A DNA stretch of 61,657 nucleotides, taken from Betaproteobacteria bacterium (GTDB lineage Bacteria; Pseudomonadota; Gammaproteobacteria; Burkholderiales; JAHFQX01). Where the stretch lies: the NCBI GenBank assembly GCA_023259135.1, contig JAHFQX010000014.1, forward strand, positions 1 to 61,657. The letters run 5' to 3'. The notes under the pieces were generated by a model. The model was not told the origin of the DNA, did not search any database, and worked only from the letters and a program-made list of their open reading frames with translations. Position 1 is the first letter of the stretch, and each line of letters opens with the position of its first letter. Of this stretch, positions 1 to 61,657 are shown piece by piece. Made by a program: the position numbers and the translations under genes.

Positions 1-326
<326 letters not shown>

Positions 327-388
327 CGCAGACGAGCAGGTGCGGCTCCGGCGCGTTTTCCCGATGCCTTGCCGCCCGCCCCCGTTTG

Positions 389-412
389 TGACTACAATTC
401 AAAATGTAGTCA
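389..412. promoter_or_regulatory. palindromic operator and promoter of the toxin-antitoxin pair
   Basis: TGACTACA (389-396) and TGTAGTCA (405-412) form a perfect 8-bp inverted repeat with an 8-base spacer. A TACAAT -10-like hexamer (393-398) lies within it, 30 bases before the antitoxin ATG. A palindrome over the promoter is typical of autorepression by a Phd/YefM antitoxin. The match is seen in sequence; the operator role is inferred. Confidence 0.6.
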
Positions 413-427
413 TATCGGGGGAGGCCC

Positions 428-718
428 ATGGAAATCTCGGTTCGCGATCTGAAAAGCCGCCTGTCCGAAACCCTGCGCCGGGTGGCCGACGGCGAGGAAA
501 TCATCGTGACGTCGCACGGCAAGGCGGTGGCGCGACTGGTGCCTCCGCGCGCCCGGCGTCGCGCCGTCTCGGCGGAGGCGGAGGCGATCGCCCGCTTTCG
601 GGGCCTTGCCTGGGTGCGTCCGGGAAGCGGCAGGAAGCCTGCGTTGCCGAAACCGCTGATCCGGATCGGGAAGGGCGAAAAGACGCTGGCGGAGATCGTG
701 AGCGAACAGCGCGGATGA
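428..718 (+). CDS. type II antitoxin, Phd/YefM family
   Basis: The 96-residue protein opens MEISVRDLKSRLSETLRRVADGEEIIVTSHGKAVARLVP, the classic Phd/YefM fold: a short strand, a helix with LKxxLSxxLRxVxxGE, and the IxVTxxGKPVAxL-type strand that forms the DNA-binding dimer. The C-terminal 45 residues are basic and proline-rich and would wrap the toxin. The ATG at 428 follows a strong GGGGGAGG ribosome site (417-424). The stop overlaps the toxin start (ATGA), so the two are translationally coupled. It should neutralise the PIN toxin downstream and repress its own promoter through the palindrome at 389-412. Confidence 0.88.
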   Translation: MEISVRDLKSRLSETLRRVADGEEIIVTSHGKAVARLVPPRARRRAVSAEAEAIARFRGLAWVRPGSGRKPALPKPLIRIGKGEKTLAEIVSEQRG

Positions 719-1146
719 TCGTCTACCTGGACACCTCCGCCCTGGTAAAGTTGTTCGTGGAGGAAGCGTACTCGGACCGTGTCCGGCAGGCGGTCTCCGG
801 GGCGCGGTCGGTCGCCACGCATGCGATCGCCTACGTCGAGGCCTGCGCCGCGTTCGCGCGAGCGGCCCACGCCCGCGGCACCGACGCGCTGTTCCCCGCC
901 TTGCGCAGGAATCTCGACATCCAATGGGAAGCGTGGGAGATACTGAACGTGACCGAGCCGCTGATTCGCCGCGCGGCCGATCTGGCCGGGCGCTGCCGCC
1001 TGCGGGGCTATGACAGCCTCCATCTCGCCGCCGCCGAATCGACGTTTGAGGTTTTCCGCGGTCATGTGCCGTTTCATTTTGCAGTGTTCGACGGGCAACT
1101 GACCGATGCGGCGAGGCAGATTGGAATCCCGTTGCTCGAAGCGTAG
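715..1146 (+). CDS. vapC: type II toxin, PIN-domain ribonuclease (VapC family)
   Basis: 143 residues beginning MIVYLDTSALVKLFVEE, the usual VapC N-terminus with the first catalytic Asp in LDTSALVK. A conserved Glu follows in AIAYVEACAAFARA, and later RGYDSLHLAAAE gives the further acidic residues of the PIN active site. VapC toxins are Mg-dependent endoribonucleases, many cutting tRNA or rRNA. The ATG at 715 overlaps the antitoxin stop by four bases, so the longer in-frame reading from 340 is not the toxin start. The length is close to the family norm and the pair looks intact. Its position between two diverged copies of a repeat, next to cas3, suggests later arrival in an older accessory region. 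Confidence 0.9.
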   Translation: MIVYLDTSALVKLFVEEAYSDRVRQAVSGARSVATHAIAYVEACAAFARAAHARGTDALFPALRRNLDIQWEAWEILNVTEPLIRRAADLAGRCRLRGYDSLHLAAAESTFEVFRGHVPFHFAVFDGQLTDAARQIGIPLLEA

Positions 1147-1742
1147 CGCTTCGCCACCGGGCGCAAGGCGACAGCCGCCGGGATGACGCATGAGCAAGCC
1201 CTCTTCTTCGAAGGCATCCAGGACTGACTGGAAGCGCGTTGATGCGCTTCGAGACAGGGAGAGCGATTTGTCGGACAACCCGGAGGCCACTCCGGAAATG
1301 TTCGCGAAGACGATCGTCCGCCACGGATTGGTTTCCGCTCCGTCTTTGTCCTGGCGGGTCTGCCGCAGGATGGCCCGCTGCAAACACTCTCCGTAGTTCA
1401 TCGTTCGCTGCCGTCTGACGGCATCCAGGAAAGCTCCGGCGCCTACAACCGTCGCGCCGCCGGCTCGCCGGGGTCGGGGGTCGGGTCCACATCCGGCAGC
1501 TTGAGGATGCGCGTGGCCAGGTGAGGCGCCAGGTCGGCGTAGCTAAGGACGCCGAGCATGGTAGTCAGGTAACGGGTTGCCGAGCGAGGCGGTCGAGTTC
1601 CCGCTCCAGCATGCGCAACTGCGGGTACTGCATATTGTTCGCATTCTGCGGTATTCATGATATCCCCAGCCCTGCACTATATTACGGCTTGCACGTCCAA
1701 TACGTTTCCCCAGTTGGATAAGCGAGTTGCCAAGATGCGGAC
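1147..1742. other. no convincing gene; degenerate accessory DNA
   Basis: The second repeat copy (1393-1456) lies here. Minus-strand frames start at 1401 (MNYGECLQRA, like the Cas3 N-terminus, then unlike it) and at 1658 (71 codons ending at 1443). A 22-codon minus-strand frame (1633-1565) has a plausible composition but no ribosome site. I read the stretch as the remains of older genes. Confidence 0.5.
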
Positions 1743-2131
1743 TCAAACCACCAGCCAAATCTCCACTCTCACCCGCTCCCACCGATCGCGGGTCTGTCGA
1801 AGCGCGGCGATCGCACTTCTAGTCGCTCTCCCCGATCGAGCATCTGGGCAATCGCGGTGTTTTCGACCCGCGGCACATAACCCAGCTTCCGCCCCCGCCA
1901 GTCCACCCGCACCGCTCGGCTGTCATAGGGATTCTCCGGCTCCCGGACGAGGGCCAGGGCATCACTTTCGGCGAGATCGGACCACAGGCGTTCCCCCTCG
2001 TGGTACTGGAACCCAGCGACGAGCGAAACCTGGAGCAGGACGCTTCTCGGAGCGCGGGCGAGCGCCGGCGCGGGCAGCGCGAGCAGCCCCGCCACCTCGG
2101 CGATCATGCGCAGGAAATTGCGGCCCTCCAT
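1743..2131 (-). pseudogene. HIRAN-domain protein with signal peptide, frameshifted near the 3' end
   Basis: From the ATG at 2131 the frame reads a hydrophobic leader ending ALPAPALARA and then the HIRAN motif VAGFQYHEGERLWSDLAE, LVREPENPYDSRAV, WRGRKLGYVPR and IAQMLDRGERLEV. HIRAN domains bind DNA ends when joined to helicases; small secreted versions have no firm role that I know of. In this frame the protein stops early, at 1769, after an unrelated tail. One frame over, starting at about 1812, the DNA encodes IAALRQTRDRWERV and IWLVV with a stop at 1743-1745, which is the ending I expect for this family. A single lost base at about 1809-1815 explains this, so it is either a pseudogene or a sequence error. 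The start is supported only by family length. Confidence 0.7.
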
Positions 2132-2324
2132 GATTTTTCTGCTTTCGTTGCGTCCACGCCAATTATCGCTCAGCCACTGGCTCAAAACGTGAGCCTGCCC
2201 CCATCCCCGGCGCTTGGAACTTGGAACGTAAACAACCGCCAGGGGTCGCCCGCGTATTCCACGCATTTCGAGTACGCCGCTCCGCCCGGAACCGTGCGGA
2301 CGGGGTGCCGGAGCGGAGCGATGC

Positions 2325-3104
2325 TCAGCCGCCGATGGCGGTCCAGTTGAAGCCGGCGTCCACGTAGACGATCTCGCCGGTCATGCCGCTGGCCAGGTCG
2401 CTGCATAGGAAGGCCGCGGCGTTGCCGACCTCGTCGATGGTGACATTGCGTTTCAGGGCGGATTGGCTGGCCACCGTTCCGAAAATTTTCTGGAAATCGC
2501 CGATGCCGGCCGCCGCCAGGGTCTTGATGGGGCCCGCCGAAATGCCGTTGACCCGGATGCCCTTGCCGCCCAGGCTGTAGGCCATGTAGCGGACGTTGGC
2601 TTCCAGACTGGCCTTGGCCAGACCCATCACGTTGTAGTTGGGCAGCGCTCGCACCGCGCCCAGGTAAGTCAGCGTCAGCAAGGCGGCGTTGCGGCCCTCC
2701 ATCATCGGCAGCCCGGCCTTGGCCAAGGCGGCGAAGCTGTAGGAGCTGATGTCGTGGGCTACCCGGAAAGCCTCTCGATTGACCTTCTCCAGGTAATTGC
2801 CGTCCAGGGCCTCGCGGGGCGCGAAGGCAATGGAGTGGATGATGCCGTCCAGCCCATTCCAGAGCTTGCCCAGCTCGGCGAACAGCGCCTCGATCTCGCC
2901 ATCGCTGGCCACGTCGCAGGGAAACACTTGGTCGCAGCCGAATTCCTGAGCCAAGCCCAGCACCCGGTCCCGCACCCGCTCCCCCTGGTAGGTGAACGCC
3001 AGTTGCGCCCCTTCCCGCTTCATGGCCTTGGCGACGCCGTAGGCGATGGAGCGGTTGCTGAGCATGCCGGTGATGAGGATGTTTTTACCGTCGAGAAATC
3101 CCAT
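2325..3104 (-). CDS. fabI: enoyl-[acyl-carrier-protein] reductase (NADH)
   Basis: 259 residues, full length. FabI carries out the last reduction in each round of type II fatty acid synthesis, trans-2-enoyl-ACP to acyl-ACP, in the cytoplasm. The start [25 protein letters not shown] holds the FabI-type nucleotide-binding turn (GxxxxxSIAxG rather than the classic GxxxGxG). The catalytic Y-x6-K is seen in [13 protein letters not shown]. The ending [14 protein letters not shown] is typical. I chose the ATG at 3104 because AAAGGGGCAG precedes it and the family starts there; an open frame reaches back to 3209 but would overlap the divergent gene. The latter's start is 103 bases away, so the two promoters share the gap. 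Confidence 0.96.
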
Positions 3105-3207
3105 GAGCTGCCCCTTTGTTGTGGTCGCGGCATTATAGCGGAAGCCGAGCGGGGTGAGGCCCGCGGCCCGCTGCAACCCGCGGTTTTCGGCTACACTGTG
3201 CCACGCC

Positions 3208-5355
3208 ATGAAGCCCCCTTTCCACCGCGCCCTCTGCCTGGTCTGGCTCCTCGCTCTGGGAGCTTGCGGCGACGCGCCGTGGAACAGCCCCTATCCGGCC
3301 TCGGAAGCCGGCAGCAACATCCTCTATTCCGCCTTCACCGAGCGCCCCAAACACCTGGACCCGGCCCAGTCCTACAGCGAGAACGAGGCTGTCTTCAACG
3401 CCCAGATCTATCAGCCGCCCCTGCAATACCATTATTACCGGCGGCCTTATAGCTTGATCCCCTTCGCCGCCGAGGCCGTGCCGCGGCCCAAGCTGTACGC
3501 CGCCGACGGCCGCCGCCTGCCGGACGACGCGCCCCAGGCGGCCTACAGCGTTTATGAAATCCGCATCAAGCCCGGCATCCGCTACCAGCCCCACCCGGCC
3601 TTCGCCAAGGACTCAGCCGGCCGGTCGGCCTATGACTCCCTGGGCCCCAAAGACCTGGAAAAAATTTTCACCTTGGCGGATTTTCCGCTGACCGGCAGCC
3701 GTGAATTGGTGGCCGCGGATTACGTCCATCAGATCAAGCGGCTGGCCCACCCCCGGCTGCATTCCCCCATCTTCGGGCTGATGAGCGGCTATATCGTGGG
3801 GCTAAAGGAACTGGCCGCGGCGCTGGAGCGGGCTCCCAAAGACGGTTACCTGGATCTGGGCCGTTATTCCCTGGAAGGCGCCCAGGTGGTGGACCGCTAC
3901 ACCTACCGGATCACCCTCAAGGGCAAATATCCCCAATTCGTCTATTGGCTGGCGATGCCGTTCTTCGCCCCGGTGCCGGAAGAAGTGGAGCGCTTCTATG
4001 CCCAGCCGGGCATGGCGGAGAAAAATCTCACCCTGGATTGGTATCCGGTGGGCAGCGGCCCCTACATGCTCACCGTCAACGACCCCAACCGCCGCATGGT
4101 GCTGGAGCGCAATCCCTATTATTCCGGCGAGACTTTCCCCGCCGAGGGCGAGCCCGGCGACGCCGCCGCCGGTTTATTGAAGGACGCCGGCCGGCCGCTG
4201 CCCTTCATCGACAAGGCCGTGTTCAGCCTGGAAAAGGAAGGCATCCCCTACTGGAACAAGTTCCTGCAAGGTTATTACGACGCTTCGGGCATCGGCTCCG
4301 ACAACTTCGACCAAGCCATCCAGATCGGCAGCGCGGGAGACATCGCCCTGACCGACGAGATGCGGGACAAGGGCATCCGGCTGACCACGGCGGTGGCCCC
4401 CACCGACATCTACATGGGCTTCAACTGGCTGGACCCGGTGGTGGGCGGCGGCGGCGGCGAGCGCGCCCGCAAGCTGCGGCTGGCCATTTCCATCGCGGTG
4501 GATCACGAGGAATACATCAGCATCTTCGCCAACGGCCGCGGCGTCCCGGCTCAAGGCCCGCTGCCGCCGGGCATCTTTGGCGCCCGGACGGGAGCGGACG
4601 GCATCAATCCCCACGTCTACGACTGGGTGAACGGCGCCCCGGCGCGCAAGCCCCTGGCGGAAGCCAAACGGCTGCTGGCCGAGGCCGGCTACCCGGAGGG
4701 CGCCGATGCCCAGACCGGCAAGCCCCTGGTGCTCAATCTGGACACCACCGCCCGCGGCGCCGACGACAAGGCCCGGCTCGACTGGCTGCGCAAGCAGTTC
4801 GCCAAGCTCAACGTGCAATTGGTGATCCGCGCCACCGACTACAACCGCTTCCAGGACAAGATCCGCAAGGGCAACGCGCAGATTTTCCAATGGGGCTGGA
4901 ACGCCGACTATCCCGATCCGGAAAATTTCCTGTTCCTGCTCCACAGCCTGCAAAGCCGGGTGGCATACCAGGGAGAGAATTCCGCCAACTATGCCAACCC
5001 CGAATACGACCGGCTGTTCGAGCAAATAAAGAACATGGAAAACGGCCCCGAACGCCAGGCCCTGATCGACCGCATGCTGGACATCGCCCGGCGGGATGCG
5101 CCGTGGGTATGGGGCTTCCACCCCAAGGAATACACCCTGGTTCATGGCTGGATGTTCAACCAGAAGCCCAATCAGATGGCCCGCAACGGCCTCAAATACC
5201 AGCGCATCGATCCCGCGCTGCGGGACATCCAGCGGCGGGAATGGAACCGTCCGGTACTGTGGCCCCTGGCGGCGGCCGCCCTGCTGCTTGCCCTCATCGC
5301 CGCCCCAGCACTCATCGCCTACCGCCGCCGCGAGCGGGCCAGCGCCACCGCCTAG
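3208..5355 (+). CDS. ABC transporter substrate-binding lipoprotein, family 5 (peptide/oligopeptide type), with C-terminal membrane anchor
   Basis: 715 residues. The N-terminus ([22 protein letters not shown]) is a lipoprotein signal with lipobox LGAC. The body is a family 5 solute-binding protein: [15 protein letters not shown] near the start, [28 protein letters not shown] in the middle, then [21 protein letters not shown] and [10 protein letters not shown], and late [22 protein letters not shown]. Unusually, after the binding domain comes a hydrophobic segment ([21 protein letters not shown]) with a basic tail, so the protein may be anchored at both ends. The ATG at 3208 was chosen because it opens directly on the signal peptide. 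No permease or ATPase gene lies beside it, so its transporter partner and ligand are unknown. Confidence 0.85.
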
Positions 5356-5395
5356 CTCATCGTCTCCAATTCCCGCGCAGACGCCGGCTTGACGA

Positions 5396-7717
5396 TTAAT
5401 CGAGGGGAGATTCCGCAGCCGGCAACGGGCCCAACTCGCCGTTCTCAGCCGCCAGGCAGCTCCGCACTTGCTTCGCCGCCGCCACCATGCGGCTCAACGC
5501 CGCCTCCACCTCGGGCCAGCCCCGGGTCTTCAGGCCGCAGTCGGGATTGACCCACAACCGCTCCGGGGGGATCACTTCGGCGGCCTTCTCCAGCAGCCGG
5601 ACCATTTCCTCCGGCGACGGCACCCGGGGAGAATGGATGTCATAGACGCCAGGGCCGATATCGTTGGGATAGCGGAACTCGCGGAATGCCTCCAGCAACT
5701 CCATATCCGAGCGGGAGGTTTCGATGGTGATGACGTCCGCGTCCAGCGCGGCGATGGCGGGCAGGATATCGTTGAACTCCGAATAACACATATGGGTGTG
5801 GATCTGGGTGGTATCGGCCACGCCGCAGGATGCCGCCTTGAAAGCCCCCACCGCCCAGTCCAGGTATCCGGCCCACTCCGCCCGCTTCAAAGGCAGTCCC
5901 TCGCGAAATGCCGGCTCGTCGATCTGGATAATGCGAATACCGGCTTTTTCCAGATCCGCCACTTCGTCCCGCAGCGCCAAGGCGATCTGCAAGGCAGTGG
6001 CGGCCCGCGGCTGATCGTCCCGCACGAAGGCCCATTGCAGCATGGTCACCGGGCCGGTCAGCATGCCCTTCACCGGCTTTTCGGTCAGGCTCTGGGCGTA
6101 GCCGCTCCAATCCACCGTAATCGGCTCCGGGCGGGAAACATCGCCGTAGATGATGGGCGGCTTCACGCAGCGGGAACCATAGCTTTGCACCCAGCCGCCT
6201 TCGGTAAAGGCGAAACCCGACAGATGCTCGGCAAAGTATTCCACCATGTCGTTGCGTTCCGCCTCGCCATGGACCAGCACGTCCAGCCCGCAGCTTTCCT
6301 GCCGGCGAATGGCATCGGCGATCTCCTCCCGCATCCGCTCCAGGTAAGCGAGAAAGCCGATGCGGCCCTGCTTGAAAGCGGCTCGCACCGAACGGATTCC
6401 GGCGGTCTGGGGAAACGAGCCGATGGTGGTGGTCGGCAACAGGGGCAACCGGAATGCCTGCCGCTGCCGCTCGATGCGGACAGGAAAATCCGAAGCTCGC
6501 CGAAAATCAGCCTCGGCCAGCGCGGCAACGCGTTGCCGCACCGCCTCGTTGCGAACGCGGCGAGCGGCCCGACGCCCCCCGGCCCCTCGGGCGGATGCTT
6601 CGAGAGCCGCGGCCACCGCGTCACCGCCTTGCTCCAGCCCACGCTTGAGGGTGACGACTTCTTCCATCTTCTGCGCCGCGAAGGCCAGCCAGCCACGCAG
6701 CTCTGGATCCAGCTTCGATTCCGGCCGGAGATCCACCGGCACATGCAGCAGCGAGCAGCTCGGCGCCAGCCACAGGCGATCCCCCAGTCTCTCGCGCACC
6801 GCGGCAAGGCGCGACAGAATGGGCCTAAGGTCGGCCCGCCATATGTTGCGGCCGTCGATCACCCCGGCGGAAAGCACCCGCCGTTGCGGGTATTCCCGGA
6901 CAAACTCCTCCAATTGCTCCGGCGCCCGCGCGCAATCCAGGTGCAGGCCGGACACCGGCAACCGGTGCAACCATTCACCCCGCCGCGCCACTTCTCCGAA
7001 GTAGGTCGCCAGCAAGATGGGCGGGGCCACGGCGGCCAGCGCGGCATAGGCCGGAAGAAATCCCTCCAGCCATTCCGGACCCAGGTCGAGGGCCAGAATA
7101 GGCTCGTCCATCTGCACCCACTCCACCCCCAAGGATTTGAAGCCGGCCAATATCCGCTGATACGCGGCCGACAGCTCGGGGAGTAGCTCCAGACGGGAAA
7201 AGCCCCGCTGTTTCTCCTTGCCGAGATACAGAAAGCTCAAGGGTCCCAGCAGCACCGGCTTAGGCCGGAATCCCAGCGCGATGGCCTCCTCGATTTCGTC
7301 CGGCAGCCAATTCCTCCCTCCCGGAAACCGGGTTTGGCGGGTGAATTCCGGCACCAGATAGTGATAGTTGGTATCGAACCACTTGGTCATCTCCATGGCC
7401 GGCTGGGCGGGGCTGCCCCGGGCCGCGGCGAAATACTGGCCCAGGGTCAGCCGGCCGGGATCGAAGCCGAAGCGTTCCGGCAGCGCCCCCAGCAGGGCGC
7501 AAGTACTGAGAACCTGGTCGTACCAGGCAAAATCCCCAACCGCCACAAAATCCAATCCGGCTTCCCGCTGCATGCGCCAATGGCGTTGCCGCAGCTCCCG
7601 GCCCGTCTCCCGCAAGGCCGGCTCGTCGCTCTCGCCCCGCCAGAAAGCCTCCAAGGCAAACTTCAACTCCCGCCCCGCGCCGATGCGGGGAAAACCCAGT
7701 ATGTGCGCAACAGTCAT
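5396..7717 (-). CDS. metE: cobalamin-independent methionine synthase (5-methyltetrahydropteroyltriglutamate-homocysteine methyltransferase)
   Basis: 773 residues, normal for MetE. It transfers the methyl group of methyltetrahydrofolate (triglutamate) to homocysteine without B12. The N-terminal domain starts [23 protein letters not shown]. The C-terminal catalytic domain begins [15 protein letters not shown] and carries the zinc ligands in [14 protein letters not shown] (His, Cys) and in [11 protein letters not shown] (Cys), with the Glu in [15 protein letters not shown]. The ATG at 7717 follows GGAGAGGGGC. It is divergent from metR across 89 bases, the usual arrangement for MetR activation in response to homocysteine. 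Confidence 0.97.
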
Positions 7718-7794
7718 GCCCCTCTCCGTATTCGGAAACTGGCATGTTGCGACGGAGGGGATTATGATTCAAACGATATTTTTTACATTTCTCA

Positions 7795-7807
7795 TTAAAT
7801 TTTTTCA
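7795..7807. promoter_or_regulatory. possible MetR-binding site in the metE-metR gap
   Basis: The known MetR consensus is TGAA-N5-TTCA. Here TTAA-ATTTT-TTCA matches seven of the eight defined bases and touches the metR start codon. The whole 89-bp gap is strikingly AT-rich for this genome. The assignment is tentative because no second site is clear. Confidence 0.35.
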
Positions 7808-8730
7808 TGATCCAATCCATCCTGGAGCTGCGTCATCTGCGCACCCTGGCGGCCCTGCGGGATAGCGGCAGCGTCTCCCGGGCCGCGGAACTGCTCAACC
7901 TGACCCAATCCGCCCTCTCCCATCAGCTCAGGCTGCTGGAGGAGCAATACGGAGCGCCCCTGTTCGAGCGCAAGAGCGTCCCGATCCAATTCAGCCCCGC
8001 CGGCCTGCGCTTGCTGCAACTGGCGGACGGCCTGTTGCCCCGGGTCAGCGAAGCCGAGCGAGACATCGCCCGGCTGGCCCAGGGCATGACCGGGCAACTG
8101 CGCATCGCCGTGGAATGCCATACCTGCTTCGATTGGCTGATGCCGGCGATAGACGAATTCCGCCGCCGCTGGCCGGAGGTGGAATTGGACATCGTCTCGG
8201 GTTTCCACGCCGATCCCGTGGAACTGTTGCGCGGGCGGCGCGCCGATTTGGCGATTGTCTCGGAACGGGATGCCGCCGAGCCCGTGCATTATTTCCCATT
8301 GTTCCGGTTCGAGATCGTGGCGTTGCTGGCCCAGGGCCACCCCCTGGAAGCCCGCCCCCACCTCACCCCCAGGGATTTCATCGGCCAGACCTTGATCACC
8401 TACCCGGTCCCCGACGATATGCTGGACATCATGCGCAAGGTGCTGACGCCCCGGGGCATCAATCCGACGCGGCGCACCGCGGAGCTCACCATCGTGATTC
8501 TGCAATTGGTGGCCAGCCGCCGTGGCCTGGCGGCGCTGCCGCGCTGGGCGGTGCAATCCTACCTGGACCGGGATTACGTCGTTCCCAAGCCCATCGGCAA
8601 ATCTGGATTGTCCGGGGAACTGTTCGCCGCCTGCCCTCCCAGTCTGGCCAGCCAGCCCTTCATGGAAGATTTCGTCGTCATCGTCCGGGAAAGCTCTTTC
8701 CTCAATCTGCGGGGAATCGAGTTGTTATAA
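7807..8730 (+). CDS. metR: LysR-family transcriptional regulator MetR
   Basis: 307 residues. The N-terminal winged helix-turn-helix reads LRHLRTLAALRDSGSVSRAAELLNLTQSALSHQLRLLEEQYGAPLFERK, and the substrate-binding domain begins near GQLRIAVECHTCFDWLMPAIDEFR, wording I associate with MetR rather than other LysR proteins. MetR senses homocysteine and activates metE and itself. Divergence from metE supports this. The ATG at 7807 lacks a clear Shine-Dalgarno sequence, as the DNA before it is almost all A/T, so the start is based on the family's N-terminus. Confidence 0.92.
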   Translation: MIQSILELRHLRTLAALRDSGSVSRAAELLNLTQSALSHQLRLLEEQYGAPLFERKSVPIQFSPAGLRLLQLADGLLPRVSEAERDIARLAQGMTGQLRIAVECHTCFDWLMPAIDEFRRRWPEVELDIVSGFHADPVELLRGRRADLAIVSERDAAEPVHYFPLFRFEIVALLAQGHPLEARPHLTPRDFIGQTLITYPVPDDMLDIMRKVLTPRGINPTRRTAELTIVILQLVASRRGLAALPRWAVQSYLDRDYVVPKPIGKSGLSGELFAACPPSLASQPFMEDFVVIVRESSFLNLRGIELL

Positions 8731-8862
8731 AGGGGATAGCGCCGCCACGCCGTTCCTCGGCAATCTTGCTTCCTCCACCCCCAAACCGGATGGATCGTCT
8801 ACCCTCTGGCATTTTCCCGGTTTGCCTTTCGCATTCGGTGGATTCACGGCAGAATGTGGCTT

Positions 8863-8891
8863 TTGGCAAGACTGATGCGAGTTTGAATAAT
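8863..8891 (+). promoter_or_regulatory. candidate promoter before the histidine kinase
   Basis: TTGGCA (8863-8868), 17 bases, AATAAT (8886-8891) fits a housekeeping promoter. The same DNA also shows a GG-N10-GC spacing (8865-8878), but TTGC is replaced by ATGC, so I prefer the sigma-70 reading. The rest of the 250-base gap after metR shows no gene. Confidence 0.35.
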
Positions 8892-8981
8892 TTATTTTAA
8901 GGGAGCGTCGCAAGACTTTCCGGTTCCGGCGCCCCGGCCCGTGGGGTGCGCCATCCGAACCAGAAGCTGTCCTGCCCCATC

Positions 8982-10799
8982 ATGTTCCGGCTGCTTCGCT
9001 ATTTCTCCATCGCCAGCCTGGTCTCAATCGCCATCGCCTCGGTGCTGCTCGGCATGGTGTACCGCGAAATCGCCATGCGCGAACTGTTCGTCATGGGGGA
9101 GAAGCACAACGTCGACATAACCCGGGCTTTCGCCAACTCGCTGTGGCCAGAATTCGCCGAGTTCGTCAAATCATCCGGGAGCCTGAATCCCGAACAGCTA
9201 CGCAATCACCCTCGGATCAAAAAGCTCAACGCGGCGGTCTACGCCCAGGCCAACGGGCTCTCTGCCCTCAAGATCAAGATCTACGACACTCAGGGGCACA
9301 CCGTGTACTCGAGCGACGCCCGGCAGATCGGCGAGGATGCCAGTGGCAACCAAGGGGTGCGCGCCGCCCTATCCGGCGAGATCGTGAGCTCCCTCGTCCA
9401 CCGGAACCAGTTCAACGCTTTCGATGGCGTGGTGGAAAACGCCAATGTGCTGCAATCCTACATTCCGATCAGGAGCCCGGATTCGGGCAAGATCGAAGCG
9501 GTGTTCGAGCTCTACGACAACGTCACGCCGTTCCTGCGCCGCATCACCCGCACCCAGTCCTTGGTGATGCTGGCCATGGTGCTGGTATTCATGGCCCTGT
9601 ACGGCGCGCTGTTCCTGATCGTGCGGCGCGCCGACGCCATCATCAAAACCCAGATACTGGAAACGAAACAGCAGCGGGAGACGCTGCTCGAAAGCCAGGC
9701 GCTGCTTGCGCGCACCCAATACGCCGTGGACCACGCCGGGGACATGGTGTTCTGGACCGACAAAAGCGGTCATTTCATTTATGTCAATGAAACGAGTTGC
9801 CGCCGGCTCGGCTACCCATGCGGCGAGCTGCTCGCTCTGAACGTCTGGGATATAGATCCCGACTACCCCAAGGAGGCGTGGCCCCAGATCTGGGAACGGC
9901 TCAAGCGGGAAAAGCAGTTCACTCTCGACTCCCGGCATCGCACCAAATCGGGCGAAGTCTACCCCGCCGAAGTGATGGTCAATTACGTCACCTTCGAGGG
10001 AAAGGAATTTGGCTGCGCCTTTGCCCGGGACGTGACCGAGCGCAAGCGCAACGAGGCCGAACTGATCCGCGCACGAGATGCGGCGGAGGCGGCCAGCCGG
10101 GTCAAGACCCTGTTTCTTGCCAATATGAGCCATGAGCTGCGTACGCCCATGAATGGCATCCTCGGCATGGTGGATCTTGCCCTGACGGACTCGAACCTAT
10201 CGAATGAGAGCCGCGAATACCTGATGGAGGCCCGCAATTCGGCCCAAGACTTGATGGAAATGCTTAAGAAGGTGCTGACCTTCGCGGAAATCGAAACCGG
10301 CCGCGCCGGTTTAATCGCTAAACCGTTTTTGTTGGCCACATTGACGGCCGACGCGCTTGCCGCGTGCCGACCCCGGGCGAAGGCCAAGTCGCTGGGTATC
10401 GCTTCCCGGATACTGCCGGGCACCTCCGAGGTAGTGGTGGGGGATGCCGAATGCCTGCGCCAGATCCTCGACAATCTACTGGATAATGCCGTGAAGTTCA
10501 CCGAGAAAGGCGAAATTCAGTTGACCGTAGCCCCGCTGGAAACAACCCCCGACAGCGTGATGCTGAAATTTTCCGTGCAGGATTCCGGCGTCGGAATCGC
10601 CGCAGACAAACTACACCTCATTTTCGAAGCCTTTACCCAAGCCGATCAGTCATCCACGCGCAAATACGGCGGAACCGGTCTCGGCCTGGCTATTTGCACC
10701 CACTTGGTAGCCCTGATGGGCGGTCGCATCTGGAGCGACAGCCAAGTCGGCAAGGGCAGCACATTCCATTTCACCGCCCGCTTCGGCCTCCCCGGTTAG
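8982..10799 (+). CDS. membrane-bound PAS-domain hybrid-type sensor histidine kinase (no receiver)
   Basis: 605 residues from the ATG at 8982. Order: membrane segment (about 8-28), an outside sensor region of some 160 residues, second membrane segment (about 193-215), a coiled linker rich in Gln/Glu, a PAS domain (about 240-355, YAVDHAGDMVFWTDKSGHFIYVN), the phospho-acceptor H-box LANMSHELRTPMNG with His at about 384, then the ATPase domain with N-box DNLLDNAVKFT, G1 DSGVGIA, F-box IFEAFTQAD and G2 GGTGLGLAI. It should autophosphorylate on the His and pass the phosphate to an unlinked response regulator; none is adjacent. A GTG at 8946 would add 12 residues, but the ATG puts the membrane helix at the N-terminus as is usual. 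The signal is unknown. Confidence 0.88.
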   Translation: MFRLLRYFSIASLVSIAIASVLLGMVYREIAMRELFVMGEKHNVDITRAFANSLWPEFAEFVKSSGSLNPEQLRNHPRIKKLNAAVYAQANGLSALKIKIYDTQGHTVYSSDARQIGEDASGNQGVRAALSGEIVSSLVHRNQFNAFDGVVENANVLQSYIPIRSPDSGKIEAVFELYDNVTPFLRRITRTQSLVMLAMVLVFMALYGALFLIVRRADAIIKTQILETKQQRETLLESQALLARTQYAVDHAGDMVFWTDKSGHFIYVNETSCRRLGYPCGELLALNVWDIDPDYPKEAWPQIWERLKREKQFTLDSRHRTKSGEVYPAEVMVNYVTFEGKEFGCAFARDVTERKRNEAELIRARDAAEAASRVKTLFLANMSHELRTPMNGILGMVDLALTDSNLSNESREYLMEARNSAQDLMEMLKKVLTFAEIETGRAGLIAKPFLLATLTADALAACRPRAKAKSLGIASRILPGTSEVVVGDAECLRQILDNLLDNAVKFTEKGEIQLTVAPLETTPDSVMLKFSVQDSGVGIAADKLHLIFEAFTQADQSSTRKYGGTGLGLAICTHLVALMGGRIWSDSQVGKGSTFHFTARFGLPG

Positions 10800-10966
10800 C
10801 CGGCCATTTTCTCTGCGGTTCGTGCCGCGCCCTTCGGCGGCCTCGGGACGAACGGGAAAGTTGCCAGCCATTTTCACGGTCTTCCTATAGAGGCGGAAAA
10901 GCGGGTCCGTCGGGTCGCTCTGACAAAATTCATTTGCTAAAACCGCAGTTGGCGAACTGCCAGCGC

Positions 10967-11094
10967 TTCGATACGCCTGTCCTGAGCGAGGTCGAAGGAC
11001 CCGCTGCGCGGGCTACTCAGGGCGAACGGGGTACTCACCCGCCGAGTGAGAAGCCGTTCGTGGTAAGTAGCCTTGCGTAGCAAGGCGTATCGAA
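10967..11094. repeat. 128-bp repeat element with perfect 11-bp terminal inverted repeats
   Basis: TTCGATACGCC (10967-10977) is matched by GGCGTATCGAA (11084-11094). Inside are TCCTGAGCGAGGTCGAAGG-like and GGGCGAACGGGG stretches that I recognise from dispersed intergenic repeats of beta- and gammaproteobacteria, and a perfect hairpin CCTTGC-GTA-GCAAGG (11071-11085). It contains no gene. It lies between the ends of two converging genes, so it may also act as a terminator. Confidence 0.6.
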
Positions 11095-11127
11095 CCATAG
11101 AATGGCGTGCAACCGTCGAATTTAGGT

Positions 11128-13050
11128 TCAAGCGGCGCGGCTCTCCAGTTCCTCCCAGCGGGCCAGCGCTTGGCTGAGCTCGGCATCGAGGGCTTGCAGG
11201 CGCGCCTGCAAACTCCGCGCCTCCTGCGGGGCGGCGCGATAAAGGCCGGCGGCGAGGCGGCCGGCGATCCGAGCCTGTTCCGCTTCCAGGGCCGCGATCC
11301 GATCCGGCAGTTCGGCCAGCTCGCGCATTTCGCGGTAGCTGAGCTTGCTGCTCGGCTCGCGACGCGGGGAGGGCGTTACCGAAGCCGGAGGCTGGGCCGC
11401 GACGGGGGCGGCGACACTATGCGGGGCCCGCGCCTTGAGCCCAGGAGCGGAATCGGCCACTAGGGCCGCTTGCCAATCCTCGTAACCGCCGGCGTATTCG
11501 CGCCAAATGCCCTCCCCTTCGGCGGCGATGGTCTGGGTCACCACGTTGTCCAGGAAGCGCCGGTCGTGGCTGACCAGGAACAGCGTCCCGGCGTAGTCTT
11601 GCAGCAGCGCCTCGAGCAACTCCAGGGTCTCGATATCCAGGTCGTTGGTCGGCTCGTCCAGCACCAGCACATTGGCCGGCTTGGCAAACAGCCTGGCCAG
11701 CAACAGGCGGTTGCGCTCGCCGCCGGACAGCGACTTCACCAGCGCCCGGGCCCGCTCCGGAGGAAACAGGAAATCGCCCAGGTAGCTGATAACGTGCTTG
11801 CGCTGGCCGCCGATCTCGACAAAGTCCGAGCCGGGACTGATGACTTCGGCGAGGGTCGCGGTTTCGTTCAACGCGGTCCGGAACTGGTCGAAATAGGCTA
11901 CTTCCAGCTTGGCGCCGAGACGGACCCGGCCGGTATCCGGCGCCAGCTCGCCGAGGATCAATTTGAGCAAGGTGGTCTTGCCGGCGCCGTTGGGGCCGAT
12001 CAAGCCGATCTTGTCGCCGCGCTGAATCCGGGTGGTGAAATCCCGCACCACCCAACGCTCGCCGTAGCGCTTGGACACGCGGTCCAATTCGGCCACCAGC
12101 TTGCCCGAGCGTTCGCCGCTTGCCAGGCGGAAATCCACGCTGCCGAGCCGTTCGCGGCGCGCCGCCCGCTCGCGGCGCAGGGCTTCCAGGCGCCGCGCCC
12201 GGCCCTCGTTGCGGGTACGGCGAGCCTCCACGCCCTTGCGAATCCAGACTTCTTCCTGGGCTAGGAATTTATCGAACTTGGCGCTCTGTTGCGCCTCCGC
12301 CGCCAATTCTTCGGCCTTGCGCCGCTGGTAGGCGGCGAAATTTCCGAAGTAGCTCCTCAATCGGCCACGATCCAATTCGGCGACCCGCGTCGAGACCGCA
12401 TCCAAGAAACCGCGGTCGTGGGTAACGACCAGCACGCCGCCGCGAAAATCGCGGATCAACCGTTCCAGCCAGAGGATGCCGTCCAGATCGAGATGGTTGG
12501 TGGGTTCGTCGAGCAGCAGCAAATCGGGTTCCGCGGCCAGGGCCTGGGCCAATGCCACCCGCTTGATGCCGCCTCCCGACAAGGCGGCAATCCTCGCCTC
12601 GCCATCCAGTCCCAGGCGGCTGATGGCCTGCTCGACCCGGCTATGCAGCCGCCAGCCGTCGGCATGGTCGAGTTCCGCCTGCAAGTCTTGCAGGGCCTCC
12701 AGATTCGCCGCCGACGGATCCAGGGCGACGGCCTGGGTCATCTCGTGGTAAGCCAGCAGCAGCCGGCTGGCCTCGCCGAGCCCGGCGGCGAGGGTCTGGT
12801 AGATGCTGCGCGCCGGATCGAAGGCCGGTTCCTGGGGCACGTAGGCCAGCCGCAACCCCGGCTGGCGCCAAACCGCGCCGTCGTCGAGCGCCGTCAGCCC
12901 CGCCAGCGCCCGCAGCAAGGACGATTTGCCGCTGCCGTTGCGGCCGATCAAGGCGATGCGCTCGCCGGCGTCGATTTGCAGCGCGGCGCCGTCGAGCAAT
13001 GGCACATGACCGAAGGCCAGATTGCCGTTTTCCAGGGTCAAAAGGGGCAT
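11128..13050 (-). CDS. uup: ABC-F family ATPase, Uup type
   Basis: 640 residues with two ABC cassettes in one chain and no membrane domain. Cassette 1: Walker A GRNGSGKSS, signature LSGGGIKRVALAQAL, Walker B LLLLDEPTNHLDL. The linker is rich in Arg/Glu (FLAQEEVWIRKGVEARRTRNEGRARRLEALRRER). Cassette 2: Walker A GPNGAGKTT, signature LSGGERNRLLLARL, Walker B VLVLDEPTNDLDI. The linker with WIRKGVEARRTRNEGR and a long basic C-terminal coiled coil (last 90 residues) are marks of Uup, a cytoplasmic protein acting on ribosomes and linked to precise excision of transposons. The start lies one base after the bcp stop, so the two form an operon. Confidence 0.93.
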   Translation of the reverse strand: MPLLTLENGNLAFGHVPLLDGAALQIDAGERIALIGRNGSGKSSLLRALAGLTALDDGAVWRQPGLRLAYVPQEPAFDPARSIYQTLAAGLGEASRLLLAYHEMTQAVALDPSAANLEALQDLQAELDHADGWRLHSRVEQAISRLGLDGEARIAALSGGGIKRVALAQALAAEPDLLLLDEPTNHLDLDGILWLERLIRDFRGGVLVVTHDRGFLDAVSTRVAELDRGRLRSYFGNFAAYQRRKAEELAAEAQQSAKFDKFLAQEEVWIRKGVEARRTRNEGRARRLEALRRERAARRERLGSVDFRLASGERSGKLVAELDRVSKRYGERWVVRDFTTRIQRGDKIGLIGPNGAGKTTLLKLILGELAPDTGRVRLGAKLEVAYFDQFRTALNETATLAEVISPGSDFVEIGGQRKHVISYLGDFLFPPERARALVKSLSGGERNRLLLARLFAKPANVLVLDEPTNDLDIETLELLEALLQDYAGTLFLVSHDRRFLDNVVTQTIAAEGEGIWREYAGGYEDWQAALVADSAPGLKARAPHSVAAPVAAQPPASVTPSPRREPSSKLSYREMRELAELPDRIAALEAEQARIAGRLAAGLYRAAPQEARSLQARLQALDAELSQALARWEELESRAA

Positions 13051-13051
13051 G

Positions 13052-13585
13052 TCATGGGGTCCGCAAACGCTTCAAATCGGCAATCACCTCGGCCGAGTGG
13101 CGCGAAGTATCCACCTTGAGGTAGGACTTGGCGATTTGTCCCTGGGGATTGATCAAAAACGTGTAGCGCCGCGCCACCTTGAACAGCCCCCAGTTGTTCA
13201 AGGCTCCGTAGGATTCGGCCACCCGGCCGTCGCGATCGGCCAGCAGGGGAAACGGCAAATTGTATTTCTTGGCAAAATCCGCATGGGAAGCGGTGTCGTC
13301 AACGCTGACGCCCACAACCTGGGCTCCGAGCGCCTTCAGGCCGAGCAAATCGTCACGAAACTGGCAGGCTTCCTCGGTGCAGCCGGGGGTATCGTCTTTG
13401 GGGTAGAAATAGAGCACCACCCACCGCCCGCGCAAATCGGCAAGACTTTGGATTTTGCCGTTCTGGTCAGGCAGGGCGAATCCGGGCGCGGCGCTCCCCG
13501 GCATCGGCACGCCGGCGGCTTGCGCCGAGCCCCAGAACATAAGCCCGCATAGCAAAAACAACGCAAATCGACAAAAATGATTCAT
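13052..13585 (-). CDS. bcp: thioredoxin-dependent peroxiredoxin, Bcp/PrxQ type, exported
   Basis: 177 residues. The first 23 form a signal peptide (FALFLLCGLMFWGSAQA), so the enzyme should work in the periplasm, which is uncommon since most Bcp proteins are cytoplasmic. The thioredoxin fold follows: PGFALPDQNGKIQSLADLRGRWVVLYFYPKDDTPGCTEEACQFRDD, with the peroxidatic Cys in TPGCTEEAC and the second Cys five residues on, the PrxQ arrangement. It reduces hydroperoxides. Transcribed just ahead of uup with a one-base gap. Confidence 0.9.
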   Translation of the reverse strand: MNHFCRFALFLLCGLMFWGSAQAAGVPMPGSAAPGFALPDQNGKIQSLADLRGRWVVLYFYPKDDTPGCTEEACQFRDDLLGLKALGAQVVGVSVDDTASHADFAKKYNLPFPLLADRDGRVAESYGALNNWGLFKVARRYTFLINPQGQIAKSYLKVDTSRHSAEVIADLKRLRTP

Positions 13586-13743
13586 GGTGCGCTCCTCACT
13601 CTATCCCCCGCCACACTGTCGGAGGATGACCCCATCAGTAATTCTCCATCAGACCGCTTATTATCATACGAGTGCCGGTGGGTATGGCTCTCGGATGAGC
13701 CCATATACAATAAGCCCATCGAGTTCAAGTAAAGGGGCTTGCC

Positions 13744-14754
13744 ATGAAGGTATTCCAGATCGAGGGCCAGTTCGGGCTGGCCCATCTCAAACCGGCGGAG
13801 CGGCCGGATCCCACTCCCGGCCCCGGCCAGGTGGTGGTGAAGCTCAAGGCCGCCTGCCTCAACTACCGGGACTGGCTGATGGTCGAAGGCCAGTATAACC
13901 CGTCCCAGCCCTTGCCCCTGATCCCCTTGTCCGACGGAGTCGGGGTGGTCGCGGCGGTAGGCACCGGGGTCGGCCGAGTCAGCGCCGGGCAGCGGGTGGC
14001 GGGGATCTTCGCCCAGCACTGGCTGGCCGGGAAACCCAACAAGGAGGCCCGGGCTTCCACCCTGGGCAGCCCATTGGACGGGATGCTGACCGAGTACGCG
14101 CTGCTGGATGCGGAAGGCGTGGTGCCGGTTCCCGAGCACCTGAGCGACGAGGAGGCCGCCACCCTGCCCTGCGCCGCGGTCACCGCGTGGAATGCCTTGC
14201 TCGGCCTGGGCCATGTCCAGCCCGGAGACACCGTGCTGCTGCAAGGCACCGGGGGCGTGTCGATTTTCGCGCTGCAATTCGCCAAGCTGGCCGGAGCCCG
14301 GGTCATCATCACTTCCAGCAGCGACGAGAAGCTGGCGCGGGCCCAGGCCCTGGGGGCCGACGAACTCATCAACTACCGCGCCCAGCCCGATTGGGACAAG
14401 GCTGCCGTCCAGCTCGCCGGCGGCGCGGGAGTCGATCACGTGGTGGAGGTCGGCGGCGCCGGAACTTTCGGCAAATCCCTCAACGCCGTGCGCATCGGCG
14501 GCACGATTTCCATGATCGGCATCTTGAGCGGCTCCACCACGCCGACGGCGCTCACCTCCATTCTGATGAAAAGCGTCCGGGTACAAGGAATATTCGTCGG
14601 CAGCCGCGCCTGCTTCGAGACCATGAACCGGGCTGTCGCCCTGCACCGGCTGCGTCCCGTGGTGGACCGGGTGTTCGCCTTCGAGGACGCTCCCCAGGCT
14701 TTCCGCCACTTGGCCTCCGGACAGCATTTCGGCAAAGTGGTGATCCGTTTCTGA
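13744..14754 (+). CDS. zinc-free medium-chain alcohol dehydrogenase / quinone-oxidoreductase-like protein
   Basis: 336 residues of the medium-chain dehydrogenase/reductase superfamily. The N-terminal GroES-like domain reads [24 protein letters not shown]; the Asn-Tyr-Arg-Asp replaces the Cys ligand of zinc enzymes, so it probably lacks catalytic zinc. The nucleotide fold has [46 protein letters not shown], where SSSDEK points to NADPH. The substrate is unknown. A GGGG ribosome site lies just before the ATG. The aldo-keto reductase gene follows after 26 bases, so the two are likely co-transcribed. Confidence 0.88.
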
Positions 14755-14780
14755 AACGAGCTTACTTACAAGAGGACATC

Positions 14781-15776
14781 ATGAAAACACGCCAACTGGG
14801 CCGCTCCGGCCCCCGAGTCTCGGCCATCGGGCTGGGCTGCATGAGCATGTCGCAAAGCTACGGCAAGAAAGAGGACCGCAACGACGAAAGCTCCATCCGG
14901 GTGATCCAGCGGGCCTTAGAGCTGGGCGTGACGCTGCTGGACACCGCCGACATCTACGGCCTGGGCCACAACGAAGAGCTGGTGGGCCGGGCCATCCGCG
15001 ACCGGCGGGAGAAAGTGGTGCTGGCCACCAAATTCGGCTTCGTGCGGGACGGCTCCAGTCCGCTAGGCAAGGTGGATGGCAGCCCGCAACACGTCCGCGA
15101 AGCCTGCGAAGCCAGCCTGCGGCGGCTCGGCGTCAGCGTCATCGACCTCTATTACCTGCACCGCAGGGATCCCCAAGTCCCCATCGAGGAAACCGTCGGG
15201 GCCATGGCCCAACTGGTGCGGGAAGGCAAGGTGCGCCACCTGGGGCTGTCGGAAGTGGGGGCCGAAACCCTGCGCCGGGCCTGCGCCGTGCATCCCATCG
15301 CCGCCCTGCAATCGGAATATTCCCTGTGGACCCGGGACCCGGAGCAAGGCCCGCTGCAAGCCTGCCGCGAATTGGGCGTGGGGTTCGTTCCTTTCAGCCC
15401 CCTGGGACGGGGGTTTTTCACCGGGCGGCTGCAACAAGACGAGATTGCCGGTAAATCGGACCTGCGCAGTTCCATGCCCCGCTTCCAGGGCGAGAATTTC
15501 CAGCGCAACCGCCGGCTGGTGGAAAGCCTCGAGGCCCTGGCCGCCAAAAAGGGCTGCACCGCCGGACAGATCGCCCTGGCTTGGCTGCTGTCGCGGGGCG
15601 AGGATATCGTCCCTATTCCCGGCACCAAGCGGATTCCTTATCTGGAGGAAAACGTGGGAGCCGTGGACATCACCCTCTCTCCCGCCGACTGGGCCGCCAT
15701 CGAGGCCGCCGTCCCGGTCGACGCGGTGGCCGGGGAACGCTACGCCCCGGACCGCATGGGCCTGGTGGATCGATAA
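14781..15776 (+). CDS. aldo/keto reductase
   Basis: 331 residues. [24 protein letters not shown] opens a typical TIM-barrel AKR. The catalytic tetrad can be seen: Asp and Tyr in [21 protein letters not shown], Lys in VVLATKFGF, and His in [29 protein letters not shown] is the NADPH-binding region. The AGAGGA before the ATG at 14781 sets the start. It reduces aldehydes or ketones; the exact substrate cannot be told. It forms a unit with the dehydrogenase before it and pgi after it, 37 bases on. Confidence 0.92.
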
Positions 15777-15813
15777 GCCTCGCGCCCTCCGCCCTCCTCC
15801 GACGCCGACCCCC

Positions 15814-17442
15814 ATGACCCCCACCCGCCTCCCCGCCTGGCAAGCCCTGGCCGCCCACCACGCCACCGCCCAGTCGTTTCGTCTCAAGGATTTGTTCCGG
15901 CAAGACCCGCAACGCTTTGCGCGGTTTTCCCTCAGCCTGGACGACTTGCTGCTGGACGCGTCCAAGCACCTCGTCAGCGCCGAGACCATGAGCTTGCTGA
16001 CGGCCCTGGCGGAACAGGCTCGACTGCCCGCCCAGATCGAGGCGATGTTCCGGGGCGACAAGATCAATGCCACCGAAGGCCGGGCGGCGCTGCATACCGC
16101 CTTGCGGGGCGATACCGGGGCGCGAGTGGACGGGGAGCCGGTGGCGCCCCGGGTGCAAGGCGTGCTGCGCAAGATGCGGGCCTTGGCCGAGGGAGTGCGG
16201 GACGGCGGCATCGCCGGCCAGACCGGGCGGCGCTTCACTCACGTCGTCAACATCGGCATCGGCGGCTCGGACCTGGGACCGCTGATGGCCTGCGAAGCGC
16301 TGCGGCCCTACGCCGACGGGCGGCTGACCTGCCGCTTCGTGTCCAACGTGGACGGCGCCCATCTGGCCACCGCCCTGGAGGGATTGGACCCCGAGACCAC
16401 CTTGATCCTGGCGGCTTCCAAAACCTTCACCACCCAGGAAACCCTGGCCAACGCCCGCAGCGCCCGGCAGTGGCTCACCGCCTCGCTCGGCGAGGCCGCC
16501 GTGGCCCGGCATTTCGTCGCCCTGTCGGCCAACTACGCGGAGGCCGCCCGCTTCGGCATTCCCGCCGAACGGGTGCTGGAATTTTGGGATTGGGTGGGGG
16601 GACGCTATTCCTTGTGGTCGGCCATCGGCTGCTCCGTCGCGCTATACATCGGCATGGACCGTTTCGAGGAGATGCTGGCGGGAGCGCGGTCCATGGATCA
16701 GCATTTCCGCACCGCGCCCCCGGAGCGCAATCTGCCGGTGGTATTGGGCCTGCTGGGAATATGGAATACCAATTTCCTCGGCGCCGAGAGCCGCGCCGTG
16801 CTGCCCTACGACCAGCGCCTGGCCCGCTTTCCCGCCTATCTGCAACAGTTGGAAATGGAAAGCAACGGCAAGCGGGTGGCCCGCGACGGCACTCCGCTGG
16901 ATTACGCCACCAGCCCCGTGGTGTGGGGCGAACCCGGCACCAACGGCCAGCATGCCTTCTTCCAGTTACTGCACCAGGGGACCCAGCTCATCCCGGCGGA
17001 TTTCATCGCCGCGGCTCGCAGCCCCTATGCCCTGGACGGCCACCATGAGCTGCTGCTGTCCAATTTTTTCGCCCAGAGCGAAGCCCTGATGCTGGGCAAA
17101 GACGAGGCCCAGGTACGCGCCGAACTGCAGGCCCAGGGCCTGGGCGAGGCGGCCATCGCCGCGCTGCTGCCCCACAAGGTCTTCCCCGGCAACCGGCCCT
17201 CCACCTCCATCCTGTTCCGGGAATTGAACCCCCGCACCCTGGGCCTGCTCATCGCCCTCTACGAGCACAAGGTGTTCGTCGAAGGCGCGATCTGGAACAT
17301 CAACTCCTTCGACCAATGGGGCGTGGAGCTGGGCAAGGCCCTGGCCGGGAAAATATTGCCGGAACTCTCCGGACCCCAACCAGCCACCGGCCACGACGCT
17401 TCCACCAACGGACTGATCAACCACTACAAGCGGCTGCGGTGA
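15814..17442 (+). CDS. pgi: glucose-6-phosphate isomerase
   Basis: 542 residues, full length. It interconverts glucose-6-phosphate and fructose-6-phosphate. Family signatures are clear: [59 protein letters not shown] (the PGI pattern), [15 protein letters not shown], the catalytic Glu in [34 protein letters not shown] with its His, and near the end [21 protein letters not shown] with the Lys. The ATG at 15814 matches the family N-terminus. A long open frame in the same phase begins at 15076 but lies inside the aldo-keto reductase gene. Confidence 0.97.
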
Positions 17443-17479
17443 GACAATTTTGACTTCAGTGCCTTTTGGTTAACGCCCG

Positions 17480-17503
17480 GCGCAATATGCGTTGCTATTG
17501 CGC
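17480..17503. repeat. REP-like palindrome, left copy flanking the island
   Basis: GCGCAATA (17480-17487) pairs perfectly with TATTGCGC (17496-17503) around an 8-base loop. A close relative occurs at 20194-20218, so the pair brackets the restriction-modification island. The form GCGCAAT...GC...ATTGCGC resembles dispersed palindromes I have seen in many proteobacterial genomes. The rest of 17443-17607 shows no gene. Confidence 0.6.
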
Positions 17504-17607
17504 CCTTGTGCGATATTGCATTCCCAAGTTACACACCATTTGGTGTATACATTACGTTGGGCGTCAGAAGAACCGCTGTTCCGAACCTACAAGTTGGAAG
17601 ACCTGCA

Positions 17608-18336
17608 ATGTTTGAGAAGCTAAAGAAGAAAGGGTTTCAGGTTTTGGCGCTGCACCATGCAGAAGCTATTCTGAAGCACGACATGGCTGACGCCGTTACG
17701 GAGCTTGAGCGGGTTCTTCTTGACATTCAAATACCTGTCGAAGAACTAATTCGGGGCGGTGGCGGGGAGGGCGAACTCACCCAACGCATGCGCCATACGC
17801 TAGCGGATGATTGCGGTTGGAAGAAGCATAACTTTGAGATCAAGAAAATTGTCGACGGAGAGGAGAAAGAATCCGTCTCCCACGAAGTTGATCACGTCAA
17901 GCGCTTCCCTACCGGTACGTTTGCCCTTGAGATTGAGTGGAACAACAAGGACCCGTTTTTTGATCGGGATTTAGAGAACTTTAAGCGGCTACACGCCGAC
18001 GGTGTGATTTCGATTGGTGCGATCATCACGAGGGGCTCGACACTCCAGGAGTCACTTCGCGACGTTGTCACGCGGTTCGCACGGAAGAATGGCGTACACA
18101 GAGCAGCAGCACTTTCAAAGCACTACTCGCCGACGGCACGTCAGCTTCAAATAATAGAGCGCATGGCTAAGGCCAAGGGGTCCTTCGAGGAAGGTTGGGC
18201 GCATGCCTTCGTGTCGGATAAATTTGGTGAAGCAACAACCCACTGGCGAAAGCTTGAGGATCGTGTTCGGCGCGGAGTCGGAAATCCATGCCCTCTGCTG
18301 CTGGTCGGAATTCCTAAACAGGTTATAGTCGTATAG
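17608..18336 (+). CDS. type II restriction endonuclease, BglII/BstYI-like
   Basis: 242 residues from the ATG at 17608 (GGAAG before it; an upstream open frame to 17506 has no ribosome site). The centre reads SHEVDHVKRFPTGTFALEIEWNNKDPFFDRDLENFKRLHADGVISIGAIITRG, which fits the PD-(D/E)xK-type core of the BglII family: an Asp (VDHVK), then a Glu-x-Glu pair (EIEW) where BglII has Glu-x-Gln. The next gene is an adenine methyltransferase, which supports the call. If truly BglII/BstYI-like, the site would have a GATC core, but that is inference. Codon use is AT-richer than its neighbours, pointing to transfer. Confidence 0.7.
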   Translation: MFEKLKKKGFQVLALHHAEAILKHDMADAVTELERVLLDIQIPVEELIRGGGGEGELTQRMRHTLADDCGWKKHNFEIKKIVDGEEKESVSHEVDHVKRFPTGTFALEIEWNNKDPFFDRDLENFKRLHADGVISIGAIITRGSTLQESLRDVVTRFARKNGVHRAAALSKHYSPTARQLQIIERMAKAKGSFEEGWAHAFVSDKFGEATTHWRKLEDRVRRGVGNPCPLLLVGIPKQVIVV

Positions 18337-18353
18337 AAGCTCGGGAGGCAATC

Positions 18354-19040
18354 ATGACGGCGAAGGTCTATAACATTGCGGAACCAAACCCATCCGAGGA
18401 TCTGTTGGCCAAGATAGCCGGGCAGTACTCGACGATATTGGCTGACCCACCTTGGCAGTTCCAGAATCGGACCGGCAAGATGGCGCCCGAGCACAGGCGC
18501 TTGCTCAGATATCCAACAATGGAGTTGAAAGAAATACTGGAGCTTCCGGTCTCAAGATTAGCGGCGGCCAAGTCACACCTATACCTGTGGGTACCCAACG
18601 CCCTACTTCAAGAGGGCTTAAGAGTCATGGAAGCATGGGGCTTTACCTATAAATCGAACTTGGTTTGGTACAAGATCCGGAAAGACGGCGGTCCGGATGG
18701 CCGTGGCGTAGGTTTCTATTTTCGGAATGTCACCGAATTAGTGCTGTTTGGTGTCCGTGGAAGCATGCGTACCCTCGCGCCCGGCCGGACGCAGGTCAAC
18801 CTGCTGTCCACCCGGAAGAGGGAGCACTCGCGCAAGCCAGATGAGATCTACGATCTGATCGAGTCGTGCTCTCCCGGTCCCTATCTGGAAGTCTTTGCAC
18901 GCTTCAGCCGCCCTGGCTGGATTCAGTGGGGCAATGAAAACGTGGAGGAGAACTCGTACTACGGGGTCGCGCGCCGTAAAGGCCATGTGAACCCACAGCT
19001 GCGCCTACTCCAAACACCGCGGGGTTACGGCACAAAGTGA
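18354..19040 (+). CDS. DNA N6-adenine methyltransferase, MT-A70 family
   Basis: 228 residues. YSTILADPPWQFQNR carries the DPPW catalytic motif of MT-A70 enzymes, which methylate N6 of adenine. Further marks are ALPV-type spacing to LYLWVPNALLQEGLRVMEAWGFTYKSNLVWYK, then FRNVTELVLFGVRG and the late SPGPYLEVFARFSRPGWIQWGNE. The ATG at 18354 follows GGGAGG, 17 bases after the endonuclease stop, so the two form a restriction-modification operon in which the methylase protects host DNA. The last 30 or so residues (VARRKGHVNPQLRLLQTP) go beyond the usual family end, and the stop lies right at what seems to be an insertion junction. Confidence 0.85.
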   Translation: MTAKVYNIAEPNPSEDLLAKIAGQYSTILADPPWQFQNRTGKMAPEHRRLLRYPTMELKEILELPVSRLAAAKSHLYLWVPNALLQEGLRVMEAWGFTYKSNLVWYKIRKDGGPDGRGVGFYFRNVTELVLFGVRGSMRTLAPGRTQVNLLSTRKREHSRKPDEIYDLIESCSPGPYLEVFARFSRPGWIQWGNENVEENSYYGVARRKGHVNPQLRLLQTPRGYGTK

Positions 19041-19085
19041 GCGGCCGAGATTGGGTCATGGCCTGTCGACGTTCTCGCTGACTAT

Positions 19086-19331
19086 GTGCGGATTGTCGAG
19101 TTGCTAGTCGAGCATGGTCCCAACCTGAAACTGCCTTACTCGCGAGCTTTCGGCGATGGTTTGTTTGAGTTACGGCCTCGCGGCCGATCGGGTATCGGTC
19201 GGGCGTTCTACTGCTTCCTTGTCGGGAAACGCGTAGTAGTACTCCACGCCTTTATCAAGAAATCTCAGCAAATGCCCGATCACGAAATCAAGCTCGCCCG
19301 AAAGCGATTGAAGGAGATTCAAAATGGCTGA
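19086..19331 (+). CDS. RelE/HigB-like toxin (phage-derived Gp49 family), 5' truncated
   Basis: 81 residues from a GTG at 19086. LPYSRAFGDGLFELRPRGRSGIGRAFYCFLVGKRVVVLHAFIKKSQQMPDHEIKLARKR is the diagnostic core of the Gp49/HigB mRNA-interferase family. The likeness reaches further up: the same frame encodes AAEIGSWPVDVLADY from 19041, straight after the methyltransferase stop TGA, with no start codon. Family members usually have about 15 more residues before this point (a first beta strand). The gene therefore seems to have lost its 5' end where the restriction-modification genes meet it. It may be silent, or made in a short form from the GTG, which has no ribosome site. Confidence 0.75.
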   Translation: MRIVELLVEHGPNLKLPYSRAFGDGLFELRPRGRSGIGRAFYCFLVGKRVVVLHAFIKKSQQMPDHEIKLARKRLKEIQNG

Positions 19332-19686
19332 TCTGAAATTCAAACCTGTGCGTCATGACCACAAGGAGTTTCTGGAAAGGGCATCCAAGCGCCGTGACTT
19401 TAGCGAAGCATATGAAGCTCTTGAAGTCGAATACGCGCTTGCTCATGAAATGCTAACTGCTCGCGCTCGCGCCGGCCTCACCCAGGAGGCCGTTGCTGGC
19501 CGCATGGGCACCACCAAGAGTGCCATTTCTCGCCTAGAATCGGCCGGAAAACATGCCCCTTCTGTGGCCTCGCTGAAGAAATATGCGGCAGCTGTTGGCT
19601 GCACGCTCAAGATCGAACTCGTCCCCGCTAGTCCTAAACGGCGAAGGGGTGCCCAACCCGGCGGTCAACCGGACGCTGCGCGATAA
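19324..19686 (+). CDS. antitoxin, XRE-type helix-turn-helix protein
   Basis: 120 residues; the ATG overlaps the toxin's last codons, the normal layout for toxin-first HigBA-like pairs. The helix-turn-helix is MLTARARAGLTQEAVAGRMGTTKSAISRLESAGKHAPSVASLKKYAAAVGCTLKIELVP, at about residues 43-103. It would bind the toxin and repress the promoter. The tail (PKRRRGAQPGGQPDAAR) is basic and disordered. It appears intact although its toxin is cut short, so it may now be a free repressor or may answer related toxins elsewhere. Confidence 0.85.
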   Translation: MADLKFKPVRHDHKEFLERASKRRDFSEAYEALEVEYALAHEMLTARARAGLTQEAVAGRMGTTKSAISRLESAGKHAPSVASLKKYAAAVGCTLKIELVPASPKRRRGAQPGGQPDAAR

Positions 19687-20075
19687 AGCCGCGTAGCGCC
19701 GGTTACCTTCACTACAAGGGCTTCCCCAGTTTTACAACTAGCGCTGTCTGTTAATTCATTTCCATTTCCCCATCTGATTTAAATCGTGCTGCCCCAGTTG
19801 TGTAAGAAGGTGAAGGACTGCGAAACTACAAACGGTCATATTGGGCCTATGGCCCGGACCCTGATGAAAGACGCGCGCCGGGGCCTCAATCGTTAGTCAG
19901 GAATGACTTTCCCCTAGAGTTGATCAGGCGCTCCTGGCGCGGGTCCAACGGTTGGCATATGCGACGACACGAGGAGTGTTCGGCGATGGTCATCCTTCAT
20001 TCAGCGTAGGTAATTGGTCCCCACGACACATAACTTTAGCTGGTCGGACTGGCCAAAGTGCCCAAACGTCTGCCG

Positions 20076-20099
20076 CAAATCCTCTCACAAATCCTCTCA
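20076..20099. repeat. perfect 12-bp tandem duplication
   Basis: CAAATCCTCTCA occurs twice head to tail (20076-20087, 20088-20099) inside the integrase remnant; in the reading frame it doubles the residues QILS. Confidence 0.9.
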
Positions 20100-20193
20100 C
20101 GCGAAGAAGTTGCGCGTCTGATTGGCGCCGCCAGCAAGCGTAGGGCACATCAGGCGCAAGCCATAATGCACCGGATGCTGGCCAAATCTCGCG

Positions 20194-20218
20194 GCGCAAT
20201 GCGCTATGCTTATTGCGC
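20194..20218. repeat. REP-like palindrome, right copy flanking the island
   Basis: GCGCAAT (20194-20200) and ATTGCGC (20212-20218) with an 11-base spacer closely match the palindrome at 17480-17503, including the internal GC...TGCT. It lies about 110 bases before the aminopeptidase start. Confidence 0.6.
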
Positions 20219-20326
20219 GGACTAGAGGAGCCCCGGAAGCTTATCAGCCGCTGGCTTGTCCCCCCGCCAATGGTATATTCGAACCCGACCGATCACCTCG
20301 GACCTCTTTCCCTTCACGGAGCCTCC

Positions 20327-21826
20327 ATGCCCCTGGCAACCCTCAGCCGCCATTCAACCCCGTTATCCGCCGCCAGCTTAAAATCTGGTCGGCGTACGGT
20401 GTTGTTCATCCTTCCGAAAAATTCCCGGCTGCCGGCGGACACTCCGGGCCGCGAGACTCTGACCGCCGTCCTGGCGCGACGCGGCATGCAGCCCGAGGAA
20501 TTGGCCCGCAAGCCGTTGGCCGCCGAGTTGCCTCAAGGCGTACTGGCCGGGTGGGTGATGCTGGATGCCGCCCGGACGACGTTCCAACAACTCACCACGT
20601 TGCGGACCGCCTTGCGGCCCTTGCTGGAGGGCGGCGCCACGGCGCTGGCTTTGTCTTGCCATGGGAGCGAACGGCAACGGGCCGAAGCGGCGCGGCTGGC
20701 GGCTTACGTGGCCTGGGTCAACGGCGCCCCCCTGCCTCGGCGCAAATCCAAAGACGGCCCCAAAGCGCTGGAGCGCATCGCCTTGCATGGCATTCCCCCG
20801 GGGGTGGATCTACGGGCCACCTCGGCCGCCGCCGAAGGCAATCTGCTGTGCCGCAGCCTCACCGCATTGCCCCCCAACGAGCTCACGCCGGGGGCCTATC
20901 GGCGCCATATCAAGCAACTGGCCCAGCGCTACGGCTGGACGGTGCGGGAGTACGGCTTCGACAAGCTGCGCCGCATGGGAGCGGGAGCCTTCGCCGCCGT
21001 GGCCCAGGGCAGCCCCGCACAAGACGCCGCCATCGTGAGAATAAGCCGCAAAACCCAAGCCGCCCGCCGTACCGTGGCGGCGGTGGGCAAAGGCATTTGC
21101 TTCGACACCGGCGGCCACAATCTGAAACCGGCCCGTTCCATGCACGGCATGCACGAGGACATGAACGGCTCGGCGGTGGCCCTGGGGCTGCTGACCGCCG
21201 CCACCCTGGCCGACCTACCGGTGAACGTGGATTGCTGGCTGGCCCTGGCGGAGAATCACATCAGCCCGCGGGCCTACCGGCAGAACGACGTGATCCGGGC
21301 GCTCGACGGCACCACTATCGAGATCGTCCACACCGATGCCGAGGGCCGGCTGGTGCTGGCCGACACCCTGACTCTGGCGGCGCGCGGCAAGCCGGACGCC
21401 ATCGTGGATTTCGCCACCCTCACGGGCACCATGGAAGTGGCTTTGGGGACTCGCGCCAGCGGGGTGTTCTGCAATGATCTGGGTTTGCTGCAAGCGGCGC
21501 TGGCCGCGGCCCGCGACAGCGGGGAACGGATTTGGCCGTTTCCGATGGACGAAGACTACGCCGAGGCTTTGGAAAGCCAGGTGGCCGACGTCAAGCAATG
21601 CATCATGGAAGGAGAAGCCGATCACATCCTGGCGGCGCTGTTCCTGAAGCGCTTCGTCGCCGGCATCCCCTGGCTGCACATGGATCTGTCGGCCAGCCGA
21701 GTCAAGGGCGGCCTGGGCGCGGTGGGCACCGACCTGACGGGCTTCGGGGTGGCCTGGGGCTTCGAACTGCTCAAGGGCATCGCCGGCGGCGCGGCAATTC
21801 TCACCCGAAACGGGCCCGCCGAATAA
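20327..21826 (+). CDS. leucyl aminopeptidase family protein (M17)
   Basis: 499 residues from the ATG at 20327, which follows GGAG; the frame is open further up but has no ribosome site there. The catalytic domain has the M17 metal and substrate residues: GKGICFDTGGHNLKPARSMHGMHEDMNGSA (Lys, Asp, Asp) and HTDAEGRLVLADTL (the NTDAEGRL signature with His for Asn). M17 enzymes are cytoplasmic hexameric dizinc exopeptidases that trim N-terminal residues. The N-terminal domain is short and unlike E. coli PepA, nearer to the PepB or plant type. It stands alone and converges with metZ. Confidence 0.9.
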   Translation: MPLATLSRHSTPLSAASLKSGRRTVLFILPKNSRLPADTPGRETLTAVLARRGMQPEELARKPLAAELPQGVLAGWVMLDAARTTFQQLTTLRTALRPLLEGGATALALSCHGSERQRAEAARLAAYVAWVNGAPLPRRKSKDGPKALERIALHGIPPGVDLRATSAAAEGNLLCRSLTALPPNELTPGAYRRHIKQLAQRYGWTVREYGFDKLRRMGAGAFAAVAQGSPAQDAAIVRISRKTQAARRTVAAVGKGICFDTGGHNLKPARSMHGMHEDMNGSAVALGLLTAATLADLPVNVDCWLALAENHISPRAYRQNDVIRALDGTTIEIVHTDAEGRLVLADTLTLAARGKPDAIVDFATLTGTMEVALGTRASGVFCNDLGLLQAALAAARDSGERIWPFPMDEDYAEALESQVADVKQCIMEGEADHILAALFLKRFVAGIPWLHMDLSASRVKGGLGAVGTDLTGFGVAWGFELLKGIAGGAAILTRNGPAE

Positions 21827-21839
21827 ACCCGGTCTTGCC

Positions 21840-23015
21840 TTAGGCCGCCAAGCCCCTGGCCAGGTCGGCCTGGATGTCCTCAATGGCTTCCAGCCCCACC
21901 GCCACCCGCAGCAAGCCTTCGCCGATGCCGGCGGCGGCCCGGGCTTCGGGGGAAATGCGGCCGTGGGTGGTGGTGGCGGGGTGGGTGATGGTGCTCTTGG
22001 TATCCCCCAGGTTGGCGGTGATGGAGATCATGCGGACCGCGTCCACCACCCGCCATGCGGCTTCCCGGCCGCCTTTCACGTCGAAGGACACGATGCCACC
22101 GCCGGAGCCTTGCTGGCGCCGGGCCAGGGCATGCTGGGGATGGGACGGCAGCCCCGGATAGTAGACCCGCTCCACCCGGGGCTGAGACTCCAGCCAGCGC
22201 GCCAGTTGCAAGGCCGCGGCGCAGTGGGCTTGCATCCGGATGTTCAAGGTTTCCAGCCCCTTCAGGATCACCCAGGCGTTGAAGGGGCTCAAGCAGGGGC
22301 CGGCGGTGCGCAGAAAGCCGAACACCCCCTCCATCACCAGTTCCTTGCGGCCCAGCACCGCTCCTCCCAGCACCCGGCCCTGGCCGTCGAGATACTTGGT
22401 GGCGGAGTGGATCACCAGGTCCGCGCCCAGCTCCAACGGCCGCTGCAATACCGGGGTGCAAAAGCAATTGTCCACCGCCAGCCATGCCCCGGCCCGCTTC
22501 GCCACGGCGCTCAAGGCGGCGATGTCGATGATCTCGGTGAGCGGGTTGGAGGGGGTCTCGACGAAGAACAGCCGGGTGGCGGGCCGCGCCGCCGCTTCCC
22601 ATTCCGCCACGTCCACCGGCGAGACGAAACTGGTTTCGATCCCGAAGCGCTGCAACAGGTTGCCGAACAACTGCACGGTGGCGCCGAACAAGCCGCGGGA
22701 GGCCACCACATGGTCTCCGCTCTTGAGCAAGCCCATGACGCAGGCCAGGATGGCCGACATGCCGGAAGCGGTGGCGACGCAGGCCTCGGCCCCTTCCAGG
22801 GCGGCCAGGCGTTCTTGCAGCGCGCTCACCGTGGGGTTGGTGAAGCGCGAGTAGATGTACCCCGGCTCCTCCCCGGAAAAGCGGGCGGCGGCCTGGGCCG
22901 CGCTGGAGAAGACGAAGCTGGAGGTGAGGTACAGCCCTTCGGAGTGCTCCTCGAAAGCACTGCGATGAATTCCGGCGCGGATCGCCTGGGTCTCGAAGTG
23001 GAGTTTGTCGCTCAT
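21840..23015 (-). CDS. metZ: O-succinylhomoserine sulfhydrylase
   Basis: 391 residues. A PLP enzyme of the Cys/Met metabolism family that makes homocysteine from O-succinylhomoserine and sulfide. The PLP Lys lies in LVIHSATKYLDGQGRVLGGAVLG; YIYSRFTNPTVSALQERLAALEGAEACVATASGMSAI and RLFFVETPSNPLTEIIDI are family motifs; the end ITANLGDTKSTITHPATTTHGRISPEAR is typical. Placement after purF is the usual order in this lineage and favours MetZ over cystathionine gamma-synthase. It feeds homocysteine to MetE, encoded some 14 kb away. Confidence 0.94.
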   Translation of the reverse strand: MSDKLHFETQAIRAGIHRSAFEEHSEGLYLTSSFVFSSAAQAAARFSGEEPGYIYSRFTNPTVSALQERLAALEGAEACVATASGMSAILACVMGLLKSGDHVVASRGLFGATVQLFGNLLQRFGIETSFVSPVDVAEWEAAARPATRLFFVETPSNPLTEIIDIAALSAVAKRAGAWLAVDNCFCTPVLQRPLELGADLVIHSATKYLDGQGRVLGGAVLGRKELVMEGVFGFLRTAGPCLSPFNAWVILKGLETLNIRMQAHCAAALQLARWLESQPRVERVYYPGLPSHPQHALARRQQGSGGGIVSFDVKGGREAAWRVVDAVRMISITANLGDTKSTITHPATTTHGRISPEARAAAGIGEGLLRVAVGLEAIEDIQADLARGLAA

Positions 23016-23043
23016 GGCTGTTCCGGAAAATGTCGAAGTTCGA

Positions 23044-24558
23044 CTACTCGGCGCCCACCAGGTTCAAATCCAACTGGGTGCTTTGGGGTGAATCGGGCGG
23101 GTCATCCCGCTGCTCGGCCACGCCGGCCAGGTATTCCGGGGTCACGTCACCGGTGATGTAGTGACCGCTGAAGCAGGAGGTTTCGAAACGGGTAATGTCC
23201 GGATTGAGGGCCCGCACATCGGCCACCAGGGCATCCAGGTCCTGGTAGATCAGCCGGTCGGCGCCGATTTCCCGGCAAATTTCCGCGTCGCTGCGCCCAT
23301 TGGCGATGAGCTCGCTGACCCGGGGCATGTCGATTCCATAGACGTTGGGATAGCGCACCGGCGGCGCCGCGGAAGCGAAATAGACCTTGCGGGCTCCGGC
23401 TTCCCGGGCCATCAGCACGATCTCCCGGCTGGTGGTGCCGCGCACGATGGAGTCATCCACCAGCAGCACGTTTTTGCCTTTGAATTCGACTCCGATGGCG
23501 TTGAGCTTCTGGCGTACCGACTTCTGGCGCATCGCCTGGCCGGGCATGATGAAAGTGCGGCCGATATAGCGGTTCTTGATGAATCCCTCGCGATAGGCCA
23601 GGCTCAGGCGATTGGCCAATTGCATGGCCGCCGGCCGGCTGGAATCGGGGATCGGGATCACCACATCGATATCCAGTTCGCCCCATTCGCGGCGTATTTT
23701 TTCGGCCAGACTTTCTCCCATGCGCAAGCGGGTCTCGTAAACCGAGATGCCGTCCAACAAGGAATCCGGTCGGGCCAGATAAACAAATTCGAAAATGCAG
23801 GGATTGCGGGAAGGATTAAGCGCGCATTGCCGGCTGTGAAAACGCCCTTCCCGGTCGATGAAAATGGCTTCTCCCGGGGCCACGTCCCGCAGCAGGGTAA
23901 ATCCCAAGGTATCCAGCGCCACGCTTTCGGAAGCCACCAGATACTCGGTCCAGCCGTCCGCCGCGGTAGCCGACCCCACCACCAGCGGCCGTATTCCGTA
24001 CGGATCGCGAAACGCCAGCAGCCCGTATCCGGCGATCATCGCCACCACCGCGTAAGCGCCCCGGCAGCGGCGGTGGACGCCGGATACGGCGGCGAAGATA
24101 GTGGCCAGATCGAGGCGGTGATTAGTGGCGGACTCTTGCAGCTCGTGGGCCAGCACATTGAGCAGCACTTCCGAATCCGAGTTGGTGTTGACGTGCCGCA
24201 AATCCTGCTTGAACAACTCCCGCTTGAGGGCTTCGCTATTGGTCAAGTTGCCGTTGTGCCCCAACACGACGCCGAAGGGGGAATTCACATAGAACGGCTG
24301 GGCTTCGGCGGAAGCGGCGGCCGATCCGGCGGTCGGATAGCGCACGTGGGCGATACCCATGTTGCCCTGCAAGGCGCGCATGTCGCGGGTGCGGAACACG
24401 TCCCGCACCAGCCCGTTACCCTTGTGCATGTGAAACCGGCTTTCTTCCGCGGTGACGATGCCCGCCGCGTCCTGACCCCGATGTTGCAGCACCAACAGCG
24501 CATCGTAGAGCAACTGATTGACGGGGGTTCGCGCCACTACGCCGAGAATGCCACACAT
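23044..24558 (-). CDS. purF: amidophosphoribosyltransferase
   Basis: 504 residues. The first committed step of purine synthesis: PRPP plus glutamine to phosphoribosylamine. After removal of Met1, Cys2 of MCGILGVV becomes the glutaminase nucleophile; there is no propeptide, so it is the E. coli type. The glutaminase part shows [11 protein letters not shown] and [12 protein letters not shown]; the PRPP loop is [18 protein letters not shown]. The ending [17 protein letters not shown] is standard. It is 25 bases downstream of cvpA and in one operon with it. Confidence 0.97.
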
Positions 24559-24583
24559 GGTCTACGCTTCGTTCGGTATCGGC

Positions 24584-25075
24584 TTAATCGTAGCGAATCC
24601 GCCGGGACAGATCCTCCGGCAGCCATCCCTTCAACTGCAGCACCAGAGCCTCGAAGGGGGGGCTAAACATGGCGTTACGCCACGCCGGCTGCTGCGGCAG
24701 GCTGGTAAAGCCCGCCAGCAGCACCAACACCGCGACGATCAAAATGCCCCGCGCCGTGCCGAACACGGCTCCCAAGCCGCGGTCCAGCAGTCCCAACCCC
24801 ACCCGTTTGACCAATTCCGACACCCCAATGGCCACCAAGCTCATCACCAGCAAACAGGCCAGAAAAAGCATCAGAAAGCCGGCCAAATACCGCAGGGACT
24901 CGTCGGCCAGTTCCGCCGGCAAAAATGGAATGATCATTCCGGTATAGAGCTTCGCCACCCAGAACGAGAGTACCCACGCTCCCAGCGCCAAGACTTCCCG
25001 CACCGCGCCGCGCATGGCGCTCACCAGCACCGACAAGCCGATGATTCCGAGGGCCGCGTAATCGAATACCGTCAT
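24584..25075 (-). CDS. cvpA: CvpA family inner-membrane protein
   Basis: 163 residues with four membrane segments: 5-22, about 28-45, 62-85 and 103-125. The opening FDYAALGIIGLSVLVSAMRGAVREVLALGAWVLSFWVA is the CvpA signature. In E. coli CvpA is needed for colicin V production and for envelope stress and bile resistance; the molecular role is unsettled. It precedes purF as in most proteobacteria. Confidence 0.93.
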   Translation of the reverse strand: MTVFDYAALGIIGLSVLVSAMRGAVREVLALGAWVLSFWVAKLYTGMIIPFLPAELADESLRYLAGFLMLFLACLLVMSLVAIGVSELVKRVGLGLLDRGLGAVFGTARGILIVAVLVLLAGFTSLPQQPAWRNAMFSPPFEALVLQLKGWLPEDLSRRIRYD

Positions 25076-25146
25076 GCAAAACTGGCTCCGTCATTTCCCC
25101 AACAGTCGGAAAACCGGGATGCGCCTCACACGTCACCCACGGCGGA

Positions 25147-25788
25147 TTATTGAGGGGCGATCACGCCGTTCAGCCCCAGGCTCTTGAGCTTGACCTGGGC
25201 TTTTTCCGCCGCCTCCTTGCTGGGGAAGGGGCCGGCGCGCACCCGTGTTTTGGCGCCTTTATCGGTTCTGAGCGGCTCGGTATAAGCCTTGATCCCGTTA
25301 GCCGCCAGCTTTTCCTGGAGTTGCTTGGCGTTGGTCGGGTCGGAAAAGGCTCCCAATTGCACCACGAATCTCCCCCCATTTCTCGCCGGCGCGGAGGCCG
25401 GCTGCTCAGCGGTTTTTTCCCGTTTCTCGGTCTGGGCTTCCGCGGGGGCCGGCTTGGCGGCAGACTCTCGAACCGGCTGCTCGGCGGCCGCCGGGGCTGG
25501 AGCCGGGGGTTGCGGCGGCGGAGTATGGTCAGCAGGAGGGGGTTCGGCCAACACCGGCTTATCCGGGGCTGGGGCCGATGGGGTAAAGGCTTTGGGGGCA
25601 AACTCCGGCGCGTTCTCCGGCGAGGGAATCTGGACGCTGATGTCCTGGCTTACCGGCCGAGGCTCCCGATCCAGGAAGATTGGCAACAGCACCACCGCCA
25701 GCAGCACCAGACAGATGGCCCCGATGAGCCGGCGGCGGGCCCGTTGCTTGAACTGCAATGCTTCGTCGTTGATGGTGGTCTTGGCCAT
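25147..25788 (-). CDS. dedD: SPOR-domain cell-division protein, DedD-like
   Basis: 213 residues: a short cytoplasmic start, one membrane helix (about 20-39, LIGAICLVLLAVVLLPIFLD), a long proline/alanine-rich periplasmic linker, and a C-terminal SPOR domain (about 137-213, RFVVQLGAFSDPTNAKQLQEKLAANGIKAY...RVRAGPFPSKEAAEKAQVKLKSLG). SPOR domains bind glycan strands lacking peptides at the division septum, which places the protein at the septal ring. The position between folC and cvpA is the conserved dedD place. Confidence 0.92.
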   Translation of the reverse strand: MAKTTINDEALQFKQRARRRLIGAICLVLLAVVLLPIFLDREPRPVSQDISVQIPSPENAPEFAPKAFTPSAPAPDKPVLAEPPPADHTPPPQPPAPAPAAAEQPVRESAAKPAPAEAQTEKREKTAEQPASAPARNGGRFVVQLGAFSDPTNAKQLQEKLAANGIKAYTEPLRTDKGAKTRVRAGPFPSKEAAEKAQVKLKSLGLNGVIAPQ

Positions 25789-25797
25789 GGGCCGCCC

Positions 25798-27108
25798 TCA
25801 AAGGATGCGTGTCCGCCGCTGCCGCGCCGCCTGCCGCAACATCTCGGCTACGGTATGGAAAGATCCGAAGGCCGCGATTCTATCACTTCCTCCCGCCAGC
25901 TCCCAGGCACAATGGGCCGCCTCCGCAAGGCTCGGCAGCACGGTCAGGCGCTCGGCGGCGACTCCCACCGCCAGCAGCTCGCGCCGCAGCCGCTCTGCAT
26001 CCGCGCCGCGGGGATGGTCGATGGGGGCCACCAGCCAGCGATCGATGCGGGGCGCCACGGCCCGCGCCACCCCGGCGATATCCTTATCCTTGAGCATGCC
26101 GAATACCGCCAGGGTGTTTTCGTAATGGCCCATGTCCAGCAGGTTGTCGGCCAACACCCCGGCCGCCTGGGGGTTGTGGGCCACATCCAGCACCACCGCC
26201 GGCCGGCCCGGCAGCACCTGGAAGCGGCCGGGGTGTTCCACTTCCACCAGCCCGCGCCGCACCTCGGCCATGGATACCGGCAATTGTTCCCGCAATCGTT
26301 CGATGACCGTCAGTACGGTGGCGGCGTTATAGAGCTGGCGCCGGCCCCGCAACGCCGGGTAAGGCAACCCACCGCGACGCCGGTCGCCGCTCCAGTAGCG
26401 CCATTGCCGGGCCTCCGCCTGGAAGCCGAAATCCCGGCCCAGCACCATGAGCCGGGCTCCCACCGAGGCTCCGTGATCGAGCAGACTGCGCGGCGGATCG
26501 GGATCTCCGCACACTGCGGGACGAGCGCTCCGGAAAATGCCGGCCTTTTCATAACCGATGCGCTCGCGATCGTCCCCCAGGTAATCCAGGTGATCCAGAG
26601 CCACCCCGGTGACCACCGCGCAATCGGCGTCAAATACGTTCACCGCGTCCAGCCGCCCCCCCAAGCCGACCTCCAGCACGGCGGCGTCCACTTCTCGATC
26701 CATAAAACAGCTCACCGCCGCCAGAGTGCCGAATTCGAAATAAGTAAGGGAAATATCCTGTCTGGCGTTTTCCACCCTGGCGAAGGCCGCGCACAATTCG
26801 GCGTCCCCCACTTCCTTCCGCCTCACCCGGACCCGCTCGTTGTAGCGCAGCAGATGGGGCGAGGTATAACAGCCGACCCGATAGCCGGCGCAACTCAAGA
26901 TCGCTTCCAGCATGGCGCAGACCGAGCCCTTGCCGTTGGTCCCCCCCACGATGATCACGGGAAACGGCAACGACGACGGCAAGCCCAACTGCTCCCTGAC
27001 CCGATTGACGCGCTCCAACCCCAAGTCGATGGGACGCGAGTGTATGCCTTCCAGATAAGCGAGCCAGGTTTCCAGAGTGGCGGTGGCGGCGGGTGAACCG
27101 GGATTCAC
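25798..27108 (-). CDS. folC: bifunctional folylpolyglutamate / dihydrofolate synthase
   Basis: 436 residues. It adds glutamate to dihydropteroate and to reduced folates. The P-loop is IIVGGTNGKGSVCAMLEAIL; then CYTSPHLLRYNERVRV, LEVGLGGRLDAVNVFD, VTGVALDHLDYLGDDRERIGYEKAGIFR and VVLDVAHNPQAA, all Mur-ligase/FolC motifs. The frame starts at a GTG (27108) with no evident Shine-Dalgarno, so the true start could lie a few codons inside. It lies 51 bases after accD in the same run. Confidence 0.95.
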   Translation of the reverse strand: MNPGSPAATATLETWLAYLEGIHSRPIDLGLERVNRVREQLGLPSSLPFPVIIVGGTNGKGSVCAMLEAILSCAGYRVGCYTSPHLLRYNERVRVRRKEVGDAELCAAFARVENARQDISLTYFEFGTLAAVSCFMDREVDAAVLEVGLGGRLDAVNVFDADCAVVTGVALDHLDYLGDDRERIGYEKAGIFRSARPAVCGDPDPPRSLLDHGASVGARLMVLGRDFGFQAEARQWRYWSGDRRRGGLPYPALRGRRQLYNAATVLTVIERLREQLPVSMAEVRRGLVEVEHPGRFQVLPGRPAVVLDVAHNPQAAGVLADNLLDMGHYENTLAVFGMLKDKDIAGVARAVAPRIDRWLVAPIDHPRGADAERLRRELLAVGVAAERLTVLPSLAEAAHCAWELAGGSDRIAAFGSFHTVAEMLRQAARQRRTRIL

Positions 27109-27159
27109 GGGAAGGAACCGAAGGAGAGGCCAGCACCGCGGCGCCGGGACAGGAAAAAG

Positions 27160-28023
<864 letters not shown>

Positions 28024-28030
28024 GGCAACC

Positions 28031-28828
28031 TCACTGGTCCATGGCGCGGCGGATGCCCCGCAAGAAATCTCCCGCCCGCTGCACGGCTTCGGCAATGGGA
28101 GCTTGTTCGATCTCCTCCACCAGCCGGCTGCCGATCACCACCGCGTCGGCCACGGCGGCAACAGCCCGCGCGGTGTCGCCGTCCCGAATGCCGAAGCCCA
28201 CGCCCACCGGAAGAGGAACGCGCTTCCGAATCTCGGCCACTTTTCGGCCCACTTCTTCCAGATCCAAATGACTGGCTCCCGTCACCCCCTTGAGGGAAAC
28301 GTAATAGACATAGCCGCTGGCCACCCGGGCGACCGCCTCGATGCGCCGGGGCCGGGAGGTGGGGGCCAGCAGAAAAATGGCGTCGATGGCCCGGCTCCGC
28401 AACGCGGCCAGCAGCGTGGCGCTCTCTTCGGGAGGCGCATCCACCGCCAGCACGCCGTCCACTCCGGCGGAACGCGCCGCTTCGGCGAAAGCATCCACCC
28501 CCATGGCCTCGATGGGATTGAGGTAACCCATCAGCACCACGGGGGTGGCGGAATCGGTGCGGCGGAACTGCCTCACCATCTCCAGCACGTCCTTAAGCCC
28601 CACCCCTTGGCGCAGGGCCCGCTCGCTGGAACGCTGGATGGTGGGGCCGTCGGCCATGGGGTCGGAGAAAGGCACCCCCAATTCGATGAGGTCGGCTCCG
28701 GCGTCCCGCAGAGCGTGCATCAGGGCAACGGTCAACGCCGGCTGCGGATCGCCGGCGGTGATGAAGGGAATCAACGCGCTGCAGCCCTGCTCGCGGAGTC
28801 GCCGGAAAACGGCGGATATGCGGGACAT
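28031..28828 (-). CDS. trpA: tryptophan synthase alpha chain
   Basis: 265 residues. It cleaves indole-3-glycerol phosphate to indole, which is channelled to TrpB. Marks: [13 protein letters not shown], the catalytic Glu in [28 protein letters not shown], and the catalytic Asp region [15 protein letters not shown]. The ATG at 28828 gives the family N-terminus [11 protein letters not shown]; the frame continues into trpB DNA upstream but is not coding there. The gap to trpB is 14 bases. Confidence 0.96.
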
Positions 28829-28842
28829 GAAGTGATCTGGGG

Positions 28843-30036
28843 TCAGGGGTTTCCGGAAAGCCGAGCGACGGTGTTGACGTCCTTGTCCCCCCGGCCGGAA
28901 AGATTGACCAGCAGGATTTGATCCCGATCGAGGGTGGCCGCCATCTTGGCGGCCTGAGCCAGGGCATGGGCCGATTCCAGGGCCGGGATGATGCCTTCCA
29001 TGCGGCACAGATCGTGAAACGCCTCCAGCGCCTCGCCATCGGTGATGGCGACATACTCGGCCCGGCCGCTGTCCTTGAGCCAAGCATGCTCGGGACCGAC
29101 TCCAGGATAATCCAGGCCGGCGGAAATGGAATGGGTGTCGATGATCTGGCCGTTATCATCCTGCAACAAATAAGTCCGGTTGCCGTGCAGCACGCCGGGG
29201 CGGCCGGCGCACAGCGACGCCGCATGCCGGCCGGTGGCCAGCCCGAGACCGGCGGCTTCCACCCCGATGAGCCGTACTTCCGGAATGTCGATATAGGGAT
29301 AAAAAATCCCCATGGCATTGGAACCGCCGCCCACGCAGGCAATCACCGCATCGGGCTGGCGGCCGGCGATCTCCGGCATCTGCTGCCGCGCCTCGAAGCC
29401 GATGACGCTCTGGAAATCCCGCACCATCATGGGATAGGGATGGGGACCGGCCGCCGTGCCGATGATGTAAAAAGTATCCGCCACATTCGTTACCCAATCC
29501 CGCATGGCCTCGTTGAGGGCATCCTTGAGGGTCTTGGAGCCGCTCTCCACCGGCACGACTTTGGCTCCCAGCAATTCCATGCGGAATACGTTGGGAGCTT
29601 GCCGCTGCATATCTTCGGAACCCATGTAGACCACGCACTCCATGCCGAAGCGGGCAGCCACCGTGGCGCTGGCGACGCCATGCTGGCCGGCCCCGGTCTC
29701 GGCGATGACCCGGCGCTTGCCCATGCGGCGGGCCAGCAGCGCTTGGCCGACGGTGTTGTTGATCTTGTGGGCGCCGGTATGATTGAGGTCCTCGCGCTTG
29801 AGGAAAATCCGTGCCCCGCCTAACTGCTCGGACCAGCGCTGGGCGTAATAAATGGGCGTGGGACGCCCCACATAGTGCTTAAGGTCATGGGAAAACTCGG
29901 CCAGGAAATGGGGATCGGCGCGCACCGCCTGGTACTGCTCGCACAGTTCCTCCAAAGCCGCCATCAGGGTCTCGGCCACGAACACCCCGCCGTAGGGGCC
30001 GAAATGTCCGTGGCTGTCGGGCAGGTCATATTTCAA
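28843..30036 (-). CDS. trpB: tryptophan synthase beta chain
   Basis: 397 residues. It joins indole and serine to give tryptophan with PLP. The PLP Lys is in [17 protein letters not shown]; the catalytic Glu in [25 protein letters not shown] binds the phosphate; [16 protein letters not shown] is standard. The start is taken as the TTG at 30036: AAGGAG lies nine bases ahead, and the protein then begins at [16 protein letters not shown], as usual. It overlaps the end of trpF by 11 bases. This is the second TTG start in the block. Confidence 0.96.
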
Positions 30037-30652
30037 TGCTGCGCACTCCTTGCATGAATGCGGCGATCTTGGCCGCATCCTTGATTCCCTTGGCGGTCTC
30101 CACGCCGCTGCTCACATCCACCGCCCAAGGCCGCACCCGACGGATGGCCTCGGCCACGTTGGCGGGGTTGAGCCCGCCGGAGAGGATCACTGGGCACGGC
30201 AGGCCGGCGGCGGGCAGCAAATCCCAATCGAAGGACGTCCCGCTGCCGCCGTAGAACCCTTCCACATGAGCGTCCAGCAGGATACCCTTGGCTGCGGAAT
30301 AACGGGCCGCGTATTGTACCAAATCCACTCCCCGCTTTACCCGCACGGCCTTGATGTAGGGACAGGAAAAGCGGGAACAGAACTCCGGCGCTTCGTCGCC
30401 ATGGAACTGCAGCAGACTCAAGGGAAGCGCCGCCAAAACCGCGTCCACTTCGGCGGCTTTGGGATTGACGAACAAACCCACGGCCGTGATGAAGGGCGGC
30501 AGCACCCGCAGAATGGCGCCGGCTTGGTCAAAGGAAACATGGCGCGGACTGGGTCGGTAAAACACCAGGCCGAGGGCGTGGACTCCCGCCCGGGCGGCGG
30601 CAAGGGCATCCTGCTCCCGAGTGATGCCGCAAATTTTCACCGCAACCGGCAT
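30026..30652 (-). CDS. trpF: phosphoribosylanthranilate isomerase
   Basis: 208 residues, a single-domain TrpF. The start [30 protein letters not shown] carries the catalytic Cys in KICGITR; LQFHGDE and the Asp in [16 protein letters not shown] follow, then [15 protein letters not shown] and [16 protein letters not shown], the standard phosphate-binding end. It converts phosphoribosylanthranilate to the carboxyphenylamino-deoxyribulose form. It is 10 bases from truA and overlaps trpB. Confidence 0.96.
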
Positions 30653-30662
30653 CGCGACTCCA

Positions 30663-31445
30663 TCAGCACAAAAAAACCGGGGACAGCTCCGGCTCGGGCA
30701 ACTCCCACTCGGCGGCGTAGCGCACCCTGCTCAAATACAGCCCTTCCGACCCAAAGGTGGGACCGCCTTGGGAACGTTCCCGCCCCTCCAGCAATTCTCC
30801 GGCCCAGCCGGGAGGGCGCTTGCCGGTTCCCACCCAGACCAGGCACCCCACCATGTTCCGCACCATATGGTGCAGGAAAGCATCCGCCACGAAACGGAAT
30901 ACCACCAGCGATCCGTGTTGGGCCATTTCGAGTTGCCGCAACTCCCGGACCGGAGTCCGGGCCTGGCACTCCGCGGCACGGAATGCGCTGAAATCCCGCA
31001 CCCCCAACAACAAACCGGCGGCTTGGCGCATGGCTTTGATGTCCAGAGGACGGGAACACCAACCTACCCGCCCTTGGTATACCCCCGGCGGTTCCGGGCG
31101 ATTGAGCAGCAGGTAATGGTAACACCGCTCCCGAGCGCCATAGCGGGCGTGGAATTGCGGCCCTACCGTCCTCGCCCAGTTCACCGCCACTCCGGTGGGC
31201 AGGCAGCTATTGACGCCCCGCACCCATGCCGACAGCGGGCGCTCGGCGGAAGTATCGAAATGCACCACCTGAGCCAGGGCGTGAACTCCTCTGTCGGTGC
31301 GGCCGGCGCATACCGTTTCCACTGGATGATCGGCGATGCGGGATAAGGCCCGCTGCAGATGATCCTGAATACCGCAGCCGCTGGGCTGGGTCTGCCAACC
31401 GCAAAACCCCGCACCATGATACTCCAAGCCCAGCGCCACTCTCAT
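30663..31445 (-). CDS. truA: tRNA pseudouridine(38-40) synthase
   Basis: 260 residues. It converts U38-U40 in the anticodon arm of many tRNAs to pseudouridine. The catalytic Asp lies in VCAGRTDRGVHALAQVVHFD. RVALGLEYHGAGFCGWQTQPSG is the usual start, and FLHHMVRNMVGCLVWVGTGKR a conserved core. I chose the ATG at 31445; an ATG at 31466 would add seven residues, and neither has a strong ribosome site. Confidence 0.94.
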   Translation of the reverse strand: MRVALGLEYHGAGFCGWQTQPSGCGIQDHLQRALSRIADHPVETVCAGRTDRGVHALAQVVHFDTSAERPLSAWVRGVNSCLPTGVAVNWARTVGPQFHARYGARERCYHYLLLNRPEPPGVYQGRVGWCSRPLDIKAMRQAAGLLLGVRDFSAFRAAECQARTPVRELRQLEMAQHGSLVVFRFVADAFLHHMVRNMVGCLVWVGTGKRPPGWAGELLEGRERSQGGPTFGSEGLYLSRVRYAAEWELPEPELSPVFLC

Positions 31446-31712
31446 CGCGCTGACGCGGCGGGCCATGCGCCGCCCCGCAACTCGGCAAGGCCCGGGGCCG
31501 CTGCTCCGCGGGTCGGAGCCCTTGCGGTGCCCAGTCCACCCTTACCGCAAATCGCCGGCGGCTTGAGACGCAAGGAGCGGGAATCCGAAAACAGCATCAA
31601 GCCCGAACGGGCCATGAATAAAGCCGGCGGCATAAGCCACCCCCAGCCAGGAACAGAATAAAAAGATGTATTCTGGACAGTTCGCTCCGGGAGGCCGGAA
31701 CGGAAGCGACGG
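31446..31712. other. gap between fimV and truA, no gene seen
   Basis: About 270 bases without a convincing reading frame. An imperfect inverted repeat CAGAAT...ATTCTG with a T-rich loop lies at about 31658-31679 and might end fimV transcription. A truA promoter is presumably here but I cannot pick it out. Confidence 0.4.
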
Positions 31713-34310
31713 TCACCCCAGGGCGCCGAGCAGCTTCTCCGCTTCGGTGCGTTGCCCGTCATCCCCTTCTCGAAGCACTTCTTGCAGGATTTCCCGGGCC
31801 CCGTCCTTATCGCCCATCTCCTGATAGGCCTTGGCAAGATCGAACTTGGTCTGGACTTCGTGCCAGTGGCTGCCCCGCTCCGGCGCAACGCTTTCTTCTC
31901 CGGAACGCGGCTCAAGATCGAGGTCGAGACCGGATAGATTCAAATCTTCGATGGAGGGGGGAGAGGGTAAATCGGCAGGCAATTCCAAGTCCAGCTTGAA
32001 GTCCATCATGGCACCGGCATCTCCCTTCTCCGCCAAGGCCGGCGGAGCTTCGGGGAGTTCGAGATCAATTCCCCCCAGATCGAAGTCCAAGCCGGCTTCC
32101 TGGCTGGAGGGTTCGGCCGGAGCAGCCTGTTGCGAGGGAGCGGCCGACGGGGGCTCAAAGGCAACCGGCGCTTGCAGAATCAAGGTCCCTTCGGAGGTAA
32201 ACCCGGTATCTGGCGGAGTAGCCGGCACGGTTTGCGTATTCCCCATGCCGAGATCCAAGGAAAAATCCGGAACCAGGGGTTCGGCCGGGGCAACGGCCCC
32301 GGTAGCGGGTTGTGTTTCCTCCAAGGGGAAATCGATGACGCCGGCAGTTGCCGGTTCGGCTTGTTCCGAGGCCGGTTCCGACAGAGCCCCCAGATCAACG
32401 TCCACGGCTTGTTGGGGGACGGCCTCAGGAGCCGCTTCCGCGGAGGCCGCCCCCATCAGATCCAGGTTGAAATCCAAATCCATCTCGGCAGTGCCCGCTG
32501 CTTTCGCGGACTCCAGAAACTGGGTATCCGACACCACCGGCTCAGCTTCGGTCTTTCCGGCCGCATAAAGCGGGTGGGCCGGATTGAGGGCATAGCCCAA
32601 AGCAAGCGTCTGGGCCCAGATCGCACCCACTCCGCCGGTGAGGTTTTTTAATTGGGCAGCCAACTCATCAAAAGCCGCCACCTTTTTCCCGGCCGCGTAG
32701 ATCTCCGACAACTTGGCATGCAGCTCCAAGCGCTGGGGCTGCTTGGCGATGCCGTCCTTGAGGACTTCCTCGGCTTGGGCCTCCCGCCCATAGGCCAGAC
32801 ACATCTCCGCCTCGGCCAGGGGATCCAATGCGTCCGGCCCCACTTTCGGCTCGCTGCCCGCGGCTGCGGATACGACCGGGGCCGAAGGCGGCGGAACCGC
32901 CTGCCGGCGCCGGCGGTAGGCCGCCGCCCCCAACGCTCCCAGCAGCAGCACGCCACCGCCGGCGGCAAGATACAAGGGTTCGCTCAACAGTTGCTCCACC
33001 ACGCCCGGCGCGGGCGGCGGCGGAGGCGCCGGTGCCACCGCGGCGGGGGCCGGAGCAACCGACGCCGGACCGGCTTCCGGCTTGGGCTGCGCTGGCGCCG
33101 CCTCGGGTTTGGGCTGCGGCGGGGCGACCGGCGGCTGGGTTGCCGCCTGTTGCTGCAATGCCCCCATCCCCTGACTCTTCATCTCCACCAGGCGCTGCAG
33201 CTCCTTGATGGTCTTCTCTAATTGGGCCACCCGCTCATTGGCCTCTTTGAGGGTTTTTTCCCGGGCCACGGCCTCATCCTCCAGGGACCTCAGTTGCTCC
33301 TGGAGGGTTTTCTGTCCCTTGCCGGTTTCCTTCCCAGCGCCCGCGGCGGACGGTGTCTCGCCACGGGAGAGTTTCAACACTTCCTTGGCGGCTGGCTTTT
33401 CGGCCGCCTTGTCTTCCACGGCCACGGACACTTTGCCGCTCGCTCTGGCCCCCGCCTCCCCTTCCGGAGCCTCGGCCACGGCGCCTGCCAAACGGCGCCG
33501 ATAGGCTTGCCATTCGGAGGTCTGGGAGCGGATTTCCCGAGCCGCTTGCTGGGCGGGAATAGCCGCCACTTCGGCCGAATCCGGGATGCGCAGGATGGGG
33601 CCGGTGCGCAGGCGATTCATGTTGCGCCCATCGAAAGCTTCCGGGTTCTGCCGGTACAAGCCTACCAGCAATTGATTCAGGTCTTCTCCGGGCCGACGGA
33701 CTCCTTCGGCGATTTTGCGCAGCGTGTCGCCGTGCTTGACCGGGCCATAGGAAGTTTTCCCGGCAGGAGCGGCAACCGGGGGCCGCGCAACGGCGGCGGC
33801 CGGAGGAACGGCAGCAGACGGGGACTCCCGTTGCGGAGTCGGAACCGCAGGGGCGGCAGGAGCGGGAAGGGTGCGCGCCACCGCCGGCGGCGTCGCCCCG
33901 CCGGCATAACCCGGGGGATCGACCAGAGTGGTGTATTCCCGCACCAGGCGCCCGGCAGCCCAGGTCAACTCCACCAGCAAATCGAGAAAAGGCTCGTTGA
34001 CGGGCTCAGCGGAAACCAGGCGGACAAGGTGCTGGCCATTGGGCCGTTGTTCCAAGGTCGCCCGGATGCCGCGCAGCACCGAGGCATATTCCACGTTGGC
34101 TTGCTTGTAAGCTTCGGGAGACGCAATCCTGACGGCCAGGGTAGCGGCCTCATCCTGCTGCACCGACACCAACTCGATTTCGGCTCGCAAAGGCTGCCCC
34201 AGGCCAGACAACAAGGTAAATTTACCCAAGCCGGCGCTCTGCGCCCCCCAGGAACTCGCCAAGAGAGCGGCTCCAAGCAGGGTATTTTTCAGGAAGTTTG
34301 TCGCGGGCAC
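31713..34310 (-). CDS. fimV: FimV-type peptidoglycan-binding membrane hub protein
   Basis: 865 residues. Order: signal peptide to about residue 26 (LLGAALLASSWGAQSAG); the FimV N-terminal domain (LGKFTLLSGLGQPLRAEIELVSV); a proline/alanine linker; a LysM peptidoglycan-binding repeat at about 190-250 (YGPVKHGDTLRKIAEGV); a coiled coil at about 340-390; a single membrane helix near 445-465 followed by RRRR; a cytoplasmic acidic region with TPR-like parts; and the small C-terminal FimV domain (KFDLAKAYQEMGDKDGAREILQEVLREG). In Pseudomonas FimV organises polar type IV pili, twitching and cAMP signalling. The GTG at 34310 has GGGGGAG only one base ahead, so the start is not certain. Confidence 0.92.
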   Translation of the reverse strand: MPATNFLKNTLLGAALLASSWGAQSAGLGKFTLLSGLGQPLRAEIELVSVQQDEAATLAVRIASPEAYKQANVEYASVLRGIRATLEQRPNGQHLVRLVSAEPVNEPFLDLLVELTWAAGRLVREYTTLVDPPGYAGGATPPAVARTLPAPAAPAVPTPQRESPSAAVPPAAAVARPPVAAPAGKTSYGPVKHGDTLRKIAEGVRRPGEDLNQLLVGLYRQNPEAFDGRNMNRLRTGPILRIPDSAEVAAIPAQQAAREIRSQTSEWQAYRRRLAGAVAEAPEGEAGARASGKVSVAVEDKAAEKPAAKEVLKLSRGETPSAAGAGKETGKGQKTLQEQLRSLEDEAVAREKTLKEANERVAQLEKTIKELQRLVEMKSQGMGALQQQAATQPPVAPPQPKPEAAPAQPKPEAGPASVAPAPAAVAPAPPPPPAPGVVEQLLSEPLYLAAGGGVLLLGALGAAAYRRRRQAVPPPSAPVVSAAAGSEPKVGPDALDPLAEAEMCLAYGREAQAEEVLKDGIAKQPQRLELHAKLSEIYAAGKKVAAFDELAAQLKNLTGGVGAIWAQTLALGYALNPAHPLYAAGKTEAEPVVSDTQFLESAKAAGTAEMDLDFNLDLMGAASAEAAPEAVPQQAVDVDLGALSEPASEQAEPATAGVIDFPLEETQPATGAVAPAEPLVPDFSLDLGMGNTQTVPATPPDTGFTSEGTLILQAPVAFEPPSAAPSQQAAPAEPSSQEAGLDFDLGGIDLELPEAPPALAEKGDAGAMMDFKLDLELPADLPSPPSIEDLNLSGLDLDLEPRSGEESVAPERGSHWHEVQTKFDLAKAYQEMGDKDGAREILQEVLREGDDGQRTEAEKLLGALG

Positions 34311-34436
34311 GCTCCCCCCTTGATCTCGATAAGACTTGTTAAGCTAACATCATGGGGTTATGGATGCAAGTTGAAGTTGCTTCCTTGGAGTTGCTTCCAG
34401 CATGCGCCCGCTGGGGCCCCACGGGGCCCGGATCGA

Positions 34437-35555
34437 TCACCCCGCACTGTCCTCCAGCAGGATACGGAGCATGCGGCGCAAAGGTTCGGCCGCCCCCCAC
34501 AACAGCTGATCCCCTACCGTAAAGGCGGAGAGATATTCGCCCCCCATGGCCAGTTTGCGCAAGCGGCCCACCGGCACCGTCAGGGTTCCGGTCACCGCTG
34601 CGGGGGTGAGATCGCGAATCGTGGCCTCCCGCTGGTTGGGCACCACCTTCACCCAAGGATGCGCCTCGGCCAGCATGCCTTCTATTTCATCCAGAGGCAC
34701 GTCTTGCTTGAGTTTCAACATCAGCGCCTGGCTATGGCAGCGCAGCGTTCCGATCCGCACGCAAATACCTTCCACGGGAACCGGCCGGCTTTCGCGCCCC
34801 AGGATCTTGTTGGTTTCGGCGCTCCCCTTCCACTCTTCCCGGCTTTGGCCATTGCCCAAATCCTTGTCGATCCACGGGATCAAACTCCCCGCCAAGGGCA
34901 CCCCGAAATGCTCCACCGGAAACGCGCTGCCGCGCATCGCTTCGGTCACCCGGCGGTCGATGTCCAGAATGGCGGACTGGGCATCCTCCAACAAGGATCG
35001 AGCGGGACGGTCCAACGCCCCCATTTGCGCCAGCAACTCCCGCACATGCTGGGCGCCGGCTCCCGAAGCCGCTTGGTAAGTCATGGCCGTAACCCACTCC
35101 AGCAGATCACGGCGAAATAGTCCTCCCACGGCCATGAGCATGAGGCTCACCGTGCAATTGCCACCGATGAAATCCTTGACGCCTTTGCCCAGGGCCTCCC
35201 GGATCACCGACAGATTGAGCGGATCCAGGATGATGACGCTGCCCGGCTCCATGCGCAGCGCCGAAGCAGCGTCGATCCAATAGCCGCGCCAGCCCGCGGC
35301 CCGCAGCCGAGGATAAATAGCCGCGGTGTAGTCGCCGCCCTGGCAAGTGACAATGGCGTCCAGCGTCCGGAGGGCGTCTAGATCGTGGGCATCTTCCAGA
35401 GGCGGGATATCCAATCCCACTGCGGGGCCAGCCCCGCCTACCTGGGACGTGGAGAAGAACACCGGCTCGATGAGTCGGAAATCTCCCTCCTCCCCCATGC
35501 GCTGCATGAGGACCGAGCCCACCATGCCGCGCCAGCCTACGATGCCTACTCGCAT
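34437..35555 (-). CDS. asd: aspartate-semialdehyde dehydrogenase
   Basis: 372 residues. It reduces aspartyl phosphate to the semialdehyde, on the way to Lys, Met and Thr. The NADP site is [18 protein letters not shown]. The catalytic Cys lies in [17 protein letters not shown], and [16 protein letters not shown] holds the His and Arg residues of the active site. It is of the Gram-negative type with the insert around [14 protein letters not shown]. It follows leuB after 22 bases with AGGAT before the ATG. Confidence 0.96.
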
Positions 35556-35577
35556 TGATCCTATCCCCGCATCCCGC

Positions 35578-36645
35578 CTAGCCCGCCAGGGCCGCCACCA
35601 CGGCGTCCCCCATTTGCACCGTACCTACTTTCTTGAGCCCCGGCTCCCAAATATCGGCGGTGCGATACCCCTGGGCCAGCACCCGCCTCACCCCATCTTC
35701 GATACGCCGCGCCATCTCTTCGCGGCGGAAGGTATAACGCAGCATCATGGCCAAGGACAGAATGGTCGCCAGGGGATTGGCCAAGTCTTTTCCGGCGATA
35801 TCCGGGGCGGAGCCGTGGATGGGCTCGTAGAGTCCCTTGCCGGCGGCATCCAGGGAAGCCGAGGGCAGCATGCCGATGGAGCCGGTGAGCATGGAGGCTT
35901 CGTCAGAAAGAATGTCGCCGAAGATGTTGCCCGTGACGATCACGTCGAATTGCTTGGGGTTGCGCACCAGTTGCATGGCGGCGTTGTCCACGTACATGTG
36001 ACTCAGCTCCACCTGGGGATATTCCTTGGCGACCTCGGTCACCACTTCCCGCCACAACATGCTGGTTTCCAGCACGTTGGCCTTGTCCACCGAGCACAGC
36101 CGGCGGCTGCGCCCCATGGCGGCCTCGAAACCCACCCGGGCGATGCGGCGAATCTCCGATTCGCTGTAGAGCATGGTATCGAAACCTTGGCGCTCGCCAC
36201 CCTGCTCGCGGATGCCCCGGGGCTGGCCGAAATAAATGTCCCCGGTCAATTCCCGCAGAATCAGGATATCCAGGCCGGACACCACTTCGGGCTTGAGGGT
36301 GGAAGCGCCGACCAGCTCGGGGTAAAGCAACGCCGGCCGCAGGTTGGCGAACAGGCCCAGTTCTTGGCGCAAGCGCAGCAAGCCCTGCTCGGGGCGCTTG
36401 GGCCGCGGCAAGTTGTCGTATTGGACGCCCCCCACCGAGCCGAACAGGATCGCATCCGCTTCCCGGGCAAGCCGCAAGGTATCGGGGGGCAAGGGGTCTC
36501 CCGCGGCATCATAGCCGGCCCCCCCCGCCGGCGCCTGCTGCCACCTCAGCGGCAGGCCATCGCGCTTGAGCCATTCCAGCACCCTGACAGCCTGGGCGAT
36601 AATTTCCGGACCGATGCCGTCCCCCGGCAGCACCGCGATTTTCAT
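35578..36645 (-). CDS. leuB: 3-isopropylmalate dehydrogenase
   Basis: 355 residues. Oxidative decarboxylation of 3-isopropylmalate, the third step to leucine. [16 protein letters not shown] opens the family; [16 protein letters not shown], the Tyr in [31 protein letters not shown] with the Lys, and [26 protein letters not shown] follow. The ATG at 36645 has AGGA about eleven bases ahead; an ATG three codons up sits too close to that site. Confidence 0.96.
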
Positions 36646-36719
36646 GGAATCCATAATCCTTTTATTTTGTAAGATGGTCGGGACCGAGCCCCGGGGAAAC
36701 TGGGGACGACCCGGTTCAA

Positions 36720-37376
36720 TCAATTTCCCGGAACGGGATCGGCGAACAACCAAGGCTGCTCAAGCCGGCGCCGGGCCTCATAGGCTTGAATCTCGTCCCG
36801 ATGCTGCAAAGTCAATCCGATATCGTCCAGACCGTTGAGCAGGCAATACTTGCGGAACGGGTCGATGGCAAAAGCCAGCACCTGGCCCGCCGGGGTCGTC
36901 ACCGTCTGTGCCTCCAGATCCACCGTCAACCGATAACCCGGAGTGGCCACCGCTTCTCGGAATAGGGAGTCCACCAAGGCCGCGTCCAGCACGATGGGCA
37001 GCAACCCATTCTTGAAGCTGTTGTTGAAGAAGATGTCGGCATAGCTCGGGGCGATCAGCGCCCGGAAGCCGTAATCCACCAGCGCCCAGGGCGCATGCTC
37101 GCGGCTCGATCCGCAGCCGAAATTCTCCCGGGCCAGCAGAATCTGCGCCCCCTGGTAGCGAGGCTGGTTGAGGACGAAATCCGGGTTGAGGGGACGCCGG
37201 CTGTTATCGCTGTCCGGCTGCCCTTCGTCCAGGTAGCGCCAAGCGTCGAACAGATTCGGCCCGAAGCCGCTGCGCCGGATGGATTTCAGGAACTGCTTCG
37301 GAATGATGGCGTCGGTATCCACGTTGGCTCGATCCAAGGGAGCCACCAGGCCGGTCATGCGGGTGAATTTTTCCAT
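36720..37376 (-). CDS. leuD: 3-isopropylmalate dehydratase small subunit
   Basis: 218 residues. With LeuC it isomerises 2- to 3-isopropylmalate. [29 protein letters not shown] is the usual start, and [21 protein letters not shown] is the swivel-domain signature. The ATG at 37376 lies two bases from the small lipoprotein stop, and that AT-poor junction gives no separate promoter, so the genes are read together. Confidence 0.96.
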
Positions 37377-37378
37377 GC

Positions 37379-37510
37379 TCACTTCACCGATTTTTGTATC
37401 GCTTCGCCACCCTTTTCGATGTCCTTGCCCATTCCTTGCACGGTGTTGCATCCCGCCAGCAGGAATCCCAGAACCCAGGCCGTCACGGCGGCCGCCATCC
37501 AACGCATCAT
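37379..37510 (-). CDS. entericidin A/B family small lipoprotein
   Basis: 43 residues, too short for ordinary gene finders. It opens with Met-Met-Arg-Trp and a hydrophobic stretch ending in the lipobox FLLAGC, so the mature lipoprotein starts at Cys21. The rest, [20 protein letters not shown], matches the entericidin pattern CNTxxGxGxDIxxxGxxI. AAGGAGAG lies six bases before the ATG. Entericidins are outer-membrane-linked lipopeptides of unclear role, some tied to programmed lysis and its antidote. A copy between leuC and leuD is something I recall from betaproteobacteria, so its place is a lineage mark. Confidence 0.9.
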
Positions 37511-37530
37511 TTCTAGCTCTCCTTGCAAAT

Positions 37531-38934
37531 TTACAGACTGTTCACGTCCACGAAATGCCCCGCTATGGCCGCTGCGGCCGCCATGCCGGGGCTCACCAGG
37601 TGGGTGCGGCCTCCCGTTCCCTGCCGGCCTTCGAAGTTCCGGTTGGAGGTGGCGGCGCAACGCTCCCCGGGTTGCAAGCGGTCGTCGTTCATGGCCAGGC
37701 ACATGGAGCAGCCCGGCTCCCGCCACTCGAATCCGGCTTCCCGGAATATCCGATCCAAGCCTTCCTGCTCGGCCTGATGCTTCACCAATCCGGAGCCGGG
37801 CACCACCATGGCCAGCCTCACGTTGGCCGCCACCCGCCGCCCCCGCACCACGGCCGCCGCGACCCGCAGATCCTCGATGCGGGAATTGGTGCAAGAACCG
37901 ATGAAGACCTTATCCAACTGGATCTCCTGAATCGGCACATTCGGCTCAAGCCCCATATAGTCAAGGGCCCGCCGCATGCTCTCCTGCTTCACCGCATCGG
38001 GTTCCCGATCGGGATCGGGAACCCGGCCATCCACCGGCGCCACCATTTCCGGGGAGGTGCCCCAGGTAACTTGGGGACGGATAGTCGAGGCATCCAGCGC
38101 CACCACCCGATCGAAGGACGCCCCGGGGTCGCTGTGCAGAGTCCGCCAATAAGCCGCGGCCCGTTCCCAATCCGGCCCGCGGGGGGAGAAAGGCCGGCCC
38201 TTGAGGTAGGCGACGGTCACTTCGTCGACCGCCACCAGGCCGGAGCGGGCTCCCGCCTCGATGGCCATGTTGCAGACCGTCATCCGCCCTTCCATGCTGA
38301 GCGCTTGGATGGCGCTGCCGGCAAACTCGATGGCGTAACCCGTGCCGCCGGCGGTGCCGATTTGCCCGATGACCGCCAGCACCAAGTCCTTGGCCGACAC
38401 TCCCTGGCTCAGGGCGCCGTCCACCTGCACCCGCATGTTTTTCGCTTTTTTCATGAGCAGGCACTGGGTCGCCAGCACGTGCTCCACCTCGGAAGTGCCG
38501 ATGCCGAAAGCCAGTGCCGCGAAGGCGCCATGGGTGCTGGTATGGGAATCGCCGCACACTACCGTCATGCCGGGCAGGGTCGCTCCCTGCTCCGGACCGA
38601 TGACATGAACGATGCCCTGCCGGTGATCATTCATCTTGAACTCGGTAATGCCGAAATCGGCGCAGTTTTGGTCCAGGGTCTCCACTTGCAGCCGGGAAAC
38701 CGGGTCGGCGATCCCCTGGGAGCGATCGGTAGTGGGTACGTTGTGGTCCGCCACCGCCAGCACCGAAGCCGTCCGCCAAGGCTTTCTGCCGGCCAGGCGC
38801 AGACCTTCGAAGGCCTGGGGACTGGTGACTTCATGCACCAGGTGCCGGTCGATGTACAAGAGCGCCGTGCCGTCCGCCTCCCGGCGAATTACATGGGCTT
38901 CCCACAATTTATCATATAAGGTTTTGGGGGTCAT
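37531..38934 (-). CDS. leuC: 3-isopropylmalate dehydratase large subunit
   Basis: 467 residues, an aconitase-family [4Fe-4S] enzyme. Cluster Cys residues appear in [15 protein letters not shown] and in [13 protein letters not shown]. The early part shows [21 protein letters not shown], and [34 protein letters not shown] is the family signature. The ATG at 38934 gives the normal [15 protein letters not shown] start. It heads the leuC-ecn-leuD-leuB-asd run and is divergent from nasT. Confidence 0.96.
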
Positions 38935-39022
38935 ATCGGTGCTCGACGGAATCATCCAAACCGGTTTTGATTATGACACAACCCCCCGCCAGACCGCCAA
39001 TTACTCCGGCCCCCGAGGTTGC

Positions 39023-39037
39023 TGGCACGGGTTTTGC
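39023..39037 (+). promoter_or_regulatory. sigma-54 promoter of nasT
   Basis: TGGCACG (39023-39029), four bases, TTGC (39034-39037): the core of the sigma-54 consensus is matched, with the exact ten bases between GG and GC. Transcription should start near 39049, about 33 bases before the nasT ATG. Such promoters need an enhancer protein, NtrC for nitrogen genes. Confidence 0.8.
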
Positions 39038-39081
39038 GAAGTCCCTCAAGATATCCTTACCCCTTTCAGGCAAATTAAACC

Positions 39082-39657
39082 ATGTTACGGGTCATGCTGG
39101 TGGATGAAAGCCAGGAACGCGCCAAGTTGCTGCGAGAGTCCCTCGTCGCCAGCGGCTACGAAGTAGTGGGGGAACTGGCCGATACCTTGCGGCTCCACCA
39201 GGAAGTCTGCCGTATCAATCCCGACGTCATCATCATTGACAAGGATTCCCCCGACCGGGATACCCTGGAAAATCTATGCGTCGTCTCCCGCGACCAGCCA
39301 CGGCCCATCGTGCTGTTCACCGTCGACAGCAACCAAGAAAAAATCCGCGAGGCCGTGCGGGCCGGGGTCACGGCCTACATCGTGGGAGGACTGTCGGCCG
39401 AGCGGGTGAGGCCCATCGTCGATGTCGCCGTGGCCCGGTTCGAGGCTTATCAGGGGTTGCAAGCGCAACTCGCCGAAACCCAAGCCCGTCTTGCCGACCG
39501 CAAGGTCATCGAGCAGGCCAAGGGCATCCTCATGAAAATTCGCCAAATCCCCGAAGAAACGGCTTACCAACTGTTGCGCCGGGAAGCCATGGCCAGCAAC
39601 CGGCGGATCGGCGATCTCGCCCGGCAAATCATCAGCACCGCGAAATTGCTGGCCTGA
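39082..39657 (+). CDS. nasT: nitrate-responsive antiterminator, REC-ANTAR protein NasT
   Basis: 191 residues. The N-terminal receiver-like domain (about 1-120) reads VMLVDESQERAKLLRESL and DVIIIDKDSPDRDTLENL. After a coiled coil comes the ANTAR RNA-binding domain (about 130-190): LADRKVIEQAKGILMKIRQIPEETAYQLLRREAMASNRRIGDLARQII, with the conserved Ala-Lys-Gly and the late Ala. NasT binds paired hexaloop hairpins in the leader RNA of nitrate assimilation genes and stops termination. In the studied systems it is held inactive by NasS, a nitrate-binding NrtA relative; no nasS lies next to it here. A sigma-54 promoter precedes it and a matching leader follows it. Confidence 0.92.
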   Translation: MLRVMLVDESQERAKLLRESLVASGYEVVGELADTLRLHQEVCRINPDVIIIDKDSPDRDTLENLCVVSRDQPRPIVLFTVDSNQEKIREAVRAGVTAYIVGGLSAERVRPIVDVAVARFEAYQGLQAQLAETQARLADRKVIEQAKGILMKIRQIPEETAYQLLRREAMASNRRIGDLARQIISTAKLLA

Positions 39658-39820
39658 AGCCCTTGTCGGCCGGCAACCCCGTTCGGCCGCACCAAAAGTC
39701 GATCCGCCGACCGGGAGCCGCACCAAAAAAGGGCGCCCAGCCGGCTCCAAGATCCAAGCTCAGTTTCCATAGCGCCCCTCATTTTCCCCACCTTCAATAA
39801 GATCATGGCGATGATTGTGC

Positions 39821-39837
39821 TTGGCATAGGGATTGCT
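39821..39837 (+). promoter_or_regulatory. sigma-54 promoter of the nrtABD operon
   Basis: TTGGCATAGGGATTGCT fits the consensus YTGGCAYR-N4-TTGCW at every defined base, with GG (39823-39824) and GC (39835-39836) ten bases apart. The start of transcription should be near 39848, only about eleven bases before the first ANTAR-type hairpin. Two GCACCAAAA words (39689-39697, 39720-39728), 31 bases apart, lie where NtrC enhancer half-sites would be expected, but that is weak. Confidence 0.8.
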
Positions 39838-39858
39838 TTGGCTTAAGCAGCGCAGCAG

Positions 39859-39913
39859 CCGGCCAAAGACGGTCGGGCAGTCAAGCAAGGCAAGCGGCAG
39901 GCCAACGGCGGTC
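39859..39913 (+). promoter_or_regulatory. ANTAR-target leader RNA: two hexaloop hairpins
   Basis: Hairpin 1: CCGGCC (39859-39864), loop AAAGAC, GGTCGG (39871-39876), six pairs including one G-U. Hairpin 2: GGCC (39900-39903), loop AACGGC, GGTC (39910-39913), four pairs including one G-U. Both loops have six bases with A first and G fourth, the known rule for ANTAR-protein targets. The terminator follows 20 bases later. NasT, encoded just upstream, should bind this RNA. The 23-base link between the hairpins is longer than I expect, so there is some doubt about the second one. Confidence 0.75.
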
Positions 39914-39933
39914 GGCACCAAGGGACAACGAAG

Positions 39934-39970
39934 TCCGCGCCCCGGAAATTTCCGGGGCGCGGATTTTTTT
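39934..39970 (+). terminator. leader terminator before nrtA
   Basis: A perfect 30-base palindrome (arms 39934-39948 and 39949-39963, TCCGCGCCCCGGAAA and its complement) is followed by seven T (39964-39970). It lies between the ANTAR hairpins and the nrtA ribosome site, so it must be read through for expression of nrtABD: the site of the expected NasT antitermination. Confidence 0.92.
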
Positions 39971-40010
39971 GGAAAATTTTTCGGAAGCCACCACTTACGG
40001 AGCGCACCTT

Positions 40011-41273
40011 ATGAACAAGCCGACGCACAAGTCTCGTCCCCCCCACGCCGGACGCCGGGAGATTCTGAAAGCAGGAGGAGCGGCCGCCCTGATGGCTCTG
40101 GTTCCTCCGGGAATCCGCTCTGCCGCCTGGGCGGCCGGCTCGGATGCCCCGGAAAAGAAAGAAGTGAAGATCGGATTCATTCCCCTGACCGATTGCGCTT
40201 CGGTGGTCATCGCCGCGGTCATGGGCTTCGACGAGAAATTCGGCATCAAGATCGTGCCCAGCAAGGAGGCTTCCTGGGCGGCGGTGCGAGACAAGCTGGT
40301 CAACGGCGAACTGGATGCCGCCCATGTGCTTTACGGCCTGATTTACGGCGCACAACTGGGCATCGGCGGCACCAAAAAAGACATGGCGATGCTGATGAAT
40401 CTCAACCACAATGGCCAGGCCATCACCCTTTCCAATCAGCTCCGGGACAAGGGAGCCACCGACGGGACCAAGCTCAAGGCGCTCATCGACAAGGAAAAGC
40501 GGGACTACACCTTCGCCCAGACCTTCCCCACCGGCACCCACGCCATGTGGCTCTATTACTGGCTGGCGGCTCATGGCATCCACCCCTTCAACGACGTCAA
40601 GAACATCACCATCCCTCCGCCGCAGATGGTGGCCAACATGCGGGTCGGCAACATGGACGGCTATTGCGTCGGAGAACCCTGGAACGCCCGGGCCATCCAC
40701 GACAAGGTGGGCTTCACCGCGGTCACCACCCAGGAAATCTGGAAAGACCATCCGGAAAAAGTGCTGGGTAGCACCGCCGAATTCGTCCAGAAGCACCCCA
40801 ACACCGCCCGGGCCATGATCATGGCGGTGCTGGAAGCTTCCAAGTACATCGACACCATGACCCACCGCAAGAAGGTCTCCGACATCATCGCCGACAAGGC
40901 CTATGTGAATACCACCGCCGAGGTCATCGAACAGCGGCTGTTCGGCTTGTACGACAACGGAATCGGCAAGAAGTGGCAGGACGCCAACTACATGAAGTTC
41001 CACAACGACGGGCTGGTGAACTTTCCGTTCCTGTCGGACGGCATGTGGTTCCTGACCCAGCACCGGCGCTGGGGCTTGCTCAAGGCAGATCCCGATTATC
41101 TGGCCGTGGCCAAGAAGGTGAACCGCATCGACCTCTACAAGGAGGCAGCCAGCCAAGTGAAGGTCTCGGTCCCGAAAGATCCACTGCGCAGCTCCAAGCT
41201 GCTGGACGGCGTGGTCTGGGACGGCAACAACCCCAAGGCCTATGCCAGCGGATTCAAGGTGAAAGTCGCGTGA
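40011..41273 (+). CDS. nrtA: nitrate ABC transporter, periplasmic substrate-binding protein (NrtA/NasF type)
   Basis: 420 residues from the ATG at 40011 with GGAG nine bases ahead. A TTG at 39969 in the same frame is ruled out because it lies in the terminator. The start carries a twin-arginine signal (GRREILKAGGAAALMALVPPG), so the protein is exported folded. The binding domain follows: KIGFIPLTDCASVVIAAVMGFDEKFGIKIVPSKEASWAAVRDKLVNGELDAAHVLYG, the NrtA/CmpA pattern with nitrate-contacting residues. GYCVGEPWNARAI is also typical. It captures nitrate or nitrite for NrtB/NrtD. NasS is a cytoplasmic relative; the Tat signal marks this one as the transporter protein. Confidence 0.92.
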   Translation: MNKPTHKSRPPHAGRREILKAGGAAALMALVPPGIRSAAWAAGSDAPEKKEVKIGFIPLTDCASVVIAAVMGFDEKFGIKIVPSKEASWAAVRDKLVNGELDAAHVLYGLIYGAQLGIGGTKKDMAMLMNLNHNGQAITLSNQLRDKGATDGTKLKALIDKEKRDYTFAQTFPTGTHAMWLYYWLAAHGIHPFNDVKNITIPPPQMVANMRVGNMDGYCVGEPWNARAIHDKVGFTAVTTQEIWKDHPEKVLGSTAEFVQKHPNTARAMIMAVLEASKYIDTMTHRKKVSDIIADKAYVNTTAEVIEQRLFGLYDNGIGKKWQDANYMKFHNDGLVNFPFLSDGMWFLTQHRRWGLLKADPDYLAVAKKVNRIDLYKEAASQVKVSVPKDPLRSSKLLDGVVWDGNNPKAYASGFKVKVA

Positions 41274-41310
41274 TAGCGGGCCTTCCCTCGATACTCAAGG
41301 AGCATCCGAC

Positions 41311-42228
41311 ATGAGCGCAGTGATTTTGTCTCACGATAAATTCCAGGAATCCCCGCCCGGCGGGGGACCTCCCCCCGCCGGGGCGGAACCGGCGGAGACT
41401 TCTTCCGCTCCTCCGTCTGCGCCCCCCGAAGCCAAGCGGCCTTCCGGCTGGAATTGGGGCGCAGGAGCGGCCGCCGTCCTCCAGGCAACGCTTCCCGCGC
41501 TGCTGGGACTGGGGCTGTTCATCGCCGTCTGGGCATTGGTGGCCCAGCAAAGCCCGAACCTGCCGGGGCCGGTCAAGACCTGGGCATCCGCGGTCGAGAT
41601 ATTCAGCGATCCGTTTTATCAGAAAGGGCCCAACGACCAGGGCATCGGCTGGAATATCTTGAGCTCCCTGCAGCGGGTCGGCATCGGCTTCGGCATGGCG
41701 GCGCTGGTCGGCATCCCGCTGGGCTTCATGATCGGGCGGTTTCGATTCTTGAGCGACATGACCGCTCCCATCATCAGCCTGCTGCGGCCGGTCTCGCCCC
41801 TGGCCTGGCTGCCCATCGGTCTATTGGTGTTCAAAGCGGCCAACCCGGCGGCCATCTGGGTCATTTTCATTTCCAGCATCTGGCCGATGATCGTCAACAC
41901 GGCCATGGGGGTGCGGCAGATTCCCGAGGACTATCTCAATGTAGCCCGGGTGCTGAAGCTGCCGGAATGGACGGTATTCACCAAGATCCTGTTCCCCGCC
42001 GTGCTGCCCTTCATGCTCACCGGAGTGCGGTTGTCCATCGGCGTGGCCTGGCTGGTGATCGTCGCCGCCGAGATGCTGACGGGGGGCGTGGGCATCGGTT
42101 TCTGGGTATGGGACGAATGGAACAATTTGAACGTCGAGCACATCATCATCGCCATCTTCGTGGTCGGCATCGTCGGCCTGCTGCTGGAGCAAGCGCTGGT
42201 GCTGCTCGCGAAGCGATTTAACTATTGA
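41311..42228 (+). CDS. nrtB: nitrate ABC transporter permease
   Basis: 305 residues. A proline-rich cytoplasmic start of about 45 residues precedes six membrane segments (first at about 57-78, ALLGLGLFIAVWALVAQ). The cytoplasmic loop that contacts the ATPase is seen in MGVRQIPEDYLNVARVLKLPEWTVFTKILFPAVLPFMLTGVRLSIGVAWLVIVAAEML, the EAA-like motif. WDEWNNLNVEHIIIAIFVVG is the standard NrtB end. The ATG at 41311 follows AAGGAGC. Confidence 0.92.
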   Translation: MSAVILSHDKFQESPPGGGPPPAGAEPAETSSAPPSAPPEAKRPSGWNWGAGAAAVLQATLPALLGLGLFIAVWALVAQQSPNLPGPVKTWASAVEIFSDPFYQKGPNDQGIGWNILSSLQRVGIGFGMAALVGIPLGFMIGRFRFLSDMTAPIISLLRPVSPLAWLPIGLLVFKAANPAAIWVIFISSIWPMIVNTAMGVRQIPEDYLNVARVLKLPEWTVFTKILFPAVLPFMLTGVRLSIGVAWLVIVAAEMLTGGVGIGFWVWDEWNNLNVEHIIIAIFVVGIVGLLLEQALVLLAKRFNY

Positions 42229-42237
42229 GGCGCCGTT

Positions 42238-43029
42238 ATGGACAAATACCTGCAACTGGAGCATCTGCACATGGCCTTCCGCACCAAGCACGGCGCGTTC
42301 ACGGCATTGCAAGACGTGAACCTGTCGGTGGCCCAAGGCGAATTCGTGTCGCTGATCGGGCATTCGGGCTGCGGCAAATCCACCCTCCTCAATCTGCTGG
42401 CGGGGCTGCTCACTCCCACCAACGGGGTATTGATCTGCGCCCAGCGGGAAATTTCCGGGCCCGGGCCGGACCGGGGGGTGGTATTCCAAAACCACTCTCT
42501 ATTGCCTTGGCTCACCTGCTTCGAGAACGTCTATTTGGCGGTGGAGCGGGTATTCGGCGGCAAGGAGCCCAAAACCCGCCTCAAGGAGCGCACCCAAGAA
42601 GCTTTGGCTTTGGTTGACCTGTCCCACGCCCAGCACAAGCGGCCCCATGAGATTTCCGGAGGGATGAAACAGCGGGTAGGCATTGCCCGAGCCTTGGCGA
42701 TGCAACCCAAGGTATTGCTCATGGACGAGCCCTTCGGCGCCTTGGATGCGCTGACTCGCGCCCATCTGCAAGACGAGCTGATGAAAATCGTGGCGGCCAC
42801 CCGCAGCACCGTGCTGATGGTGACCCACGACGTGGACGAGGCGGTGCTGCTGTCGGACCGGATCGTCATGATGACCAACGGCCCGGCGGCCACCATCGGC
42901 GACATCCTGACGGTGGATTTGCCTCGCCCCAGGGCCCGCCTAGCCTTGGCCGAAGACCGCCGCTACCATCAATTGCGGGCCGCGGTGCTGGAATTCCTGT
43001 ATCAGAAGCAGATGCGCCCGGCGGCTTAG
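42238..43029 (+). CDS. nrtD: nitrate ABC transporter ATP-binding protein (NrtD/NasD type)
   Basis: 263 residues, one ABC cassette: Walker A GHSGCGKST, Q-loop VVFQNHSLLPWLTCFENVYLAVERVFG, signature ISGGMKQRVGIARAL, Walker B VLLMDEPFGALDALTR and H-loop MVTHDVDEAVLLSDRIVMM. It has no fused binding domain, so it corresponds to NrtD (NasD in Klebsiella) rather than NrtC. It starts nine bases after nrtB and ends the operon; the next gene faces it. Confidence 0.92.
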   Translation: MDKYLQLEHLHMAFRTKHGAFTALQDVNLSVAQGEFVSLIGHSGCGKSTLLNLLAGLLTPTNGVLICAQREISGPGPDRGVVFQNHSLLPWLTCFENVYLAVERVFGGKEPKTRLKERTQEALALVDLSHAQHKRPHEISGGMKQRVGIARALAMQPKVLLMDEPFGALDALTRAHLQDELMKIVAATRSTVLMVTHDVDEAVLLSDRIVMMTNGPAATIGDILTVDLPRPRARLALAEDRRYHQLRAAVLEFLYQKQMRPAA

Positions 43030-43043
43030 CACGGGGAGCGCAA

Positions 43044-44171
43044 TCAGGGCCCCTCCGCGAAACGCCGCTGGATCTCCTCGATCCTGGCGCGGTTGGCGAT
43101 GAGGGCCGCCACGCACCGGGGGTCGAACCGGGTGCCGGAGTGCTCCCGCAGCCAGGAGAAGGCTGCGTCGTTGCTCCAGGGCTCCTTGTAGGAGCGCCGG
43201 CTGGCGAGGGCGTCGAACACGTCGGCCACCGCGGTAATCCGGGCTTCGAGGGGGATCGCGTCGCCCTTGAGCCCCTCCGGATAGCCCGAGCCGTCCACCG
43301 CTTCGTGGTGGTATTGGGCGATATTGCCCAGCATCTCCGCATAAGGCATATGCTCCAGGCCGAAATTCCGGAGCATGACTCCGATGACGTCCTGGCCTTT
43401 CAGCGTGTGCAAACGCATGGCCCGCGCCTCTTCGTCGGTCAGTTTGCCGGTCTTGAGCAACACCCGGTCCGGGATGCCGATCTTTCCCAAGTCGTGGAGC
43501 GAGGCGAACAGAAAAATATGCTCCACCCACTCGTCGTCGATATTCATGGAGCCCGCCAAGCTGCGGGCGATGAGCCGCGCATAGTTGGCGACCCGGTCGA
43601 GGTGGACGCCGGTTTCCAAATCCCGCAGATGGGCGAAGGCGGCTGCGGTGCGCACCGCCGCCGCCAGGCTGCGGGCCGCGGCCAAGTCCATCATCACCAC
43701 CTCGATGATCAGATGGGCCGCGAAATCCAATTCGCCCAGAGCCAGTTCGGTAAAGGCGTGTTTTTGGCAGGAGTCGAAGAACACCACCCCGGAAAACGCC
43801 CCGTTGACCAACATCGGCAAGGTATAGCTGGAGCCGTAGCCATGGGACAGGATGCGCCGGGTATGTTCTTGGGAACTTGCGGCGAACACATCCAGGTCGT
43901 CCACCAGCCGGGGCCGGCCGCGGGCGGCAAGCTCCCGCAGCGATGCGGCTTCGCTCAATGGCGCCTCGTAGTGGCTCAGGACACGACCGTCCCCGCTGCT
44001 GGCGAGGAAGGTCTTCAGCCAGTCGGTCTTGGGATCGTACAGCGCCACGGCGATGCGATCGACGCAGGGAAAGCGCTCCCGCACCGCCCGGTGGATCACG
44101 TCCAGTTTTTCGGAAAGCCTGGCGCGCTTCCCCAGGTCGCTCAACGAATCTTCGTGACCGAACATTTTCAT
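43044..44171 (-). CDS. GAF-HD-GYP protein, probable cyclic-di-GMP phosphodiesterase
   Basis: 375 residues. A GAF-like sensor domain (about 15-165) is followed by an HD-GYP domain (about 170-370). The metal and signature residues are present: HLDRVANYA, HDLGKIGIPD (HD at 226-227), HTLKGQDVI, HHEAVDGSGYPEGLKG (HH at 288-289 and the GYP motif intact) and ADVFDALASRRSYKE. Such proteins break down cyclic-di-GMP. The GAF domain may bind a small ligand or heme. It faces nrtD, 14 bases away, and is divergent from the DUF192 gene. No tie to nitrate is shown by sequence. Confidence 0.9.
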   Translation of the reverse strand: MKMFGHEDSLSDLGKRARLSEKLDVIHRAVRERFPCVDRIAVALYDPKTDWLKTFLASSGDGRVLSHYEAPLSEAASLRELAARGRPRLVDDLDVFAASSQEHTRRILSHGYGSSYTLPMLVNGAFSGVVFFDSCQKHAFTELALGELDFAAHLIIEVVMMDLAAARSLAAAVRTAAAFAHLRDLETGVHLDRVANYARLIARSLAGSMNIDDEWVEHIFLFASLHDLGKIGIPDRVLLKTGKLTDEEARAMRLHTLKGQDVIGVMLRNFGLEHMPYAEMLGNIAQYHHEAVDGSGYPEGLKGDAIPLEARITAVADVFDALASRRSYKEPWSNDAAFSWLREHSGTRFDPRCVAALIANRARIEEIQRRFAEGP

Positions 44172-44324
44172 CGCCCCGCGTGAATCGAACTGCGGCCCAC
44201 AGAGCCGATCTCGGCGAATTCCGCGAAAACATGCAACGCCGGCACCGGAAACGGCCCGCTCGTTGCGGCGGCAAGCCAGCCCCGGTATCGTAGCCCGCCG
44301 ATTTTAGAAAAATAGGAGGTTTCC

Positions 44325-44813
44325 ATGAAATTCCCCGTTCCGCTCCCGCTCGCCGCCATCACCGGGTTACGGCGCCAAGCGTGGGTCGCCGCTTTGCTGG
44401 GTTTGACAGCCCTCGTCCTGGCGAATTCCGCGACGGCTCAAGAGGCCCTGCGTCTGAGCATTCGAGGACACAGCCTGCGGGCCGAGGTTGCCAGCACCGC
44501 CGATGCCCGTTCCATCGGTCTCATGTATCGTAAGTCCCTGCCGGAAAACGAAGGCATGCTGTTCGTCTTTCCGGAGGCGGCTTACCATGGCATGTGGATG
44601 AAAAACACTTACGTCCCGCTGAGCGTGGCTTTCATCGATCGGCAAGGAGCTATCCTCAATATAGCCGATATGACTCCCTTGTCCGAGACTTCCCATACCG
44701 CAGCGGGTTTGGCCGGCTATGCGCTGGAAATGAATCGGGGATGGTTTGCCAAACAAGGCATCCGCCCCGGAGACCGGATCGAGGGGCTAGAAAAAGCTCC
44801 TCGGGGCCGTTGA
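44325..44813 (+). CDS. DUF192 family exported protein
   Basis: 162 residues. A signal peptide of about 38 residues with a long basic start (RRQAWVAALLGLTALVLANSATA) is followed by the DUF192 domain: LRAEVASTADARSIGLMYRKSLPENEGMLFVFPEAAYHGMWMKNTYVPLSVAFID, which is diagnostic. The family forms a small beta barrel; its function is unknown to me. AGGAGG lies six bases before the ATG. It stands alone and ends in a strong hairpin. Confidence 0.9.
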   Translation: MKFPVPLPLAAITGLRRQAWVAALLGLTALVLANSATAQEALRLSIRGHSLRAEVASTADARSIGLMYRKSLPENEGMLFVFPEAAYHGMWMKNTYVPLSVAFIDRQGAILNIADMTPLSETSHTAAGLAGYALEMNRGWFAKQGIRPGDRIEGLEKAPRGR

Positions 44814-44815
44814 AG

Positions 44816-44844
44816 CAACAAGCCCCCGAACCGGGGGCTTGTTG
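44816..44844. terminator. hairpin terminator between converging genes
   Basis: CAACAAGCCCCCG and CGGGGGCTTGTTG form a perfect 13-bp stem with the three-base loop AAC, starting two bases after the DUF192 stop. There is no long T run on either side, but strength and place suggest it ends both the DUF192 gene and the gene facing it. Confidence 0.75.
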
Positions 44845-44881
44845 TTGAACCGAGATCGGACCAGCCGGCCCGAAACGGGAG

Positions 44882-45382
44882 TCAGCCGAAAAATGCAGTT
44901 CTAAACACACCGCCGCTGGCGATCATGAAGAACAGCATCGGCATGGACAGCAGCGTGTTGGTGCGGGAAGCCAGGAAAGCCACCCGGCGAGCCTTGTTCT
45001 TTTCCTCGTCGCTGGCCTGGACCATGCCCAACACTTTTTTCTGATTGGGCCAAATCAGCACCCACACGTTGAACAGCATGATGGTGCCCAGCCATGCGCC
45101 CACTCCGATGGGAACGTAAGCCCGGTCCTGGAACAGGAAGGCATCCAGGAAATGGCTGCCCAGCAGCATCGCCCCCGCCAGCCAGGTCACCAACGCCGCC
45201 CAACGGAAGAACAACAACGCCCGAGGCGCCACATGCTTGCTGATCCCCGCCGCGGTGCCGTCGGCGCCGGCCGCCTTGAGAGCCGCCACCTGGACGAAGT
45301 TGAAGTAATACAGCAGACCGATCCACATCACCCCGGCCATAATGTGCAGCCAGCGGCCCAATCCGTATAGAACAAAGTCCAT
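44882..45382 (-). CDS. urate-hydroxylase-type (PuuD N-terminal-like) membrane protein
   Basis: 166 residues with about four membrane helices. The start FVLYGLGRWLHIMAGVMWIGLLYYFNFVQVAALKAA is the signature of the membrane domain found at the N-terminus of PuuD (formerly Urate_ox_N), with His residues (RWLHIMAG, HVAPRALLFFRWAAL) that could bind heme. FNVWVLIWPNQKKVLGMVQ is also typical. PuuD proper carries a C-terminal cytochrome c domain; it is missing here, so a urate reaction should not be assumed. The ATG at 45382 follows GGGGAG and lies two bases after the stop of the 32-residue gene upstream. Confidence 0.8.
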   Translation of the reverse strand: MDFVLYGLGRWLHIMAGVMWIGLLYYFNFVQVAALKAAGADGTAAGISKHVAPRALLFFRWAALVTWLAGAMLLGSHFLDAFLFQDRAYVPIGVGAWLGTIMLFNVWVLIWPNQKKVLGMVQASDEEKNKARRVAFLASRTNTLLSMPMLFFMIASGGVFRTAFFG

Positions 45383-45384
45383 GG

Positions 45385-45483
45385 CTAGCTCCCCATCGCG
45401 GTTTTGACAATGAAATACAGTACCAGGGTAACGACAAGGCCGGATATCACCGTGCCCCACAAAGAGTCGAGCGGATTTTGCAT
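45385..45483 (-). CDS. small single-span membrane protein, 32 residues
   Basis: MQNPLDSLWGTVISGLVVTL then VLYFIVKTAMGS: one hydrophobic helix (about 10-27) flanked by a short polar start and a Lys. GGAGGAAG, a near-perfect ribosome site, lies three bases before the ATG. The stop TAG lies two bases before the PuuD-like ATG, so translation is coupled. A promoter candidate sits upstream. I do not recognise the family. By place it could be a small partner or assembly subunit of the downstream membrane protein, as found in several oxidase complexes, but that is inference. Confidence 0.7.
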   Translation of the reverse strand: MQNPLDSLWGTVISGLVVTLVLYFIVKTAMGS

Positions 45484-45537
45484 GGTCTTCCTCCAGGAAA
45501 AATAACTAACGAACGGCGGGCGGTTATCCCAGTTCGA

Positions 45538-45566
45538 AGTCTAGCGAATCCGCCCTTGGCCGGCAA
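45538..45566 (-). promoter_or_regulatory. candidate sigma-70 promoter of the small-ORF/PuuD-like operon
   Basis: Read on the minus strand: TTGCCG (45566-45561), 17 bases, TAGACT (45543-45538). Spacing is ideal and the -10 has four of six consensus bases. The start codon lies some 55 bases further on. Confidence 0.5.
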
Positions 45567-45615
45567 TAGTTGAGTCGTTTAATCGGTTATTTTTTCAAGG
45601 GCCGCCATCAATTCG

Positions 45616-47304
45616 TCATGTCACCACCAGCAAATAAAGCAAAATCAGATTGAACACCAGGGAAGCCAGCGCCAGGCCCTGCCAAGTGCGTAGCGGATCC
45701 CGGGCCGCCAAGGGGGTGCGGCCGGGAGCCGCGAGCTGCCGGTGTTCCCCATGTTCCAGGGCCAATAGGAATTCCTCGGCGGTCTCGAAGCGTAAGCGAG
45801 GGTCCCGCACCACCGCCTTCAACAAGGCATTTTCCAGCCACACCGGGATATCGGGGCGATAACGCCTGGGCGACACCGGATCGACGAAGCGGGGCCGCTG
45901 GAAGGGTTCGATCTCACCGTAGGGGTATTTGCGAGTTAGCAAGTGGTAAAGCGTCACTCCAATGGCGTACAGATCACTCTGGGGCGAGGCGGCGGCTCCA
46001 TCGAAAAGTTCCGGGGCGATAAAACTGGGAGTCCCCGGATGACCCGCCCCATGGTTATCGTTCAAGCCGCTGGCGGCCACCCCCAAATCCAGAATCCGTA
46101 GCTTGCCGTCGTCCGCCAAATGCAGGTTGGCCGGCTTGATATCCCGGTGCAGAACATTCAGCCGATGCAACGCGGCCAAGCCCTTGAGCAGCCGGATACC
46201 GATCTGCACCGCCTCGACGCAGGAAAAATGCCGGCCCCGCTGCAAATGCTGCTGCAATGTGGCACCGTCATGATAGGTCATGACGTAGTAGAGGAAATGG
46301 CGCTCTTCCCCGGTCAGCGGCATCACCTGGGGAAAATAGTGGGACCGCACCCTCTTGCCCAGCCACTCCTCGGCCAACAAGGCTTCGCAGGCTTCGGGAT
46401 CGTCATTGAGGGCCGGGTTCAGAGTCTTGAGCACCAACATCTGACCGGAAATCTTGTGCCGCGCTCGGTAGAGCAGCGTGACCCGGGATTCATGCAGCAA
46501 TTCCTGGATTTCGAAGTCATCAATCAACTGCCCAATCTTGGCGCGGGGCGGAACCGCCAAGTGCCGACCGGCCGCCAGCAAATCCCGCAACCCCTCCGCC
46601 ACCTGCCGCACCCGGACCACCACCGCGGTGGCATTGTCTCGCCCCCGGCCCGTCAGGGCTTTCTTCACCAAGGCCTCCGCCGCAAGCCGCGGGTTGTCGT
46701 AAAGCTGCAAGATTTCGTGGATGCCCGGGTCTCCCACCCCCTCCCAGACCCCGTCGGTGGCCAGTAACAGGACATCCCCCGCTTGCAGTTCCGCGTCGGC
46801 GTAATCCGGCACCAAATGCTGGTCCAGGCCCACGGCTCGTTTCAACACATGCTGCATGCCGGGTCGCTCCCACACGTGATCCTGGGTCAATCGCTCCAAG
46901 CGGCCGTTACGCAGCAAATACACTCGGCTATCGCCGACATGCACCAGCCAATAACGGTTGCCCCGCAGCACCACCGCGCTCAAGGTGGTGGCCATGCCGG
47001 CGTAGTCTCGGTGCAATGCACTCTGGGCCAACAACCAGCGATTGATGGCGGAAAGCACTCGCTCCAAGGCTTGGGGAATTTCCCAGGTATCGGGAGTGGC
47101 ATAGTAGTCGGACAGCAGCCCTTGAATAGTCGCTTCCGCCGCTTCCCGCCCGCCACTGTGACCGCTGACGCCATCGGCCACCGCCAGCAGCGCTCCCTTG
47201 ACGCTGAGTGGCTCGCCCTCCGGCAGGGCAATCCCCCAGCTATCCTCGTTGCGCTCCCGGCGCCCGACCTCGGTGGCGTGCCCGGCCTCGACCTGTAATG
47301 GCAT
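45616..47304 (-). CDS. PP2C phosphatase fused to Ser/Thr protein kinase, membrane-anchored
   Basis: 562 residues. Residues 1-235 form a PP2C phosphatase with the metal-binding pieces RRERNEDSWG, VADGVSGHSGG, HVGDSRVYLL, LLATDGVWEGV and GRGRDNATAVVV. Residues 265-520 form a Hanks-type kinase: Lys294 in LVLKTLN, catalytic HRDIKPANLHL (386-396), DLG in place of DFG (406-408) and the APE motif in FIAPELF. The glycine loop is degenerate (ELLHESRVTLLYRAR). The last 20 residues form one membrane helix (LALASLVFNLILLYLLVV). It is the last gene of the nasA operon. Opposing activities in one chain suggest a reversible switch, target unknown; NarK or regulators are plausible. Confidence 0.93.
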   Translation of the reverse strand: MPLQVEAGHATEVGRRERNEDSWGIALPEGEPLSVKGALLAVADGVSGHSGGREAAEATIQGLLSDYYATPDTWEIPQALERVLSAINRWLLAQSALHRDYAGMATTLSAVVLRGNRYWLVHVGDSRVYLLRNGRLERLTQDHVWERPGMQHVLKRAVGLDQHLVPDYADAELQAGDVLLLATDGVWEGVGDPGIHEILQLYDNPRLAAEALVKKALTGRGRDNATAVVVRVRQVAEGLRDLLAAGRHLAVPPRAKIGQLIDDFEIQELLHESRVTLLYRARHKISGQMLVLKTLNPALNDDPEACEALLAEEWLGKRVRSHYFPQVMPLTGEERHFLYYVMTYHDGATLQQHLQRGRHFSCVEAVQIGIRLLKGLAALHRLNVLHRDIKPANLHLADDGKLRILDLGVAASGLNDNHGAGHPGTPSFIAPELFDGAAASPQSDLYAIGVTLYHLLTRKYPYGEIEPFQRPRFVDPVSPRRYRPDIPVWLENALLKAVVRDPRLRFETAEEFLLALEHGEHRQLAAPGRTPLAARDPLRTWQGLALASLVFNLILLYLLVVT

Positions 47305-47361
47305 TCAATCCCCCTTCCGGATGGGTGTCGCCCGAAGCGACAGCCGCTCTTAAGACCGGCC

Positions 47362-48573
47362 TTAGACCTTGGCCCGGGAAACGTGGGCGGCGCCCCAAGT
47401 GGTACGCCAGCGGGTCTTGACGCCGTTCAGTCCGACCAGGGCCAATAAAGCCAGTCCGGCGAACACCAGCAGCCCCGCCTGGTAATGGCCGGTGATTTGC
47501 CTGGAATACCCCAGGCTGGAGGCCAGATAAAAGCCGCCGACACCGCCGGCCATGCCCACCAGCCCGGTCATCACGCCGATTTCCTTGTGAAAGCGTTGCG
47601 GCACCAACTGGAACACCGCGCCATTGCCCATCCCCAGACTCAACATGGCCAGCACGAAAACCGCCAGAGCCATCCAAGCCTCTCGCAGCCCGAGGCTGAC
47701 CAAGGCAATGAAAACGGCCGCCAACGTGTACATCGCCAGCAACGAGCGTATCCCGCCCACCCGGTCAGCCACCACGCCTCCCACGGGCCGCACCAGGGAA
47801 CCGGCGAATACGCAGGCGGCGGTGAAATAGCCCGCCACCACCGGGCTCAAGCCATACTGGTCGGAAAAATAAATGGTCAGCGACGAGGCCAGCCCCACGA
47901 ACCCCCCGAAAGTCACGCTGTAAAAGAACATGAACCACCAGGCATCCCGATCTTTCAGTATCACGGCATATTGCTTGAGCGACTGCGGCGGGGGGCATTC
48001 GGGACTGTCCTTGGCGAAAACCATATACGCCCCGAAGGCCGCGATGAGGGGAATCACCGCCAGGCCGAATACCTGATTCCACCCATAAGCCGCCGCCAAC
48101 CCCGGGGCAAACAAGGCCGCCAGCACCGTGCCGGAATTTCCCGCTCCGGCGATCCCCAGGGCGGTTCCCTGATGCTCGGGCGGATACCAGCGGGAAGCCA
48201 GGGGCAGGGCCACCGCAAAAGACGCCCCCGCAACGCCCAGAAACAAGCCCAGGATCAGCACCTGCTCAAAACTGCGGATTCCGAACGTCCAGGCAAACAG
48301 CAAGGCCAGGATCACCACGATCTGGCCGATGGCGCCGGCCATTTTGGGCTTGAGATGATCCACCAGCAACCCCATCACCACCCGTAGCAAGGCCCCCGCC
48401 AGCACCGGGGTCGCCACCATCAACCCCTTCTGGGCCGGACTCAAACCCAGATCCAGGGCGATCTGCACGCCCAGCGGACCCAGCATCACCCACACCATGA
48501 AACTCAAATCGAAATACAGAAAAGCGGCAAACAAAGTGGGCGGATGGCCCGACTTCCAGAACGATCCTTGCAT
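47362..48573 (-). CDS. narK: nitrate/nitrite transporter, NarK/NasA MFS family
   Basis: 403 residues, 12 membrane helices. SFMVWVMLGPLGVQIALDLGLSPAQKGLMVATPVLAGALLRVVMGLLVD contains the first substrate Arg region and the NNP motif. Nitrate-signature glycine-rich helices appear as GIAGAGNSGTVLAALFAPGLA and SLGMGNGAVFQLVPQRF. It moves nitrate in or exchanges it with nitrite. Placement with assimilatory genes suggests uptake, alongside the ABC system encoded on the other strand. AGGAAA precedes the ATG at 48573. Confidence 0.94.
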   Translation of the reverse strand: MQGSFWKSGHPPTLFAAFLYFDLSFMVWVMLGPLGVQIALDLGLSPAQKGLMVATPVLAGALLRVVMGLLVDHLKPKMAGAIGQIVVILALLFAWTFGIRSFEQVLILGLFLGVAGASFAVALPLASRWYPPEHQGTALGIAGAGNSGTVLAALFAPGLAAAYGWNQVFGLAVIPLIAAFGAYMVFAKDSPECPPPQSLKQYAVILKDRDAWWFMFFYSVTFGGFVGLASSLTIYFSDQYGLSPVVAGYFTAACVFAGSLVRPVGGVVADRVGGIRSLLAMYTLAAVFIALVSLGLREAWMALAVFVLAMLSLGMGNGAVFQLVPQRFHKEIGVMTGLVGMAGGVGGFYLASSLGYSRQITGHYQAGLLVFAGLALLALVGLNGVKTRWRTTWGAAHVSRAKV

Positions 48574-48663
48574 TTGGATTTCCTAGATTTATTTTTTGGG
48601 CCGCTGCGAGAAACAGTGGCTTGGGTACGCGATGCTGTGAGGCGGCATCCACGCCGTCCAGGG

Positions 48664-48972
48664 TCATAGCTCCATGAACACCACCCCGTTTTCCAGCTTG
48701 ACGGGAACGGTGCGGGCGCAGCCCTCGTCAGGGGCATCGGCGCACCCGTCTCCCAGGCCGATGGTCCAGCCATGCAGGGGGCAGGCTACTTTGTCGCCGA
48801 ACACGATGCCCTGGGACAAGGGTCCGCCCTTATGGGGACATTTGTCCTCCACCGCGAAGACCTGGTCTTCGGCGGTGCGGAACACCGCGATGTTTCCCTG
48901 GCGGCCATGCACCACCCGGGCTCCCAGCCGGGGAATGTCGTCCAATAGCGCCACTTTCGTCCATTGCGTCAT
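48664..48972 (-). CDS. nirD: nitrite reductase (NADH) small subunit
   Basis: 102 residues, a Rieske-type fold with both ligand pairs: CPHKGGPLSQG and CPLHGW. Some NirD proteins lack the ligands, so this one should bind a [2Fe-2S] cluster. It works with NirB in reduction of nitrite to ammonium in the cytoplasm. The start is nine bases after nirB. Confidence 0.95.
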   Translation of the reverse strand: MTQWTKVALLDDIPRLGARVVHGRQGNIAVFRTAEDQVFAVEDKCPHKGGPLSQGIVFGDKVACPLHGWTIGLGDGCADAPDEGCARTVPVKLENGVVFMEL

Positions 48973-48981
48973 GGCCGTCCC

Positions 48982-51411
48982 TTAAATCTCGATGGTTTCG
49001 AACTCGCGGGAATCCGACGCTTGGCGGCTCCGCTCCCGCCAAGGATCTTTCTCCCCCTGCAAGGCGTACAGCAACCGCTGATACAGCGCCCGACGACCCT
49101 CGGCGTCGTCCGCCACCCGCTTTTTCACATAGTCCAACCCCACCCGCTGGATAAAGTGGACGGTACGGTCCAGATAGCGCGCTTCCTCGCGGTAAAGCTG
49201 CACGAAGGCCCCGGCGTATTCGAGGACTTCTTCCGGGGTCTTCACCTTCACCAGGAACTGGGCCACTTCGGTCTTGATTCCCCCATTGCCGCCGACATAG
49301 ATCTCCCAGCCGGAATCCACTCCGATGACGCCCACATCCTTGATCCCCGACTCGGCGCAGTTGCGGGGACAGCCGGATACCGCCATCTTGACCTTGTGGG
49401 GGGCGTACATTTTCCAGAAAGCCTGCTCCAGATCGATGCCCATCCGGGTGGAGTCCTGCACCCCAAAGCGGCACCACTCGCTGCCTACGCAAGTCTTCAC
49501 GGTGCGCAAGGCCTTCGCGTAAGCATGGCCGGAAGGCATGTCCAGATCCGCCCACACCTTGGGCAGGTCTTCCTTCTGGACCCCCAGCAGGTCGATGCGC
49601 TGGCCGCCGGTCACCTTGATGGTGGGGATCCGGTATTTGTCCACCACATCGGCAATGCGCCGCAAATCGCCGGCGCTGGTCACTCCGCCGAACATGCGGG
49701 GCACCACCGAAAAAGTCCCATCCTTCTGGATGTTGGCATGGGCCCGCTCGTTGATGAAACGGGACTGGGGATCGTCCTGGGCTTCGTGGGGCCAGGCGCA
49801 GAGCAGGTAATAATTCAGGGCCGGGCGGCAACTGGCGCAACCGTTGGGATTACCCCAAGACAGAAACTTCATCGTCGCCGGAATCGACAGTAGCCGCTGT
49901 TCCTTGATGGCCTTGCGCACTTCCTCGTGGGTCAGATCGGTGCAGCCGCACACCGGCTTATCGGCGGAAGCCTGCGGAGTGTAGGCGCCGCCCACGGTGC
50001 TGGCCAAGATCTGCTCCACCAAGCCGGTGCAGGAACCACAGGAACTGGAAGCCTTGGTGTGCTTGCGGACATCCTCCAGGGTAAACAACCCTTTTTCCTT
50101 GATGGCCGTGACGATCGTGCCCTTGCACACGCCGTTGCAGCCACATACCTCCATGTCGTCGGGCATGTTGGCCGCCTTGCTCTGCCCCAAATGGCCGGCG
50201 TTACCCAGATGATTCTGGCCGAACATCAGATGATCCCGAATCTCTCCGATAGCTTGCCCGTCCCGCATCAATTGGAAATACCATGCGCCGTCGGCGGTAT
50301 CGCCGTACATCACGCTGCCCACGATCTGATTATTCTCGATCACCAGCTTCTTGTAGACGCCGCCCACCGCGTCGTGCAGCACGATCTCCTCGCTCTGTTC
50401 GTTGCCTGTGAAATTCCCGGCGGAAAACAGGTCGATCCCGGTCACCTTGAGCTTGGTGGAAGTCACCGAACCCTGGTAGCGCCCGAAACCCAGCAGTGCC
50501 AGGTGGTTGGCGCACACCTTGGCCATCTCGAACAAAGGGGCCACCAGCCCATAAGCCGTGCCACGATGGGAAGCGCATTCGCCGACCGCATAAATCCGCG
50601 GATCGTAGGTCTGCAAGGTGTCGCTGACCACGATCCCCCGGTTGCACAGCAAGCCGCAGGATTCGGCCAATGCGGTGTTGGGGCGGATGCCCACCGCCAT
50701 CACCACCAATTCGGCGGGAATCTCGTCGCCGTCGGCGAAGCGCACCTTGGCGACGCGGCCGTTCTCCCCCACCAATTCCTGGGTTTGCTTGGGCAGCAGG
50801 AATTTGAGTCCGCGCCGCTCCAGGGAACGCTGCAACATTCTGGCGGCGGCACGGTCCAACTGCCGCTCCATCAGCCATTCGGCAAGATGCACCACGGTCA
50901 CGTCCATGCCTCGCTGCGCCAAGCCGTTGGCGGCCTCCAGCCCGAGCAGACCGCCGCCGATCACCACGGCATGGCGGTGATGGCCGGCGGCCTCGATCAT
51001 GCGGTTGGTGTCGTGGATATCCCGGTAGCTAACCACCCCTTCCAGATCCTTGCCGGGAATGGGCAGAATCACCGGATTGGATCCCGTCGCCAGCAACAGC
51101 CGGTCATAGCTCTCGCAAGTTCCGTCCTCGGCGTAGGCCTTGCGTAAACGGCGGTCCAGCTTAGTGACCTGCTTGCCGAGATGCAGGCGGATGCCGTTCT
51201 CACGGTACCAATCCACATCGTTGAGCATGATGTCCTGGAGCGTCATTTCTCCTGCCAGCACCGGAGACAACAAGATGCGGTTATAGTTGGCATGGGGCTC
51301 CGCGCCGAATACCGTGATCTCGTAAAGATCGGGAGCGATCTTTAGCAGTTCCTCCAAGGTCCGCACCCCGGCCATCCCGTTCCCCACCATCACCAGCTTC
51401 ATCGGTTTCAT
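48982..51411 (-). CDS. nirB: nitrite reductase (NADH) large subunit
   Basis: 809 residues from the ATG at 51411 (GGGAG six bases ahead; an ATG one codon up is too close). Order: FAD/NAD(P)H reductase domain (about 1-300, KLVMVGNGMAGVRTLEEL and VVIGGGLLGLEAANGLAQRGMDVTVVH), two BFD-like [2Fe-2S] segments (CGCNGVCKGTIV...SSSCGSC and CGCTDLTHEEV...GCASC), then the siroheme/[4Fe-4S] core with TCVGSEWCRFG and SGCPRNCAES giving the four cluster Cys. It makes the six-electron reduction of nitrite to ammonium. Confidence 0.97.
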   Translation of the reverse strand: MKPMKLVMVGNGMAGVRTLEELLKIAPDLYEITVFGAEPHANYNRILLSPVLAGEMTLQDIMLNDVDWYRENGIRLHLGKQVTKLDRRLRKAYAEDGTCESYDRLLLATGSNPVILPIPGKDLEGVVSYRDIHDTNRMIEAAGHHRHAVVIGGGLLGLEAANGLAQRGMDVTVVHLAEWLMERQLDRAAARMLQRSLERRGLKFLLPKQTQELVGENGRVAKVRFADGDEIPAELVVMAVGIRPNTALAESCGLLCNRGIVVSDTLQTYDPRIYAVGECASHRGTAYGLVAPLFEMAKVCANHLALLGFGRYQGSVTSTKLKVTGIDLFSAGNFTGNEQSEEIVLHDAVGGVYKKLVIENNQIVGSVMYGDTADGAWYFQLMRDGQAIGEIRDHLMFGQNHLGNAGHLGQSKAANMPDDMEVCGCNGVCKGTIVTAIKEKGLFTLEDVRKHTKASSSCGSCTGLVEQILASTVGGAYTPQASADKPVCGCTDLTHEEVRKAIKEQRLLSIPATMKFLSWGNPNGCASCRPALNYYLLCAWPHEAQDDPQSRFINERAHANIQKDGTFSVVPRMFGGVTSAGDLRRIADVVDKYRIPTIKVTGGQRIDLLGVQKEDLPKVWADLDMPSGHAYAKALRTVKTCVGSEWCRFGVQDSTRMGIDLEQAFWKMYAPHKVKMAVSGCPRNCAESGIKDVGVIGVDSGWEIYVGGNGGIKTEVAQFLVKVKTPEEVLEYAGAFVQLYREEARYLDRTVHFIQRVGLDYVKKRVADDAEGRRALYQRLLYALQGEKDPWRERSRQASDSREFETIEI

Positions 51412-51460
51412 CATTAACTCCCAGTTGCTCAAGCTTGATTAACTCGCCCACCCACGCCGC

Positions 51461-52444
51461 CTACGCTCCCGCCAGGCTATTGGTTTCCATCGCGACAATG
51501 GCCTTGGCCTGGTTCATGTCCTCGGTATATCCCGAACAGTAGAGCAGACAAGCCAACTGATTGACGATGGGCAAAGGCACCGGAACCTCGCCTTCCAGGG
51601 CGCGGCGAATCCAAGCGGCGGTGGTTCCGGCATCAATGGCCTCCGGCAGGGTCGGCAGGGTCTTGACCGGACCGGCTTCCGCCTCGAACAGCGCCATGGA
51701 CAAGCCATTGCGAAAAGACTCCAATTGCGGTCGGCGCTTCGGATTCGCGAACGGCTCCCCCTCCGTTCCTCGCAACAGCAGCGCGTTTGCTCCGGTCGCC
51801 TCGAAAAATTCCCGCATCCGAGCCAGATAGGCCGGATGGGTCACGCTTACCACGCGGAGTCCTTCGCCGCCGAACGGATCCAGCAGCTTTACCAGGCTAT
51901 GGGCGGAATTCCGGACCCCCAACTGCTCCCGCAGCGACAGCAAGGTCGCCATTGCCGGGGCCAGCACGCCGGTCGGCACAAAGGCCAAGCCCTCTTCCTC
52001 CAAGACGGCCTGGGCCTGGGCCAGATGGGCGCAAGGCATGATCCCCAGTTCTCGCAGCACGTAAGCCGTGGTCACCCGGCCGCCTCCTGCCAGCAAGCCG
52101 TGGATCAGCACCGGAATGCCGAAGCGGCGCAACAGCAAGGCCAACAAAGGCAGCAGGTTCGCCTGGTGGCGAGCCCCGTTATAGCTGGGAAACACCACGG
52201 GCCGAGGCTTTCCGGACGGCGCCCGAAGCCGGTACAGGCGCTCGTCGATGGCCTGATAAAAACCCAGGAATTCTCCCAGGGACTCCCCCTTGACGCGCAG
52301 CGCAATGAGGATCGCCCCCAACTCCAAGGGGGGCACGCCGCTGTCCAGCATGGCGCTATACAACTGATAAGCGTCCTGTTCCGAAAGGTCTCGAGAGCCG
52401 TCCTGGCCGCGCCCGATTTCCTTAATGTATGTCGCAAAATTCAT
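51461..52444 (-). CDS. TrpD2/YbiB-like glycosyltransferase-family protein
   Basis: 327 residues from the ATG at 52444. The fold is that of anthranilate phosphoribosyltransferase: DLSEQDAYQLYSAMLDSGVPPLELGAILIALRVKGESLGEFLGFYQAIDE is the helical N-terminal domain. The PRPP-binding GTGGD of true TrpD is missing and replaced by SYNGARHQANLLPLLALLLRRFGIPVLIHG, which marks the TrpD2 (YbiB) group; E. coli YbiB binds nucleic acid rather than making phosphoribosylanthranilate. It lies between nasA and nirB, a place I recall from other proteobacteria. Its role in nitrate use is unknown. Confidence 0.85.
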   Translation of the reverse strand: MNFATYIKEIGRGQDGSRDLSEQDAYQLYSAMLDSGVPPLELGAILIALRVKGESLGEFLGFYQAIDERLYRLRAPSGKPRPVVFPSYNGARHQANLLPLLALLLRRFGIPVLIHGLLAGGGRVTTAYVLRELGIMPCAHLAQAQAVLEEEGLAFVPTGVLAPAMATLLSLREQLGVRNSAHSLVKLLDPFGGEGLRVVSVTHPAYLARMREFFEATGANALLLRGTEGEPFANPKRRPQLESFRNGLSMALFEAEAGPVKTLPTLPEAIDAGTTAAWIRRALEGEVPVPLPIVNQLACLLYCSGYTEDMNQAKAIVAMETNSLAGA

Positions 52445-52484
52445 GGTCGGCCCGGTTAATTCGTACACGCATTGGGCAAGCGGT

Positions 52485-55202
52485 CTAGGCCGCCCGTTGC
52501 CTCGCCCCATGGGCGGCGGCCAGGCGCCTGAGCTCGGGGACGCAGGAACCGCATTCCGTGCCGCAGCGTAATTTTTGTTGCAGCTCGGCCGGGGTCGAGC
52601 CTTCCGCGAGCACCGCCAGAATCTCCCGCTCCGAAACATCCAGGCAATTGCAAACGATGCGCCCGCGCGAGACCTGGCCGGCGGGCGGGGCGCTCACCGG
52701 AGCCAGGACCCAGCGCCGCACCGGCTCGGCCTTGCCGCCTTCGGCCAGCAATTCCTTGAGCCAATCCCGGGCGGCGACCTCCCCGGTGAGCCGGACTCCG
52801 GAAAGCCTGCCATTTTCTATCAGCACCCGCTTGGTGATACCCCGCTTCCCGTCCGCGTAGCTCATGACCCGGGCATCGTCGTCCAGCTCCAGGATCCGAT
52901 CCAACTCAGCCAGCAGGGTCTCGTCCCGCGGTTCGGCGCAAGCGGCCCGCAGCACCAGAATTTCCCGGTCCCGGCCGTAAAGGCCGCAGGCGGCATAATC
53001 AAAACGCTCCAGCAACGGCTGCACTCTGGGCAATCGATCCAGCGCATCGCCGCAGCGCATCGCCACCAACTGCCAAGGCAAGCGCATCCGCTCCACCGCC
53101 ACCGCCGCGTGCTTGAGTTCCGGCTGCTTGGAAATCGGATCGAAAGCTGGCATGGTCAGCGCGTTGGTTCCGGAACCCTTCATGAACTGGCTGCCCCAAT
53201 GCATGGGCAAGAACACCTGCCCGGAGCGCATTTCGGCGGATTTCCGCGCCCGCACCACCACCTCGCCCCGGCGGCTCCTGACCCGCACCAGGTCGCTGTC
53301 CGCCAAGCCCCGCATGGCCATGTCGTCGGAATTCATGGACAGCACCGGCTCTTCCGCATGGTTGAACAGCCGCGCCACCGTGCCGGTACGGCTCATCCCA
53401 TGCCACTGATCCCGCAACCGGCCGGTGTTAAGACGAAAGGGATAGCGGGCGTCGGTCATTTCTTCCGGCCGGCGGTAGCGCGCCACATGAAACCGAGCCC
53501 GGCCGTCGGCAGTCGGAAACACGCCGTCCTCGTAAAGACGCTCGCGGCCCGTCGCGGCCCCTTCCGGGAACGGCCACTGCTGAGGGCCGCGCTGCTCCAA
53601 CAAAGCATAGGACAAGCCGGTGATATCCAAATCCTGCCCCCGGGTGGTCTCCCGGTGCTCGTTGAAAACCTCCTCCGCGGATGGGTAGGGAAACAGCCGC
53701 GGCGCATCGGCGCGGTTTAACCGGGCGCCGAGCCGCAAGGCGAAATCGGCGGCGATGCGCCAATCCTCACGGGCTTCGCCGGGGGGCGGGACGGCGGCCC
53801 GCACCCGGCTGATGCGCCGCTCGGAATTGGTGACGCTGCCTTCCTTCTCCCCCCAACTGGCGGCGGGCAGCAGAATATCCGCATACGCCGTGGTATCGGT
53901 GTGCCGGTAGGCTTCCTGCACCACCACCAGATCCGCCGCCGCCAGGGCTTCCCGCACCCGGTCGGCTTGGGGCATGGACTGGGCCGGATTGGTGCAGGCG
54001 ATCCAAATCGCCTTGATCTCCCCGCTGCGCACCGCTTCGAACATTTCCACGGCGCTCTTGCCCGGCCGGGACGGAACTTCCGGCACTCCCCACAGCCGCG
54101 CCACTTCCTCCCGGTGCCGGGGATTGGCCAGATCCCGATGGGCCGACAACAGGTTCGCCATGCCCCCCACCTCTCGTCCCCCCATGGCATTGGGCTGCCC
54201 GGTCAGGGAAAACGGTCCGGCCCCCGGCTTGCCGATCTGGCCCGTCGCCAAATGCAGATTGATGAGCGCGGCGTTGTTGTCGGTCCCGTGGCTGGATTGG
54301 TTCAAGCCCTGGCAGTAAAGCGACAAGGTCGCCTCGGAATCGGCGAATTCCCGGGCGGCTCTCACGATGTCCTCCGCCGGCACGCCGCAAATCGCCGCGG
54401 CGTATCCCGGCGTGTACTCCCGCACCGCTTCCCGCACCGCTTCGAAACCCTCGGTGTGCCGCTCGACAAAAACCTTGTCCCACAATCCCTCCCACAGGAT
54501 GACGTGGAGCATGGCGTTATAGAGGGCGACATCGGTGCCGGGCAGGATGGGCAAAAACAGATCGGCGGCCTCGGCGGTGTCGGTGCGGCGGGGGTCCACC
54601 ACGATGATGCGCAGTTCCGGGCACCGCGCCTTGGCATCCTCGATGCGGCGAAACACGATGGGGTGGGCGTAGGCGGTATTGGAGCCGGAGATGAACAAGG
54701 TCCGGGCGTGATCGATGTCGGCGTAGCAAGCCGGCGGCGCATCGGCCCCCAGAGTGGCTTTGTAGCCCGCTACCGCCGAGGACATGCAGAGCCGGGAATT
54801 GGTGTCCACGTTATTGCTGCCCACCAGCCCCTTGACCAGTTTGTTGAAGACATAGTAGTCCTCGGTCAGCAACTGGCCGGAAATGTAGAAGCCCACCGCG
54901 TCGGGGCCATGCCGGCGGATGATGTCGGCAAAGCGGTCGGCGGCGCTGTCCAGGGCCTCATCCCAGGAAACCCGCAGCCGCACCGCTGCGCGGCTGCGGC
55001 GCAGTTCCGGATAAAAAGCCCGCGCTTCGGGCCGGGCCGTCAGGTGCAGAGTGGAGCCCTTGGTGCACAAGCGCCCAAAGTTGGCGGGATGTTCCGGATC
55101 GCCTCGTATTCCGATAATCCGGTCGCCTTCGACAGCAACGACGACCCCGCAGCCGACACCGCAGTAACAACAGGTGGATTGCACTTCTCGGGACAGGCCC
55201 AC
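52485..55202 (-). CDS. nasA: assimilatory nitrate reductase catalytic subunit
   Basis: 905 residues. The N-terminal [4Fe-4S] motif is Cys11-x2-Cys14-x3-Cys18...Cys46 (CCYCGVGCGV, GRLCTKG). Molybdopterin-guanine-dinucleotide domains follow, with NVDTNSRLCMSSAVAGYKATLG, where Cys is the Mo ligand as in cytoplasmic and periplasmic nitrate reductases. The C-terminal 90 residues hold a BFD-like [2Fe-2S] domain (VCNCLDVSEREI and LRCGTECGSCVPEL), as in Klebsiella NasA, but no separate NasB-type reductase lies in the window. There is no Tat signal, so it is cytoplasmic. The start is a GTG at 55202 with GGAG five bases ahead. It heads the six-gene operon and has its own sigma-54 promoter. Confidence 0.95.
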   Translation of the reverse strand: MGLSREVQSTCCYCGVGCGVVVAVEGDRIIGIRGDPEHPANFGRLCTKGSTLHLTARPEARAFYPELRRSRAAVRLRVSWDEALDSAADRFADIIRRHGPDAVGFYISGQLLTEDYYVFNKLVKGLVGSNNVDTNSRLCMSSAVAGYKATLGADAPPACYADIDHARTLFISGSNTAYAHPIVFRRIEDAKARCPELRIIVVDPRRTDTAEAADLFLPILPGTDVALYNAMLHVILWEGLWDKVFVERHTEGFEAVREAVREYTPGYAAAICGVPAEDIVRAAREFADSEATLSLYCQGLNQSSHGTDNNAALINLHLATGQIGKPGAGPFSLTGQPNAMGGREVGGMANLLSAHRDLANPRHREEVARLWGVPEVPSRPGKSAVEMFEAVRSGEIKAIWIACTNPAQSMPQADRVREALAAADLVVVQEAYRHTDTTAYADILLPAASWGEKEGSVTNSERRISRVRAAVPPPGEAREDWRIAADFALRLGARLNRADAPRLFPYPSAEEVFNEHRETTRGQDLDITGLSYALLEQRGPQQWPFPEGAATGRERLYEDGVFPTADGRARFHVARYRRPEEMTDARYPFRLNTGRLRDQWHGMSRTGTVARLFNHAEEPVLSMNSDDMAMRGLADSDLVRVRSRRGEVVVRARKSAEMRSGQVFLPMHWGSQFMKGSGTNALTMPAFDPISKQPELKHAAVAVERMRLPWQLVAMRCGDALDRLPRVQPLLERFDYAACGLYGRDREILVLRAACAEPRDETLLAELDRILELDDDARVMSYADGKRGITKRVLIENGRLSGVRLTGEVAARDWLKELLAEGGKAEPVRRWVLAPVSAPPAGQVSRGRIVCNCLDVSEREILAVLAEGSTPAELQQKLRCGTECGSCVPELRRLAAAHGARQRAA

Positions 55203-55245
55203 AACCGCTCCAGTTTCGCATCGCTAGTTTGTGGTGCCTTAAAGA

Positions 55246-55259
55246 GCAAATCCTGTGCC
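55246..55259 (-). promoter_or_regulatory. sigma-54 promoter of the nasA operon
   Basis: On the minus strand the DNA reads GTGGCACAGGATTTGCTCT: TGGCAC and TTGCT with GG (55259-55258) and GC (55247-55246) exactly ten bases apart. The transcript should start near 55234, leaving about 32 bases before the GTG start. That is too short for an ANTAR leader, so this operon is likely set by NtrC/sigma-54 alone. The rest of 55203-55414 shows no gene. Confidence 0.8.
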
Positions 55260-55414
55260 ACGGCCTCCCGCTTATGTTTTCTCTTTAGAATCAGGGTGAA
55301 GAGGTTCGACCGCCCCAGCCGGCGCCGGTTAATGGTGCGGCCCAGGGCCGACGCGCTCCAGGATGGAGCGGGCCGGCTCCGCCAATAGCCGGGTCCCTCT
55401 CCCGCGCCGCCGAT

Positions 55415-56383
55415 CTACACCAGCACCACCTTGCCGACGGTTTCCCGGCTGGCCAAATCCTTCAAAGCCTGAGGAGCTTCCGTCATCGGGTAGCGGCGCG
55501 ATACCAGCGGCCGGATCTGGCCTTTTTGCAGCATGGCGAACAAGTCCTGAAAAATGCCGCGGGTGATCTCCTGCTGCTTGGCTCGAGTGTCCCCCGTGCT
55601 CACTCCCATGGCTGCGGCGCATTTCAGCAACAAGCGGTTGGCGGGAATCTGGGGAATCCGCCCGCTGGCGAAGCCGACGATGACGATGCGCCCTTCCCAG
55701 GCCAGGCACTTCATGCTCAGATCGGTCACGTCTCCGCCCACCGGATCCACGATCACGTTGACCCCCCGCCCCTCGGTGAGGGTTTTGACCTCCTCCACCC
55801 AGCCGGCATCGGAATAATCCAAGGCCCAATCCGCCCCCTGCTCGCGACACACCGCCACCTTCTTGGCGCTCCCGGCGGTGGCGATCACCTTCGCCCCCCA
55901 GGCCTTGGCCAATTGAATCGCGGCCAGGCCCACGCCGCCGGCGCCGGCATGCACCAGCACCCATTCCCCGGCCCGCAGTTGCGCCCGCTGCTTCAGCGCC
56001 CGGTAAGCGGTGGGATAAACCACCGGCATCACCGCGCCCCCCACCAGATCCACTCCGTCCGGCAGCCGGATCAGGTCGCCAGCCTGGGCCAGCGCGCATT
56101 CGGCAAAGCCGCCCCAGTCCAGCAACGCGCAGACCCGCTCGCCGGGACGGAAATCGGTCCCCGCGCCGGCCCGCTCCACGGTCCCGGATATTTCCACCCC
56201 CGGAGTGAAGGGCAGCGGCGGCTTCACTTGGTAACGGCCTTGGATCATCAGGGTATCCAGAAAATTGAGGGCCGCCGCCGCCACTCGGATCAACACCTGC
56301 CCCTCCTTCGGCTCCGGGGTGGGGGTCTCGGCCCACTCCAAACCCTCCGGCCCACACCATTGTTTGACTAGCCATGCCTTCAT
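55415..56383 (-). CDS. NADPH:quinone oxidoreductase family protein
   Basis: 322 residues of the medium-chain dehydrogenase superfamily. KAWLVKQWCGPEGLEWAETPTPEPKEGQVLIRVAAAALNFLDTLMIQGRYQVKPPLPFTPGVEISGTVERAG is the zinc-free N-terminal domain; the nucleotide site is VLVHAGAGGVGLAAIQLAKAWGAKVIATAGSAKK. It would reduce quinones or alpha,beta-unsaturated carbonyls with NADPH. The ATG at 56383 has GGAG six bases ahead. It is divergent from the heat-shock operon by 128 bases and not part of the nitrate operon. Confidence 0.9.
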   Translation of the reverse strand: MKAWLVKQWCGPEGLEWAETPTPEPKEGQVLIRVAAAALNFLDTLMIQGRYQVKPPLPFTPGVEISGTVERAGAGTDFRPGERVCALLDWGGFAECALAQAGDLIRLPDGVDLVGGAVMPVVYPTAYRALKQRAQLRAGEWVLVHAGAGGVGLAAIQLAKAWGAKVIATAGSAKKVAVCREQGADWALDYSDAGWVEEVKTLTEGRGVNVIVDPVGGDVTDLSMKCLAWEGRIVIVGFASGRIPQIPANRLLLKCAAAMGVSTGDTRAKQQEITRGIFQDLFAMLQKGQIRPLVSRRYPMTEAPQALKDLASRETVGKVVLV

Positions 56384-56455
56384 ATCCATCTCCTGTCCGT
56401 CGCGTTTTTTCAAAAACCCCACAATTCCAACCCCGGAAATATTAACATTCGCCCC

Positions 56456-56484
56456 CTTGAAGCCGGTGAAACCGGCCCCATGTA
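56456..56484 (+). promoter_or_regulatory. sigma-32 heat-shock promoter of grpE-dnaK-dnaJ
   Basis: CTTGAA (56456-56461), 14 bases, CCCCATGTA (56476-56484). The sigma-32 consensus is CTTGAAA-N11-16-CCCCATNTA, so the -10 is an exact match and the -35 matches six of seven. The transcript should begin about 20 bases before the grpE ATG. Confidence 0.85.
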
Positions 56485-56511
56485 GAAAATCCGGTTATCA
56501 GGAGAATATGC

Positions 56512-57090
56512 ATGCAAGACCCGAATCGCGAGCTTGGACGCCCGGAAGCCGTCAATATCGAGCCCGCCGCGTCCCCAACCGGCACGGAACAACGGCCGGC
56601 AACCGAAGTCCCGCAAGTGGAAACCACCCCCAGCCTGGAACAATTGTTGCGGCAGGCCGAATTGGCCGCCCAGGAACACCACGATGCCTGGCTGCGGGCC
56701 AAGGCGGAAACCGAAAACGTCCGCAAGCGCGCTCAAGCGGAGGTGGCCAGCGCCCACAAATACGCCATCGACCGTTTCGCCGGAGCCTTGTTGCCGGTGA
56801 AGGACAGCCTGGAGGCGGCCCTGGGCACCGAGACCGCCACGGTGGAAAGCTTCAAGACCGGGGTAGACCTGACCCTGCGGCAATTGAGCGCCGTGTTTTC
56901 CCAATTCAACATCGCCGAAGTTCATCCGCTGGGAGAAAAATTCGATCCCCACAAACACCAGGCCATGAGCGCCATGGAATCCGACCAGGCCCCCAACACG
57001 GTCATCGCCGTCATGCAAAAAGGCTACCTGCTGGGAGACCGGGTCATTCGCCCGGCTCTGGTGTCGGTATCCAAGGCCAAGGACTCTTGA
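56512..57090 (+). CDS. grpE: nucleotide exchange factor GrpE
   Basis: 192 residues. An acidic disordered start is followed by the long helix ([64 protein letters not shown]) that dimerises and senses heat, then the beta wing [24 protein letters not shown]...[25 protein letters not shown], the GrpE signature. It releases ADP from DnaK. AGGAGA precedes the ATG. Confidence 0.96.
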
Positions 57091-57166
57091 AACCGCTGCC
57101 TGGCGCCCAAACATTCAAGCTAGCCGCGACATTTTCGCGAATTTGATCAATTTAAGGAACCAAATC

Positions 57167-59071
<1,905 letters not shown>

Positions 59072-59084
59072 GCCGTTAGAAGCC

Positions 59085-59120
59085 AGCGGCGAGGAGTGAT
59101 ATTCTTCGCCGCTCGCCGCT
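59085..59120 (+). terminator. possible attenuator hairpin between dnaK and dnaJ
   Basis: AGCGGCGAG (59085-59093) and CTCGCCGCT (59112-59120) make a perfect 9-bp stem with an 18-base loop, followed only by a weak TTTATC. It may lower dnaJ expression relative to dnaK or protect the dnaK message. Confidence 0.4.
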
Positions 59121-59160
59121 TTATCGTCATTCCTCCCCACGCCCCGCCTCCAACCCGCAC

Positions 59161-60282
59161 ATGGCCAAACGCGACTATTACGAAGTCCTCGGCGTCAACC
59201 GCGACGCCTCCGAGCAAGACATCAAAAAGGCCTACCGCAAGCTGGCCATGAAGCATCATCCGGACCGCAATCCGGATAGCCCCAAAGCCGAGGAAAGCTT
59301 CAAGGAAGCGAAGCAAGCCTACGAAATTCTTTCCGATCCGGAAAAACGGGCGGCCTATGATCAATACGGCCATGCCGGGGTGGATCCCTCCATGGGCGGG
59401 CAACCCGGAGCCGGCCCCGGAGCGGGTTTTGCCGACATTTTCGGCGACATCTTCGGCGACGTGTTCGGCGGCGACAGCCGCGGCCGCTCCAACGTCTACC
59501 GGGGCGCGGACCTGCGCTACAACCTGGAAATCTCCCTGGAAGAAGCGGCCCGGGGCACCGAGGCCCGCATCCGCATCCCCACGCTAGTCTCCTGCGAAAC
59601 CTGCCACGGCACGGGAGCCAAATCCGGCACCCAGCCCACCACCTGCCCCACCTGCAACGGCGCCGGACAGGTACGGATGCAGCAGGGCTTCTTCTCGATT
59701 CAGCAGACCTGCCCGAAATGCCACGGCAGCGGCAAGGTGATCCTCAACCCGTGCCCGTCGTGCCACGGCAACGGCCGCATCAAGCAGCACAAGACCCTGT
59801 CGGTGAAAATTCCTGCCGGAGTGGACGAAGGCGACCGCATCCGCCTGACGGGAGAGGGGGAGGCGGGAGTCAACCACGGCCCTGCCGGAGACCTGTACGT
59901 GGTGATCCACGTCAAGTCCCACTCCGTATTCACCCGGGATCACAACGACCTGCACTGCGAAATGCCCATCAGCTTCACCGTCGCGGCCCTGGGAGGGGAA
60001 ATCGAAATCCCCACCCTGGACGGCTACGCCAAAATCAAGATCCCCGCGGAAACCCAGTCCGGAAAAATCTTCCGGCTGCGCGGCAAAGGCATTCGCGGCG
60101 TGCGCAGTTCCGCGCCTGGCGACCTGCTGTGCCACATGGCGGTGGAAACCCCAGTCAATCTCACCGCCCGCCAGAAAGAGCTGCTGCTGGAGTTGGAAAC
60201 CATCAATCAGAGTAGCGGCTCCAAACACAACCCCCGGGCCAAATCCTGGATGGAGAAAGTCCGGGAGTTTTTCGGATCGTAA
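59161..60282 (+). CDS. dnaJ: Hsp40 co-chaperone DnaJ
   Basis: 373 residues. The J domain ([34 protein letters not shown]) has the HPD loop that triggers DnaK's ATPase. A Gly/Phe region follows, then four zinc-finger repeats [24 protein letters not shown] and CPSCHGNG, and the C-terminal substrate domains with [21 protein letters not shown]. It is a full type I DnaJ. It converges with the receptor gene, ten bases away. Confidence 0.97.
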
Positions 60283-60291
60283 TGCCCGCCA

Positions 60292-61657
60292 TCAGAATGC
60301 CATGCTGAGAGTGACGCGGGCAAAGCGCGGCGCTCCCGGGCTGATGTTGTTGTCGTTGTGCGCCGTCGAGTAGTACTTCTTGTCGAAAAGGTTCTCGACA
60401 TTCAGTGCAAGCCGCGTCCCGCCATCGGCGAAGGCGTAGTAGATCGCGCCGTCAGCGCGGGTGAAGGCCGGGAGCTTCACGGTATTGTTGGTCGATGTAT
60501 AGACCTCGGACTGATAGATCACCCCGAGTCCGGCGCTCCAGCCGCCGCCGAGGCCGAGCTTGTTCCACACCGAGAAGCTGTCCTGGGGCACCAGGCCGAC
60601 GCGGCGGCCGGCGGGAACCGTGGTCCCTTTGGTAATGCGGCTGTCGAGATTGGCGTAACCGGCGTAGATTTCCCAGTTCTTCGTCACTTCGCCCTGCAAT
60701 CCGAGTTCTACGCCATCGGTACGCTGTTGCCCAGCACGTATCAGCAACGCGGCATTGCTGGGATCGACCACCTTGACGTCGTCGCGGTCGGTGCGGAACA
60801 CGGCGCCGGAGAGCGTCAGCTTGGGCAGCAGGTCCCAGCGCACGCCGGCTTCATAGTTCTTGGCCGTTTCCGGCGCCAGGTCCGCCGTATTGGTGGCCAG
60901 GCTCAACTGTTCGCCCGAGGGAAGGAATGCCGAGCTGTAGCTGACATACCAGGTGGCATTCGCGGTGGGCGACCAAGTCAGGCCCAGGCGCGGACTTAAC
61001 TCGTTGTCGGTGCGCGCCAGATCGGTGGCGGCCACCAGGGTGCGCCGATCGTCGAAGCGGGTCTTGAAATGGTCGTAGCGCAGGCCAGCCAGCAGCTTCC
61101 ATTCCTTGCCCAGCGCAATCTGGTCCTGCAGGTACACGGCGGCCAGATCGACCTGGGTTGCGTTGTCCGGATTGCCGCCGCTGGGACGGAAATCGGTGGC
61201 TACGGCATAGGGCGAACTCGCCGCCACATTGCGGAAGGTGGCGGCGCCGAAGAAACCGGTCTTGCGCACGCTGGTAGTATCCTGGCGACCGAGTTCCAGG
61301 CCGCTCAGCAAGGTATGTTCGAGGCCGGCCGCGGTGAATTTCCTCGTCAGGTCGGTCTGGTTAAAGATATTGGTGCGCTTGTCGGCGTTGCTGTAGGCCT
61401 CGATCCGCACCAGGCCGGCGGCGGTGACGGCGCCATTGGCATAGACGTTTTGATAGAACTTGTCGTAGCCGGTGGCGCGGAAGTTGTTCCTGATCTGGGT
61501 GCCGGCGCCGAAGTCGTGTTCCAGCACGGCCGCGATCCCGTTAACGGCGGAGCGCGCCTCGCTCTGGTCGGCATTGCCGAAGAAGGTGGCGCTGTCGGTG
61601 CCGAACGGACGTTGAGTGGCCGCGGCGGACGGAATGCCCCGATCGGCCGTGCGCTCG
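60292..61657 (-). CDS. TonB-dependent siderophore receptor, C-terminal part
   Basis: The frame stays open to the right edge (ERTADRGIPSAAATQRPFG...DSATFFGNADQSEARS at the edge), so the N-terminal plug and signal lie outside. The 450 or so residues seen are beta-barrel: LLSGLELGRQDTTS, LAAVYLQDQIALGKEWKLLAGLRYDHFKTRF, LSPRLGLTWSPTANATWYVSYSSAFLPSGEQLSL, APETAKNYEAGVRWDLLPKLTLSGAVFRTDRDDV and the TonB-box-distal end LNVENLFDKKYYSTAHNDNNISPGAPRFARVTLSMAF with the final Phe needed for outer-membrane assembly. The wording resembles catecholate/ferric-siderophore receptors such as Fiu and FhuE. The ligand cannot be told from this part. Confidence 0.9.
   Translation of the reverse strand, partial: ERTADRGIPSAAATQRPFGTDSATFFGNADQSEARSAVNGIAAVLEHDFGAGTQIRNNFRATGYDKFYQNVYANGAVTAAGLVRIEAYSNADKRTNIFNQTDLTRKFTAAGLEHTLLSGLELGRQDTTSVRKTGFFGAATFRNVAASSPYAVATDFRPSGGNPDNATQVDLAAVYLQDQIALGKEWKLLAGLRYDHFKTRFDDRRTLVAATDLARTDNELSPRLGLTWSPTANATWYVSYSSAFLPSGEQLSLATNTADLAPETAKNYEAGVRWDLLPKLTLSGAVFRTDRDDVKVVDPSNAALLIRAGQQRTDGVELGLQGEVTKNWEIYAGYANLDSRITKGTTVPAGRRVGLVPQDSFSVWNKLGLGGGWSAGLGVIYQSEVYTSTNNTVKLPAFTRADGAIYYAFADGGTRLALNVENLFDKKYYSTAHNDNNISPGAPRFARVTLSMAF

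Follow-up and report, generated by a model that had tools for sequence, protein, structure and literature searches.

In the eut leaders of Enterococcus faecalis, 5–12 nt separate the paired hairpins, according to the available part of PMC3369931. The available text of a second study (PMC8934654) gives the first hairpin of such a leader the name "recruitment" hairpin, uses "antitermination" hairpin for the second, which overlaps the terminator, and reports that lengthening the eutP link by 20 nt abolished antitermination by EutV. For nitrate assimilation, NasS is described in the accessible sections of PMC3795266 as a cytoplasmic, signal-less relative of NrtA that retains NasT as long as both nitrate and nitrite are absent. 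NalA is presented in the available part of a review (PMC12830290) as a sigma-54- and NtrC-driven nirBD leader under NasT control, and NasT-type hairpins before narK have already been predicted in Bradyrhizobium, as stated in the text at hand of PMC6759348.

The nasT–nrtA locus and its promoters

We analysed the entire 61,657-nt stretch of contig JAHFQX010000014.1 (the window), with all coordinates counted from its first base. On the forward strand, nasT (39082–39657) encodes an ANTAR response regulator of 191 aa (Pfam ANTAR, 68.2 bits; Response_reg, 40.4 bits) and is followed by nrtA (40011–41273), which encodes a nitrate-binding protein of 420 aa with a Tat-type signal (RREIL; Pfam NMT1_2, 358 bits), by the nrtB permease gene (41311–42228; TIGR01183, 253.6 bits, cut-off 209.05) and by the nrtC/D ATPase gene (42238–43029; TIGR01184, 343.5 bits, cut-off 291.8). 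The reverse strand carries an HD-GYP-type (HD_5) gene with a weak GAF match (43044–44171), convergent to nrtC, as well as nirB (49030–51396) and a molybdopterin oxidoreductase gene that we take as nitrate reductase (52485–55202). Inside the nitrate cluster, also on the reverse strand, lies a PP2C-type protein phosphatase fused to a protein kinase (45616–47304), and the same fusion was found again beside narK, nirB or nrtA in relatives (L121–L125, L020 and L026).

The initial annotation had described the interval between nasT and nrtA as an ANTAR-type antitermination leader with a sigma-54 promoter, two hairpins, a terminator and the nrtA ribosome site. The promoter is present as TGGCATAGGGATTGCT at 39822–39837 on the forward strand, with a predicted start near 39847, and the ribosome site is read from the sequence as ACGGAG at 39997–40002 on the same strand, ahead of the nrtA ATG at 40011. 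Consensus scanning gave a candidate sigma-54-like site before nasT (TGGCACGGGTTTTGCG, 39023–39038, forward strand) and another candidate at 55260–55245, preceding the nitrate reductase/nirB unit. Three units of the cluster (nasT, nrtA and nitrate reductase) have sigma-54-like sites, with a NasT leader on nrtA only, and the three units appear to be nitrogen-controlled.

The third hairpin overlaps the terminator

ANTAR target RNAs carry two hairpins with a hexaloop whose first base is A and whose fourth is G (A1/G4), and a hexaloop scan of the nrtA leader revealed three, all on the forward strand. The two that had been annotated, with loops AAAGAC and AACGGC, are both there, and a third one at 39923–39936 had been overlooked. 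H1 (ccggcc-AAAGAC-ggtcgg, 39859–39876) is the strongest of the three, with 6 bp and −10.5 kcal/mol. H2 (ggcc-AACGGC-ggtc) has its core at 39900–39913, with the loop at 39904–39909 and the stem at 39900–39903/39910–39913, and extends to 39897–39916 across one A·G mismatch; H3 (ggac-AACGAA-gtcc) occupies 39923–39936. The three A1/G4 hairpins with a stem of at least 4 bp compare with 0.15 expected per dinucleotide shuffle of the leader, and at least three arose in one of 2000 shuffles. The 23-base link that the initial annotation had found odd is the gap between H1 and H2. Since the working pair is H2 and H3 and not H1 and H2, this anomaly disappears: H2 and H3 are linked by 9 nt between their 4-bp cores, or by 6 nt with H2 extended, within the range of about 5–12 nt of ANTAR dual-hexaloop RNAs. 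H2–H3 thus reads as a standard ANTAR pair and H1 as an additional hairpin. By analogy, H2 and H3 would match the recruitment and antitermination roles, respectively, and H1 would be an additional recruitment site.

The intrinsic terminator (39930–39970, forward strand; −34.0 kcal/mol) consists of a 17-bp stem (39930–39946/39951–39967) and seven T (39964–39970), and the 30-base palindrome annotated there is indeed perfect (39934–39963). Its stem begins at G4 of the H3 loop, so that bases 39930–39936, which are the last three loop bases and the 3′ arm of H3, are also the first seven of the terminator stem. Because these bases are shared, H3 and the terminator are mutually exclusive, and H3 has the place on the terminator that the second hairpin of an ANTAR target RNA takes. 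The exclusion was also seen in computed folds of the growing transcript from 39847, in which H3 had a probability of 0.99 up to base 39960, and once 39967 was made H3 stood at 0.0002 and the terminator at 0.9998. As H3 persists until 39960, there would be an interval for NasT to trap it, as judged from equilibrium folds. The exclusion between H3 and the terminator gives what an attenuator needs; H1 and H2 alone would not. The segment 39840–39990 folds better than 200 of 200 shuffles (z = −4.6), and the strongest part is the terminator.

Some features of the hairpins count against an attenuator. H2 has a short stem (4 bp, and 2 more past the mismatch), the H1 5′ arm pairs with the H2 3′ arm in full-length folds with a probability of 0.53–0.72, and the H3 loop AACGAA was found nowhere else among the loops tallied. 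The pairing between H1 and H2 was absent, by eye, from the other three-hairpin leaders described below and was treated as incidental.

Conservation of the leader in the order

We surveyed 45 nrtA loci, of which 41 (window counted) have an upstream sigma-54 site scoring at least 19.9. Leader statistics were computed on these 41, and four loci (L011, L017, L052 and L057) were left out for a weak sigma-54 score. Five loci whose proteins are 33–36% identical to the window NrtA (L060–L064) were excluded from the leader counts; they represent a second NrtA-like family with a CGRH-type N-terminus (by eye), a Tat motif and nrtBC-like genes of its own, and the leader scan recognised no A1/G4 leader in them. 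The 41 leaders hold 73 A1/G4 hexaloop hairpins, against 5.6 in shuffles. Such a hairpin is carried by 36 of the 41, with every other loop class at 11 or fewer, and it overlaps the terminator in 31 under a strict folding criterion, which the other ten failed (L014 and L051 among these passed a looser version). All 33 upstream hairpins tallied close with C-G, a feature that was not part of the search, although the tally skipped loops with pairable first and last bases and thereby hid some U-G closures. The architecture that recurs in the order before nrtA is a sigma-54 site followed by A1/G4 hairpins, the last one on the terminator.

Covariation in both hairpins, as in an ANTAR target RNA, was found in an alignment of 19 of the 41 leaders, which we selected because an A1/G4 pair could be recognised in them with no more than 16 nt between its hairpins, so that its paired-cell percentages are biased toward structure. 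With this bias, 95.8% of the cells in the ten H2 and H3 base pairs were paired, compared with 20–47% in slid controls, and seven of the ten pairs showed changes on both sides, two of them in H3. H3 was paired in 100% of cells, with double changes from GGAC/GTCC to CAAC/GTTG or AGAC/GTCT, and the H2 stems closed with C-G in 17/19 and with U-G in 2/19. A covariance search, proposed in the initial annotation as a check, gave a divided answer: the Rfam models narK and P11 stayed below their thresholds, and a leave-one-out model built from 18 relatives without the window ranked H2–H3 top in the window with 25.5 bits (E = 7.7e-6), followed by H1 (16.5 bits, E = 0.0034) and a third match at E = 0.21. 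A model that includes the window (R1) matched 50 of 150 genomes searched, the window's own genome counted, at E ≤ 0.01. In that own genome its sole convincing match was the nrtA leader; five more matches appeared at E ≤ 5, one of which is H1, and the next two (E = 0.027 and 0.19) were rejected because, by eye, they lie inside polyprenyl synthase-like and FecR-like genes. The nitrate reductase/nirB unit gave no convincing match to the NasT-leader model despite its sigma-54 site, so NasT control here seems limited to uptake.

Nine of the 41 leaders, in six families by family codes, have at least two A1/G4 hairpins before the terminator-overlapping one. These are the window, L013, L014, L015, L018, L033, L038, L049 and L051, with the overlap in L014 and L051 resting on the looser test and with three hairpins preceding the overlapping one in L038. 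The last two loops are 18–25 nt apart in 9/9, and the preceding distance is 33–43 nt in 8/9. Two further leaders, L021 and L029, were left out of this set, one for a third candidate inside the terminator and the other for a hairpin 114 nt away. Leaders counted with one upstream hairpin have gaps of 3–96 nt. That the gaps between the last two hairpins are long in many relatives (up to 96–97 nt), beyond the tolerance of EutV, counts against the attenuator. Since EutV does not tolerate an added 20 nt, yet long gaps are found in relatives, NasT leaders may obey a spacing rule different from that of EutV.

Loss of the leader was compared with loss of the regulator in two genomes. G144 keeps the sigma-54 promoter and has no ANTAR protein, no A1/G4 hairpins and no overlapping terminator, and G120 has an ANTAR protein yet no such leader before nrtA, which again counts against the attenuator. 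In G144, then, leader and NasT are both missing, which is not the case in G120.

NasT and its predicted RNA-contact residues

An ANTAR search of the whole genome returned four matches, of which nasT alone lies over the Pfam cut-off. The only such protein is therefore encoded next to the leader, in agreement with the annotation of nasT as its regulator, and has the receiver and ANTAR domains of the NasT in NasS–NasT systems. Most of this protein can be aligned with EutV. The EutV RNA contacts K143, Y164 and M172, as given in the available text of PMC8934654, are kept as K141, Y162 and M170, and K147 corresponds to Q145, with the chain numbering offset by two in our count. A Gly of the window NasT occupies the position of the EutV receiver lysine, which makes phosphorylation control less likely. 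The searches above yielded no convincing NasT target in this genome besides the nrtA leader.

Probable transcription attenuation and alternative explanations

We consider the 5′ leader of nrtABC very likely to be a NasT-type transcription attenuator, with a probability of roughly 0.88. The leader parts, the exclusion between H3 and the terminator, and the conservation with compensatory change are established by sequence and comparison; NasT binding and antitermination we infer from work on EutV, NasR and NasT. The earlier reading as an ANTAR/NasT antitermination leader remains the best one, since the same architecture recurs before nrtA in the order, with the hairpin that acts as the switch corrected to H3. 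Under nitrogen shortage, the sigma-54 promoter, presumably activated by NtrC, would start a transcript near 39847, and by default the hairpin 39930–39967 with its seven T would halt transcription before nrtA. Free NasT would bind the A1/G4 hexaloops as each emerges, recruited by H2 and offered a further landing site by H1, and would then keep H3 closed. Because H3 occupies the bases of the terminator 5′ stem, the terminator could not be completed while H3 is held, and nrtABC would be transcribed.

Two other explanations would remove H3 from this role or the leader from regulation. The initial annotation treated H1 and H2 as the functional ANTAR pair, in which case H3 would be a chance by-product of the terminator 5′ arm. 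H1 is indeed the strongest hairpin and the second window match of the leave-one-out model, but the terminator shares no bases with H1 or H2, H3 is retained in all 19 aligned leaders with double changes, and the 20–23 nt between H1 and H2 exceed the 5–12 nt seen in eut leaders of E. faecalis, which makes this explanation highly improbable. We give just as little credence to a plain constitutive terminator of the nasT transcript preceded by non-regulatory hairpins. Located after nasT, such a terminator would block read-through, but with the sigma-54 promoter upstream of it nrtA would be blocked too; moreover, conservation extends to the number of hairpins, the loop rule and the compensatory changes, and G144, which has no ANTAR protein, lacks both the hairpins and the overlapping terminator.

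NrtA relatives and nitrate sensing

The genome that holds the window is estimated to be 98.99% complete and comprises 86 contigs. An alphaproteobacterial NasS query against it matched NrtA alone at E ≤ 1e-20, an NrtA query matched no second copy at E ≤ 1e-60, and Pfam NMT1_2 matched just NrtA and one weak site, which by eye neighbours an ABC ATPase gene of the phosphonate type and was not taken as NasS. A separate cytoplasmic NasS was thus not found in this 98.99%-complete genome, in which an unassembled stretch could still hide one. In the loci surveyed, nasT immediately precedes nrtA in the same orientation in 32/45, and the gaps of 166–788 nt leave no room for nasS between them; in L052, nasT follows nrtA. 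More distant Tat-type NrtA proteins (L132–L136, 38–42% identical) likewise have nasT before them and nrtBC after them. In Phyllobacterium the order is nasT, a signal-less NrtA-family protein, a gap, nrtA and ntrB.

Signal-less proteins of the NrtA clade, 46–69% identical to that of the window, were found at nine loci (L110, L121–L124, L126, L127, L129 and L131). In each of the nine the distance to nasT is about 410 nt at most, and no nrtB or nrtC was seen within the examined stretches of 3.6–11 kb. Tat-type NrtA loci (at least 60% identical) have nrtB or nrtC alongside in 40/42, the exceptions being L026 and L125; no match to NrtB turned up anywhere in the genome of L125 (G081), so that an NrtA of the exported type can also occur without its permease. 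For seven of the nine signal-less loci, the genomes (G033, G055, G060, G098, G104, G118 and G127) have no other NrtA at E ≤ 1e-60, and in the six of these searched for NrtB (all but G055) none passes the family cut-off. In most relatives, nasT is thus accompanied by one kind of protein, an exported NrtA or a signal-less relative of it. The two kinds occur together in two genomes, G111 and G003, and G090 may be a third, with a possible NasS on a second contig. G003 shows the canonical order of nasT, NasS-like protein, leader and nrtABC, and its proteins have 30–36% identity to the window NrtA or alphaproteobacterial NasS. In G131 (L138), nasT comes with a leader and no NrtA lies within 5 kb.

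In a quick NrtA tree of 61 rows, which does not include L131–L138 and carries a long-branch warning, the eight signal-less proteins have two origins: seven of them group together (SH-aLRT 98), and L121 falls inside the exported NrtA group (91). The seven-member clade probably represents Burkholderia and Pseudomonas NasS. The L121 protein (in G033) is an NrtA 69% identical to that of the window, signal-less and encoded just upstream of nasT, and its genome gave no nrtB match. This is an apparent conversion of a transport protein to a regulator partner, in which the signal would have been lost separately. Taken together, these loci are circumstantially consistent with NrtA-clade proteins holding a NasT-partner role apart from transport.

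These observations are the basis for a reading in which, in this lineage, the NrtA of nrtABC itself has replaced NasS. NrtA with its Tat signal would fold in the cytoplasm ahead of export, nitrate-free NrtA would keep NasT inactive, nitrate would release NasT, and H1 would raise the local NasT supply; as a joint claim we regard this as rather unlikely. If true, nrtABC would sense its own substrate via an exported component, and an exported transport protein would serve as a cytoplasmic signal before leaving the cell. A different account, equally compatible with the attenuator, has NasT not gated by nitrate: the NasT level, set by its own sigma-54 promoter, would determine read-through, and the attenuator would report nitrogen shortage alone. 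The genome in which no NasS was found, the sigma-54-like site upstream of nasT and the deregulation of Paracoccus nas genes on nasS loss, as given in the available sections of PMC3795266, all point this way, and a NasT controlled by amount alone would also fit the window. What it leaves unexplained is why nasT in relatives lies next to a nitrate-binding protein from a single clade, whether or not that protein is exported, and we hold this account only tentatively. Also compatible with the attenuator would be gating of NasT by c-di-GMP, which the HD-GYP protein encoded next to nrtC would lower. c-di-GMP weakens the binding of Pseudomonas putida NasT to NalA, according to the available part of the review PMC12830290, and the HD_5 gene at 43044–44171 is convergent to nrtC; this gene is on the strand opposite to nrtC, however, and we think a c-di-GMP gate improbable. 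As NasT and its RNA target persist without a detected NasS, the nitrate sensor here becomes a testable question.

Comparison with known systems

The leader appears to be a switch of a known type, here with an extra hairpin and with the usual nitrate-sensing partner not detected. The Enterococcus eutP leader bound by EutV resembles it in its two A1/G4 hexaloop hairpins with a short link and the second hairpin on the terminator, as described in the available parts of PMC3369931 and PMC8934654. The input there is ethanolamine and phosphorylation, and the window leader adds a third hairpin. NasT-type leaders in the order vary in the number of recruitment hairpins and have gaps that the EutV rule would forbid. 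For Paracoccus denitrificans, binding of NasT to the nasA leader in a gel shift is reported in the accessible sections of PMC3795266, and the text at hand of PMC5424462 reports that mutants in hairpin HI of the leader no longer grow on nitrate. The same text speaks against our model in one respect, as mutation of HII left activity with nitrate nearly unaffected. P. denitrificans has NasS, whereas the genome of the window yielded none.

An Rfam scan of the leader returned no family at its own cut-off; matches to isrJ and Leu_leader were set aside, as their coordinates place them largely on the terminator. The leader scored 19.9 bits with narK (RF03032; cut-off 43.2) and 11.9 bits with P11 (RF00625; cut-off 70), which we take to be NalA, and with both scores under the cut-off it belongs to neither family by the Rfam rule. 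Among 16 loci of relatives compared with Rfam at E ≤ 0.5, six matched narK, six matched P11, ten matched at least one and six matched neither, and the best scores were 38.1 bits for narK (cut-off 43.2) and 36.3 bits for P11 (cut-off 70). The window leader thus looks like a sub-threshold relative of both. In our reading of the alignments, both consensus sequences treat an apparent sigma-54 promoter as part of the RNA, and the P11 consensus contains GGACAAAGGCGUCC. The narK 3′ tail is drawn unpaired, yet it can form CGAC-AAAGAC-GUCG, a hairpin with an A1/G4 hexaloop. Both narK RNA and P11 look like NasT leaders. A search of the literature on narK RNA with ANTAR or Rfam found no paper drawing that link in the text available from its sources; given the Bradyrhizobium prediction before narK, the link may already be known elsewhere.

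This comparison would place narK RNA and P11 among NasT leaders. The narK RNA, in our reading, shares with the window a sigma-54 site and a hairpin with the loop AACGGC followed by an A1/G4 hairpin, and in the window's own genome its best match is the window leader; the alignment differs in being restricted to the H2 and H3 part (positions 31–70). The Pseudomonas NalA/P11 leader likewise has a sigma-54 promoter and an A1/G4 hairpin, followed by GGAC-AAAGGC-GTCC, which overlaps the terminator. It stands before nirBD, whereas the window leader stands before nrtABC and has three hairpins, with the loop AACGAA in H3.
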